A stretch of 38,522 nt of DNA, taken from the NCBI GenBank assembly GCA_022510605.1, contig JAFLTB010000025.1:1-38522 (forward strand), given 5' to 3'. This document shows positions 1 through 38,522 of this stretch, piece after piece (position 1 is the first letter of the stretch; every line of letters starts with the position of its first letter). A program made the translations under genes and the position numbers. The DNA is from Lachnospiraceae bacterium. GTDB taxonomy: Bacteria; Bacillota; Clostridia; Lachnospirales; Lachnospiraceae. Below the pieces are notes generated by a model. That model searched no databases. It was not told the DNA's origin and saw only the letters and a program-made list of their open reading frames with translations.

Positions 1-11
1 ATTTTTCCCAC

Positions 12-83
12 CACGATTTGTGCCGGAGCGTCACAAATCGTATTGATGCACAGCCAAGAAAAATGCTCTGCATTTTTCTTGGC
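12..83 (+). promoter_or_regulatory. Hairpin-rich leader of the sensor kinase gene
   Basis: Two perfect inverted repeats lie upstream of the kinase. One has 10-bp arms at 13-22 and 32-41. The other has 14-bp arms at 53-66 and 70-83 with a 3-nt loop. Neither is followed by a clear T-run, so they are not plain terminators. A CCTCC stretch at 91-95 could also pair with the GGAGG ribosome binding site at 111-115. They may be RNA structures controlling the kinase or a repeat element; the sequence does not decide. Confidence 0.5.
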
Positions 84-123
84 GTGCTTCCTCCGCTGAA
101 GTTCCGGAATGGAGGTATAATGA

Positions 124-1392
124 ATGTTGTTATCATTGTTATTTACCATACATTATGCTACCACGCTGATGTTCGGAATATATATATCTGCATTTTTTCT
201 CGGAGTAAAGCAAAACCGGAAAAATATTATTACACTAATGGGGTTCTGCGCTCTTATTGGGATTCTGCATGTCATATGTATACGGATGGCCGGAACTGTC
301 ACTTCCTACCAGCTTTATCCATTTAGTACGCACCTGCCACTGATTCTGTTTCTGGTCCTGTACTACAAATATTCGCTGACCGCCTCCTGTATTTCCGTGT
401 TTTCTGCCTATCTATGCTGCCAGATCAGCAACTGGGTTGGACTGCTTGCATTAAGGTTGACTGATTTGATGGAATGGTATTATATTGCGAGAATCCTCAC
501 AACTATAGTGGTGTTCTTTCTTTTATGCAGGTTTGTATGCCGCACGACCGAAGCGATTTTTGCGAAGAAAGAAAGGGGGCTCTACCTGTTTGGCTTTCTT
601 CCGATGTTATATTATATTTTTGACTATATTGCCACCAAGTATACAGACCTGCTTTATTCCGGCAGCAAGGCGGCCACAGAATTCATGGGGTTTGTCTACT
701 GTATTGGCTATCTGCTTTTTCTGCTGGTTTATTTCAGGGAATACGAGAGCAAACAGGAAATCCGACAGTACGGCGAATTGCTGGAAATGCACCTTCTATC
801 CATTCAGAATGAAATCAGTCAGATGAAACACAGCCAAAAAAAGATGGTGATTTTAAGGCATGACATGCGTCATCATCTGGATCTTATCCTCACCCAGCTC
901 CAAAATGGAAATACAGATGCGGCAATCAGTTATATTCAGGATGTCAGCGGCACTTATGACGAAGCCCTGATTACAGCCTACTGTAAAAATGATATGCTCA
1001 ATTCTGTGATTTCGATTTATCAGATGCGTTTTTCAGACAGAGGGATTTCTCTTGAATGCAGTATTTCTGTTGGAGGATTGCTTTCCGACCAGGAAGTTTC
1101 ATTCTGCACGATTTTATCCAATGCCCTTGAAAATGCCATGCATGCACTGGAAAAGTTAAAGACGAAGGACAAATGGGCAAAACTTACTATTTCCAATAAG
1201 GATAACCATCTTTTGCTTTCCCTTGAAAATCCGGTGGAGCAGATTCCGGTTTTTGTGGACGGAATACCTGTTTCCAGAAAAAACAGGCATGGTATTGGTA
1301 TTAAAAGTATGGTATACTATACAGAAAAACTGCATGGTCAGTGCCATTTTTCTGTTACGAACCATCGGTTTGTTCTAAAAATTATAATCTGA
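124..1392 (+). CDS. GHKL-domain membrane sensor histidine kinase (AgrC-like)
   Basis: A 422-residue protein. The N-terminal ~200 residues are a run of about six hydrophobic membrane segments. The cytoplasmic half has an H-box around H246 (HDMRHHLD), an N-box around residue 333 (NALENAMHAL) and a late G-box (GIGIKSM). This is the GHKL kinase type that pairs with LytTR regulators, as in AgrC/VirS systems that often sense peptides. The ATG at 124 sits 8 nt after GGAGG (111-115). An ATG at 120 opens another frame that stops at 326 and has poorer spacing. The response regulator follows 8 nt after the stop. No AgrB/AgrD-like peptide gene is visible, so the signal is unknown. Confidence 0.88.
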   Translation: MLLSLLFTIHYATTLMFGIYISAFFLGVKQNRKNIITLMGFCALIGILHVICIRMAGTVTSYQLYPFSTHLPLILFLVLYYKYSLTASCISVFSAYLCCQISNWVGLLALRLTDLMEWYYIARILTTIVVFFLLCRFVCRTTEAIFAKKERGLYLFGFLPMLYYIFDYIATKYTDLLYSGSKAATEFMGFVYCIGYLLFLLVYFREYESKQEIRQYGELLEMHLLSIQNEISQMKHSQKKMVILRHDMRHHLDLILTQLQNGNTDAAISYIQDVSGTYDEALITAYCKNDMLNSVISIYQMRFSDRGISLECSISVGGLLSDQEVSFCTILSNALENAMHALEKLKTKDKWAKLTISNKDNHLLLSLENPVEQIPVFVDGIPVSRKNRHGIGIKSMVYYTEKLHGQCHFSVTNHRFVLKIII

Positions 1393-1400
1393 GGTGACGG

Positions 1401-2108
1401 ATGAAAATTGCAATTTGTGATGATGAAGAAATATTTATTGATTCAACCTGCGCCATTGTGGAGCAATGGGCAGCAAAAAATAATATTAGCCCTACGCTCT
1501 TTCGGTTTACAAATGGGGATGACCTGATTGATGCTCACCAAAAGGAACGTATGGATTTAATCATCCTGGATATTATTATGCCTCTTTTTAACGGAATGGA
1601 TGCTGCAAAGGAGTTAAGGGACAAAGGCCAGATGGTTCCCATTATTTTTCTGACCACTTCCAGGGAATTTGCCGTAGATTCCTATGAGGTGAAGGCTTTC
1701 AACTATCTGATAAAGCCTGTAGATGCCAGAAAATTGTCGGATGTTCTGGATGATTTTCTGAAAACGCTGCCACTGTCTGAAAATACCTTTATCGCCCGGA
1801 CTGGCGACGGATTTCTGCAGATTATGGTTTCTGACGTGGACTATCTTGAAGCCCAGAATAAGCAGGTTCTTTTTCACATGTCGGCTGGAAGAATGATTGC
1901 TGTCCACGAACGCTTTTCCAAATGCGCAGAAGTGTTTTCCCTGGAAAATGGTTTCTTCCGCTGCCACCGCAGCTATATTGTGAATCTGAGCTGTGTAAAG
2001 CAGTTTTCAAAATCGGAGATTACTACGTCCCATCATGAGACCATCCCCATCTCCCGAAACAACTATGCAGCATTTAAGGAAACTTACTTTCAGCATATGT
2101 TTCAATGA
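1401..2108 (+). CDS. LytTR-family response regulator
   Basis: A 235-residue two-domain regulator. Residues 1-120 form a receiver domain with the acidic start (ICDDEE), a phospho-acceptor Asp near residue 57 (LIILDIIMP) and a conserved Lys in FNYLIKPVD. Residues ~130-235 are a LytTR DNA-binding domain (FFRCHRSYIVNL). LytTR proteins bind imperfect direct repeats and control extracellular products, bacteriocins or quorum sensing. It is co-transcribed with the kinase upstream and closed by a strong terminator, so the pair forms a self-contained system. Its targets are not identifiable within this window. Confidence 0.92.
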   Translation: MKIAICDDEEIFIDSTCAIVEQWAAKNNISPTLFRFTNGDDLIDAHQKERMDLIILDIIMPLFNGMDAAKELRDKGQMVPIIFLTTSREFAVDSYEVKAFNYLIKPVDARKLSDVLDDFLKTLPLSENTFIARTGDGFLQIMVSDVDYLEAQNKQVLFHMSAGRMIAVHERFSKCAEVFSLENGFFRCHRSYIVNLSCVKQFSKSEITTSHHETIPISRNNYAAFKETYFQHMFQ

Positions 2109-2135
2109 GCCTTCAGATTTTTACAGATGGGGCGG

Positions 2136-2178
2136 AAAAAGACAGTGCCTTGTTGTTTATAAAGCACTGTCTTTTTTT
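2136..2178. terminator. Bidirectional terminator between response regulator and leuA fusion
   Basis: Perfect inverted repeat with a GACAGTGC/GCACTGTC core, preceded by five A and followed by seven T. It lies between two convergent genes and has a T-run in both reading directions. Confidence 0.92.
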
Positions 2179-2187
2179 GCTCGTTAT

Positions 2188-4182
2188 TTATTTATCGCCG
2201 CCATTTCGGTACTGCACCGGGGTCATGTCAAATTTCTTCCGGAAGACACGGTTGAAGTGCTCCACATTGGGATATCCCACGGCCACCGCAATATTTTCCA
2301 CTGTCATATTGCCGTTTTTCAAAAGCGTCCGGGCTTTTTTCATCCGAATGTTTGTTACCAGCTCTACAAAGGTTTTACCGGATTTTTCGTGAATGTATTT
2401 GCTGATATAAGGCTCGCTCAGGTGGAACTGCTCTGCCATGGTCTCCAGGGTGACGGTCTGATAATTGGCCTGAATGTAATTCATCATGGACATCAGCCGT
2501 TCGTCCTTGCAGGATTCGCTGTTCTGAATCTCCGGCAGTTTGTTGACGCAGACACAGAGAGCGTGGATGGAGGCCTTGATGATGTCCTCGTCAATGCCGA
2601 CGCCCCAATAGGACCTGCCCTGACAGGTAATACCCACATAGGAGATAGCTCGTGAGGAGGAGCCCTGTGTGAGAGCATGTTCCTCGTAAGCGGACAACTG
2701 GTAACTAATACCGAAAAACTGCTTAATGGTATTACTTACCGCATCCAGGCGGCCGTTGCCCATGGCGTCCACAATGGTCTTTTTGTCGCCGCAGGCGATG
2801 GTGGTCTCCGCCATGATGCCATCCACCTGTTTGAAGTGGCACTCGCTGATTTGGAAATATGGCATCGGCGTAATGTAATGCTCCTCAAATATTTCATATA
2901 CCCACTGGGGGGATAATTCCTTGTGCTCCTCATCGGAGACATTTTTCATCATATAGCCTACTTCCTCCCGCATGGCGTCCGGGAGGGAAATGCCGAAATT
3001 CTGCTTTAAGATATAGTTGACGCCGCCCTTGCCGGACTGGCTGTTAATGCGGATAACGTCCGAGTCATAGGTACGCCCCACATCCTTTGGGTCCACCGGC
3101 AGATACGGTACGCTCCAGGTATTCAGTTTTTTGTCCTCGCGCCACTGCATTCCCTTGGCGATGGCATCCTGATGGGAGCCGGAAAAGGCGGTAAATACCA
3201 AATCACCGGCGTATGGCTGACGCTCGTACACGTGCATTCTCGTAAAGGTTTCATAGTTTTTCCGGATTTTTGGCATGTCAGAGAAATCCAGCTTCGGGTC
3301 AACTCCATGGGAAAACATATTCATAGCCAGAGTGACAATGTCCACGTTGCCGGTTCGCTCACCGTTGCCAAACAGAGTTCCCTCAATACGGTCGGCGCCG
3401 GCCAGGATGCCCAGTTCGGCATCGCAGACACCACAGCCCCGGTCGTTGTGCGGGTGCAGGGACAGTGTCACAGCATCACGGTATTTCAAATGCTTGTGAA
3501 TGTACTCCACCTGGGTGGCAAATACGTGAGGCATGGCATTCTCCACCGTGGTGGGGATGTTGATGATGGCCTTATTGTCTGCTGTTGGCTGCCAGACGTC
3601 CAGAACCGCATTGCAGACCTCCACGGCGTAATCCACCTCAGTACCCGGAAAACTCTCCGGGCTGTACTCAAAGGAAAAGCTTCCGTCGGTTTCGGCTGCC
3701 AGTTCCTTTAAGAGAATGGCTCCGTCAATGGCGATTTGCTTTATTTCCTCCTTACTCTTCTTAAATACCTGCTCCCGCTGTGCCACAGAAGTGGAATTAT
3801 ACAGATGAACCACGGCATGGGGAGCGCCCTTTACAGCCTCGAAGGTCTTTTTGATAATGTGCTCCCTGGCCTGGGTCAGAACCTGAACCGTTACGTCATC
3901 CGGAATCATGTTCCGCTCAATCAAAGCACGCATAAACTCATACTCTGTCTCGGAAGCGGCAGGAAAGCCCACCTCAATTTCCTTGAAGCCGATTTCCACT
4001 AACATCTGGAAAAACTGCAGTTTTTCCTCCAGGCTCATGGGCTCAATCAAAGCCTGATTACCGTCCCGCAAATCCACGGAACACCAAATGGGCGGCGCTT
4101 CAATGGCGTCTTTTTTGACCCAGTCATAGGTACATTCCGGCGGCATAAAATATGCCTTTTCATACTTGGTGTAATTTTCCAT
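2188..4182 (-). CDS. leuA: 2-isopropylmalate synthase fused to a C-terminal AraC-type DNA-binding domain
   Basis: A 664-residue protein. Residues ~30-420 are the long-form LeuA catalytic domain, with [10 protein letters not shown] (residues 36-45) and the metal-binding region SLHPHNDRG. It condenses acetyl-CoA with 2-oxoisovalerate in the first committed step of leucine synthesis. A LeuA allosteric-type region follows (~440-550). Residues 560-664 are an extra AraC/XylS-type double helix-turn-helix ([17 protein letters not shown]; then [20 protein letters not shown]), which is not part of ordinary LeuA. I chose the ATG at 4182, 8 nt after GGAGG. The open frame runs back to 4359, but that part overlaps the T-box and terminator and should not be translated. 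No frameshift or stop separates the parts. Whether the fused domain binds DNA is inference. Confidence 0.9.
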
Positions 4183-4240
4183 TTTCCATTCCTCCATTTT
4201 TCTTCTAAAATCTGCTGCAGGGTGTTGGAATCGGATACAA

Positions 4241-4288
4241 TAAAAAATCTTCCACCCCCACAACCATGCGGTTGTAGAGACGAAAGAT
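4241..4288 (-). terminator. T-box terminator of leuA
   Basis: An 18-bp stem counting G-U pairs, with an ACAACC/GGTTGT top around a GCAT loop, followed on the minus strand by TTTTTT. It lies directly downstream of the T-box sequence, where the conditional terminator is expected. Confidence 0.88.
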
Positions 4289-4565
4289 GTCATTCTCTCG
4301 CGGTACCACTCTACTTCATGTCCCGGTGTCCTGGAACATGCCCTCATCAGCACTAACATGCCTTTCCCCTGTAACGGTGGGCTTCCGGTGTACTCTACTG
4401 TATAGCGCCTCCGGCAAAAGGAGTTTTTTGCCCCCAGGGGAAAACGCAGGGTTCAAGTACACGGCTCAGAGGCGAGTTCGCTGTATTCCTTTTGCTGTCT
4501 TGCACCAGCCGGCAGCTCTCTGGAAAAAGTAGGACAGTTACTATTCCTCATCTTTGCCTTTGTCG
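4241..4565 (-). promoter_or_regulatory. T-box leader (leucine-type), controlling leuA
   Basis: On the minus strand the leader starts with a stem I region (GGAATAGTAACTG; GAGAGC...GGCTGGTGCAAGAC) and contains the hallmark T-box sequence AGAGTGGTACCGCG at 4312-4299. A candidate specifier CUC (Leu) lies at 4476-4474 in the context GAACTCGCC. T-boxes bind uncharged tRNA to stabilise an antiterminator, so low charged tRNA-Leu would turn on leuA. The specifier call is made by eye and fits the gene. Confidence 0.93.
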
Positions 4566-4571
4566 TGATTT

Positions 4572-4599
4572 ATTATATCACAAAAAAAAGAAAATGCAA
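4572..4599 (-). promoter_or_regulatory. SigmaA-type promoter of leuA
   Basis: Minus-strand TTGCAT (4599-4594), 16-nt spacer, TATAAT (4577-4572). Transcription would begin near 4565, exactly where the T-box RNA begins. Confidence 0.75.
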
Positions 4600-4619
4600 C
4601 TGATTAAATTTAATCAGTT
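4598..4619. promoter_or_regulatory. 22-bp perfect palindrome abutting the leuA -35 box
   Basis: The half-site AACTGATTAAA is followed immediately by its exact reverse complement. It overlaps the last two bases of the leuA -35 and lies about 50 bp upstream of the divergent acyltransferase promoter. It is a candidate operator; the binding protein is unknown. Confidence 0.6.
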
Positions 4620-4670
4620 TTATTGATTTATTTTATTATATCTTGCAAAATAGAGCAGTGGAAAATACAA

Positions 4671-4699
4671 TTGCACTTTGACTTAATCTACGTTATACT
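4671..4699 (+). promoter_or_regulatory. SigmaA-type promoter of acyltransferase gene
   Basis: TTGCAC (4671-4676), 17-nt spacer, TATACT (4694-4699). Confidence 0.7.
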
Positions 4700-4776
4700 A
4701 TAGAAGGAATTTCTAGGAAACAATAGGATTGTATGAAAACGGTTTAATGATAAGGGGAGAGGAAGGGACTGTCGAG

Positions 4777-5853
4777 ATGAAACGAAATCATTTTATTGAT
4801 GTATTGAAAGGAATCTGCATTATTTTTGTAATTATTACCCACTATAACTGGAGCAATGAGGCACGGATGGATTATTTGTTTCCGTTCTGGATTGATATGG
4901 CGGTGCCGATTTTTATGATTCTGTCCGGTTATGTGTACGCAAATTCCTTTGAAAGGAAAGGAATTTCCTCCATAGGCCAGGCGTACCAGTTGAAATTTGT
5001 GTTGGATAAGATTATCCGATATACGGTTCCGTTTCTGATTGCCTATGTGTTGGAAATTATAATTTGTGCCGTCAGGTCGGAGGCGATGTCGGCAGAGGAG
5101 ATATTTGTGGTTTTCTGGCAGGGAGGCCTGGGCCCTGGCAGCTGGTATTTTCCTGTTATGCTCCAGTTCATTTTTACCTTCCCTGTTGTCTACTTTATTA
5201 TTAAGAAATACGATGCCTATGGGCTGTTGATATGCGCCATTATCAATGTGATTTACGGATTTTTGCCGAAACCTTATGAGATGAGTTACGACTGTTATCG
5301 ACTGCTTCTGTTCCGCTATTTGTTAGTCATTGCCTTTGGATGCTATCTGCATTTGAAAAAAGGACAGGTGAAAAAGGTGTGGGGCGTGCTTTCCTGTCTG
5401 TGCGGCATAGCCTTTCTGGTGGCCCTGTGCTATATGGGCTATATGCCGAAACTGATTCGGTTCTGGCCAAAAACCTCTTATGCCGCCTGCCTGTATATAA
5501 TGCCATTAGCCGCAGTGATGTTAAATAAATGTAAGAAGGGCTGGCTGCCTTTTGAGGTAATTGGTAAAGCTTCTTTTAATATCCTGCTGGCTCAGATGGT
5601 GTACTATAGATTTTTTGCAAAGTATATTTATGCACAGATTGATAATAAACTGCTGGAGCTGTTGGCAGGCATTGCCATCAGTCTGGTGGCAGGAGTGATT
5701 TTTTACTATATAGAAACCCCAATCACAAAGTTCGTTATAAAAAAAGCAGATCAATGCATGGAGAAAGAGCGGAAGGTCGGACTGGTGGAATGGTGGAACC
5801 GGCATTTTTATGCTGGAAAGCCAGAAGTAGTGGAAAAACAAAAAAAGGCTTGA
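4777..5853 (+). CDS. Acyltransferase family 3 membrane protein
   Basis: A 358-residue integral membrane protein with about ten hydrophobic helices. The N-terminus (NHFIDVLKGICIIFVIITHYNW) matches the acyltransferase-3 signature, in which D-x-L-K-G and a His in the first helix are typical. Family members transfer acetyl or other acyl groups to cell-surface sugars or peptidoglycan-linked polymers; the substrate here cannot be told. I chose the ATG at 4777, 8 nt after AGGAAGGG. The frame also opens at a TTG at 4729 with a weak binding site. It is a single-gene unit divergent from leuA. Its stop codon lies inside the -35 box of the following tRNA promoter, so the two units are tightly packed. Confidence 0.85.
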   Translation: MKRNHFIDVLKGICIIFVIITHYNWSNEARMDYLFPFWIDMAVPIFMILSGYVYANSFERKGISSIGQAYQLKFVLDKIIRYTVPFLIAYVLEIIICAVRSEAMSAEEIFVVFWQGGLGPGSWYFPVMLQFIFTFPVVYFIIKKYDAYGLLICAIINVIYGFLPKPYEMSYDCYRLLLFRYLLVIAFGCYLHLKKGQVKKVWGVLSCLCGIAFLVALCYMGYMPKLIRFWPKTSYAACLYIMPLAAVMLNKCKKGWLPFEVIGKASFNILLAQMVYYRFFAKYIYAQIDNKLLELLAGIAISLVAGVIFYYIETPITKFVIKKADQCMEKERKVGLVEWWNRHFYAGKPEVVEKQKKA

Positions 5854-5878
5854 CTTTTGCCACTCCTTCGGGTATTAT
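5850..5878 (+). promoter_or_regulatory. Promoter of tRNA-Arg
   Basis: TTGACT (5850-5855), 17-nt spacer, TATTAT (5873-5878), 12 nt before the tRNA 5' end. Confidence 0.8.
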
Positions 5879-5890
5879 AATATTTGCGTT

Positions 5891-5964
5891 GTGCGTGTAG
5901 CTCAGCTGGATAGAGCACTTGGCTACGGACCAAGGTGTCGGGAGTTCGAATCTTCTCACGCACG
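5891..5964 (+). tRNA. tRNA-Arg (anticodon ACG)
   Basis: A 74-nt cloverleaf. The 7-bp acceptor GTGCGTG pairs with CACGCAC, with discriminator G. The anticodon stem CTTGG/CCAAG holds the loop CTACGGA, giving ACG. The T-loop is TTCGAAT. CCA is not encoded. The A34 would be edited to inosine to read CGU/CGC/CGA. Confidence 0.96.
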
Positions 5965-5966
5965 CT

Positions 5967-5995
5967 AAAAAGGTGCCAGATTTGGCACCTTTTTG
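5967..5995. terminator. Bidirectional terminator after tRNA-Arg
   Basis: AAAAGGTGCCA and TGGCACCTTTT form a perfect stem with a short loop and T/A runs on both sides. It serves the tRNA on the plus strand and the DtxR-like gene on the minus strand. Confidence 0.9.
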
Positions 5996-6007
5996 TTATG
6001 AAAAATT

Positions 6008-6379
6008 TTACGCTTCTATTTTAGACCACGCCTTTTTTATAGCATCGAAACTTTCCTTACTTATAACATGCTCAATCTTGCAGGCATCTTCCTCGGCAGT
6101 TTCTTCGGAGACACCCAGCGTAGTGAGACAGTGGGCAAGAAAATTGTGTCGCTCGTATATCATTTCAGCGATGGCCCGCCCGGCGTCGGTGAGATAGATG
6201 TATCCGGCATCCGTCACGGTAATATGTTCATTCTCCCGAAGATGTTTCATGGCGACGCTGACGCTGGACTTCTTAAAACCCAGTTCAGTGGCAATATCAA
6301 CAGAGCGGACAACAGGTAATTTATGACTTAACACAAGGATGGTTTCCAGATAATTCTCTGCGGATTCGTTTGTCTTCAT
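6008..6379 (-). CDS. DtxR/MntR-family metal-dependent repressor
   Basis: A 123-residue protein. Residues ~5-65 form a winged helix-turn-helix (SAENYLETILVLS; RSVDIATELGFKKSSVSVAMKHL) and residues ~70-123 the metal-binding dimerisation region, with conserved E/H/C/E/H positions (ERHNFLAHCL; EEDACKIEHVIS). It lacks the C-terminal SH3-like domain, as in MntR-type members. The start ATG at 6379 follows AAAGGGG by 7 nt. The gene is divergent from feoA-feoA-feoB, and both promoters share a ~200-bp region with candidate operators, so it probably represses the iron operon when Fe(II) or Mn(II) is plentiful. The metal cannot be assigned from sequence. Confidence 0.9.
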   Translation of the reverse strand: MKTNESAENYLETILVLSHKLPVVRSVDIATELGFKKSSVSVAMKHLRENEHITVTDAGYIYLTDAGRAIAEMIYERHNFLAHCLTTLGVSEETAEEDACKIEHVISKESFDAIKKAWSKIEA

Positions 6380-6424
6380 TGTATAACCCCTTTCCTGCAT
6401 TGGAATAAATACTCTATTTACATC

Positions 6425-6453
6425 AGTATATCATTCTTTTCCTTTTTTATCAA
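6425..6453 (-). promoter_or_regulatory. Promoter of the DtxR/MntR-like gene
   Basis: Minus-strand TTGATA (6453-6448), 17-nt spacer, TATACT (6430-6425). Confidence 0.75.
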
Positions 6454-6517
6454 ATATTCCCACATATTTTTTAGCCCAAATTTACTAAAATTTTATCAAA
6501 ATTTCTTGAAAAAGTTC

Positions 6518-6546
6518 TTGACAACTAATAGGCGTTAGAGTATACT
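6518..6546 (+). promoter_or_regulatory. Promoter of the feo operon
   Basis: TTGACA (6518-6523), exactly 17-nt spacer, TATACT (6541-6546). The -10 box lies inside the inverted repeat annotated as the operator. Confidence 0.88.
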
Positions 6547-6549
6547 AAC
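6525..6549. promoter_or_regulatory. Candidate metal-repressor operator, feo promoter
   Basis: TTAG-N6-CTAA at 6535-6548 (arms extend to GTTAG/CTAAC, 6534-6549) covers the -10 box. Another CTAA lies at 6525-6528, so CTAA, TTAG and CTAA recur every 10 bp, one helical turn. A second TTAG-N6-CTAA lies in front of feoB. DtxR-family operators typically carry TTAG/CTAA-like arms. Confidence 0.6.
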
Positions 6550-6598
6550 CGTGTGAAGAAAATCACTATAGTTACAATCAGGGAAAGGATGATGTGTG

Positions 6599-6808
6599 AT
6601 GCCTCTGACGATGGCAAGAGTTGGTGAAGCTAATACGATTAAACGGATTGGCGGCAAGGCGGAGACCAGACAGTTTCTGGAAAATCTGGGCTTTGTTACC
6701 GGCGGTGTAGTTACTGTGGTTTCCGAGATTAGCGGCAATATGATTTTGAATGTCAAGAATTCCCGGATTGCGCTTGGTAAGGATATGGCCAACAAGATTA
6801 TGGTCTGA
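6599..6808 (+). CDS. feoA: FeoA-family protein (first copy)
   Basis: A 69-residue SH3-like FeoA domain protein (GEANTIKRIGG; FLENLGFVTGGVVTVVS; GNMILNVKNSRIALGKDMANKI). FeoA is a small cytosolic partner of the FeoB iron transporter. I chose the ATG at 6599, 10 nt after AAAGG; a GTG directly before it (6596) is in frame. It is first in the feo operon, and the second feoA starts 16 nt after its stop. Tandem FeoA genes before feoB are common in Clostridia. Confidence 0.9.
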   Translation: MPLTMARVGEANTIKRIGGKAETRQFLENLGFVTGGVVTVVSEISGNMILNVKNSRIALGKDMANKIMV

Positions 6809-6824
6809 TATAATGGAGGATACG

Positions 6825-7046
6825 ATGAAGACGTTGCGGGAAGTGGATTGTGGGCAGAGCGCCACAGTAAAGAAATTAACAGGAACAGGCCCTGTAAAAA
6901 GGCGTATAATGGATATGGGCATCACAAAAGGCGTGGAGATTTTTGTGAGAAAGGTAGCGCCGTTAGGAGATCCAATCGAGGTTACGGTACGTGGTTATGA
7001 ACTGTCTCTGCGCAAGGCCGATGCGGAAATGATAGAGGTGGAGTGA
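6825..7046 (+). CDS. feoA: FeoA-family protein (second copy)
   Basis: A 73-residue FeoA domain protein (MKTLREVDCGQSATVKKL; GPVKRRIMDMGITKGVEIFV; DPIEVTVRGYELSLRKADAEMI). The start ATG at 6825 follows GGAGG (6815-6819) by 5 nt; an in-frame ATG at 6813 overlaps that binding site. It diverges from the first FeoA copy and is closer to the usual pattern R-R-x-x-x-M-G-I-x-x-G. It probably works with FeoB on Fe(II) uptake. Confidence 0.92.
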   Translation: MKTLREVDCGQSATVKKLTGTGPVKRRIMDMGITKGVEIFVRKVAPLGDPIEVTVRGYELSLRKADAEMIEVE

Positions 7047-7183
7047 CAGCGGGAAAAGAGTGACAGGATACATATCTGTCGATTTTATAAAAAGTAATTT
7101 TTTTTTGGTTAATAGTTAGGCAAGACTAATTTAAGGAAGTTGAAACAAATTCGTTATAAGAAACGCAGAAAAGAGGAAGGAAA
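7047..7183 (+). promoter_or_regulatory. feoA-feoB intergenic region with second TTAG-N6-CTAA site
   Basis: TTAG-N6-CTAA at 7116-7129 has the same arms and spacing as the feo promoter site. A weak promoter-like pair, TTGGTT (7105-7110) and TAATTT (7127-7132), flanks it with 16-nt spacing. This suggests an internal, separately repressed start for feoB. Upstream, GACAG/CTGTC arms form a small inverted repeat near 7061-7079. Confidence 0.5.
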
Positions 7184-9622
7184 ATGTCAATTACAATTGC
7201 GCTTGCAGGAAATCCAAACAGTGGAAAGACAACGCTGTTTAATGCACTGACCGGTGCCAATCAGTTTGTAGGTAACTGGCCGGGTGTTACGGTGGAAAAG
7301 AAGGAAGGAAAGTTAAAAAAGAATTTTTTGGGAAAGAGCACGTCCGATGTGGTAATTACGGACCTGCCAGGTATTTATTCCCTTTCTCCTTATACATTAG
7401 AGGAAGTTGTTGCCAGAAATTATCTGATTAATGAAAGGCCGGACGCCATCTTAAATATTGTAGATGGTACGAATATTGAGAGAAACCTGTATCTGTCCAC
7501 CCAGTTAATGGAACTGGGTATTCCGATTATCATGGCTGTAAACATGATGGATGTGGTAGAGAAAAGCGGCGACAAAATTCATGTAGATAAGCTGGGTGAG
7601 CAGCTGGGATGTGAAGTGATTGAAATTTCTGCCCTGAAGGGCAAAGGAATCCAGAAGGCAGCCATGAAGGCGGTGGCTCTGGCAGAGCAGAGAGCAGCAG
7701 AGGCTCCGGTGCATGAATTTTCCGAGGAAGTGGAACTGGCGATTCATGCTGTGGAGGAGAGACTTGGTGCAGACGTAAAAGAGGAGCAGAGACGGTTTTT
7801 TGCCATTAAACTTTTAGAGAGAGATGACAAAATTGTGGAGCAGATGAAGACTGTTCCGGATGTCTCCCAGGAAATCGAGGCCTTGGAAGAATCCTTTGAT
7901 GATGATACGGAAAGTATCATTACCAACGAGCGTTACACCTATATTTCTTCCATTATCGGCCAGTGCTGTGAGAAGAGCGGGGGACAGAAAATAACCCGTT
8001 CCGATAAAATCGACAAGGTTGTAACAAACCGTTTTCTGGCATTGCCGATTTTTGCGGTTATCATGTTTATCGTGTATTATATTTCGGTGACAACCATTGG
8101 TACATATGCGACGGATTGGGCCAATGACGGTCTCTTTGGAGATGGCTGGTATCTGGCTGGTGTGGGTAGAGGTGATTTTGATGAAGCCACCGATGCCTGG
8201 GCAGAGGAAAAGATTTTTGATGATGCGTCTATCCAGGCGGTAGTAGATGCGGCGGCAGCAGACGCCGATGTTATTGGTGGTGAAGATATACAGGAAACTT
8301 TTGCAGATAAGGACTTTGGCGGCTTTGAGGAAGCCCTTGGCTCTTATGGAGAGGACCTGGCAGAGAAGGGCTACGATTTGGAAGCGGTGCTTCCTTTGGA
8401 TGAAGAAGGAGAATGGCTGGACCAGCCAGACCCGGCAGATTATGGCATATGGGTTCCGGGCATTCCGGTTCTGGTGGAAAATGCTCTGGCGGCTATTGAT
8501 TGTGCTGAGTGGCTCAGTGGTCTGATTCTTGACGGTATTATAGCCGGTGTGGGAGCGGTGCTTGGGTTTGTGCCTCAGATGCTTGTGCTGTTTATCTTCC
8601 TTGCCTTTTTGGAAGGCTGTGGCTATATGGCCCGGGTTGCCTTTATTATGGACCGTATTTTCCGCCGCTTTGGTCTTTCAGGGAAATCCTTTATTCCCAT
8701 GCTGATTGGCTCTGGATGTGGTGTGCCGGGGATTATGGCGTCCCGCACGATTGAGAGTGACAGGGACCGAAAGATGACAATTATGACTACCACCTTTATC
8801 CCATGCGGTGCGAAGCTGCCAATTATTGCCCTGCTGACCAGCTCCCTGTTCGGCGGTGCAGGCTGGGTGGCTCCGAGTACCTATTTTCTGGGAATTGCGG
8901 CCATTGTCATTTCCGGTATTATTTTGAAGAAGACAAAGATGTTTGCCGGAGAGCCGGCGCCATTCGTTATGGAACTTCCAGCTTATCATCTGCCAACGGT
9001 GGGCTCTGTGCTCCGGGGTATGTGGGAGCGGGGCTGGTCCTTTATTAAGAAGGCGGGAACCATCATCCTTCTTGCCTCCATACTCATTTGGGCAGGTTCT
9101 GTCTTTGGTGTGGAGAATGGCTCCTTTGGCTTTAATCCGGATATGGAACTGGAAAACAGTATTCTTGGCCATATTGGAGGCGCCATCCAATGGATTTTTG
9201 CCCCTCTTGGCTTTGGCAACATCAAGGCAGCTATTGCTACCGTTATGGGACTGGTGGCAAAGGAAGAAGTGGTAGGCGTGTTTGGCGTCCTGGACTTCGA
9301 GGGCATGACGCCGATTGCCGGTTATGCGTTCCTGGCCTTTAACCTTTTGTGTGCCCCTTGCTTTGCGGCCATCGGCGCGATTAAAAGAGAGATGAATAAC
9401 GGAAAGTGGACGGCATTTGCCATTGCTTACCAGTGTGTGTTTGCCTATGTGGTTGCTTTGATTATTTACTGGGTAGGTCTTTTGTGTACCGGAGTGTTCA
9501 GCGGCTGGACAGTAGTTGCCCTGCTGTTGATTGTGGGACTGATTTATCTTCTGTTCCGTCCGTACAAGGAGAGCAACAGCCTGAAGCTGAATACATCCAA
9601 AGGTGTTTTGGGTACCAGATAA
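7184..9622 (+). CDS. feoB: Ferrous iron transporter FeoB
   Basis: An 812-residue membrane protein. The N-terminal G domain has G1 GNPNSGKT (residues 9-16), a G2 region (GNWPGVTVEKKEG), G3 DLPG and G4 NMMD. A helical spacer domain follows, then a multi-helix membrane core with the Gate motifs (GCGVPGIMASRTI; FIPCGAKLPI; ATVMGLVAKEEVVG). It imports Fe(II) across the cytoplasmic membrane. It is longer than E. coli FeoB (773) because residues ~310-422, between the first and second membrane segments, form a very acidic Asp/Glu/Ala-rich loop. I recall similar loops in Lachnospiraceae FeoB, so this is probably lineage-typical. The start follows GAGGAAGG. Confidence 0.96.
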   Translation: MSITIALAGNPNSGKTTLFNALTGANQFVGNWPGVTVEKKEGKLKKNFLGKSTSDVVITDLPGIYSLSPYTLEEVVARNYLINERPDAILNIVDGTNIERNLYLSTQLMELGIPIIMAVNMMDVVEKSGDKIHVDKLGEQLGCEVIEISALKGKGIQKAAMKAVALAEQRAAEAPVHEFSEEVELAIHAVEERLGADVKEEQRRFFAIKLLERDDKIVEQMKTVPDVSQEIEALEESFDDDTESIITNERYTYISSIIGQCCEKSGGQKITRSDKIDKVVTNRFLALPIFAVIMFIVYYISVTTIGTYATDWANDGLFGDGWYLAGVGRGDFDEATDAWAEEKIFDDASIQAVVDAAAADADVIGGEDIQETFADKDFGGFEEALGSYGEDLAEKGYDLEAVLPLDEEGEWLDQPDPADYGIWVPGIPVLVENALAAIDCAEWLSGLILDGIIAGVGAVLGFVPQMLVLFIFLAFLEGCGYMARVAFIMDRIFRRFGLSGKSFIPMLIGSGCGVPGIMASRTIESDRDRKMTIMTTTFIPCGAKLPIIALLTSSLFGGAGWVAPSTYFLGIAAIVISGIILKKTKMFAGEPAPFVMELPAYHLPTVGSVLRGMWERGWSFIKKAGTIILLASILIWAGSVFGVENGSFGFNPDMELENSILGHIGGAIQWIFAPLGFGNIKAAIATVMGLVAKEEVVGVFGVLDFEGMTPIAGYAFLAFNLLCAPCFAAIGAIKREMNNGKWTAFAIAYQCVFAYVVALIIYWVGLLCTGVFSGWTVVALLLIVGLIYLLFRPYKESNSLKLNTSKGVLGTR

Positions 9623-9678
9623 TTTGCGCTAAACATTTGGTACAAAAAGTATATATTGAACATAACAAGCCATTTGGG

Positions 9679-9708
9679 AGAACCTGTATCAAAATCGGTA
9701 CAGGTTCT
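9679..9708 (+). promoter_or_regulatory. Intergenic hairpin, feoB to Cys-rich protein
   Basis: Perfect 10-bp arms AGAACCTGTA (9679-9688) and TACAGGTTCT (9699-9708) around a 10-nt loop. No T-run follows, so it is more likely an mRNA processing or stability element than a terminator. Confidence 0.5.
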
Positions 9709-9744
9709 GTCCATCCTGGTAAGCGGACAGAGAGGAGACAGATT

Positions 9745-9879
9745 ATGGGAACATGGATTGCAGGAATTATAGTGCTGGCTGTGGTGGTGCTGATTGTGTA
9801 CAGCATGGTTCGGAATAAGAAAAAAGGGAAATCCATTCACTGCGGCGACTGCAAAAACTGTGGCGGAGGCTGTCATTAA
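9745..9879 (+). CDS. FeoB-associated Cys-rich membrane protein
   Basis: A 44-residue protein: one membrane helix (residues ~3-21, IAGIIVLAVVVLIVYSMV), a basic stretch, and a Cys-rich tail CGDCKNCGGGC. This architecture matches the small FeoB-associated Cys-rich family found directly after feoB in many Firmicutes. Its tail could handle iron at the membrane; its role is not established. The ATG at 9745 follows GAGGAGA. It is the last gene of the feo operon, 122 nt after feoB. Confidence 0.85.
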   Translation: MGTWIAGIIVLAVVVLIVYSMVRNKKKGKSIHCGDCKNCGGGCH

Positions 9880-9904
9880 CAGGCAGAGACGGGAAGAACA
9901 AGCC

Positions 9905-9933
9905 TTGTCAACGAGTCAAAAATGTGTTAGGAT
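9905..9933 (+). promoter_or_regulatory. Candidate promoter of pnuC leader
   Basis: TTGTCA (9905-9910), 17-nt spacer, TAGGAT (9928-9933). It lies upstream of the terminator hairpin, so a transcript from here would have to pass the terminator to reach pnuC. Confidence 0.5.
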
Positions 9934-9987
9934 AAAAATATAAATAAAACAGGGAAAACTGCCACCGGGTAGAATGAGTGTAGGAAA

Positions 9988-10039
9988 CATTCGTGAACAT
10001 ATCGTTAGGTCTTAGAAGATATGTGCGGATGTTTTTTTT
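9988..10039 (+). terminator. Terminator in the leader of the PnuC-like gene
   Basis: Arms AACAT-CG-CATATC and GATATG-CG-ATGTT pair through small mismatches around a ~14-nt loop and are followed by a run of T (to about 10039). It may end the feo operon transcript. Because a promoter-like pair lies upstream at 9905-9933, it may also be the conditional terminator of a riboswitch or attenuator for pnuC. I could not match the ~50 nt before it to any riboswitch class I know. Confidence 0.75.
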
Positions 10040-10083
10040 TAAGGGAATTTTGCCTGTTGTTTACATAAAGGGAGGAGAACAGA

Positions 10084-10809
10084 ATGAACTTTATAAAATC
10101 GGTGAAAAATCTTACCTCTTTTGAATGGGGTCTCTGGCTGGGGTCTGTGACAGTGCTGGTGTTGTCTTTTTTGCTGGCCGGAAACCGGGACGGGCTGACC
10201 CTTGGCGCCTCTGTCGTGGGAGCCACCGCTCTGATTTTTACAGCCAAAGGGGATGCCATAGGCCCCCTGCTGATGGTGGTTTTCAGCCTTTTATATGCCG
10301 TGATTTCTTTCCGCTTCCGCTATTATGGGGAAATGGTTACTTATCTGGGAATGACAGCGCCCACCGCTTTTGCATCGATGATTGCCTGGCTCAGGCATCC
10401 CTATTCCGAGAGGGAGGTGGAGGTCAGTTCGTTGAAAAAATCATCGGGGAGCATACTGCTTGCGCTGACGGCGGTGGTTACGGTGGGCTTTTTCTATATT
10501 CTGCGGGCAGGGAATACGCCAAATCTTATTTTTAGTACCATTTCCATAACCACCAGCTTTATTGCCTCCGGCCTCACGGTGCTTCGGAATCCATGGTATG
10601 CGGCGGCCTATGCCTGCAATGATGTGATACTGATTGTGCTTTGGGTGCTGGCGACACGGGAGAGTATGTCCTATCTGCCTATGATTTTCTGTTTTATAAT
10701 TTTCCTTGTCAATGATTTGTATGGCTTCTGGAACTGGAGGAGGATGAAACAAAGGCAGGTTGACGGGGGGTATTCTCCTTTGTATAATGAAAGCAGAAAA
10801 AAGGTGTAA
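10084..10809 (+). CDS. pnuC: PnuC-family nicotinamide riboside (or related vitamin) transporter
   Basis: A 241-residue membrane protein with about seven or eight hydrophobic helices. The start (SFEWGLWLGSVTVLVLSF) and the late NDLYGFWNWRRM motif match PnuC transporters, which carry nicotinamide riboside; relatives carry thiamine (PnuT) or other vitamins. The leader shows no TPP-riboswitch consensus, so nicotinamide riboside is the default guess. The ATG at 10084 follows GGGAGGAG. It precedes the lipase-like gene by 30 nt, probably in one operon, but no functional link is evident. Confidence 0.85.
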   Translation: MNFIKSVKNLTSFEWGLWLGSVTVLVLSFLLAGNRDGLTLGASVVGATALIFTAKGDAIGPLLMVVFSLLYAVISFRFRYYGEMVTYLGMTAPTAFASMIAWLRHPYSEREVEVSSLKKSSGSILLALTAVVTVGFFYILRAGNTPNLIFSTISITTSFIASGLTVLRNPWYAAAYACNDVILIVLWVLATRESMSYLPMIFCFIIFLVNDLYGFWNWRRMKQRQVDGGYSPLYNESRKKV

Positions 10810-10839
10810 AACCGGCAGTAAAGGAGACGCCGCATACCA

Positions 10840-12180
10840 ATGAGATATTTGATTCGGATGATTTATGGAGTGCTTATATTTATACTGGCAAACAGCTATT
10901 CCCTCGGAGGCTTTATTCCTGTAGGAGCAGGGGTCTGGCTTCTGTTTTTGCTGTTTGTGGGCATGAATGTGGCGCCGTCCTTTGCCAACCGGAAATTGCA
11001 GACGGGGCGGCTTCGGGTCAGCGCAGATGGTTGTGAATTGCTGGAGCTGTTCCTGATTTCCACGGGACTGTCCATTGTCTATTCTCTGGCCGGCTGGTCT
11101 GGTTGGCTGCCACTGGGCTCACTGCTTCAGGAGCCTAAGTTGTGGATTGTCAATACGCTGATTGTCTTTCTGGTGGAGGCGGTGGTATTCTGGAACGGGA
11201 TGATCCGGATTTATGTGACTTCGGTTCAATTGGGGATAAAATGGCGGGTCATTGGTGCGCTGTGCGGATGGATTCCTATTCTTAATCTGGTTGTACTTAT
11301 GAAAATGATAGATATTGTGAGGCGGGAGGTTGCCACAGAACAGGGGAAGATACTGGAGGCCCAGGAGTACCGGGAGGAGGAGCGATGCCGGACAAAATAC
11401 CCTCTCTTGATGGTGCATGGCGTGTTTTTTCGGGATTTCAAGCATTTTAACTATTGGGGCAGGATTCCCGGAGAACTGGAAAAGAACGGCGCCTGTATCT
11501 ATTATGGCAATCATGCGTCGGCCTCTTCGGTGGAGGACAGCGGTGTGGAACTGGATGCCCGTATACGGCAGATTGTGGAGGAAACAGGATGTGAAAAGGT
11601 AAATATTATTGCCCACTCCAAAGGCGGGCTGGATTGCCGATATGCGCTTTCCCGTCTGGGGACAGACCGCTATGTGGCTTCGCTGACCACTATCAACACT
11701 CCCCATCGGGGCTGTCAGTTTGCGGATTATCTGCTGTCACAGATTTCCGAATCCAAGCAGAGACGGGTTGCCAGTGCGTATAATGCGGCGCTGGCTGTAA
11801 TGGGCGACGAACATCCGGATTTTCTGGCGGCCGTAGGCGCTTTGACGGAAGAGGCCTGCCGGAAGCGGAATGAAGAGCTGCCGGACAGCAGCCAGGTGTA
11901 TTACCAGAGTGTGGGCTCCAAATTAAACCGCCCCTCCGGCGGACGGTTTCCGTTGAATTTTTCCTATTATTTGGTAAAGCACTTTGACGGTGCCAATGAT
12001 GGTCTGGTGGGCGAGGAATCCTTTCCCTGGGGTGAAAAATTTCAACTTGCTGCCACCACTGGCCGACGGGGAATCTCCCATGGAGATATGATTGATTTGA
12101 ACCGGGAAAACTTTGATGGATTCGACGTCAGGGAATTTTATGTGGAATTAGTCCATGAACTGAAAAAGAAAGGCTTCTAG
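10840..12180 (+). CDS. Membrane-anchored lipase-like alpha/beta hydrolase
   Basis: A 446-residue protein. Residues 1-~165 contain about four hydrophobic segments. The rest is an alpha/beta hydrolase with an oxyanion-type HGVFFRD at residues 193-199 and a nucleophile motif AHSKGG with Ser260. This is a variant of G-x-S-x-G in which Ala replaces the first Gly, as in Bacillus-type lipases. INTPHRG and a late HGD fit a lipase (triacylglycerol or phospholipid esterase). The catalytic domain's side of the membrane is uncertain. The start follows AAAGGAG at a longish spacing. It follows pnuC and ends just before two repeat elements. Confidence 0.8.
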   Translation: MRYLIRMIYGVLIFILANSYSLGGFIPVGAGVWLLFLLFVGMNVAPSFANRKLQTGRLRVSADGCELLELFLISTGLSIVYSLAGWSGWLPLGSLLQEPKLWIVNTLIVFLVEAVVFWNGMIRIYVTSVQLGIKWRVIGALCGWIPILNLVVLMKMIDIVRREVATEQGKILEAQEYREEERCRTKYPLLMVHGVFFRDFKHFNYWGRIPGELEKNGACIYYGNHASASSVEDSGVELDARIRQIVEETGCEKVNIIAHSKGGLDCRYALSRLGTDRYVASLTTINTPHRGCQFADYLLSQISESKQRRVASAYNAALAVMGDEHPDFLAAVGALTEEACRKRNEELPDSSQVYYQSVGSKLNRPSGGRFPLNFSYYLVKHFDGANDGLVGEESFPWGEKFQLAATTGRRGISHGDMIDLNRENFDGFDVREFYVELVHELKKKGF

Positions 12181-12190
12181 CTATTTTAGC

Positions 12191-12237
12191 GTTAGCACAA
12201 AACTAAACAAGGTTCAAACTAGCGCCATCATGCTAAG
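12191..12237 (+). repeat. Dispersed 47-nt repeat, copy A
   Basis: Matches 34938-34984 on the minus strand at 39 of 47 positions, and all eight differences are transitions. The ends form a small inverted repeat (TTAGCA 12192-12197, TGCTAA 12231-12236). It lies just after the lipase stop codon. Confidence 0.7.
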
Positions 12238-12253
12238 AGTAACAATCCTTAAA

Positions 12254-12342
12254 CCAAGAAATACCCTTCCATCAGTGAGAACCTTAACGCGAGACGCTAT
12301 TGCGTTGTTGTCGGTTCGAATCGATGGAAGGGTATTTCTTGG
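12254..12342. terminator. Long hairpin terminator with conserved 50-nt block in the loop
   Basis: Perfect 20-bp arms at 12254-12273 and 12323-12342 enclose a 49-nt loop. The right arm is followed by CTTTTTAAG. The loop has its own nested pairing: GAACC with GGTTC, and AACGC with GCGTT. It separates the convergent lipase and pyrG genes, so it probably terminates the plus-strand operon. The loop block (12276-12325) recurs at the right edge of the window. Confidence 0.8.
12276..12325 (+). repeat. 50-nt conserved loop block, copy 1
   Basis: Identical at 49 of 50 positions to 38473-38522 read on the minus strand; the one difference is T at 12311 versus C. It contains GGTTCGAATC, which resembles a tRNA T-arm, but no other tRNA parts. 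Confidence 0.85.
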
Positions 12343-12346
12343 CTTT

Positions 12347-13951
12347 TTAAGAATTGTACTCTATAGCAGCTCCTACAAAACCCTTAAATAACGGGTGTGG
12401 GTGGTTTGGCCGGGACTTAAATTCCGGGTGTGCCTGTGTGGCCACAAACCACGGGTGAGTAGAAATTTCAATCATTTCCACAATCCGGCCATCCGGTGAA
12501 AGACCGGAAAGGGTCATGCCGTGTTTTTCAAAGTCTTCCCGATAGAGGTTATTGACCTCGTAGCGGTGACGGTGTCTCTCGTGAATAATTTCCTTGCCGT
12601 AAAGTTCAAAGGCCTTGCTGTTCTTGTCCAGTTCGCAGGGATAGGAACCGAGACGAAGGGTGCCGCCGATGTCCTCCACGCCGTCCTGATCCGGCATCAG
12701 ATGGATAACCGGGTGTGTGGTGGAAGGGTCTAACTCGGCGCTGTGAGCATCGTTCCAGCCGATGACATTCCGGGCAAATTCCACCAGGCTTAACTGCATG
12801 CCCAGGCAGAGGCCCAGGAAAGGAATGTTATTTTCCCTGGCATATTCAATGGCATAGATTTTTCCGTCAATACCCCGGTCGCCAAAGCCGCCCGGCACCA
12901 GTATGCCGGTGGCTCCTGCCAGCTGCTCCGCCACATTTTCCCGGGTAACCTCCTCGGAATTTACCCATTTGATATTAACCTGGGCATTGTGGGCGAAACC
13001 GCCGTGCTTCAGGGACTCTACCACACTGATATAAGCGTCGTGGAGAGCGGTATATTTGCCTACTAAGGCAACGGTTACTTCTTTGTTCAGATGTTTGATG
13101 GAGTCCACCATGTTTTCCCATTCCTGGATGTCCGGCTCCGGGCAGTCCAGGTGCAGACACTTGCAGACCGTCTGGGCCAGGTGTTCCTTTTCCATGGCCA
13201 ATGGTACTTCGTACAGGGTCTCTACATCCAGGTTCTGGATAACCTGACTGTTTGGCACGTTACAGAAAAGGGAGATTTTATCCCGAAGAGCCTTATCTAG
13301 CGGAATCTCTGTACGGCAGACAATCACATCCGGCCGGATACCCATTCCCTGCAATTCCTTTACGCTGGCCTGGGTAGGCTTGGACTTTAACTCTTGAGAA
13401 GCCTTCAGGTAAGGAACCAGTGTTACATGGATGAGAATGGCATTTTCATGTCCCACATCCAGCTGGAACTGGCGAATCGCCTCCAAAAATGGCTGGCTTT
13501 CAATATCTCCTACGGTGCCGCCTACCTCAATAATGGCAATCTGTGTCTCCTTGCAGCCGTCGTTGCGGTAAAACCGGCTTTTCAGTTCGTTGGTAATATG
13601 GGGGATGACCTGAACCGTACCGCCGCCATAGTCTCCCCGGCGTTCCTTGGAAAGAACCGACCAGTATACCTTTCCAGTTGTTACGTTACTCTGTTTTGTC
13701 AGGCTCTCATCGATAAACCGTTCATAATGTCCCAAATCCAAATCTGTCTCGGCACCGTCATCGGTGACAAATACCTCGCCGTGCTGAATAGGATTCATAG
13801 TGCCCGGGTCGATGTTGATGTAGGGGTCAAATTTCTGCATGGTTACACTGTAACCGCGCATTTTCAAAAGCCGTCCCAAAGAGGCGGCCGTAATACCCTT
13901 GCCCAGACCGGAAACAACACCGCCGGTCACAAATACATACTTGATAGCCAT
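12347..13951 (-). CDS. pyrG: CTP synthase
   Basis: A 534-residue enzyme that makes CTP from UTP, ATP and glutamine in the cytosol. The N-terminal synthetase domain shows the P-loop [10 protein letters not shown] and [21 protein letters not shown]. The C-terminal class I glutamine amidotransferase shows PGGFGDRG, the nucleophile motif GLCLGMQ, and a late H-P-E. The length matches E. coli PyrG (545). The ATG at 13951 follows AGGAGGAGAAA; an in-frame ATG at 13981 lies within a hairpin and lacks a binding site. It is monocistronic and divergent from ftsH. The stop is 4 nt from the conserved hairpin terminator. Confidence 0.97.
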
Positions 13952-13972
13952 TTTCTCCTCCTGATTATATAA

Positions 13973-13997
13973 GAACGTCATGTCAGGAATGACGTTC
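13973..13997 (-). promoter_or_regulatory. Hairpin just upstream of the pyrG ribosome binding site
   Basis: Perfect 9-bp arms GAACGTCAT and ATGACGTTC around a 7-nt loop, about a dozen bases before AGGAGG. Only TTATATAATC follows, so it is a weak terminator at best; it may be an attenuator or mRNA stabiliser. Confidence 0.5.
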
Positions 13998-14048
13998 GCT
14001 GTTTTCTATCCACTGTAATCAAAATAAACACACAAAAAACACGTTTTT

Positions 14049-14077
14049 AGTGTACCATTTTTTCAGAGGGGTTTCAA
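14049..14077 (-). promoter_or_regulatory. Promoter of pyrG
   Basis: Minus-strand TTGAAA (14077-14072), 17-nt spacer, TACACT (14054-14049). The predicted start does not carry the GGGC found at the start of Bacillus pyrG mRNA, so CTP control by reiterative transcription is not evident. Confidence 0.65.
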
Positions 14078-14119
14078 GTGGAAAAATCCAAAGAAGATGA
14101 GAAGATGGCGACTTTCCCA

Positions 14120-14148
14120 TTGATTTATGAGGCAAAATCTTTTATACT
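14120..14148 (+). promoter_or_regulatory. Promoter of ftsH operon
   Basis: TTGATT (14120-14125), 17-nt spacer, TATACT (14143-14148), 41 nt before the ftsH start. Confidence 0.75.
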
Positions 14149-14189
14149 AATTAAATGGAAGAATGCAACCAACGAAAGGATAGAAACGG

Positions 14190-16184
14190 ATGGACTCAAA
14201 TAATAATCAACCGAATAATAAAAACAATAACAATAAAAAGAAAAGAAATCGGACGAACATTGTCATTTGTATAGCGGCAGCGGTATTTGCCATATGCCTG
14301 ATTTTTTTTCTGAATGCGGAGATTGAGAGGAATACCGAGAGAGAGATAAGCTATACCAAGTTTATTGAGATGTTAAAAAAGGACCAGATTGAGAAGATTA
14401 CCTTCAAGAGCAATCTCATTTTTATTGAGCCAAAGAAGGAAGAAAAGGTTGCCATGTTTCCTGTGACCTATTATACCGGTTATGTCAATGACACCAGTCT
14501 GGTACAGGACATGCTGAACAAGTACGGCGTAGAATTTACTGCGGAGGTGGCAGATACCGGTTCCGGCATTATGGAATTTCTGCTGACCTATGTACTGCCG
14601 ATTGCGGGACTGTGGCTTCTGCTGTGGTTTTTTATGCGTTCGGCTACCAAGGGCGGCGGCCTTATGGGCGGCATTGGCAAGTCCAATGCGAAAATGTATG
14701 TGGAAAAAAAGACCGGTGTTACCTTTGCGGATGTGGCCGGTGAGGAGGAGGCCAAGGAGTCTCTCACGGAACTGGTGGATTTTTTGAAAAATCCAGGCAA
14801 GTACCGCCAGATTGGTGCGAGGCTGCCAAAGGGGGCCCTGTTAGTGGGACCGCCGGGAACGGGTAAAACCCTTTTGGCAAAGGCGCTGGCAGGAGAGGCG
14901 GGCGTGCCGTTTTTCTCCCTGTCGGGTTCGGATTTTGTGGAAATGTTTGTAGGTGTCGGGGCCTCCCGTGTCCGGGATTTATTTAAGCAGGCCACCTCGA
15001 TGGCTCCGTGTATTATTTTTATCGATGAGATTGACGCCATCGGAAGAAGCCGCGACAGCCAGTATGGCGGCGGCAACGACGAGCGGGAGCAGACGTTGAA
15101 CCAGCTGCTATCGGAGATGGATGGTTTTGACTCCTCTAAGGGAATTATTATTCTGGGAGCCACCAACCGGCCGGAGGTGTTAGATAAGGCCCTTCTGCGT
15201 CCGGGACGCTTTGACCGGCGTATTATTGTGGAAAGGCCGGATTTGAAAGGGCGTGTGGATGTATTGAAGGTACATTCCCATGATGTGCTGATGGACGATA
15301 CGGTGGATTTGGAGGAAATTGCACTGGCTACCTCCGGTGCCGTGGGTGCCGACCTTGCCAATATGGTAAATGAGGCGGCCATTATGGCGGTAAAAGATGG
15401 AAGAAAGGCCGTGAGCCAGAAGGATTTGTTTGAGGCGGTGGAAGTGGTTCTGGCCGGAAAAGAGAAAAAGGACCGCATTTTGGGAAAAGAGGAAAAGGAA
15501 ATTGTCGCATACCACGAGATTGGACATGCACTGGTGACGACGATGCTGAAAAATACAGAACCGGTACAAAAGATTACCATTGTGCCCCGTACCATGGGAG
15601 CGCTGGGGTATGTGATGCAGGTGCCGGAGGAAGAAAAGTATCTGAAGAAAAAGGACGAGCTGCTGTCGGAGATTACCACATTCTTAGGCGGGCGCGCTGC
15701 CGAAGAGGTTATTTTTGACGATGTGACTACAGGAGCCTCCAACGATATTGAGAAGGCTACCTCCATTGCCCGTGCCATGGTGACCCAGTACGGTATGAGC
15801 GAGAAATTCGGCATGATGGGCTTAGAGACCATTCAGAGCCGGTATCTGGATGGCCGTCCGGTGATGACCTGCGGCGAGGAGACGGAAAGCGAAGTGGATG
15901 CCGAGGTCATGAAGATTCTGGAGGAGTGTCATAAGCGGGCACGTCAGATTATAGAGGAAAATCAGGAGGTACTGACGGCTCTTGCCAAGCATCTGATTGA
16001 GAAGGAGACCATTACCGGCAAGGAATTTGTGAAAATATTTGAGGAAATTACCGGCATTAAGCTGAAAAAGAAAAATGCCAGTGGAGATGCCGGCGAAGAT
16101 ACTGACGTTGCCGACGAGCCTGCACAGATAGAGGAAGAGACAGAGACAGAGGACGTGGAACAAAGGACGGATGAGCGTGTTTAA
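14190..16184 (+). CDS. ftsH: ATP-dependent zinc metalloprotease FtsH
   Basis: A 664-residue membrane protease. An Asn/Lys-rich start is followed by TM1 (~residues 23-42), an extracytoplasmic domain and TM2 (~128-148). The AAA+ module has Walker A GPPGTGKT (220-227), Walker [12 protein letters not shown] and the second region of homology ([18 protein letters not shown]). The M41 peptidase carries HEIGH (442-446). It degrades misfolded membrane proteins and short-lived regulators. The C-terminal ~40 residues are acidic (Glu/Thr/Asp). The start follows GAAAGGA. The stop overlaps the uvrC start by 14 nt, so they are translationally coupled. Confidence 0.97.
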
Positions 16185-18048
16185 TCTGGAAGAGGAACTG
16201 AAAAAACTCCCGGCAAAGCCAGGAGTCTATCTGATGCACGATGCGTCGGACGAAATTATATATGTGGGGAAGGCCATCAGCCTGAAAAACCGGGTGCGCC
16301 AGTATTTCCAGAAAAGCCGGAATGTGACGCCGAAGATACAGCGGATGATTGACCGGATTGCGTGGTTTGAGTACATTGTGACGGACAGTGAGCTCGAGGC
16401 CCTTGTTTTGGAGTGCAATCTGATTAAGGAGCATTCCCCCCGGTATAATACCATGTTAAAGGATGGGAAAGCCTATCCATTTTTAAAAGCAACGATACAG
16501 GAAGCCTATCCAAGGCTTCTTTTTGCACGCCAGATGAAGCGGGATGGAAGCCGGTACTTTGGCCCTTTTACCAGCGGGAAGGCCATCCGGGACACCATTG
16601 AACTGGCAAACCAGCTGTTTCATCTGCGGAACTGCCGCCGGGTACTGCCCCGGGATATAGGGAAGGAGAGGCCCTGCCTGTATCACCAGATTGGCCAGTG
16701 TCCCGCTCCCTGCCAGGGTGGAGTAAAGCCGGAGGAGTACCGGAAGAACTTTGACCGGGTGTTGAAATTTTTGCAGGGAGACACCAGGGAAATAGTAGGG
16801 GAGCTGACAGAGAAGATGAATCAGGCCTCGGGGGAGATGCAGTTTGAAGAGGCGGCCAGATACCGGGATTTGATTCAGAGTATCCGGCAGGTGACGGAGA
16901 AGCAGAAAATTACGGCAGAGGACAACGAAGACCGGGATATCGTAGCCATGGCCCGGGGCGGCAACGAGGCGGTGGTGCAGGTATTTTTTATCCGGGGCGG
17001 CAAGCTGATTGGACGGGAGCACTATTATCTTACCGGCGTAGAGGAGGAGGAAAATGCCAGCGTCCTGTCTGCTTTTATCAAGCAGATGTATTCGGGAACT
17101 CCCTATATTCCCAGAGAAATCTGGACAGAGGAGGAAGTGGAGGACGCAGAGGCCATTCGGGAGTGGCTATCGGCGAAACGGGAGAGGAAGGTATATTTCC
17201 GTGTGCCAAAGAGAGGACAGAAGGAGCGGTTACTGGAACTGGCCAAGCGGAATGCCTATATGGTGCTGACAAAGGATGCAGAGAAATTAAAGGCGGAGCG
17301 GGCCCGCACCATCGGCGCCATGGAGGAAATCCAGTCGCTTCTTGGCATAGAGGGGCTTGTCCGGGTGGAATCCTATGATATTTCCAATATCAATGGGTTT
17401 GAGACAGTGGGCTCCATGGTGGTATTTGAAAACGGCAAGGCCAAGAAAAACGACTACCGCAAGTTCCGCATACGCACGGTGTCCGGGCCGGATGATTACG
17501 GCGCCATGGAGGAGATGCTGACCAGACGCTTTGAACACAGTAAGCGGGAGGGCCTGTCGGAACTGGATTCCTTCCGTCATCTGCCGGATATTATTTTTAT
17601 GGACGGCGGCAAGGGTCAGGTGAATGTGGCGGAGAGGGTACTGGCAAAACTGGAGCTTTCCCTGCCGGTCTGCGGTATGGTGAAGGATGACCATCACCGC
17701 ACCCGGGGACTGTATTTTCAGAACCGGGAGATTCCCATTGACACCCACGGCCAGGGCTTCCGGCTGATTACCAGAATCCAGGATGAGACCCACCGGTTTG
17801 CCATAGAGTATCATAAACTGATACGCAGTAAAACCCAGGTTCATTCCATACTGGATGATATACCTACCATTGGGACGGCCAGACGAAAGGCGCTGATGCG
17901 GTATTTTGAGTCGCTGGAGCAGATAAAAAATGCCTCGGTGGAGGAGCTGAAGGCAGTGCCGGGCATGAATGAGAGGTCAGCAAAGGAAGTAGTGAAAGCC
18001 CTGAGGGGCGGTGAGGAAATGGAGAATGTAAATGGAGCGGACAGATAA
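16171..18048 (+). CDS. uvrC: Excinuclease ABC subunit C
   Basis: A 625-residue subunit of the UvrABC nucleotide excision repair nuclease, which cuts on both sides of bulky DNA lesions. Seen in order: N-terminal GIY-YIG nuclease (KPGVYLMHD...IIYVGKA), the UVR motif near residue 210 ([15 protein letters not shown]), a central RNase H-like nuclease region ([32 protein letters not shown]), and C-terminal helix-hairpin-helix repeats ([28 protein letters not shown]). The length is normal for the family. It overlaps ftsH at the 5' end and the YgiQ-type gene by 17 nt at the 3' end. Confidence 0.97.
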
Positions 18049-19948
18049 TACCGGATTTTTGCCCATATCCAGAGAGGATATGGAGAGGCGGGGCTGGGAA
18101 CAGTGCGATTTTGTCTTTGTCATTGGGGATGCCTATGTGGACCATTCTTCCTTTGGCCCGGCAATTATCAGCCGCCATCTGGAGGCCCACGGTTACCGGG
18201 TAGGAATCATTTCCCAGCCGGACTGGAAAAAAGAGGACAGCATATCCATACTGGGAGAGCCACGGCTGGCGTTTCTGGTCTGTGCCGGCAATATGGACTC
18301 CATGGTAAATCATTATACAGTAGCCAAGAAACGGCGGAAAAACGATGCCTATACCCCAGGCGGCGTGATGGGAAAGCGGCCGGATTATGCTGCTGTGGTG
18401 TATTCCAATCTGATTCGGAGAACCTATAAAAAGACGCCGATTATTCTGGGAGGGATCGAGGCCAGCCTCCGGCGTATGGCGCATTACGACTACTGGTCGG
18501 ATAAGGTAAAGCGCTCAATTCTTCTGGACTCTGGTGCCGACCTGATTTCCTACGGAATGGGTGAGCACAGTATGTTGGAAATTGCGGAGGCGCTGGACAG
18601 CGGCATGGCGGTAAAAGATATAACCTTTGTTCCGGGGACGGTCTACCGCACGAAGGAGGGGGAGGTCAGTGCCTACGAGCCGGTATATCTTCCTTCTTTT
18701 GAGGAAATTACCGCTGAAAAGAAACAATATGCCAGAAGCTTTATGAGCCAGTATGAAAATACAGACCCCTTTTCGGCCAGGCCCCTGGTGGAGCCCTATC
18801 CGAATAAGGTGCTGGTAGTGCAGAATCCCCCGGCAAAGCCGCTGACGGAACAGGAAATGGATGATATTTATGCCTATCCCTATATGGGAACCTTTCACCC
18901 TTCCTATAAGAAGGAAGGCGGTGTGCCGGCCATCCGGGAAATTCAGTTCAGTCTTACCAGCTGCAGAGGGTGCTTTGGGGGGTGTAGCTTTTGTGCCCTC
19001 ACCTTTCATCAGGGCCGGATTATACAGGCAAGAAGCCATGCTTCCATTATAAAGGAAGCACAGGAAATGACGGAAAAGGAAGGGTTTAAGGGATATATCC
19101 ATGACGTGGGGGGTCCTACAGGGAATTTTCGGAAGCCTGCCTGTGAAAAACAGGGGAAAAAGGGAGCCTGCCAGGGAAAGCAGTGTCTGTTTCCGAAGCC
19201 CTGTCCCAACCTTCGGGCAGACCATAGGGATTATGTCGCCCTTCTCCGCAAACTGCGGAAGCTCCCGAAGGTAAAGAAGGTATTTGTGCGCTCGGGTATT
19301 CGTTTTGACTATGTAATGGCCGACGAGGCCGATACCTTTTTGCGGGAATTGTGTGAACACCATATCAGTGGGCAGCTGCGGGTGGCGCCGGAGCATGTCT
19401 CGGATAAGGTGCTTCATGCCATGGGAAAGCCTGCCCATGCGGTCTACCAGAGTTTCCTGAAGCGGTATGAACGGGTCAATAAGCGGACAGGAAAGAGCCA
19501 GTATGTGGTGCCTTACCTTATGTCCTCCCATCCGGGCTCCACACTGACAGAGGCGGTAAAACTGGCAGAATATATCCGGGATTTGGGGTATATGCCGGAG
19601 CAGGTACAGGATTTCTATCCCACCCCCTCCACCATTTCTACCTGTATGTACTATACAGGGCTGGACCCACGAACCATGAGGCCTGTTTATGTGCCGGACA
19701 AACCCCATGAAAAGGCCATGCAGAGGGCACTGATTCAGTACCGTGACCCGGAGAACTATGAACTGGTGAAGGAAGCTCTCTGTAAGGCGGGCAGAGAGGA
19801 TTTAATTGGTTTCGGCCCCCGCTGCCTGATTCCGCCCAGAAAGCTTTCCGGGCGGAAACCGAAGAAAGAACCCTCCGGGAAGAGAGGGAAGAGGGAACCT
19901 GCTGGGCGGAAACCGAAAAAAACGGGAAAAAATAGAAAAAGGTATTGA
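18032..19948 (+). CDS. YgiQ-family radical SAM protein
   Basis: A 638-residue protein. Residues 1-~290 are the YgiQ N-terminal domain ([36 protein letters not shown]). The radical SAM core carries C314-x3-C318-x2-C321 (CFGGCSFC), which binds the 4Fe-4S cluster. Further Cys sites follow ([17 protein letters not shown]), and the tail is extremely basic (Lys/Arg/Pro-rich, ~615-638). Family members are widespread, but their reaction is unknown to me. The start overlaps the uvrC end; the frame is clear from the conserved N-terminus. Expression is probably coupled to ftsH-uvrC. Confidence 0.93.
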
Positions 19949-20038
19949 CCGCAGCATTAGGTTGTGGTTTATAGTATAGAGGAAAGAATATGCAAAGGAC
20001 AGAAAAGAAAAATAAGTCTGGAATGGAGGAGACGGAGC

Positions 20039-21058
20039 ATGAAGATATGTGTCACCGGCGGAGCCGGGTTTATCGGAGGGAATTTTGTTCATCATATGGT
20101 AAGGAAATACCCGGATTATGAAATATTAAATCTGGATTTACTAACATATGCCGGCAATCTGGAAACCCTGAAATCCGTGGAAAATGAGCCGAATTACCGG
20201 TTTGTGAAGGGAGATATTGCAGACCGTGAATTTATCATGGATTTATTTGAGAAGGAAACGTTTGATGTGGTGGTGAACTTTGCGGCAGAAAGCCATGTGG
20301 ACCGTTCTATCAGTGACCCGGGGATTTTTGTCCGGACAAACGTACTGGGAACCCAGGTGCTGTTAGATGCCAGCAGGGAATACGGGGTAAAACGGTTTCA
20401 TCAGGTGTCTACCGACGAAGTGTACGGCGACCTCCCCTTGGAGCGTCCGGATTTGTTTTTCCGTGAGGATACGCCGCTGCATACCTCCAGTCCCTATTCG
20501 TCCAGCAAAGCAAGTGCCGATTTGTTTGTCATGGCCTATCACCGTACTTTCGGCGTACCGGCCACCATTTCCCGCTGTTCCAATAACTATGGGCCATATC
20601 AGTTTCCTGAGAAATTGATTCCCCTTATGATATCCAGGGCGCTGGCAGGGGAAAAACTCCCGGTCTATGGCAAAGGGGAAAATGTCCGGGACTGGCTGCA
20701 TGTGGCAGACCACTGCGAGGCCATTGACCTGATTCTCCACAAGGGAAAAGTGGGAGAAGTATATAATATTGGCGGGCACAATGAGAGGACGAATCTGGAA
20801 GTGGTAAAGACCATTTTGCAGGCGTTAGATAAGCCAGAGAGCCTGATTTCCTTTGTGACAGACCGCCCGGGCCACGATTTACGCTATGCCATTGACCCGG
20901 CGAAGATAGAGGGAGAGCTGGGCTGGAAGCCAGCCTACAATTTTGATACCGGCATCCGTCAGACCATTCAGTGGTATCTGGATAACAGAGAGTGGTGGGA
21001 AAATATTATCAATGGCGAATATGCCAGTTATTATGAAAAAATGTATGGAAACCGTTAG
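20039..21058 (+). CDS. rfbB: dTDP-glucose 4,6-dehydratase
   Basis: A 339-residue extended short-chain dehydrogenase. It has the NAD-binding GGAGFIGGNF at residues 7-16, the STDEVYGDL substrate motif and the catalytic Y-x-x-x-K in SSPYSSSKAS. It converts dTDP-glucose to dTDP-4-keto-6-deoxyglucose, the second step of dTDP-rhamnose synthesis. I chose the ATG at 20039 after GGAGGAGACGGAG; the open frame extends upstream to 19964 without a binding site. rfbD follows 56 nt downstream. The partners rfbA and rfbC are not in the window, so the pathway must be completed elsewhere. Confidence 0.95.
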   Translation: MKICVTGGAGFIGGNFVHHMVRKYPDYEILNLDLLTYAGNLETLKSVENEPNYRFVKGDIADREFIMDLFEKETFDVVVNFAAESHVDRSISDPGIFVRTNVLGTQVLLDASREYGVKRFHQVSTDEVYGDLPLERPDLFFREDTPLHTSSPYSSSKASADLFVMAYHRTFGVPATISRCSNNYGPYQFPEKLIPLMISRALAGEKLPVYGKGENVRDWLHVADHCEAIDLILHKGKVGEVYNIGGHNERTNLEVVKTILQALDKPESLISFVTDRPGHDLRYAIDPAKIEGELGWKPAYNFDTGIRQTIQWYLDNREWWENIINGEYASYYEKMYGNR

Positions 21059-21114
21059 CAGGGAAAAGAACCGGTTTCCTGCCATGGAGCAGGATGCTTC
21101 GGAAGGGAGGTAAT

Positions 21115-21960
21115 ATGAAGGTATTAGTGACAGGAATCCAGGGGCAGCTGGGGCATGACGTGATGGAAGAGTGCAGAAAGCGCGGGCATGACGCTGTCGG
21201 TGTGGATGTGGAGGAGATGGATATTACCGATGAAGGGAAGGTCCGAGAGGTTGTCTCTCGTGTATGCCCGGAAGCGGTTGTCCATTGTGCCGCCTATACA
21301 GCGGTGGATAAGGCGGAGGATGAAGAGGAAATCTGCCGTCTTGTCAATGGAAAGGGAACAGAGAATATTGCGAAAATATGCCGGGAACAGGACTGTAAGT
21401 TACTGTATCTCAGTACGGATTATGTATTTCAGGGCGAGGGCGAGCGCCCATGGGAGCCGGAGGATGCCCCGCATCCGCTGAATGTGTATGGACAGACCAA
21501 GTACGAAGGTGAGCAGGCAATTCGGCATTATGTGGAAAAATACTTTATCCTGCGCATATCCTGGGTGTTCGGTGTAAATGGTGGGAACTTTGTAAAAACG
21601 ATGCTGCGCCTTGGGCGAGAGAACGGTGCTGTGAAGGTGGTGGATGACCAGATTGGTTCTCCCACCTATACCCGTGACTTGTCGGTACTGCTGGTGGATA
21701 TGATGGAAAGTGAAAGATATGGAATTTATCACGCCACCAATGAGGGATTTTGCAGCTGGTACGAATTTGCCCTGGCAATTTTTGAGGAGGCGGGGCTGGA
21801 GGTGGAGGTAACACCGGTGGACAGCAGTTCCTTTCCGGCGAAGGCAAAGAGACCGTATAACAGCAGAATGAACAAAGAAAAGCTGGTTAAAAGTGGATTT
21901 AATAAATTACCAACCTGGCAGGACGCCCTGAAGCGGTACCTGCAGGAACTGGAAAGTTAG
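21115..21960 (+). CDS. rfbD: dTDP-4-dehydrorhamnose reductase
   Basis: A 281-residue reductase. It has the NAD(P)-binding GIQGQLGHDV near the start, LSTDYVFQG and the catalytic Y-x-x-x-K in YGQTKYEGEQ. It performs the last step of dTDP-L-rhamnose synthesis for cell-wall polysaccharides. The ATG at 21115 follows GGAAGGGAGG by 5 nt. Its stop codon overlaps the stop codon of the convergent penicillin-binding protein gene (21957-21960), and I see no terminator between them. Confidence 0.95.
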   Translation: MKVLVTGIQGQLGHDVMEECRKRGHDAVGVDVEEMDITDEGKVREVVSRVCPEAVVHCAAYTAVDKAEDEEEICRLVNGKGTENIAKICREQDCKLLYLSTDYVFQGEGERPWEPEDAPHPLNVYGQTKYEGEQAIRHYVEKYFILRISWVFGVNGGNFVKTMLRLGRENGAVKVVDDQIGSPTYTRDLSVLLVDMMESERYGIYHATNEGFCSWYEFALAIFEEAGLEVEVTPVDSSSFPAKAKRPYNSRMNKEKLVKSGFNKLPTWQDALKRYLQELES

Positions 21961-24512
21961 TTGTGTACTTCACAGAGGGAATTACTCAGATAACCAGGAA
22001 TAATCAGGGGAGCATCTGCCGTCTTGTCAATGGCGCCGGATGCTTTTTGCTGTAAGTAGACAGCTGTGTATATCTGGGAGGACGGGCAGTTGTCTCCTGC
22101 TAAGTGGCCGGAGGATTTACAGATGCGGCAGCGTACATGGCAGTCGCAGTTCTCGGTGGGAACCGAATCCTTGGCAAAATATTCCTGCTTGACACAGGAG
22201 CCGCCTACCGCGTTGGCGCATATATCATCGATGGCCAGTTTGCCACATTTGGTACAGATTACTGCAGAGGTAATGGATTTCGGGCGCTGAAAGGACTTCT
22301 GCTTATGGCGCCGGTTGACCCGCTCCATGATAGTGCGCCAGATTTCCTTATGATAGGAAGTGGAGGTCTGCTTGTCACTGGCATCATAGCCGCCCCAGAT
22401 ACCTGCGGTCAGATGCGGGGTGTAGCCCACAAACCACAAATCCCGGTTACTGGTGGAGGTGCCGGTTTTGCCGGCCTGTGGCATGTTGGACTCCCGGAAT
22501 TTTAACTGGGTGCCCGTTCCCTTGCTTATGACGTCCTGCATGGCACTGGTAAGAAGCCATGCAGTAGAATCCTTCATAACCTGTTTTGCAGTCTGCTTTG
22601 GTTTGTTTTCCAAAAGAACATTGCCATCGTGGTCTACAATTTTTGTATAGAAGGTGGCACGGTGATAGACGCCTCCTCCTGCAATGGAGGCAAAGCCAGT
22701 GGTCAGTTCCAGATTGGTGACACCCTTTGTCAGTCCGCCCAGTGCCATGGGAAGGGCGATGTCGGTATAGGTTTCTCCAGAACTGTCGGTATAATTGTCA
22801 ACAAGGGTGGTAAAATTTAGATTTAATAAATAATCATACCCGATTTTCGGCGTCACCTGCTCCAGTGTCTTGACGGCAACCACATTCATGGAATCCGCAA
22901 TGGCGGTGCGGAGCGAGGTCAGTCCCCGATAAGAGGAACCATACCAGTTTTTCACCAGACGTTTGGTGCCGGGATAGTAGTATTCTGCGTCATCCTGTAC
23001 GGTAGCCAGTGTCATGCCGGCCGTGTCCAGAGCCGGCAGATACGTGGACAATACCTTGAAGGTGGAGCCGGGCTGTCTGGCAGAATTCGTTGCCCGGTTC
23101 AGTGTCCGGCTTCCGGTTTTCGGCCCCCGGCCGCCACAGAGCGCCTTGACCCGGCCGGTATCCTGATCCATTAATACAAAAGAAACCTGGGGCTGGATAA
23201 TGAGATATACCGACTCGGCAATGACGGTGTCGCCTTTTTGCACCATAGCGTTTTTATACGTTTTTATCAGCTTTTTGGCATCGGCCTTCCGGGTGTAATA
23301 CTGGCTGATTTTCTGCGATTTCTGTTTGTTGAACCAGGATTTCATGGAGCGGAAATCGTAGTTTTTCTCGGAGCCGTCTGCCTTTTTTACAGACAACTGA
23401 TAAGTCAGCTGGTATTTGGAATCCGACGGGTAATATTTTTTATCATTGATTACCGTGTCGCAGATTTTCTGTAAAGCCGTGTTCTGGGTGCTGTATATAG
23501 TGAGCCCCCCGGTGTAAAGAGCATTGTAGGCCTGTGTCTCGGTATACCCTAATTTGGCTTTCAAATCCTGAATCACCTGGTCAATCAGGGCATCGGTGAA
23601 ATAAGAGGTGGCCTGGGAGGTTTGAACCGTTTCTCTGTTTACGGTCTGAATCCGGGAGTATACGTCATCCTGCATGGCTGCAGTGTACTCTTCGGAAGTG
23701 ATGAACCCCTGTTCTTTCATATAGGTGAGAACCGTGGTGCGTCGGCTCTGGTTTTTATTCGGATGGGAAATGGGATTATAGGCAGAGGGGTTCTGGGTAA
23801 TGGCAGCCAGAACGGCGCATTCGGAGAGAGTCAGTTCAGAGACGTCTTTGTTAAAATACCGCTTTGAGGCCGCCTGGACGCCCAGGGTGTTCTGTCCCAG
23901 GTTGATGGTGTTAAGATAATATTCCAATATCTGGTCTTTCGTAAATTTCGTCTCCAGCTGTACGGCGAGAACCTGCTCCTGAAGCTTGCGCTGAACGCGG
24001 TCATACAGTGTTTTTTCTTCGCCGCCGCCAAATACCTGATTTTTCAGTAACTGCTGGGTCAGGGTACTGGCCCCCTGACTGAAATCTCCGCCGTTGGTAA
24101 TTCCCACAGCGCCGGCCCGGAGGATTCCCTGAATGTCAATGCCGTTGTGTGTCCAGAACCGTTCGTCCTCAATGGCCACAAAGGCATTTTGAAGATTGAT
24201 GGGAATCTGCTCCAGTGTCACATATTCCCGATTGGCATCCCGGCCTACCAGGGTCTGGATACTGTTTCCCTTTGTGTCTAAAATCGTGGTGGTGTAACCC
24301 TGGGGAACCACCTGAATGGATTGGATATCCGGTGCAGAGGAGACCATGCCGCGAAATGCGCCAAACAAAGCGCTGGCACCAAAGCAGACACCAAGAATAA
24401 AGCCAACCAGAAGGATTCGGAGGCAGATTAACTGTAATTTATGAAGCCGGTGATTCGCCGGGGACTGCAGCTGGCGGGCCCGCTTTCTTACTTCTCTCTG
24501 ACTAAAATTCAT
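21957..24512 (-). CDS. Class A penicillin-binding protein (bifunctional transglycosylase/transpeptidase)
   Basis: An 851-residue cell-wall polymerase. A basic cytosolic start is followed by one membrane anchor (~residues 30-55). The GT51 transglycosylase shows AIEDERFWTHNGID and GASTLTQQLLKN. The penicillin-binding transpeptidase shows S-x-x-K in QPGSTFKVLS, S-x-N in DSMNVVAVK and KTG in GKTGTSTSN. The last ~110 residues are an extracellular Cys-rich tail (about ten Cys, including CTKCGKLA, CDC and CRIC). I prefer the ATG at 24512, 7 nt after GAGG; an in-frame ATG at 24524 lacks a clear binding site. It is transcribed alone. Confidence 0.93.
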   Translation of the reverse strand: MNFSQREVRKRARQLQSPANHRLHKLQLICLRILLVGFILGVCFGASALFGAFRGMVSSAPDIQSIQVVPQGYTTTILDTKGNSIQTLVGRDANREYVTLEQIPINLQNAFVAIEDERFWTHNGIDIQGILRAGAVGITNGGDFSQGASTLTQQLLKNQVFGGGEEKTLYDRVQRKLQEQVLAVQLETKFTKDQILEYYLNTINLGQNTLGVQAASKRYFNKDVSELTLSECAVLAAITQNPSAYNPISHPNKNQSRRTTVLTYMKEQGFITSEEYTAAMQDDVYSRIQTVNRETVQTSQATSYFTDALIDQVIQDLKAKLGYTETQAYNALYTGGLTIYSTQNTALQKICDTVINDKKYYPSDSKYQLTYQLSVKKADGSEKNYDFRSMKSWFNKQKSQKISQYYTRKADAKKLIKTYKNAMVQKGDTVIAESVYLIIQPQVSFVLMDQDTGRVKALCGGRGPKTGSRTLNRATNSARQPGSTFKVLSTYLPALDTAGMTLATVQDDAEYYYPGTKRLVKNWYGSSYRGLTSLRTAIADSMNVVAVKTLEQVTPKIGYDYLLNLNFTTLVDNYTDSSGETYTDIALPMALGGLTKGVTNLELTTGFASIAGGGVYHRATFYTKIVDHDGNVLLENKPKQTAKQVMKDSTAWLLTSAMQDVISKGTGTQLKFRESNMPQAGKTGTSTSNRDLWFVGYTPHLTAGIWGGYDASDKQTSTSYHKEIWRTIMERVNRRHKQKSFQRPKSITSAVICTKCGKLAIDDICANAVGGSCVKQEYFAKDSVPTENCDCHVRCRICKSSGHLAGDNCPSSQIYTAVYLQQKASGAIDKTADAPLIIPGYLSNSLCEVHN

Positions 24513-24641
24513 GGGGTTCCTCATTTCTGTGCCGGTAATCCGCCACGTCTTTTACAATATTATAACAAAAACCCTTGAAAAGGAAAAGCAGAATTAGTAA
24601 AATAACAGCAGTAGAGATGAAAAGCAGGAAGGAAGACGGCC

Positions 24642-25295
24642 ATGGAAAATGCCCCGATTATCCTGTACCGGGGAGGACAGGGAGAGTATGTGGAAAAAAA
24701 ATCCCGGTTTATTGCCAATCTTTTTCCAGTGAAAACCGAGGAAGAGGCACTGGAAAAGATTGCGGAAATGAGGAAAAAATACTATGATGCCAGACATAAC
24801 TGCTTTGCCTATGTGCTGGGGGAAAACAATGAAACGGAGAGGTGCAGTGACGACGGTGAGCCCTCGGGCACAGCGGGACGGCCCATGTTAGAGGTGCTGA
24901 CCGGGCAGGGAGTCCACGATGCCCTGGCCGTTGTGACACGGTATTTTGGCGGCACGCTGCTGGGTACGGGAGGCCTTGTCCGGGCTTATACAGCGGCGGT
25001 AAAAGAGGGACTGGCGGACTGCGTGCTGATGGAGCAGAACACCGGTCACAAATTGGGCATAAAGACCGATTATAATGAAATTGGCAAGCTTCAGCATCTG
25101 GCCAGGACATGGGAGTTGATTGAACTGGAGGCCTCCTATGCCGACACGGTGGAACTGACCCTTCTCGTCCCGGAGAATCAGATTGAGAAGGTGGAGCAGG
25201 AGATAACAGAAAAAACGGCTGGGAGGGCGGGGTTAGAGAGGTCAGAAAAACTCCGCTATGGAGTGGTAGATGGCCAGGTGATTTTGTTGGCATAA
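24642..25295 (+). CDS. YigZ/IMPACT family protein
   Basis: A 217-residue protein. The N-terminal domain shows the family pattern EYVEKKSRFIANLFPV, ARHNCFAYVLG and DDGEPSGTAGRPMLEVL, then VVTRYFGGTLLGTGGLVRAY. A C-terminal DUF1949-like domain follows. Bacterial YigZ proteins are conserved and uncharacterised, while eukaryotic IMPACT binds GCN1; no enzyme activity can be assigned. The ATG follows GGAAGGA. It heads a plus-strand run with rarA 50 nt downstream and is divergent from the penicillin-binding protein gene. Confidence 0.93.
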   Translation: MENAPIILYRGGQGEYVEKKSRFIANLFPVKTEEEALEKIAEMRKKYYDARHNCFAYVLGENNETERCSDDGEPSGTAGRPMLEVLTGQGVHDALAVVTRYFGGTLLGTGGLVRAYTAAVKEGLADCVLMEQNTGHKLGIKTDYNEIGKLQHLARTWELIELEASYADTVELTLLVPENQIEKVEQEITEKTAGRAGLERSEKLRYGVVDGQVILLA

Positions 25296-25344
25296 TGGAG
25301 TTAATTGTCGTTTTGCGAGGGTTTATCATAGAAGGGAGAAAACA

Positions 25345-26685
25345 TTGGATTTACTGGATTATATGAGCCAGCAGAATAAGGAAAAGGAAGCGCCGCTGGC
25401 ATCCCGTCTCCGCCCCACGACCCTGGAGGAGGTGGTGGGCCAGGAGCATATTATCGGAGAGGGAAAGCTTCTATATCGTGCCATCAAAGCAGACAAGCTA
25501 AGTTCCATTCTGTTTTATGGCCCGCCAGGCACTGGCAAGACCACGCTGGCAAAGGTTATCGCCAACACCACCAGTGCGGCATTTCTTCAGATTAATGCCA
25601 CCTCGGCGGGGAAAAAGGACATGGAGGAAGTGGTGGCAAAGGCTAAAGAAAATCTGGCGGCCTACTGCAAAAAGACTATTTTGTTCATTGACGAGATTCA
25701 TCGGTTCAACAAGGGACAGCAGGATTATCTTCTGCCCTTTGTGGAGGACGGGACGGTGGTGCTCATTGGAGCCACCACAGAAAATCCGTATTTTGAGGTA
25801 AATGGAGCGTTGATATCCCGCTCTGTCATCTTCGAATTAAAGCCCTTGAGCCAGGAAAATATTCGGACTTTGCTCCTCCGGGCGGTAAACGATACCGAGA
25901 AAGGGCTGGGAAGTTACCGGGCGAAAATCGATGAGGACGCACTGGAATTTCTGGCGGACATCAGCGGCGGCGACGCCCGTACTGCCCTGAACGCCATTGA
26001 ACTTGGTATTTTGACTACGGAGCGCAGTGAGGACGGCCATATTCACATTACCATCGATGTGGCCGAAGAGTGCATTCAGAAGCGGACACTGCGTTATGAC
26101 AAAACCGGCGACAACCATTATGATACCATTTCCGCCTTTATCAAAAGCATGCGGGGCTCCGACCCGGACGCCGCCATTTATTATCTGGCGCGAATGCTGT
26201 ATGCCGGGGAAAGTATCACCTTTATTGCCAGGAGAATTATGATTTGTGCGGCAGAGGATGTATCCAATGCAGACCCCCAGGCTCTGGTAGTGGCAGTCAG
26301 CGCCGCCCAGGCAGTGGAGCGGCTGGGAATGCCGGAGGCGCGGATTGTACTGGCACAGGCAGCCGCCTATGTGGCCTGTGCCCCTAAGAGCAACTCGGCC
26401 ATTATGGCCATTGACGGGGCCACGGAATATGTGCGGAGCCATCCCAATTACCGGATTCCCTCGTATCTTATGGATGCACATTATAAGGGAGCGGCGAAGT
26501 TGGGGCATGGCATTGGCTATCAGTATGCCCATGATTTTGAAAATCATTATGTCAACCAGCAATATCTGCCGGATGAAGTGAAAAATGAGCGGTTTTACCA
26601 GCCCTCGGATAACGGATATGAGAGTAAGATACAGGAATATTTCAGAAAAATCGGAGCGGACAAAACGCTTCAAAGGGAAGAGTAG
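25345..26685 (+). CDS. rarA: Replication-associated recombination protein A (RarA/MgsA, AAA+ ATPase)
   Basis: A 446-residue clamp-loader-like ATPase that acts at stalled replication forks. It has an N-terminal LRPTTLEEVVGQEHI, Walker [10 protein letters not shown] (~residues 59-67), Walker B ILFIDEIHRF, sensor 1 GATTEN and arginine-finger region SRSVIFEL, plus the conserved tetramerisation C-terminus (AVERLGMPEARIVLAQA). The start is TTG at 25345, 8 nt after GAAGGGAG. The encoded MDLLDYM start matches clostridial RarA proteins I recall, so TTG is preferred to the internal ATG at 25363. Confidence 0.94.
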   Translation: MDLLDYMSQQNKEKEAPLASRLRPTTLEEVVGQEHIIGEGKLLYRAIKADKLSSILFYGPPGTGKTTLAKVIANTTSAAFLQINATSAGKKDMEEVVAKAKENLAAYCKKTILFIDEIHRFNKGQQDYLLPFVEDGTVVLIGATTENPYFEVNGALISRSVIFELKPLSQENIRTLLLRAVNDTEKGLGSYRAKIDEDALEFLADISGGDARTALNAIELGILTTERSEDGHIHITIDVAEECIQKRTLRYDKTGDNHYDTISAFIKSMRGSDPDAAIYYLARMLYAGESITFIARRIMICAAEDVSNADPQALVVAVSAAQAVERLGMPEARIVLAQAAAYVACAPKSNSAIMAIDGATEYVRSHPNYRIPSYLMDAHYKGAAKLGHGIGYQYAHDFENHYVNQQYLPDEVKNERFYQPSDNGYESKIQEYFRKIGADKTLQREE

Positions 26686-26732
26686 AACGCCTGCTATTGT
26701 GCCAGCGGGATGCTTCGGAATGGAGGATAGAG

Positions 26733-26969
26733 ATGGAAGAGGAAAAGAAACCAAGGAGTTCTTATACAAAGGGTCAGAGAGTGGTGGCTATTGTTGTGGC
26801 TGTTCTGTTGTTATCGATATATTTAATCACGCTGGTGGCGGCTCTTACTACCTCGCCGGCGACACCGGAACTGTTTAAGGCCAGTCTGGGAGCTTCCGTA
26901 CTCCTGCCGATTATGTTCTGGTGCTATATCCGCTTTGCCAAACTATTTAGCGATAAGAACGAGAAGTAA
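26733..26969 (+). CDS. Small two-helix membrane protein
   Basis: A 78-residue protein: a charged N-terminus (MEEEKKPRSS), two hydrophobic segments (~residues 17-38 and 50-68) and a charged tail (SDKNEK). I do not recognise the family. The ATG at 26733 follows TGGAGGA. It sits 47 nt after rarA and 28 nt before the lipoprotein gene, probably in the same operon. Confidence 0.75.
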   Translation: MEEEKKPRSSYTKGQRVVAIVVAVLLLSIYLITLVAALTTSPATPELFKASLGASVLLPIMFWCYIRFAKLFSDKNEK

Positions 26970-26997
26970 GCAGGTGCTTTTGGAAGGGAGACAGAAA

Positions 26998-27648
26998 ATG
27001 AAACGATACGGGGTACGAATGCTGGCTTTCCTGGTGATATTTGTTCTGACCGCCTGTGGTGCAGAAGGCAGCGGGCCGGAGCAGGAGACAGAAGAGAAGG
27101 AAGAAAAAATGATAGATGTGACATTTGCCGGAGGGGAGGCAGAGGCTTACCGGTCATATCTGGAGGAGAGGGAGAGTGTGGGGGATTTGTACTTTGCCTG
27201 TCTGAATCTGGAGGGAAATGATTCGGCCGTGCTGGCGCTGACCCATGAAAAGCATGGGGTGGATGTGGGAGAGGAAACCATCACCGCCAATCATCTTGTG
27301 TTAAATAATTTTATCCAGGGAGAAGTGGTACAGGTGGCAGGCAGCAGTATGGATACCTATAGTGAAAATACGGTTTTTTCCTATGGAGAGGGCAAACTGT
27401 GGGTGCCGGTCTACGGGGGCATCAGTTTCTACACCGTGTCGGGCAGTCGAATCACCGGAGAGGTCTATGTCACAGAGGCCGGTGTGTCCACGAAATATTC
27501 CGTAACAGGAAAAAAGAGGACGGAACCGGAGACGGTTCCATCCGAGACAGTGTCGGAGATGGTGAAAGGGAAGGAGCAGACTCTGCCTGTCCGGTTTTAC
27601 CCGAATACCGAAAAGAACCGGGATAGGGTGTTTGCGAGTGAAAAATAA
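26998..27648 (+). CDS. Predicted lipoprotein of unknown function
   Basis: A 216-residue protein with a lipoprotein signal peptide: basic MKRYGVR, a hydrophobic core and lipobox LTAC with Cys20. A Glu-rich linker follows (~residues 28-38), then a ~170-residue domain I do not recognise. The ATG at 26998 follows GGAAGGGAG. It is probably attached to the outer face of the membrane. It is last in the yigZ-rarA run and convergent with the PurF-like gene; I see no terminator in the 37-nt gap. Confidence 0.8.
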   Translation: MKRYGVRMLAFLVIFVLTACGAEGSGPEQETEEKEEKMIDVTFAGGEAEAYRSYLEERESVGDLYFACLNLEGNDSAVLALTHEKHGVDVGEETITANHLVLNNFIQGEVVQVAGSSMDTYSENTVFSYGEGKLWVPVYGGISFYTVSGSRITGEVYVTEAGVSTKYSVTGKKRTEPETVPSETVSEMVKGKEQTLPVRFYPNTEKNRDRVFASEK

Positions 27649-27685
27649 CGGTTCACGAGCGCAGAATAACTGTTTACGCCCAGGC

Positions 27686-29095
27686 TCATTCGCGTCCGTT
27701 CCAGCAATAGGTACAGAGTTTTTCTTCCGGGAGTCCTACGGCCGCCAGCATATCATCCAGCCGGTTGTAACGCAGGGTGGTGAAGTTCAATTCTTTGCGG
27801 ATTTCCTCTATCATCTGGTCGTATTTCGGAGATTCCGGGTCTGTGTACTGCTGAAGAATCTCTTCCGGTACGTCTTCCGTTCCCTCTAATTTGGCAATCA
27901 CCCGTCTGGTAATCAAGTCCATCTCGGAGGAGGAGCGGGAGAAATTCAAATATTTACAGCCATAAACCAGAGGCGGGCAGGCTGGACGGATATGTACCTC
28001 CTTTGCGCCGCTGGCATATAAAAATTCGGTGGTTTCCCGAAGCTGTGTCCCACGGACGATGGAATCGTCAATCAGAAGCAGACTTTTGTCCTTAATCAGT
28101 TCGTGTACGGCAATCAGCTTCATCTTGGCAATCAGGTTGCGCTTGCTCTGGATGGTAGGCATAAAGGAGCGGGGCCATGTTGGAGTGTATTTGATAAATG
28201 GTCTGGAAAATGGGATGCCCGAGGCATTGGAATAGCCCACGGCGTGCGCCGTCCCGGAATCCGGAACACCAGCCACGATGTCGGGTTTTACGTTGTCCCT
28301 TCTGGCAATGCTGGCACCGCAGTTATAGCGCATCTGCTCCACGCTGACGCCTTCATAGGAACTGGATGGGTAGCCGTAGTACACCCAGAGGAAGGTGCAG
28401 ATTTTCATATCTTTTCCCGGTGCAATCAGGGTTTTTACCCCTTCATTTGTCACAATATCTATTTCCCCCGGTCCCAGTTCTTTATAATCCTCATAGCCCA
28501 GATTACGGTAAGCAAAATCCTCAAAAGTGAGGCAGAAGGCATTTTCCTTTCTGCCGATGACAAGGGGGGTACGGCCATACTTGTCCCGTGCCGCATAAAT
28601 ACCCTTTGGCGTCAGAATCATCATAGTAAGAGAACCCTCGATTAGTTCAAGGGCATAGTGTATGCCGTCAATTATATTTTCCTTCTGGTTAATGATGGCG
28701 GCCACCAACTCTGTCGGGTTAATATCCCCGCCGCTCATCTCCAGAAAATGAGAATTGCCATTGGTAAAAATGTTGTTGACAATCTCGCCAGTGTTATTTA
28801 TTTTGCTGACCGTTGTAATGGCGTAGGTTCCATGGTGGGAGCGCACAATCAATGGCTGTGGCTCGTAATCGGATATGCAGCCAATTCCCATATATCCATG
28901 CATCTCCTGCATGTCCTTGTCAAATTTGGTACGGAACGGGGCATTTTCAATGTTGTGAATGGCGCGGTCAAAGCCCTTTTCACCATACACAGCCAGACCG
29001 CCGCGCCTGGTTCCCAGGTGGGAATGGTAATCTGTTCCAAAATATAAATCAAACATGCAGTCCTCTTTTGATACGACTCCGAAAAATCCTCCCAT
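27686..29095 (-). CDS. PurF-like amidophosphoribosyltransferase lacking the glutaminase cysteine
   Basis: A 469-residue PurF-type protein. PurF uses PRPP and glutamine to make phosphoribosylamine. The phosphoribosyltransferase half is intact, with GVPDSG (276-281) and the PRPP loop LLIDDSIVRGTQ (340-351). The glutaminase half keeps the NG (112-113) and GD (123-124) positions, but the N-terminus is MGGFFGV rather than the usual MCGIFGI, so the catalytic Cys1 is absent. Cysteines at 233, 380, 461 and 464 (the last two as CTYC) fit the four Fe-S ligands of Bacillus PurF. It may use free ammonia or do something else; a true purF may lie elsewhere. The start follows AGGAGAT. A good promoter lies upstream. 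Confidence 0.85.
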   Translation of the reverse strand: MGGFFGVVSKEDCMFDLYFGTDYHSHLGTRRGGLAVYGEKGFDRAIHNIENAPFRTKFDKDMQEMHGYMGIGCISDYEPQPLIVRSHHGTYAITTVSKINNTGEIVNNIFTNGNSHFLEMSGGDINPTELVAAIINQKENIIDGIHYALELIEGSLTMMILTPKGIYAARDKYGRTPLVIGRKENAFCLTFEDFAYRNLGYEDYKELGPGEIDIVTNEGVKTLIAPGKDMKICTFLWVYYGYPSSSYEGVSVEQMRYNCGASIARRDNVKPDIVAGVPDSGTAHAVGYSNASGIPFSRPFIKYTPTWPRSFMPTIQSKRNLIAKMKLIAVHELIKDKSLLLIDDSIVRGTQLRETTEFLYASGAKEVHIRPACPPLVYGCKYLNFSRSSSEMDLITRRVIAKLEGTEDVPEEILQQYTDPESPKYDQMIEEIRKELNFTTLRYNRLDDMLAAVGLPEEKLCTYCWNGRE

Positions 29096-29150
29096 GGTTC
29101 TTTATCTCCTCTTGCATTATATTTGTGTTACGTTGCCTTTAACTGAATAT

Positions 29151-29179
29151 AGTATAACATGTATTTGTGAAACGGACAA
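29151..29179 (-). promoter_or_regulatory. Promoter of the PurF-like gene
   Basis: Minus-strand TTGTCC (29179-29174), 17-nt spacer, TATACT (29156-29151). No purine riboswitch is visible in the short leader. Confidence 0.75.
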
Positions 29180-29491
29180 GTTATCCTTGAATTAATAAAT
29201 GTATTGCGTCATAATAAATATCAGGAAAACTGGAAGTGGCTTAATTTAGATGATGTTACTAGCCCCTAATGGGACCAGCCGTCATTATTGCAGTGGTGAC
29301 GACTTATTTTTCAACATGCGAGCAACTCTCGAAGGGGGATGCTCTTAGTTTGCTCTTGAAAATCTGATAGAACAGACCAACAAGGGGCACAATGAAGATA
29401 TAAAATTGGAATTCACCGCGTCGCTATGGCTATTAATAATATTTGAGTTTTACAGAACCGCTTGACTGATTTATATTAGTCATCATGATAA
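29180..29491. other. Intergenic region with possible decayed coding remnant
   Basis: No intact gene. A 32-codon frame (29269-29367, starting MGPAVIIAVVTTYFST) and an overlapping plus-strand frame in another phase (29349-29465, with LENLIEQTNKGHNED) look like two halves of one short frameshifted coding sequence. I do not recognise either. An imperfect hairpin near 29463-29482 (TGACT/AGTCA arms) may end the XRE gene transcript. Confidence 0.3.
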
Positions 29492-29782
29492 TCAATTTTT
29501 ATTAATGTAAACTTCATATATTTCTTTAAACAACTCAACCGGATCAGTTTCTAAAGCTGCTGCAAGTAAAATCATCTTTTCTATACTTATCATGTTTTTT
29601 CCTAATTCAATATTAGTTAAATGTCTATTTGATATCCAATCTTCACTATTAAACAATTCTTCTTTTCTTAATTCAATGAACTTTTCCCTATTTCCATACA
29701 ATGGACCAAGAGCCTTTCTTTTGTTTGAAAGTAATATGCCGATATCAACCAATCTTTGGTCATAGTTTTTTCTTTCTGCCAT
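29492..29782 (-). CDS. XRE-type helix-turn-helix regulator
   Basis: A 96-residue protein with a Cro/C1-type helix-turn-helix (ILLSNKRKAL; HLTNIELGKNMISIEKMILLAAALETD; VELFKEI). The central segment (residues ~25-50) is longer than in a minimal HTH_3 domain. I chose the ATG at 29782 after GGAGG; an in-frame ATG at 29806 lies inside the palindromic operator. It is divergent from the AIPR-like gene, with overlapping promoters and a 16-bp palindrome between them, so it most likely represses itself and that gene. AT-rich like its neighbour. Confidence 0.82.
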   Translation of the reverse strand: MAERKNYDQRLVDIGILLSNKRKALGPLYGNREKFIELRKEELFNSEDWISNRHLTNIELGKNMISIEKMILLAAALETDPVELFKEIYEVYINKN

Positions 29783-29797
29783 ATAGCCTCCATAAAT

Positions 29798-29860
29798 ATG
29801 CACCATGGTGCATTGACTTTGCTTTGATAATAATATAATATAGAATCATCCTCAAGGCAA
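29798..29860. promoter_or_regulatory. Divergent overlapping promoters with 16-bp palindromic operator
   Basis: A perfect 16-bp palindrome (29798-29813, half-site ATGCACCA) shares its last base with the AIPR-gene -35 TTGACT (29813-29818), which is followed by a 17-nt spacer and TAATAT (29836-29841). On the minus strand, TTGCCT (29860-29855), a 17-nt spacer and TATATT (29837-29832) form the XRE promoter. The two -10 boxes overlap. Repressor binding at the palindrome would block the AIPR promoter and sit in the XRE transcript start region. Confidence 0.65.
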
Positions 29861-29899
29861 GAGCTTTCGAGAAAAAAATATTTAAAGGAGGTATTCACT

Positions 29900-31108
29900 A
29901 TGAATACAAAAACACTGAAATTTAAAGTAGAAACATTGCGCACTATTTCATCACCGTATAAAAAAGTTTTAAATAGTGATGAGGTTCTGGAAACTGTTTA
30001 TTTCTTGATTGTTAATATGAAAGAATTACCAGGCAACATCCCTCTTGATGTCAATCCAAGAGAACCTAAAATGTCAACAAATGTTGCGCGCCGTATAAAA
30101 GATGCTGTAACTGAACCGGAATATGACTTTCATATTAACAATCGTGGTATTGTTATTGCCGCTAAATCTTTATACTTTAATACTTCTGAGTCTGAAGTAA
30201 CAATTGATATAGGAGATCAGAGTGACGAAAATGATAAATGTTCTTATGGCATTCTTGATGGTGGCCACACATATACTGCAATTATGGGAAAGCGCAATGA
30301 AATTCCGAGTGATATTGAAAAATATGTTCGTGTTGAAGTGATTACAAATGTTCAAAATATTACAAGACTATCGGATGCCCGAAATACTTCGGCTCAGGTT
30401 TCTGACATCGCATTATTTAATCTTGATGATAACTTTGACTATATTAAAAATGCAATTGCTGGACAGGTTTATGCTTCTGAAGTGGCCTACAAAGATAATG
30501 AAAATAAACCTATTAATATATCAGAATTTCTTCGCTTACTATATGCTTTTGATATTGAAAAATATCCTAATGATTCTGCAGCTCCAACTCAAAGTTATTC
30601 TGGGAAGGCACAAGTTTTCAAAAGGTACAAAGTTGCATTTAATACAAATTTTTATAAAGCATTAACCAAACAACTTCCTAAGTTAGTATCTTTATATGAT
30701 ATTATTGAAAAAGAGTTGTCTGATAAATATTGTCAATATAAGCATGCTTTAGGTACTGCAAATCCACGCTTTGGCAGCGTGCGCGGTATTGAATCTATAG
30801 ACAAAGGCACACGCACCCAGTTTTTGCATACACAATCAAATTATAGTGTATCAACCGGCTATATCTATCCGATTTTCGGGGCTTTTCGAAGTTTGCTTAA
30901 ATATGATGAAGAAAAAGAAGAAACATATTGGGTATTTGACCCGGTCGAAATATGGAATGAAATTGGTGTAGACATTGTTCAAAACACCTTCGAAACCTCT
31001 TCAAATCCACAATTAGCTGGAAAAGACAAGCAATTATGGCTTTCTAACTACCGTATAGTTGAGACGCAAAGCCTTCGCAAACTTCTCAAAAATCAAAAAA
31101 ATATTTAA
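29900..31108 (+). CDS. AIPR-family-like protein (abortive-infection phage resistance family)
   Basis: A 402-residue AT-rich gene product. Residues 80-84 (NNRGI, then VIAAKSL) and 118-124 (ILDGGHT, then YTAIMG) match the layout of AIPR proteins, whose hallmarks are an NNGI-like strand and an IVNGxQT-like loop. The D-G-x-H element also recalls the DGQHR domain of DndB-type proteins. AIPR members are found with restriction or abortive-infection loci, and most are uncharacterised. No nuclease, methylase or toxin domain is visible. The ATG follows AAAGGAGG by 8 nt. It is a single-gene unit, divergent from its presumed XRE repressor and closed by a hairpin. The family call is by pattern only. Confidence 0.6.
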   Translation: MNTKTLKFKVETLRTISSPYKKVLNSDEVLETVYFLIVNMKELPGNIPLDVNPREPKMSTNVARRIKDAVTEPEYDFHINNRGIVIAAKSLYFNTSESEVTIDIGDQSDENDKCSYGILDGGHTYTAIMGKRNEIPSDIEKYVRVEVITNVQNITRLSDARNTSAQVSDIALFNLDDNFDYIKNAIAGQVYASEVAYKDNENKPINISEFLRLLYAFDIEKYPNDSAAPTQSYSGKAQVFKRYKVAFNTNFYKALTKQLPKLVSLYDIIEKELSDKYCQYKHALGTANPRFGSVRGIESIDKGTRTQFLHTQSNYSVSTGYIYPIFGAFRSLLKYDEEKEETYWVFDPVEIWNEIGVDIVQNTFETSSNPQLAGKDKQLWLSNYRIVETQSLRKLLKNQKNI

Positions 31109-31401
31109 GGGAATGTTTATTTGTTTTAATGGAGAAAATGTGAAAATATTAAAGTGCAGGATTTGTTGACGAACTAGAAAATGTTCACAACATATAGAAT
31201 AAGAGCAAAACCTAAAAATTGGTTTTGCTCTTTGTAATTAGTAACAATATTTTATTAGTTTTTGAAATGATCTAAAACTTGAAATGTTTTCAATATTCAA
31301 TTGCATTTAAGACGAAGGTACAGAAAGGTGAAAGGTAAACTAAATGGTAGTGGTATTCATATCCCCTGCTTCGATTTAGTCAATTTTACAAGCAGCTATA
31401 A
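31109..31401. other. Intergenic region after the AIPR-like gene
   Basis: Contains a terminator (annotated separately) and then about 170 nt of AT-rich DNA without a supportable gene. A short plus frame beginning near 31301 (LRRRYRKVKGKLNGSGIH) has no convincing start context and runs antisense into the YbaK gene; I do not call it. Confidence 0.4.
31201..31232. terminator. Terminator of the AIPR-like gene
   Basis: Perfect 12-bp arms AAGAGCAAAACC and GGTTTTGCTCTT around an 8-nt loop, followed by TGTAATT. Confidence 0.75.
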
Positions 31402-31866
31402 TCAAATCAATATATATTTATGCTCTTCGTACTCAATAAATCGGATTAAATCTTCATACCGAATGGGGAGGGTTGCGGTATTTCTGTTGGGATGAAATAA
31501 CATTTTTTTCTCTTGCAATTCCGCATCAATCAATATTTTCACTTTTTTATTTCTATCATGTATAATCCCCAAAGGCGATACACTGCCCAGTTCTAATCCC
31601 AGGATTTCCTTTAATTTTTCTTCACTGGCAAAGGATAGGTGAGAGGTATTTGCCCTTTGGGCAATTTCTTTTATCTTCACCTTTTTATCGTCTTTTACAA
31701 TAATCAGAAGATACTGTTCTTTTTTATCTGTGAGGAAAATATTTTTGCAGCCCACGCCATCTATTTTTGTCTTTATTCCTTGTGCCTCTTCGGCTGTAAA
31801 TACTTGTGGATGCTCAATTTGTTCATAGCGTATATCCAATTTTTCAAATATATCATATAAATTCAT
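31402..31866 (-). CDS. YbaK/ProX-type aminoacyl-tRNA deacylase
   Basis: A 154-residue single-domain protein. The start (LDIRYEQIEHPQVFTAEEA) and the middle (GVGCKNIFLTDKKEQYLLIIV; LGSVSPLGIIHD) match ProXp-ala/PrdX-type trans-editing enzymes, which remove wrongly attached amino acids such as Ala from tRNA-Pro. A conserved catalytic Lys is present in GCKNIFL. The start follows AGAGGAAAG. It is the last gene of the minus-strand accessory run. Base composition is more AT-rich than in the housekeeping part. Confidence 0.88.
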   Translation of the reverse strand: MNLYDIFEKLDIRYEQIEHPQVFTAEEAQGIKTKIDGVGCKNIFLTDKKEQYLLIIVKDDKKVKIKEIAQRANTSHLSFASEEKLKEILGLELGSVSPLGIIHDRNKKVKILIDAELQEKKMLFHPNRNTATLPIRYEDLIRFIEYEEHKYILI

Positions 31867-31931
31867 GTTTCTTTCCTCTTAAAAAATTTTTTTCGAGTCT
31901 GTGGCTTTTTATAAACGGTAATTTATCTATG

Positions 31932-32606
31932 TCAATCCAACAGTTCCCATAATTCACCTAATTCATAAATACTTTCGTGGCCCTTTTTCTTTCGGTTCAC
32001 CTGAATAAACCGACTGCCGGCATTATGGGCTGTTTTTCTATCCTTTTCCTCGTCTCCAATAAAAATCAATTCCGTGGCAGGGACATGGAAATGTTCTGAG
32101 ATTTGTTCCAATCCCCGGCTGTTTGGTTTCCGGTATCCACAACTCAATGAGGACACATATAAATCAAAACAGGCTAATAATTCGGCAATATCTTTTTTAA
32201 ATAATTCATCTGGCATGGCAGTTGGCAAATCTGTCAGGGTAGCAATCCGATATTTCCTGTGTCTCAACTCCTTCAACACGGGAATTACATCTGGATATAT
32301 CTCTGCCTTTAAGGATAATCCATCATAAAAGGTATGCGCACATTGGTGGATTGGAATGGCTGCGCTCCAGTGTTCCAGTGACTTGGAAAATATGTACTCC
32401 GGGGAATATTCTTCTTCCCTGTAATTTATCCGGGGATTAAAGTTTTTTAATATTTCTACGGATTTCTGTATGTCGCATTCGGGTGCATTACAGGTATATC
32501 GTTTGTTTATTTCTTCAAAACCCTGTAAATAATAATCTGTCCAACAATCAGGCATGCCGATGTATTCCATAAGTGTTCCGCCTAAATCAAATACTATCAC
32601 TTTCAA
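31932..32606 (-). CDS. HAD-superfamily hydrolase
   Basis: A 224-residue HAD phosphatase. Motif I is FDLGGTL (D7); a four-helix cap follows; motif II is ATLTDLP, motif III Lys is in GYRKPNS and motif IV is FIGDEEKD. The substrate is unknown. I chose a TTG start at 32606, 9 nt after AGGGAGGA. The open frame reaches an ATG at 32642, but that is deep inside the upstream gene and would extend the protein before the normal HAD start. It overlaps the VOC gene end by 20 nt, so the two are coupled. Confidence 0.88.
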   Translation of the reverse strand: MKVIVFDLGGTLMEYIGMPDCWTDYYLQGFEEINKRYTCNAPECDIQKSVEILKNFNPRINYREEEYSPEYIFSKSLEHWSAAIPIHQCAHTFYDGLSLKAEIYPDVIPVLKELRHRKYRIATLTDLPTAMPDELFKKDIAELLACFDLYVSSLSCGYRKPNSRGLEQISEHFHVPATELIFIGDEEKDRKTAHNAGSRFIQVNRKKKGHESIYELGELWELLD

Positions 32607-33006
32607 GACTGATATCCTCCCTATATTCCGGTTTGGTTTCAAGACTTATAGGTGTACCGACCTCTATCAGATTGCCATCCGGGTCATAAAACCGGATGAC
32701 CTTCTGCCCCCAGGAATGCTCCATTAAAGGATTTACATATTGTATGGGGTCTTTGTATTCTTCCAGTTTCTTTACAAATTTTTCTATATTTCGTTCTTCA
32801 AAATAAAGCTCAGTGGCATTATTCTGTGGAACAATGTCCTTTTCTAGAAAATTTTTCCATATGACAGCGTCCTGCAGTACCAATCCTTCCGTCAGAATAA
32901 CGTTGCCATCATTATCCCGGATTACGTTTAGTCCAAATAATTCCCGGTAAAATTCCTTTGATTTTTCAATATCATTTACAACGATTAACACATTTTTCAA
33001 TTTCAT
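32587..33006 (-). CDS. VOC (glyoxalase/bleomycin resistance/dioxygenase) superfamily protein
   Basis: A 139-residue protein with two beta-alpha-beta-beta-beta modules: NVLIVVNDIEKSKEFYRELF at the start and IRFYDPDGNLIEVGTPI at the end. Glu in the last motif and acidic/His positions could bind a metal. Members range from glyoxalase I to antibiotic-binding proteins; no substrate can be given. The binding site is weak (GGTGAA). Its 3' end overlaps the HAD hydrolase gene. Confidence 0.88.
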   Translation of the reverse strand: MKLKNVLIVVNDIEKSKEFYRELFGLNVIRDNDGNVILTEGLVLQDAVIWKNFLEKDIVPQNNATELYFEERNIEKFVKKLEEYKDPIQYVNPLMEHSWGQKVIRFYDPDGNLIEVGTPISLETKPEYREDISLESDSI

Positions 33007-33074
33007 CTGGTTTCACCACACTTATTCAAATTTTGTTTTTCCCGTCCTGTAAATGGGAGATTGGATATTCCCCA

Positions 33075-33665
33075 CTAATTAAACAACCTGTACCATTTAT
33101 ATCCGATATAGAAAAACACTTCCCTGGCGAGAAATGGAATCTGGGTTTTTAAGCTGACATATCTGGATGTTGGTGTTGGCGAACTATATGCCGTAATCCC
33201 TGCATCCTTTGCCAATAGCATGGCGCGCCGCATGTGCAAGGAGTCACTGACAATAATAGCCGTATCATATTCTTTTTCTTCCATTATCACCTTGGAATTT
33301 TCCAGATTCTCCTGTGTAATAACAGAGGTATCTTCTGTCAGTATGTCTGCTTCAGGAATACCCTGCGATACGGCATATTGTTTGGCAATACAGGCATCGG
33401 ATTCATCATTATTCTGTCCTATGCCGCCAGTGACAATCAATTTTTCCACATATCCCTCATGATACAGGGTAATGCCATGGTTTATTCTCTCCTGATATAC
33501 GGGAGAAACCTTCCCATTATAGGTGGATGCCCCGAGAATAATGGCAACATCCGCTTCGCATTTCTGATCTTTTGTGCTAAAAAGACAAATGTCCATCACA
33601 TTTATGGTGATATAGCATAGGATGAATATGGCGATTCCTATTAGAATTTTGGCTCTTTTTTTCAT
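33075..33665 (-). CDS. DUF218/SanA-type membrane-anchored protein
   Basis: A 196-residue protein: an N-terminal membrane anchor (residues ~4-24, AKILIGIAIFILCYITINVM), then a DUF218 (YdcF/SanA-like) domain with ADVAIILGAS, KLIVTGGIG, SVITQENLENS and DSLHMRRAM. SanA of enterics affects envelope permeability and vancomycin sensitivity; the biochemical role is not known. I chose the ATG at 33665, 6 nt after AGAGG; the open frame reaches 33755 into the upstream gene. Confidence 0.88.
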   Translation of the reverse strand: MKKRAKILIGIAIFILCYITINVMDICLFSTKDQKCEADVAIILGASTYNGKVSPVYQERINHGITLYHEGYVEKLIVTGGIGQNNDESDACIAKQYAVSQGIPEADILTEDTSVITQENLENSKVIMEEKEYDTAIIVSDSLHMRRAMLLAKDAGITAYSSPTPTSRYVSLKTQIPFLAREVFFYIGYKWYRLFN

Positions 33666-33682
33666 GAAAACCTCTTTTTCTG

Positions 33683-33997
33683 TTACCACCCGGGTATACA
33701 CGCTAACAAACCTATAATCGCAAGTATTATATTTAATAGTACGAAACAAAGGCAAAAGGATATGCGCTTCTTTTCATGCAGGAAAAGAAACAGGGTGGAG
33801 CCCGATAAAAAAACAAGTTCCATTATTAGATATACATGTAAGCCTTCAATCACATAATCAATAAAATCAGGTTCACCCGGCAGGTCGTAGAAAACATCGG
33901 ATTTAAACTTCCATCCATATAATCCTGCAGCAGCAAGCGAAATGCATACGCTGAGCAATGAATACAAAGTAATAATTATTTTTGTTTTTCTCTTCAT
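33683..33997 (-). CDS. Small three-helix membrane protein
   Basis: A 104-residue protein with hydrophobic segments at ~7-26, ~50-70 and ~80-102. I do not recognise a family. The ATG at 33997 follows AGGAGG by 5 nt and lies directly after the EamA stop. SanA follows 17 nt later, so all are likely co-transcribed. Confidence 0.72.
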   Translation of the reverse strand: MKRKTKIIITLYSLLSVCISLAAAGLYGWKFKSDVFYDLPGEPDFIDYVIEGLHVYLIMELVFLSGSTLFLFLHEKKRISFCLCFVLLNIILAIIGLLACIPGW

Positions 33998-33998
33998 A

Positions 33999-34901
33999 TT
34001 ATCCTCCTGTCTCTCCGGATTCCCGTCTTTCCACCGGAATATTAAGCAGCACAATAGCCAGAAAAATCAGCAGTATCCCTGCCGCATTTCTTGGATACAA
34101 AGGCTCTTCAAATATTATAATTCCGGCAACAGCAGCTACCATTGGCTCTGCAAATGCCAGGACAGACGCTGTGCCTGCCTCCACATAGGTAAGTCCTCCT
34201 GTATAGAATATGTAGGGGATAAGCGTGGACAGGACACCAAGGCCAAGCCCGGCTGCCAGGCTGTTAAAATCATTGGCAAGGCCCGAAACAATTACTGTTA
34301 TCTGGCAAAAAGGCAGCAGGCCTATGACAGCAATGGCAAAGGTATAAAAAACGATGGTAAAGGTCTGATATTTCTTTAATGCTACTTTTACAAAAATACT
34401 ATAGGAAGCATAACCTAACCCTGCACCGATTCCTGTCAGCAGTACAAGAGTACCGATATCCCCTCCGGCAAAGCCGCTTGCCAGTATACAGCCTGCAAAT
34501 GCCAGTACAAGAGCCGCCAGTTTCTGGAGGGTGATTTTTTCCCTGAAAAAGCAGGCGGACATCAGCATCACGAAACACGGTGCCGTATACAGAAGAACGG
34601 AAGCAGCCGCCAGTGTGGTATGTTCAATCGTCAGAAAATAGCAGGCATTAAAAAATAGTATACTTACCAGTCCTGTTCCCAGAAACATCCATATATCCTT
34701 TACCTTTATACGCAGTAAAGAAGCATCCCTGAACAGAAGGAAAAGACCCATTCCCACCGCCACAATAATGCTTCGTATAAACGTAATTTGTATTACATTC
34801 AGACCGGCACCAGAAAGGGGTCTGGTGAAAACTCCAATCATGCCCCATCCCGATGCCGCCAGTAAAATCAGGATTACGGATATAATCTTTTTCCTTTTCA
34901 T
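33999..34901 (-). CDS. EamA/DMT-superfamily transporter
   Basis: A 300-residue membrane protein with ten hydrophobic helices in two EamA repeats (SGWGMIGVFTRPLSGAG... and GAGLGYASYSIFVKVALKKY...; late ASVLAFAEPMVAAVAGIIIFEEPL). It probably exports a metabolite or amino acid; the substrate is unknown. I chose the ATG at 34901, 7 nt after AGGAG; an ATG at 34907 is too close to it. It is first in the minus-strand run, with copy B of the 47-nt repeat just upstream. Confidence 0.88.
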   Translation of the reverse strand: MKRKKIISVILILLAASGWGMIGVFTRPLSGAGLNVIQITFIRSIIVAVGMGLFLLFRDASLLRIKVKDIWMFLGTGLVSILFFNACYFLTIEHTTLAAASVLLYTAPCFVMLMSACFFREKITLQKLAALVLAFAGCILASGFAGGDIGTLVLLTGIGAGLGYASYSIFVKVALKKYQTFTIVFYTFAIAVIGLLPFCQITVIVSGLANDFNSLAAGLGLGVLSTLIPYIFYTGGLTYVEAGTASVLAFAEPMVAAVAGIIIFEEPLYPRNAAGILLIFLAIVLLNIPVERRESGETGG

Positions 34902-34937
34902 TGGCATTCTCCTGGTTTTGAAATTTATAGATTCCCA

Positions 34938-34984
34938 CTTAGCACGACGGCGCCAATTTGAACCCTGTTTAGTCTTGCGCTAGC
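34938..34984 (-). repeat. Dispersed 47-nt repeat, copy B
   Basis: Matches 12191-12237 (plus) at 39/47 positions, with all eight differences transitions. It overlaps the last codons and TAA stop of the radical SAM gene and ends 36 nt before the EamA start. Confidence 0.7.
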
Positions 34985-36063
34985 AGCGCTTCTACCTGTT
35001 TGCGCCTGGTATAGAGGACACATCCGCCATCGTGTTCCTCCTCCAGAAGATGGTGCTCCCGCAACTCACAGAATAACTGGCTCTGCATGACCTCCCATAA
35101 AGTATGGTCTTTTACGTTGATGTCAGAGTAGGGGGAGAAGGGGCATGGCTCTGCGCCGCCCTGGGAGTTGATATGGAAAAATCCACGGCCGGCGGCCAGG
35201 CACCCACCGGAACTTTTCTCGTCTCCGGGGAAGGAAATCATCAGCATGGAATCCTCGTCCCGGCGGAGTTCATCCAGTCGTTCGGCCAGCTGTCTGCGGG
35301 TAGTATCATCCGGCGCCAGATAGCTCAATGCTTCGCTTGTGGGAACAAATTCCACATAAATAATGGCTTTGCATCCAGCTTGCTCCAATGTGCGGATATA
35401 TTCTTCCGAGGTTACTTCGGCAAGGTTTTGTTTTGTCACCGTCACGGAGGCACCAAAGGCAATGTGCCTTTGCCGGAGTTTTTGCATCCCTGCCTGCAGC
35501 TGTTCATAGATGCCTTCACCCCGGCGGGCGTCTGTTGTATGCCGGCCGCCCTCTATGCTGAGGATGGGCACAAGATTGCGGTATGTATCAAACAAATCCA
35601 GATATTCCGGACTGAACATCGTGCCGTTGGTAAATACCGGGAACAGGATTTCCGGCACCTTGGCCGCCTCTGCCAGTACGTCTCGGCGTACCATGGGCTC
35701 ACCGCCTGCCAGCAGGATAAATCCCACGCCCATTTCCTTTGCCTGATGAAAAACCCTGCTCCAGTCGGCTCCGGTCATTTGTTCTGTCGGCGTCTCGTCT
35801 GAACAACTGTCCAAAGAACGGGCATAGCAGCCCTCACAGTGCAGATTGCAGATACTGGTAATGCTTGCAATCAGAAAAGGCGGTACATGCTTTCCCTGGG
35901 CGGCGGCAGTTTTTCTCTTTTTCGTCGCATTTTTGCTGGCAAGGGCGTATTTTGCCATAAATACAGCTTCGCTTGGATGTAAGAGAGAGGCCTTCCGGAT
36001 TCCCCGGATGATTTTCTCAACACCAGCGGAAAGGTAGGCTTCCAGATTAAAGTCTTCGCTCAT
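34969..36063 (-). CDS. Radical SAM protein with Cys-rich C-terminal region
   Basis: A 364-residue protein. A ~65-residue N-terminal extension is followed by C72-x3-C76-x2-C79 (CNLHCEGC), LLAGGEP and FTNGTMFS, which define the radical SAM core. The C-terminal part has further cysteines (GGCLAAGRGFFHINSQGG; PCPFSP; GGC), a pattern resembling SPASM/twitch auxiliary cluster domains. No peptide substrate gene or maturase partner is visible nearby, so the substrate is unknown. The ATG follows AGGGGGAAAAAT. It is 57 nt downstream of tRNA-Pro on the same strand and may share its promoter. Its 3' end lies in the 47-nt repeat. Confidence 0.9.
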   Translation of the reverse strand: MSEDFNLEAYLSAGVEKIIRGIRKASLLHPSEAVFMAKYALASKNATKKRKTAAAQGKHVPPFLIASITSICNLHCEGCYARSLDSCSDETPTEQMTGADWSRVFHQAKEMGVGFILLAGGEPMVRRDVLAEAAKVPEILFPVFTNGTMFSPEYLDLFDTYRNLVPILSIEGGRHTTDARRGEGIYEQLQAGMQKLRQRHIAFGASVTVTKQNLAEVTSEEYIRTLEQAGCKAIIYVEFVPTSEALSYLAPDDTTRRQLAERLDELRRDEDSMLMISFPGDEKSSGGCLAAGRGFFHINSQGGAEPCPFSPYSDINVKDHTLWEVMQSQLFCELREHHLLEEEHDGGCVLYTRRKQVEALLAQD

Positions 36064-36119
36064 ATTTTTCCCCCTTTTTGTCAGATATAGGAAACATCAA
36101 GCCCCTAAAATAAAAAAAA

Positions 36120-36193
36120 TCGAGGTGACAGGATTTGAACCTGCGACCTCTGCGTCCCGAACGCAGCGCTATACCAAACTTAGCCACACCTCG
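36120..36193 (-). tRNA. tRNA-Pro (anticodon CGG)
   Basis: A 74-nt cloverleaf on the minus strand. The acceptor CGAGGTG pairs with CACCTCG, with discriminator A. The anticodon stem CTGCG/CGCAG holds the loop TTCGGGA, giving CGG. The T-arm GCAGG-TTCAAAT-CCTGT is intact. CCA is not encoded; a T-run follows. Confidence 0.95.
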
Positions 36194-36256
36194 AATTTGT
36201 TAAAAAACAGCAGTCTGCCAATATCACGCATTTCCACCGTTTCTATTCAGTTGTTC

Positions 36257-36272
36257 CGATGAAATTTCATCG
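36257..36272. repeat. 16-bp perfect palindrome downstream of the tRNA-Pro promoter
   Basis: Half-site CGATGAAA followed by its exact complement, just downstream of the -10 box. Possible operator or transcript-leader hairpin. Confidence 0.45.
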
Positions 36273-36280
36273 ACTTATTT

Positions 36281-36309
36281 ACTATATAACATCTTAAAAA
36301 AAAAGTCAA
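36281..36309 (-). promoter_or_regulatory. Promoter of tRNA-Pro
   Basis: Minus-strand TTGACT (36309-36304), 17-nt spacer, TATAGT (36286-36281). Confidence 0.75.
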
Positions 36310-36347
36310 TATTTTTAATTGAGTTTTCGCATTTTGTCTACAGTTCA

Positions 36348-36373
36348 AAATGATTTACAAGTGTTAATCATTT
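36348..36373. promoter_or_regulatory. 8-bp inverted repeat upstream of the Lys/Ala-tailed gene
   Basis: AAATGATT (36348-36355) and AATCATTT (36366-36373) with a 10-bp gap. Possible operator for the plus-strand gene at 36437; I see no convincing promoter for that gene. Confidence 0.4.
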
Positions 36374-36436
36374 ACTGTCTTCTGTCGATATATCTTCCAA
36401 AGAAAGTAAAAACCGTATTTTGAAAGGAGACAAACT

Positions 36437-37264
36437 ATGTCAATCACAATATCAGCAGCGGTGGGCTCACTGGCGGCACAGGGCGGAAATAAGACTTCAT
36501 CGGCAAAACCGTCATGGAATCCGAATAAAGTGTACAAATATCTGGAGGATATGAACCAGGGATTCCAGAATTACAAAAAGCAGGCGGTTTCCTATTACCA
36601 CTCCATGATTTCACAGCAGGAAGGCGATGGAACCATGAGCGTGGAAGAATTGAAGAAAGAAATCGAGGAGTGGTTTCCGGAGTACACCCTGACAGATTCC
36701 GAGCCTTCGAAAGTCGTTACGGGGAAATTTTATCTTTACATAAACCAGTCCCAGTTGAAGAAAATGGCAGCTGACCCGGAGTACCGGGCGAAGGTCTATG
36801 GATTGATGGACAGTGAACTTCAGGGAAAGAAAGGTTGGACATTGCAGTACAGCGACGGAAGAAATGTAACCTCTCACATGACAGGGAGTATCTTTTCTCT
36901 GTGTGAGGCGAACCGGAAATTTGCCGGCGCAGATGGGATTCCGTACCGTGGCAGCTGCACCTCAGACCACCCGTTTTCTTCATCCAACTCCCACGCACAG
37001 GTTCGCAGTATGAGTTTTCTCTATGACAACATCGACCCGGCGAAATCGGCGGCGAAGGACAGAAAGGCAGCAGCAGTGAAGGCGGCGGAAAAGGCAGCGA
37101 AGAAACGGACGGAGCAGAAAAAGGCGGCTAAAAAAACAGCAGCTAAGAAAGCCAGTGAGAAGGCGGCGGCGAAAAAAGCGGCAGAAAAGAAAGCGTCGGC
37201 AAAAGAACTGCTGGAGAAGCAGATAGAAGCGGGAGCGGGAAATCTTTTTGATACTACAGTGTAG
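36437..37264 (+). CDS. Uncharacterised protein with Lys/Ala-rich tail (possibly DUF6033-like)
   Basis: A 275-residue protein without signal peptide or membrane helix. Residues ~25-200 form a globular region I do not firmly recognise (VYKYLEDMNQGFQNYKKQ; VTGKFYLYINQSQLKKMAAD; GWTLQYSDGRNVTSHMTG). It recalls DUF6033 proteins of Lachnospiraceae, a tentative match. Residues ~202-250 are repeats of AAEKAAKK/AAKKA type, resembling histone H1-like or bacterial Lys/Ala-rich tails that bind nucleic acid or polyanions, and may be helical. The C-terminus (LEKQIEAGAGNLFDTTV) is not basic. The ATG follows GAAAGGAG. Confidence 0.75.
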   Translation: MSITISAAVGSLAAQGGNKTSSAKPSWNPNKVYKYLEDMNQGFQNYKKQAVSYYHSMISQQEGDGTMSVEELKKEIEEWFPEYTLTDSEPSKVVTGKFYLYINQSQLKKMAADPEYRAKVYGLMDSELQGKKGWTLQYSDGRNVTSHMTGSIFSLCEANRKFAGADGIPYRGSCTSDHPFSSSNSHAQVRSMSFLYDNIDPAKSAAKDRKAAAVKAAEKAAKKRTEQKKAAKKTAAKKASEKAAAKKAAEKKASAKELLEKQIEAGAGNLFDTTV

Positions 37265-37297
37265 CATGATGGCGTCATCGTGCCAGGTGGAAAAACC

Positions 37298-37326
37298 TTG
37301 TGCTTTCGAAGGAAATTGTTTACAAT
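37298..37326 (+). promoter_or_regulatory. Candidate promoter of the secreted Ig-like protein
   Basis: TTGTGC (37298-37303), 17-nt spacer, TACAAT (37321-37326), about 94 nt before the GTG start. A TGCCGG/CCGGCA hairpin lies in the leader. Confidence 0.55.
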
Positions 37327-37419
37327 GGAGATAGTGTAACATTGAATTGGATGCCGGCATAGAGCCAATCCGGCAGAATGTGTACGGGAAGCCCATTGAC
37401 GCTTCGGAAGGAGGTAAAT

Positions 37420-38445
37420 GTGAAATACATAAAAAAAGCTGGCTGTCTTTTCCTGATACTGGCGATGGCCATTGCCATCACTGACGGAAGCAGTGTGCAG
37501 GGAAAGAAAAAGGCAAAGCTGAATAAGACAAAACTCACTCTTTATGTGGGAAAGTCGGCAAAGTTGAAAGTGAAGAATAACGGCAAAAAGGTAAAGTGGT
37601 CCTCCTCGAAAAAGAAGGTGGCTGCTGTGACAAAAAAGGGAAAGGTGACGGCGAAAAAAGCAGGAAAGGCCGTTATTATAGCTAAGATTGGCAAAAAAAA
37701 GTTACGATGCCAGGTGACAGTAAAAAAGAAAAAGGTGGTTTACCAGACCCAGATGGTGGAAAATTTTGAAAGTTATGAGGCAGGAACTGACTGGGGAAAT
37801 TACACTCTGGGGGAAGGCCTCACCAGTGGCGGTGATGAGAAACCCCACTACCTGGCAGAGGGAGAGACCATGCAGGTGGTGACAGACCCGGAAAACGCCT
37901 CCAACAAGGTATTGAAGGTAGTGCCAAAGTTTTACAGCTTCTGTCCGGTCTTCACCGTGGATTTGGCAAAGCTGACCGGAGATGCCACAAAGAAGTTGGG
38001 AGATTATGCCGGTATCCGGGTGAAAGTCCGGGTTGTCAGTGACGCCACCCGGCATGTGGGCATTAGTCTGAACGCTTTCTTTGGCAATGCCGGAAGCATC
38101 AATAAAAAATATGCGTTTAATACTTACACTTCTGCGCAGGACGCCCTGCCAGCAGAGCGGGAATACTATAAATTCTATTACACCAGGGGAATGGTGACGG
38201 GAGAGACGCCAGAGGATGGCGAGATGCCACAGGTGAAAAGTGGAAAGAGCATGAAGGGGCATAAGTTTGCTGAGGGGGATAAGGCAGCAGGCTTCGCTGC
38301 CAAGACACTGGTGTTTAATAAAAATCTGACAACGGAATTGCGAAACCAGACGACCTTTGATTTTGTGGTGGGCGGCAGTTATGGCCCGGCCAATGAGGAG
38401 TATCTGGCCTGGTATCTGGATGATGTGCAGCTGATATATAAATAG
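37420..38445 (+). CDS. Secreted protein with BIG2-type Ig-like domain
   Basis: A 341-residue protein. A signal peptide (MKYIKKAGCLFLILAMAIAI, GTG-initiated) is followed by a Lys-rich bacterial Ig-like group 2 domain (~30-110: LTLYVGKSAKLKV, VKWSSSKKKVAAVTKKGKVTAKKAG). Residues ~115-341 may be a jelly-roll, carbohydrate-binding-like domain (MVENFESYEAGTDW; YLAWYLDDVQLIYK at the end). No catalytic motif is seen, so it is probably a surface or secreted binding protein. The GTG at 37420 follows GGAAGGAGG by 5 nt; the open frame reaches 37378 but lacks a binding site there. Confidence 0.82.
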   Translation: MKYIKKAGCLFLILAMAIAITDGSSVQGKKKAKLNKTKLTLYVGKSAKLKVKNNGKKVKWSSSKKKVAAVTKKGKVTAKKAGKAVIIAKIGKKKLRCQVTVKKKKVVYQTQMVENFESYEAGTDWGNYTLGEGLTSGGDEKPHYLAEGETMQVVTDPENASNKVLKVVPKFYSFCPVFTVDLAKLTGDATKKLGDYAGIRVKVRVVSDATRHVGISLNAFFGNAGSINKKYAFNTYTSAQDALPAEREYYKFYYTRGMVTGETPEDGEMPQVKSGKSMKGHKFAEGDKAAGFAAKTLVFNKNLTTELRNQTTFDFVVGGSYGPANEEYLAWYLDDVQLIYK

Positions 38446-38472
38446 TCTGTAAACAGCAAGAGTTTCCATCCA

Positions 38473-38522
38473 ATCGATTCGAACCGGCAACAACGCAATA
38501 GCGTCTCGCGTTAAGGTTCTCA
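38473..38522 (-). repeat. 50-nt conserved loop block, copy 2 (truncated by window edge)
   Basis: 49/50 identical to 12276-12325, in opposite orientation. The flank 38455-38470 (CAGCAAGAGTTTCCAT) would be one arm of its outer hairpin; the other arm lies beyond the window. It is just downstream of the secreted-protein gene, so it is probably its terminator. Confidence 0.8.

Follow-up and report, generated by a model that had tools for sequence, protein, structure and literature searches.

Intrinsic (Rho-independent) terminators lie behind stop codons, where an A-rich stretch is followed by a strong stem and then by a T-rich stretch; as a rule they have short loops and are not related in sequence from one locus to another. 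The hairpins described here share this position and layout, but differ from ordinary terminators in having a long, conserved and structured tip and a mostly fixed orientation. They also resemble the REP, BIME and REPIN sequences (RAYT/TnpA-REP), which the available portions of PMC3733652, PMC2817692 and PMC3116915 depict as short extragenic palindromes, many per genome and often in alternating or paired orientation. REP-type sequences are 20-40 bp long with a GTAG or CGTC foot, whereas the present hairpins measure ~90 nt with a tip of up to ~50 nt, have no general foot, have no RAYT shown for them and hold copies of host gene ends in their arms. At either foot GTAG was found in 10, GTGG in 2 and CGTC in 3 of 87 copies, against 1, 6 and 2 of 87 in background windows 180-200 nt away; GTAG is commoner at the foot, but far from general. 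Other stem-loop repeat families (Cozzuto et al. 2008, PMC2267715) are likewise intergenic repeats that fold; the available portion of that report mentions no host-copied arms, the comparison being one of descriptions. Quasipalindrome template-switch mutations and RNA hairpins made by template switching are alike in that one arm is copied from the other by hairpin priming, the precedents in the available portions of PMC7202029 and PMC8794818 being hairpins of reporters, microRNAs and rRNA, whereas here a single dispersed family is concerned, with host coding tracts at many loci. An earlier description of the hairpin family was not found in the literature searched.

The hairpin behind pyrG and its second copy

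The window analysed is a stretch of 38,522 nucleotides, the whole of contig C42 of a draft Lachnospiraceae genome of 2.7 Mb in 123 contigs (G000). Its features are as follows.

10840..12180, + strand: alpha/beta hydrolase (lipase-like) on the far side of copy 1; ORF, Pfam Abhydrolase_1, E 1.4e-6
12231..12252, - strand: far flank resembling the inverted pyrG end; same alignment as 12347..12368, and family-wide tests
12250..12347, + strand: hairpin copy 1, type T1, span of the R1 covariance model; 111.8 bits, E 9.8e-29
12254..12273, + strand: stem 5' arm CCAAGAAATACCCTTCCATC; pairs 20/20 with 12323-12342
12274..12278, + strand: AGTGA, 5' side of the conserved internal loop (AGYGA); alignment A1
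12279..12317, + strand: apical part, GAACC/GGTTC helix and AACGC/GCGTT helix; inner pairs G-C, A-U, A-U, C-G in 16/16 aligned copies
12318..12322, + strand: GAATC, 3' side of the conserved internal loop (GARTC); alignment A1
12323..12342, + strand: stem 3' arm GATGGAAGGGTATTTCTTGG; read from the sequence
12347..12368, - strand: pyrG coding end, gene-side arm of the outer palindrome; 17/18 columns identical, score 12.0, which equals the threshold
12347..13981, - strand: pyrG, CTP synthase, host gene of copy 1; ORF, Pfam CTP_synth_N, E 9.8e-127
37378..38445, + strand: host gene of copy 2; ORF
38451..38522, - strand: hairpin copy 2, type T1, incomplete at the end of the contig; 67.7 bits, truncated

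An earlier note on this DNA had described a perfect 20-bp stem around a 49-nt loop (12274-12322), and 12254-12273 indeed pairs with 12323-12342 without mismatch. The repetition it had seen is equally exact, the block 12276-12325 being the reverse complement of 38473-38522 save for one T/C difference. The hairpin is intergenic, as stated, but is nearer to pyrG than to the lipase-like gene, with the pyrG stop codon (12347-12349) touching the model span and the lipase-like gene already ended at 12180. Copy 1 was itself among the 16 copies used to build R1. Beside it, at 12188-12236, stands a second imperfect palindrome that by eye resembles the sequence behind pyrG in the congeneric genome G160 (L190) and is probably another repeat family.

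Copy 2 follows its gene closely, as had been noted, the model span beginning 5 nt behind the stop codon; a T1 hairpin likewise follows the aligned gene of G160 (L138). Beyond position 38522 a complementary arm had been predicted, which was testable in part only: read as its reverse complement, the terminal part of contig C38 starts with the same 45 nt and continues with GATTGGATGGGAACTCTTGC, of which 19/20 positions pair with the copy-2 arm (38456-38475). Contig C16 also has those 45 nt, but its arm fits copy 2 badly. In genome G179 the gene ends aligned with those of C42 and C38 are turned towards each other, with ~64 bp between them; hence C38 is the likely neighbour of C42.

Family size and distribution

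The block proved to be multi-copy, with 29 BLAST matches in its own genome at E<=1e-3, far from chance, and 96 R1 matches, both strands counted. The working list for G000 combines R1 matches with a re-scan of fetched stretches, two weak BLAST matches (C65:1-63 and C95:14843-14898) being left out, and has 72 rows, of which 15 are cut by contig ends and some are necessarily halves of one copy. The family comprises some sixty or more similar hairpins, in this bacterium and some close relatives, and the assembly of G000 often breaks inside them. Outside G000 the distribution is narrow. Family matches were present in 3 of 150 Lachnospiraceae genomes sampled (G000, one congeneric and one of another genus, the last with a single 38.9-bit match). 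Within the genus 18 of 39 genomes gave matches, which were most numerous in G000, G160 and G186. An exact pattern retrieved 14 stretches from GTDB contigs, 13 of them from the Lachnospiraceae MAG HAN043 and one from a betaproteobacterial MAG in which no model match was found. Viral contigs gave 0 exact pattern matches, and spread by viruses was rejected on that count.

No Rfam family reached its gathering score at the hairpin (the best, mir-2363, had 41.4 bits against 90 required), which upholds, on the RNA side, the earlier statement that it matches no known element type. Above the gathering cut-off the window holds only a T-box and two tRNAs; the T-box leader lies at 4273-4563 on the minus strand (121.4 bits).

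Anatomy and covariation

On the plus strand of copy 1 the order of elements is A-rich flank, arm, AGYGA, GARCC helix, apical AACGC/GCGTT helix, GGYTC, GARTC, arm and T-rich flank. The stem had been seen to vary between the two copies while the tip was conserved, and the check on the arms extends this: the flanking arms still pair, with covariation. In alignment A1 (16 copies) 95.5% of the cells are paired and double changes occur in 12 of 28 pairs, a result that 0 of 500 shuffles reach; all five covariation measures exceed at least 498 of the 500 shuffles and every slid control. The internal loop is conserved and strand-specific (AGYGA/GARTC), with a G.T and tandem G.A on one strand only. The tandem G.A positions are kept in nearly all A1 copies, and one pair inside the loop switches from U-A to C-G while the adjoining G.U is kept in 16/16. 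Of 85 copies, 41 have AGCGA and 25 have AGTGA on the 5' side, and 52 have the strict pattern on both sides. The earlier likening of the tip to a T-arm does not hold, for the Y/R position inside GAYTC varies with compensation (U-A in 12, C-G in 3 and U-G in 1 of 16), which a T-loop would not tolerate there. A tRNA-derived or T-arm element was rejected on this ground and because ARAGORN reports two ordinary tRNAs only.

The arms fall into two types, T1 (..CCAATC) and T2 (..CACGAATC and similar), arms of one type being related from copy to copy. A regular expression assigns 44 rows of G000 to T1 and 28 to T2, at least one of them being known to be mislabelled. The tips cluster by genome: the nearest tip was in the same genome for 92 of the 105 tips of G000 and G160, against a mean of 56.5 and a maximum of 77 with shuffled labels, the shuffles being made within types set by a classifier that mislabels many T2 copies. 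Therefore the copies expanded, or were homogenised, after the species split.

Several copies are altered in structure. One has a second, unrelated hairpin inserted in its tip (L148 3276-3405), and two are stripped of most or all of the tip, leaving the stem only (L066 12611-12669 and L097 4095-4143). At L080 ~4322-4400 the 3' half of a T2 hairpin is partially duplicated in tandem, by eye right before a promoter-like TTGACA.

Position and orientation

Position was assessed over 146 rows, not all independent (72 from G000, 39 from G160, 21 from G186 and 14 from others), in draft assemblies with genes called by a simple codon-usage script of our own. The earlier suggestion of a multi-copy family at gene 3' ends is supported, since 120 of the 146 copies have a gene 3' end no more than 60 nt away. 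In 95 rows such an end is found on one side only, and the conserved strand is antisense to the host gene in 89 of these and not in 6. Of the rest, 25 rows have a close gene end on either side, and in 26 the 60-nt limit takes in no gene end, the hairpin being cut by a contig end in 10 of these 26.

Some copies are paired at distances of 57-251 bp, with 14 pairs in G000 and 6 in G160 (L128, a near-duplicate, left out). All 14 pairs of G000 face away from each other and 13 of them mix T1 with T2 by regular expression, the fourteenth being mixed as well when L087 4291 is read by eye as T2; in G160 five of six face away and five of six are of mixed type. Possibly mixing is favoured in that two like hairpins would make one large unstable inverted repeat. 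T1 and T2 as the ends of one fixed-spacer unit were considered and rejected, because the spacers range from 57 to 251 bp, look unrelated and are in part an inverted gene end. A composite transposon bounded by two distant hairpins was also set aside, the ORFs between them being ordinary-looking by eye at the three places viewed.

The base composition is biased, A amounting to 0.44-0.51 before and T to 0.47-0.61 after the hairpin, against 0.26-0.30. In G000 the T fraction in the last 12 nt is 0.47, with a run of at least three T in 34 of 46 copies and of at least four in 14 of 46. A simple terminator scan with a loop limit of 3-8 does not list the hairpin. We infer from the sequence that the hairpins may serve as transcription terminators or as mRNA 3'-end hairpins.

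Inverted copies of host gene ends

The palindrome often extends beyond the stem and into the host gene, so that the far flank is an inverted copy of the gene 3' end. To measure this, 60 nt of gene-side flank were compared with the reverse complement of 60 nt of far flank, in matched and in mismatched pairings. Matched flanks scored 10.86 against 7.33 in G000 (the 57 of 72 rows with enough flank) and 13.49 against 7.69 in G160 (39/39), with 0 of 2000 permutations reaching either value. Scores of at least 14 were obtained for 14/57 copies in G000 and 15/39 in G160, as compared with 0.3-0.7% of unmatched pairs and with 1/84, 0/22 and 0/18 of the ordinary hairpins behind genes in G179, G000 and G160, respectively. 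The excess is confined to the vicinity of the hairpin, vanishing once the comparison leaves out the 30 nt (G000) or 60 nt (G160) next to it.

With a stricter rule (120-nt flanks, a score of at least 12, and a similarity that begins on either side no more than 10 nt from the hairpin) an adjacent extension is seen in 45 of 96 copies, 22/57 in G000 and 23/39 in G160, against 24 of 1414 mismatched pairings; 51 of the 96 do not pass. The product to be looked for after a template switch, a reverse-complement copy of the neighbouring sequence that adjoins the hairpin directly, is found by this rule in 45/96 copies. The extension runs into coding sequence in 33 of the 45 and reaches at least 10 nt into the gene in 29. 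The pyrG copy passes just at the threshold. The best extension, at a dCMP-deaminase-like gene (L084), covers 74/91 columns with 75 nt of coding sequence; those at a P-type ATPase gene (L136) and a solute-binding protein gene (L149) cover 52/59 and 44/47 columns. Within the copied tract the inner and outer halves are equally similar (0.82 and 0.81; n 19, p 0.52), which fits copying in one stretch and disfavours a gradual outward growth of the palindrome. No significant extension was detected in the 21 copies of G186 or in the 13 of 14 copies tested from other species (P 0.06-0.81 over all skips).

Orthologous loci bear on the direction and the age of the copying. Over nine orthologous pairs the own-flank scores average 13.8 against 11.4 for cross comparisons, two of the cross scores being high (32 and 39), probably because the hairpin points the other way there. 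At the ATPase locus the inverted copy in G000 and that in G160 each reproduce the gene end of the respective genome, the two ends being different (own scores 22 and 33, cross scores 9 and 7), and G179, which has no hairpin there, preserves an aligned ordinary gene end. Since the hairpin-less G179 keeps the gene end, the gene is the source of the copy at this locus, the sole one examined in this way. Copies of each genome's own end further imply that the copying took place after these species had parted, or that the sites were filled independently.

Comparison with related genomes

Behind pyrG an ordinary-looking terminator is seen by eye in G160 and in G179, the closest (85% identity) of 29 other pyrG loci fetched from the genus; none of the 29 gave a model match even at E<=1. 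From G179 800 kb of 2.6 Mb were fetched, in which seven loci could be aligned on both sides (pyrG, C41, C55, C82 and C118, and the junctions C122/C52 and C42/C38). At all seven the gene ends align, the spacer looks unrelated by eye and no model match is found; by eye there is no clean empty site, the spacer looking replaced. G179 has five weak match rows at three places, none at those seven loci. For one of these rows, L218 8477-8564 (26.8 bits), the locus is orthologous to that of the C55 23291 copy, and G160 too has a copy at this site; some sites are thus probably old and common to the three species. By eye TTAA stands on both sides of several T1 copies, at most a candidate for a duplication.

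Among the matches listed for G186, most of the 21 copies are near-identical, those of L159 and L160 excepted. In this genome 13 of the 21 copies are flanked on one side by a stretch of more than 450 nt in which no gene was called, and in both loci scanned tandem repeat arrays stand in that stretch. At L166 8324-8684 and L169 2461-2903, for example, the hairpin is followed by a non-coding mosaic with 73-, 49- and 81-83-bp tandem repeats common to loci. A separate observation concerns L128 (contig C73 of G160) and L078 (contig C81 of G000), which are 98.6% identical over 3.2 kb, the other compared loci being 68-81% identical; either a misbinned contig or a recent transfer would account for it.

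Origin of the arms

We propose that these are lineage-specific, terminator-positioned palindromic repeats the arms of which would be written and kept by hairpin-primed template switching, a reading to which we assign a probability of roughly 0.55. During replication the nascent gene-sense strand would fold at the tip and prime on its own 5' arm; the primed strand would then copy the 5' arm together with tens of bases of the gene end before returning to the template, so that a single tract would write both a perfect arm and an inverted gene end on the far side. Hairpin-primed template switching that gives perfect arms and an inverted upstream copy is documented in the available portions of PMC7202029 and PMC8794818. 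The proposal would explain why stems vary and yet pair, because one arm is rewritten from the other in one tract. Template switching should erase mismatches, whereas the internal loop is conserved, and selection must therefore be added; it would keep the core stem, which is nearly perfect (95% paired) as against ~82% likeness in the outer tract, and the internal loop. As to new sites, the simplest conjecture is that copies recombine or switch templates with one another.

The idea in the earlier note of a mobile element dropped into existing terminator loops is not sustained, given that the arms are themselves related in two types and that the seven G179 loci have an unrelated-looking spacer with no match. 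Whole elements might instead have moved: a miniature element of the MITE or REP kind, transposed in trans by an enzyme recognising the tip, with arms drifting under selection for pairing and host copies as a side effect, is conceivable but in our judgement doubtful. It would account for high copy numbers in few genomes and the many near-identical copies listed for G186, for the clustering of tips by genome, for a conserved asymmetric tip with its G.T and tandem G.A on one strand, and for the lack of model matches at the seven G179 and 29 fetched pyrG loci. Against it stand the absence of a clean target duplication at the compared loci, where the spacer looks replaced by eye, the 0 exact pattern matches in viral contigs and the distribution of the Y1 transposase domain (PF01797). 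This domain was matched in G000, G186, G166, G173 and G179, RAYT and IS200 being taken together, and was not detected in G160, a genome of high copy number and 88% completeness, or in G161. The sole match of G000 is partial, in a partly masked gene, and has no copy of the hairpin within 1.5 kb; an IS200-type transposase gene of that genome, partly masked, is located at L113 1411-1818. Mobilisation by a RAYT is, on this domain search, not supported. A dispersed element that inherits the tip alone is unlikely too: here the tip would seed behind a stop codon and prime itself, and the host gene end would be copied as outer arms, so that each copy would consist of a mobile tip and an inverted, not direct, target duplication.

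Selection on RNA offers a different account, which we consider improbable. In a cis-acting 3'-UTR family the tip of the mRNA would bind a protein, and orientation and stem would be maintained by selection alone through stepwise compensatory mutations; the orientation in 89/95 rows, the place behind stop codons, the stem covariation and the conserved internal loop would all follow. The inverted copies of coding sequence are, however, left unexplained, and the patchy occurrence within one genus also speaks against it. Moreover, G.T and tandem G.A are the non-canonical pairs expected to be stable, and these belong to the antisense strand of the gene rather than to the mRNA. Reverse transcription, in which a hairpin at the mRNA 3' end would prime itself, the gene end would be copied and the cDNA would recombine into the locus, would yield the same product and would explain both the copying from the gene to the far side and an orientation that follows transcription. 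As template switching during replication gives this product with known steps, we hold the route through RNA to be very improbable.

Significance

In our best reading these are palindromic, terminator-positioned repeats shaped by a known mutation process, the unexpected part being the host-derived arm. Compensatory change in RNA stems is usually read as the work of selection. The present family amounts to dozens of natural replicates in which the arm has a recognisable donor, the end of a coding gene, so that one can measure how much template switching and how much selection contribute to keeping hairpins paired. The family would also be an instance of a repeat rewriting what lies behind many genes of a single genus, and it is a warning against taking covariation in such repeats as proof of a conserved RNA function.
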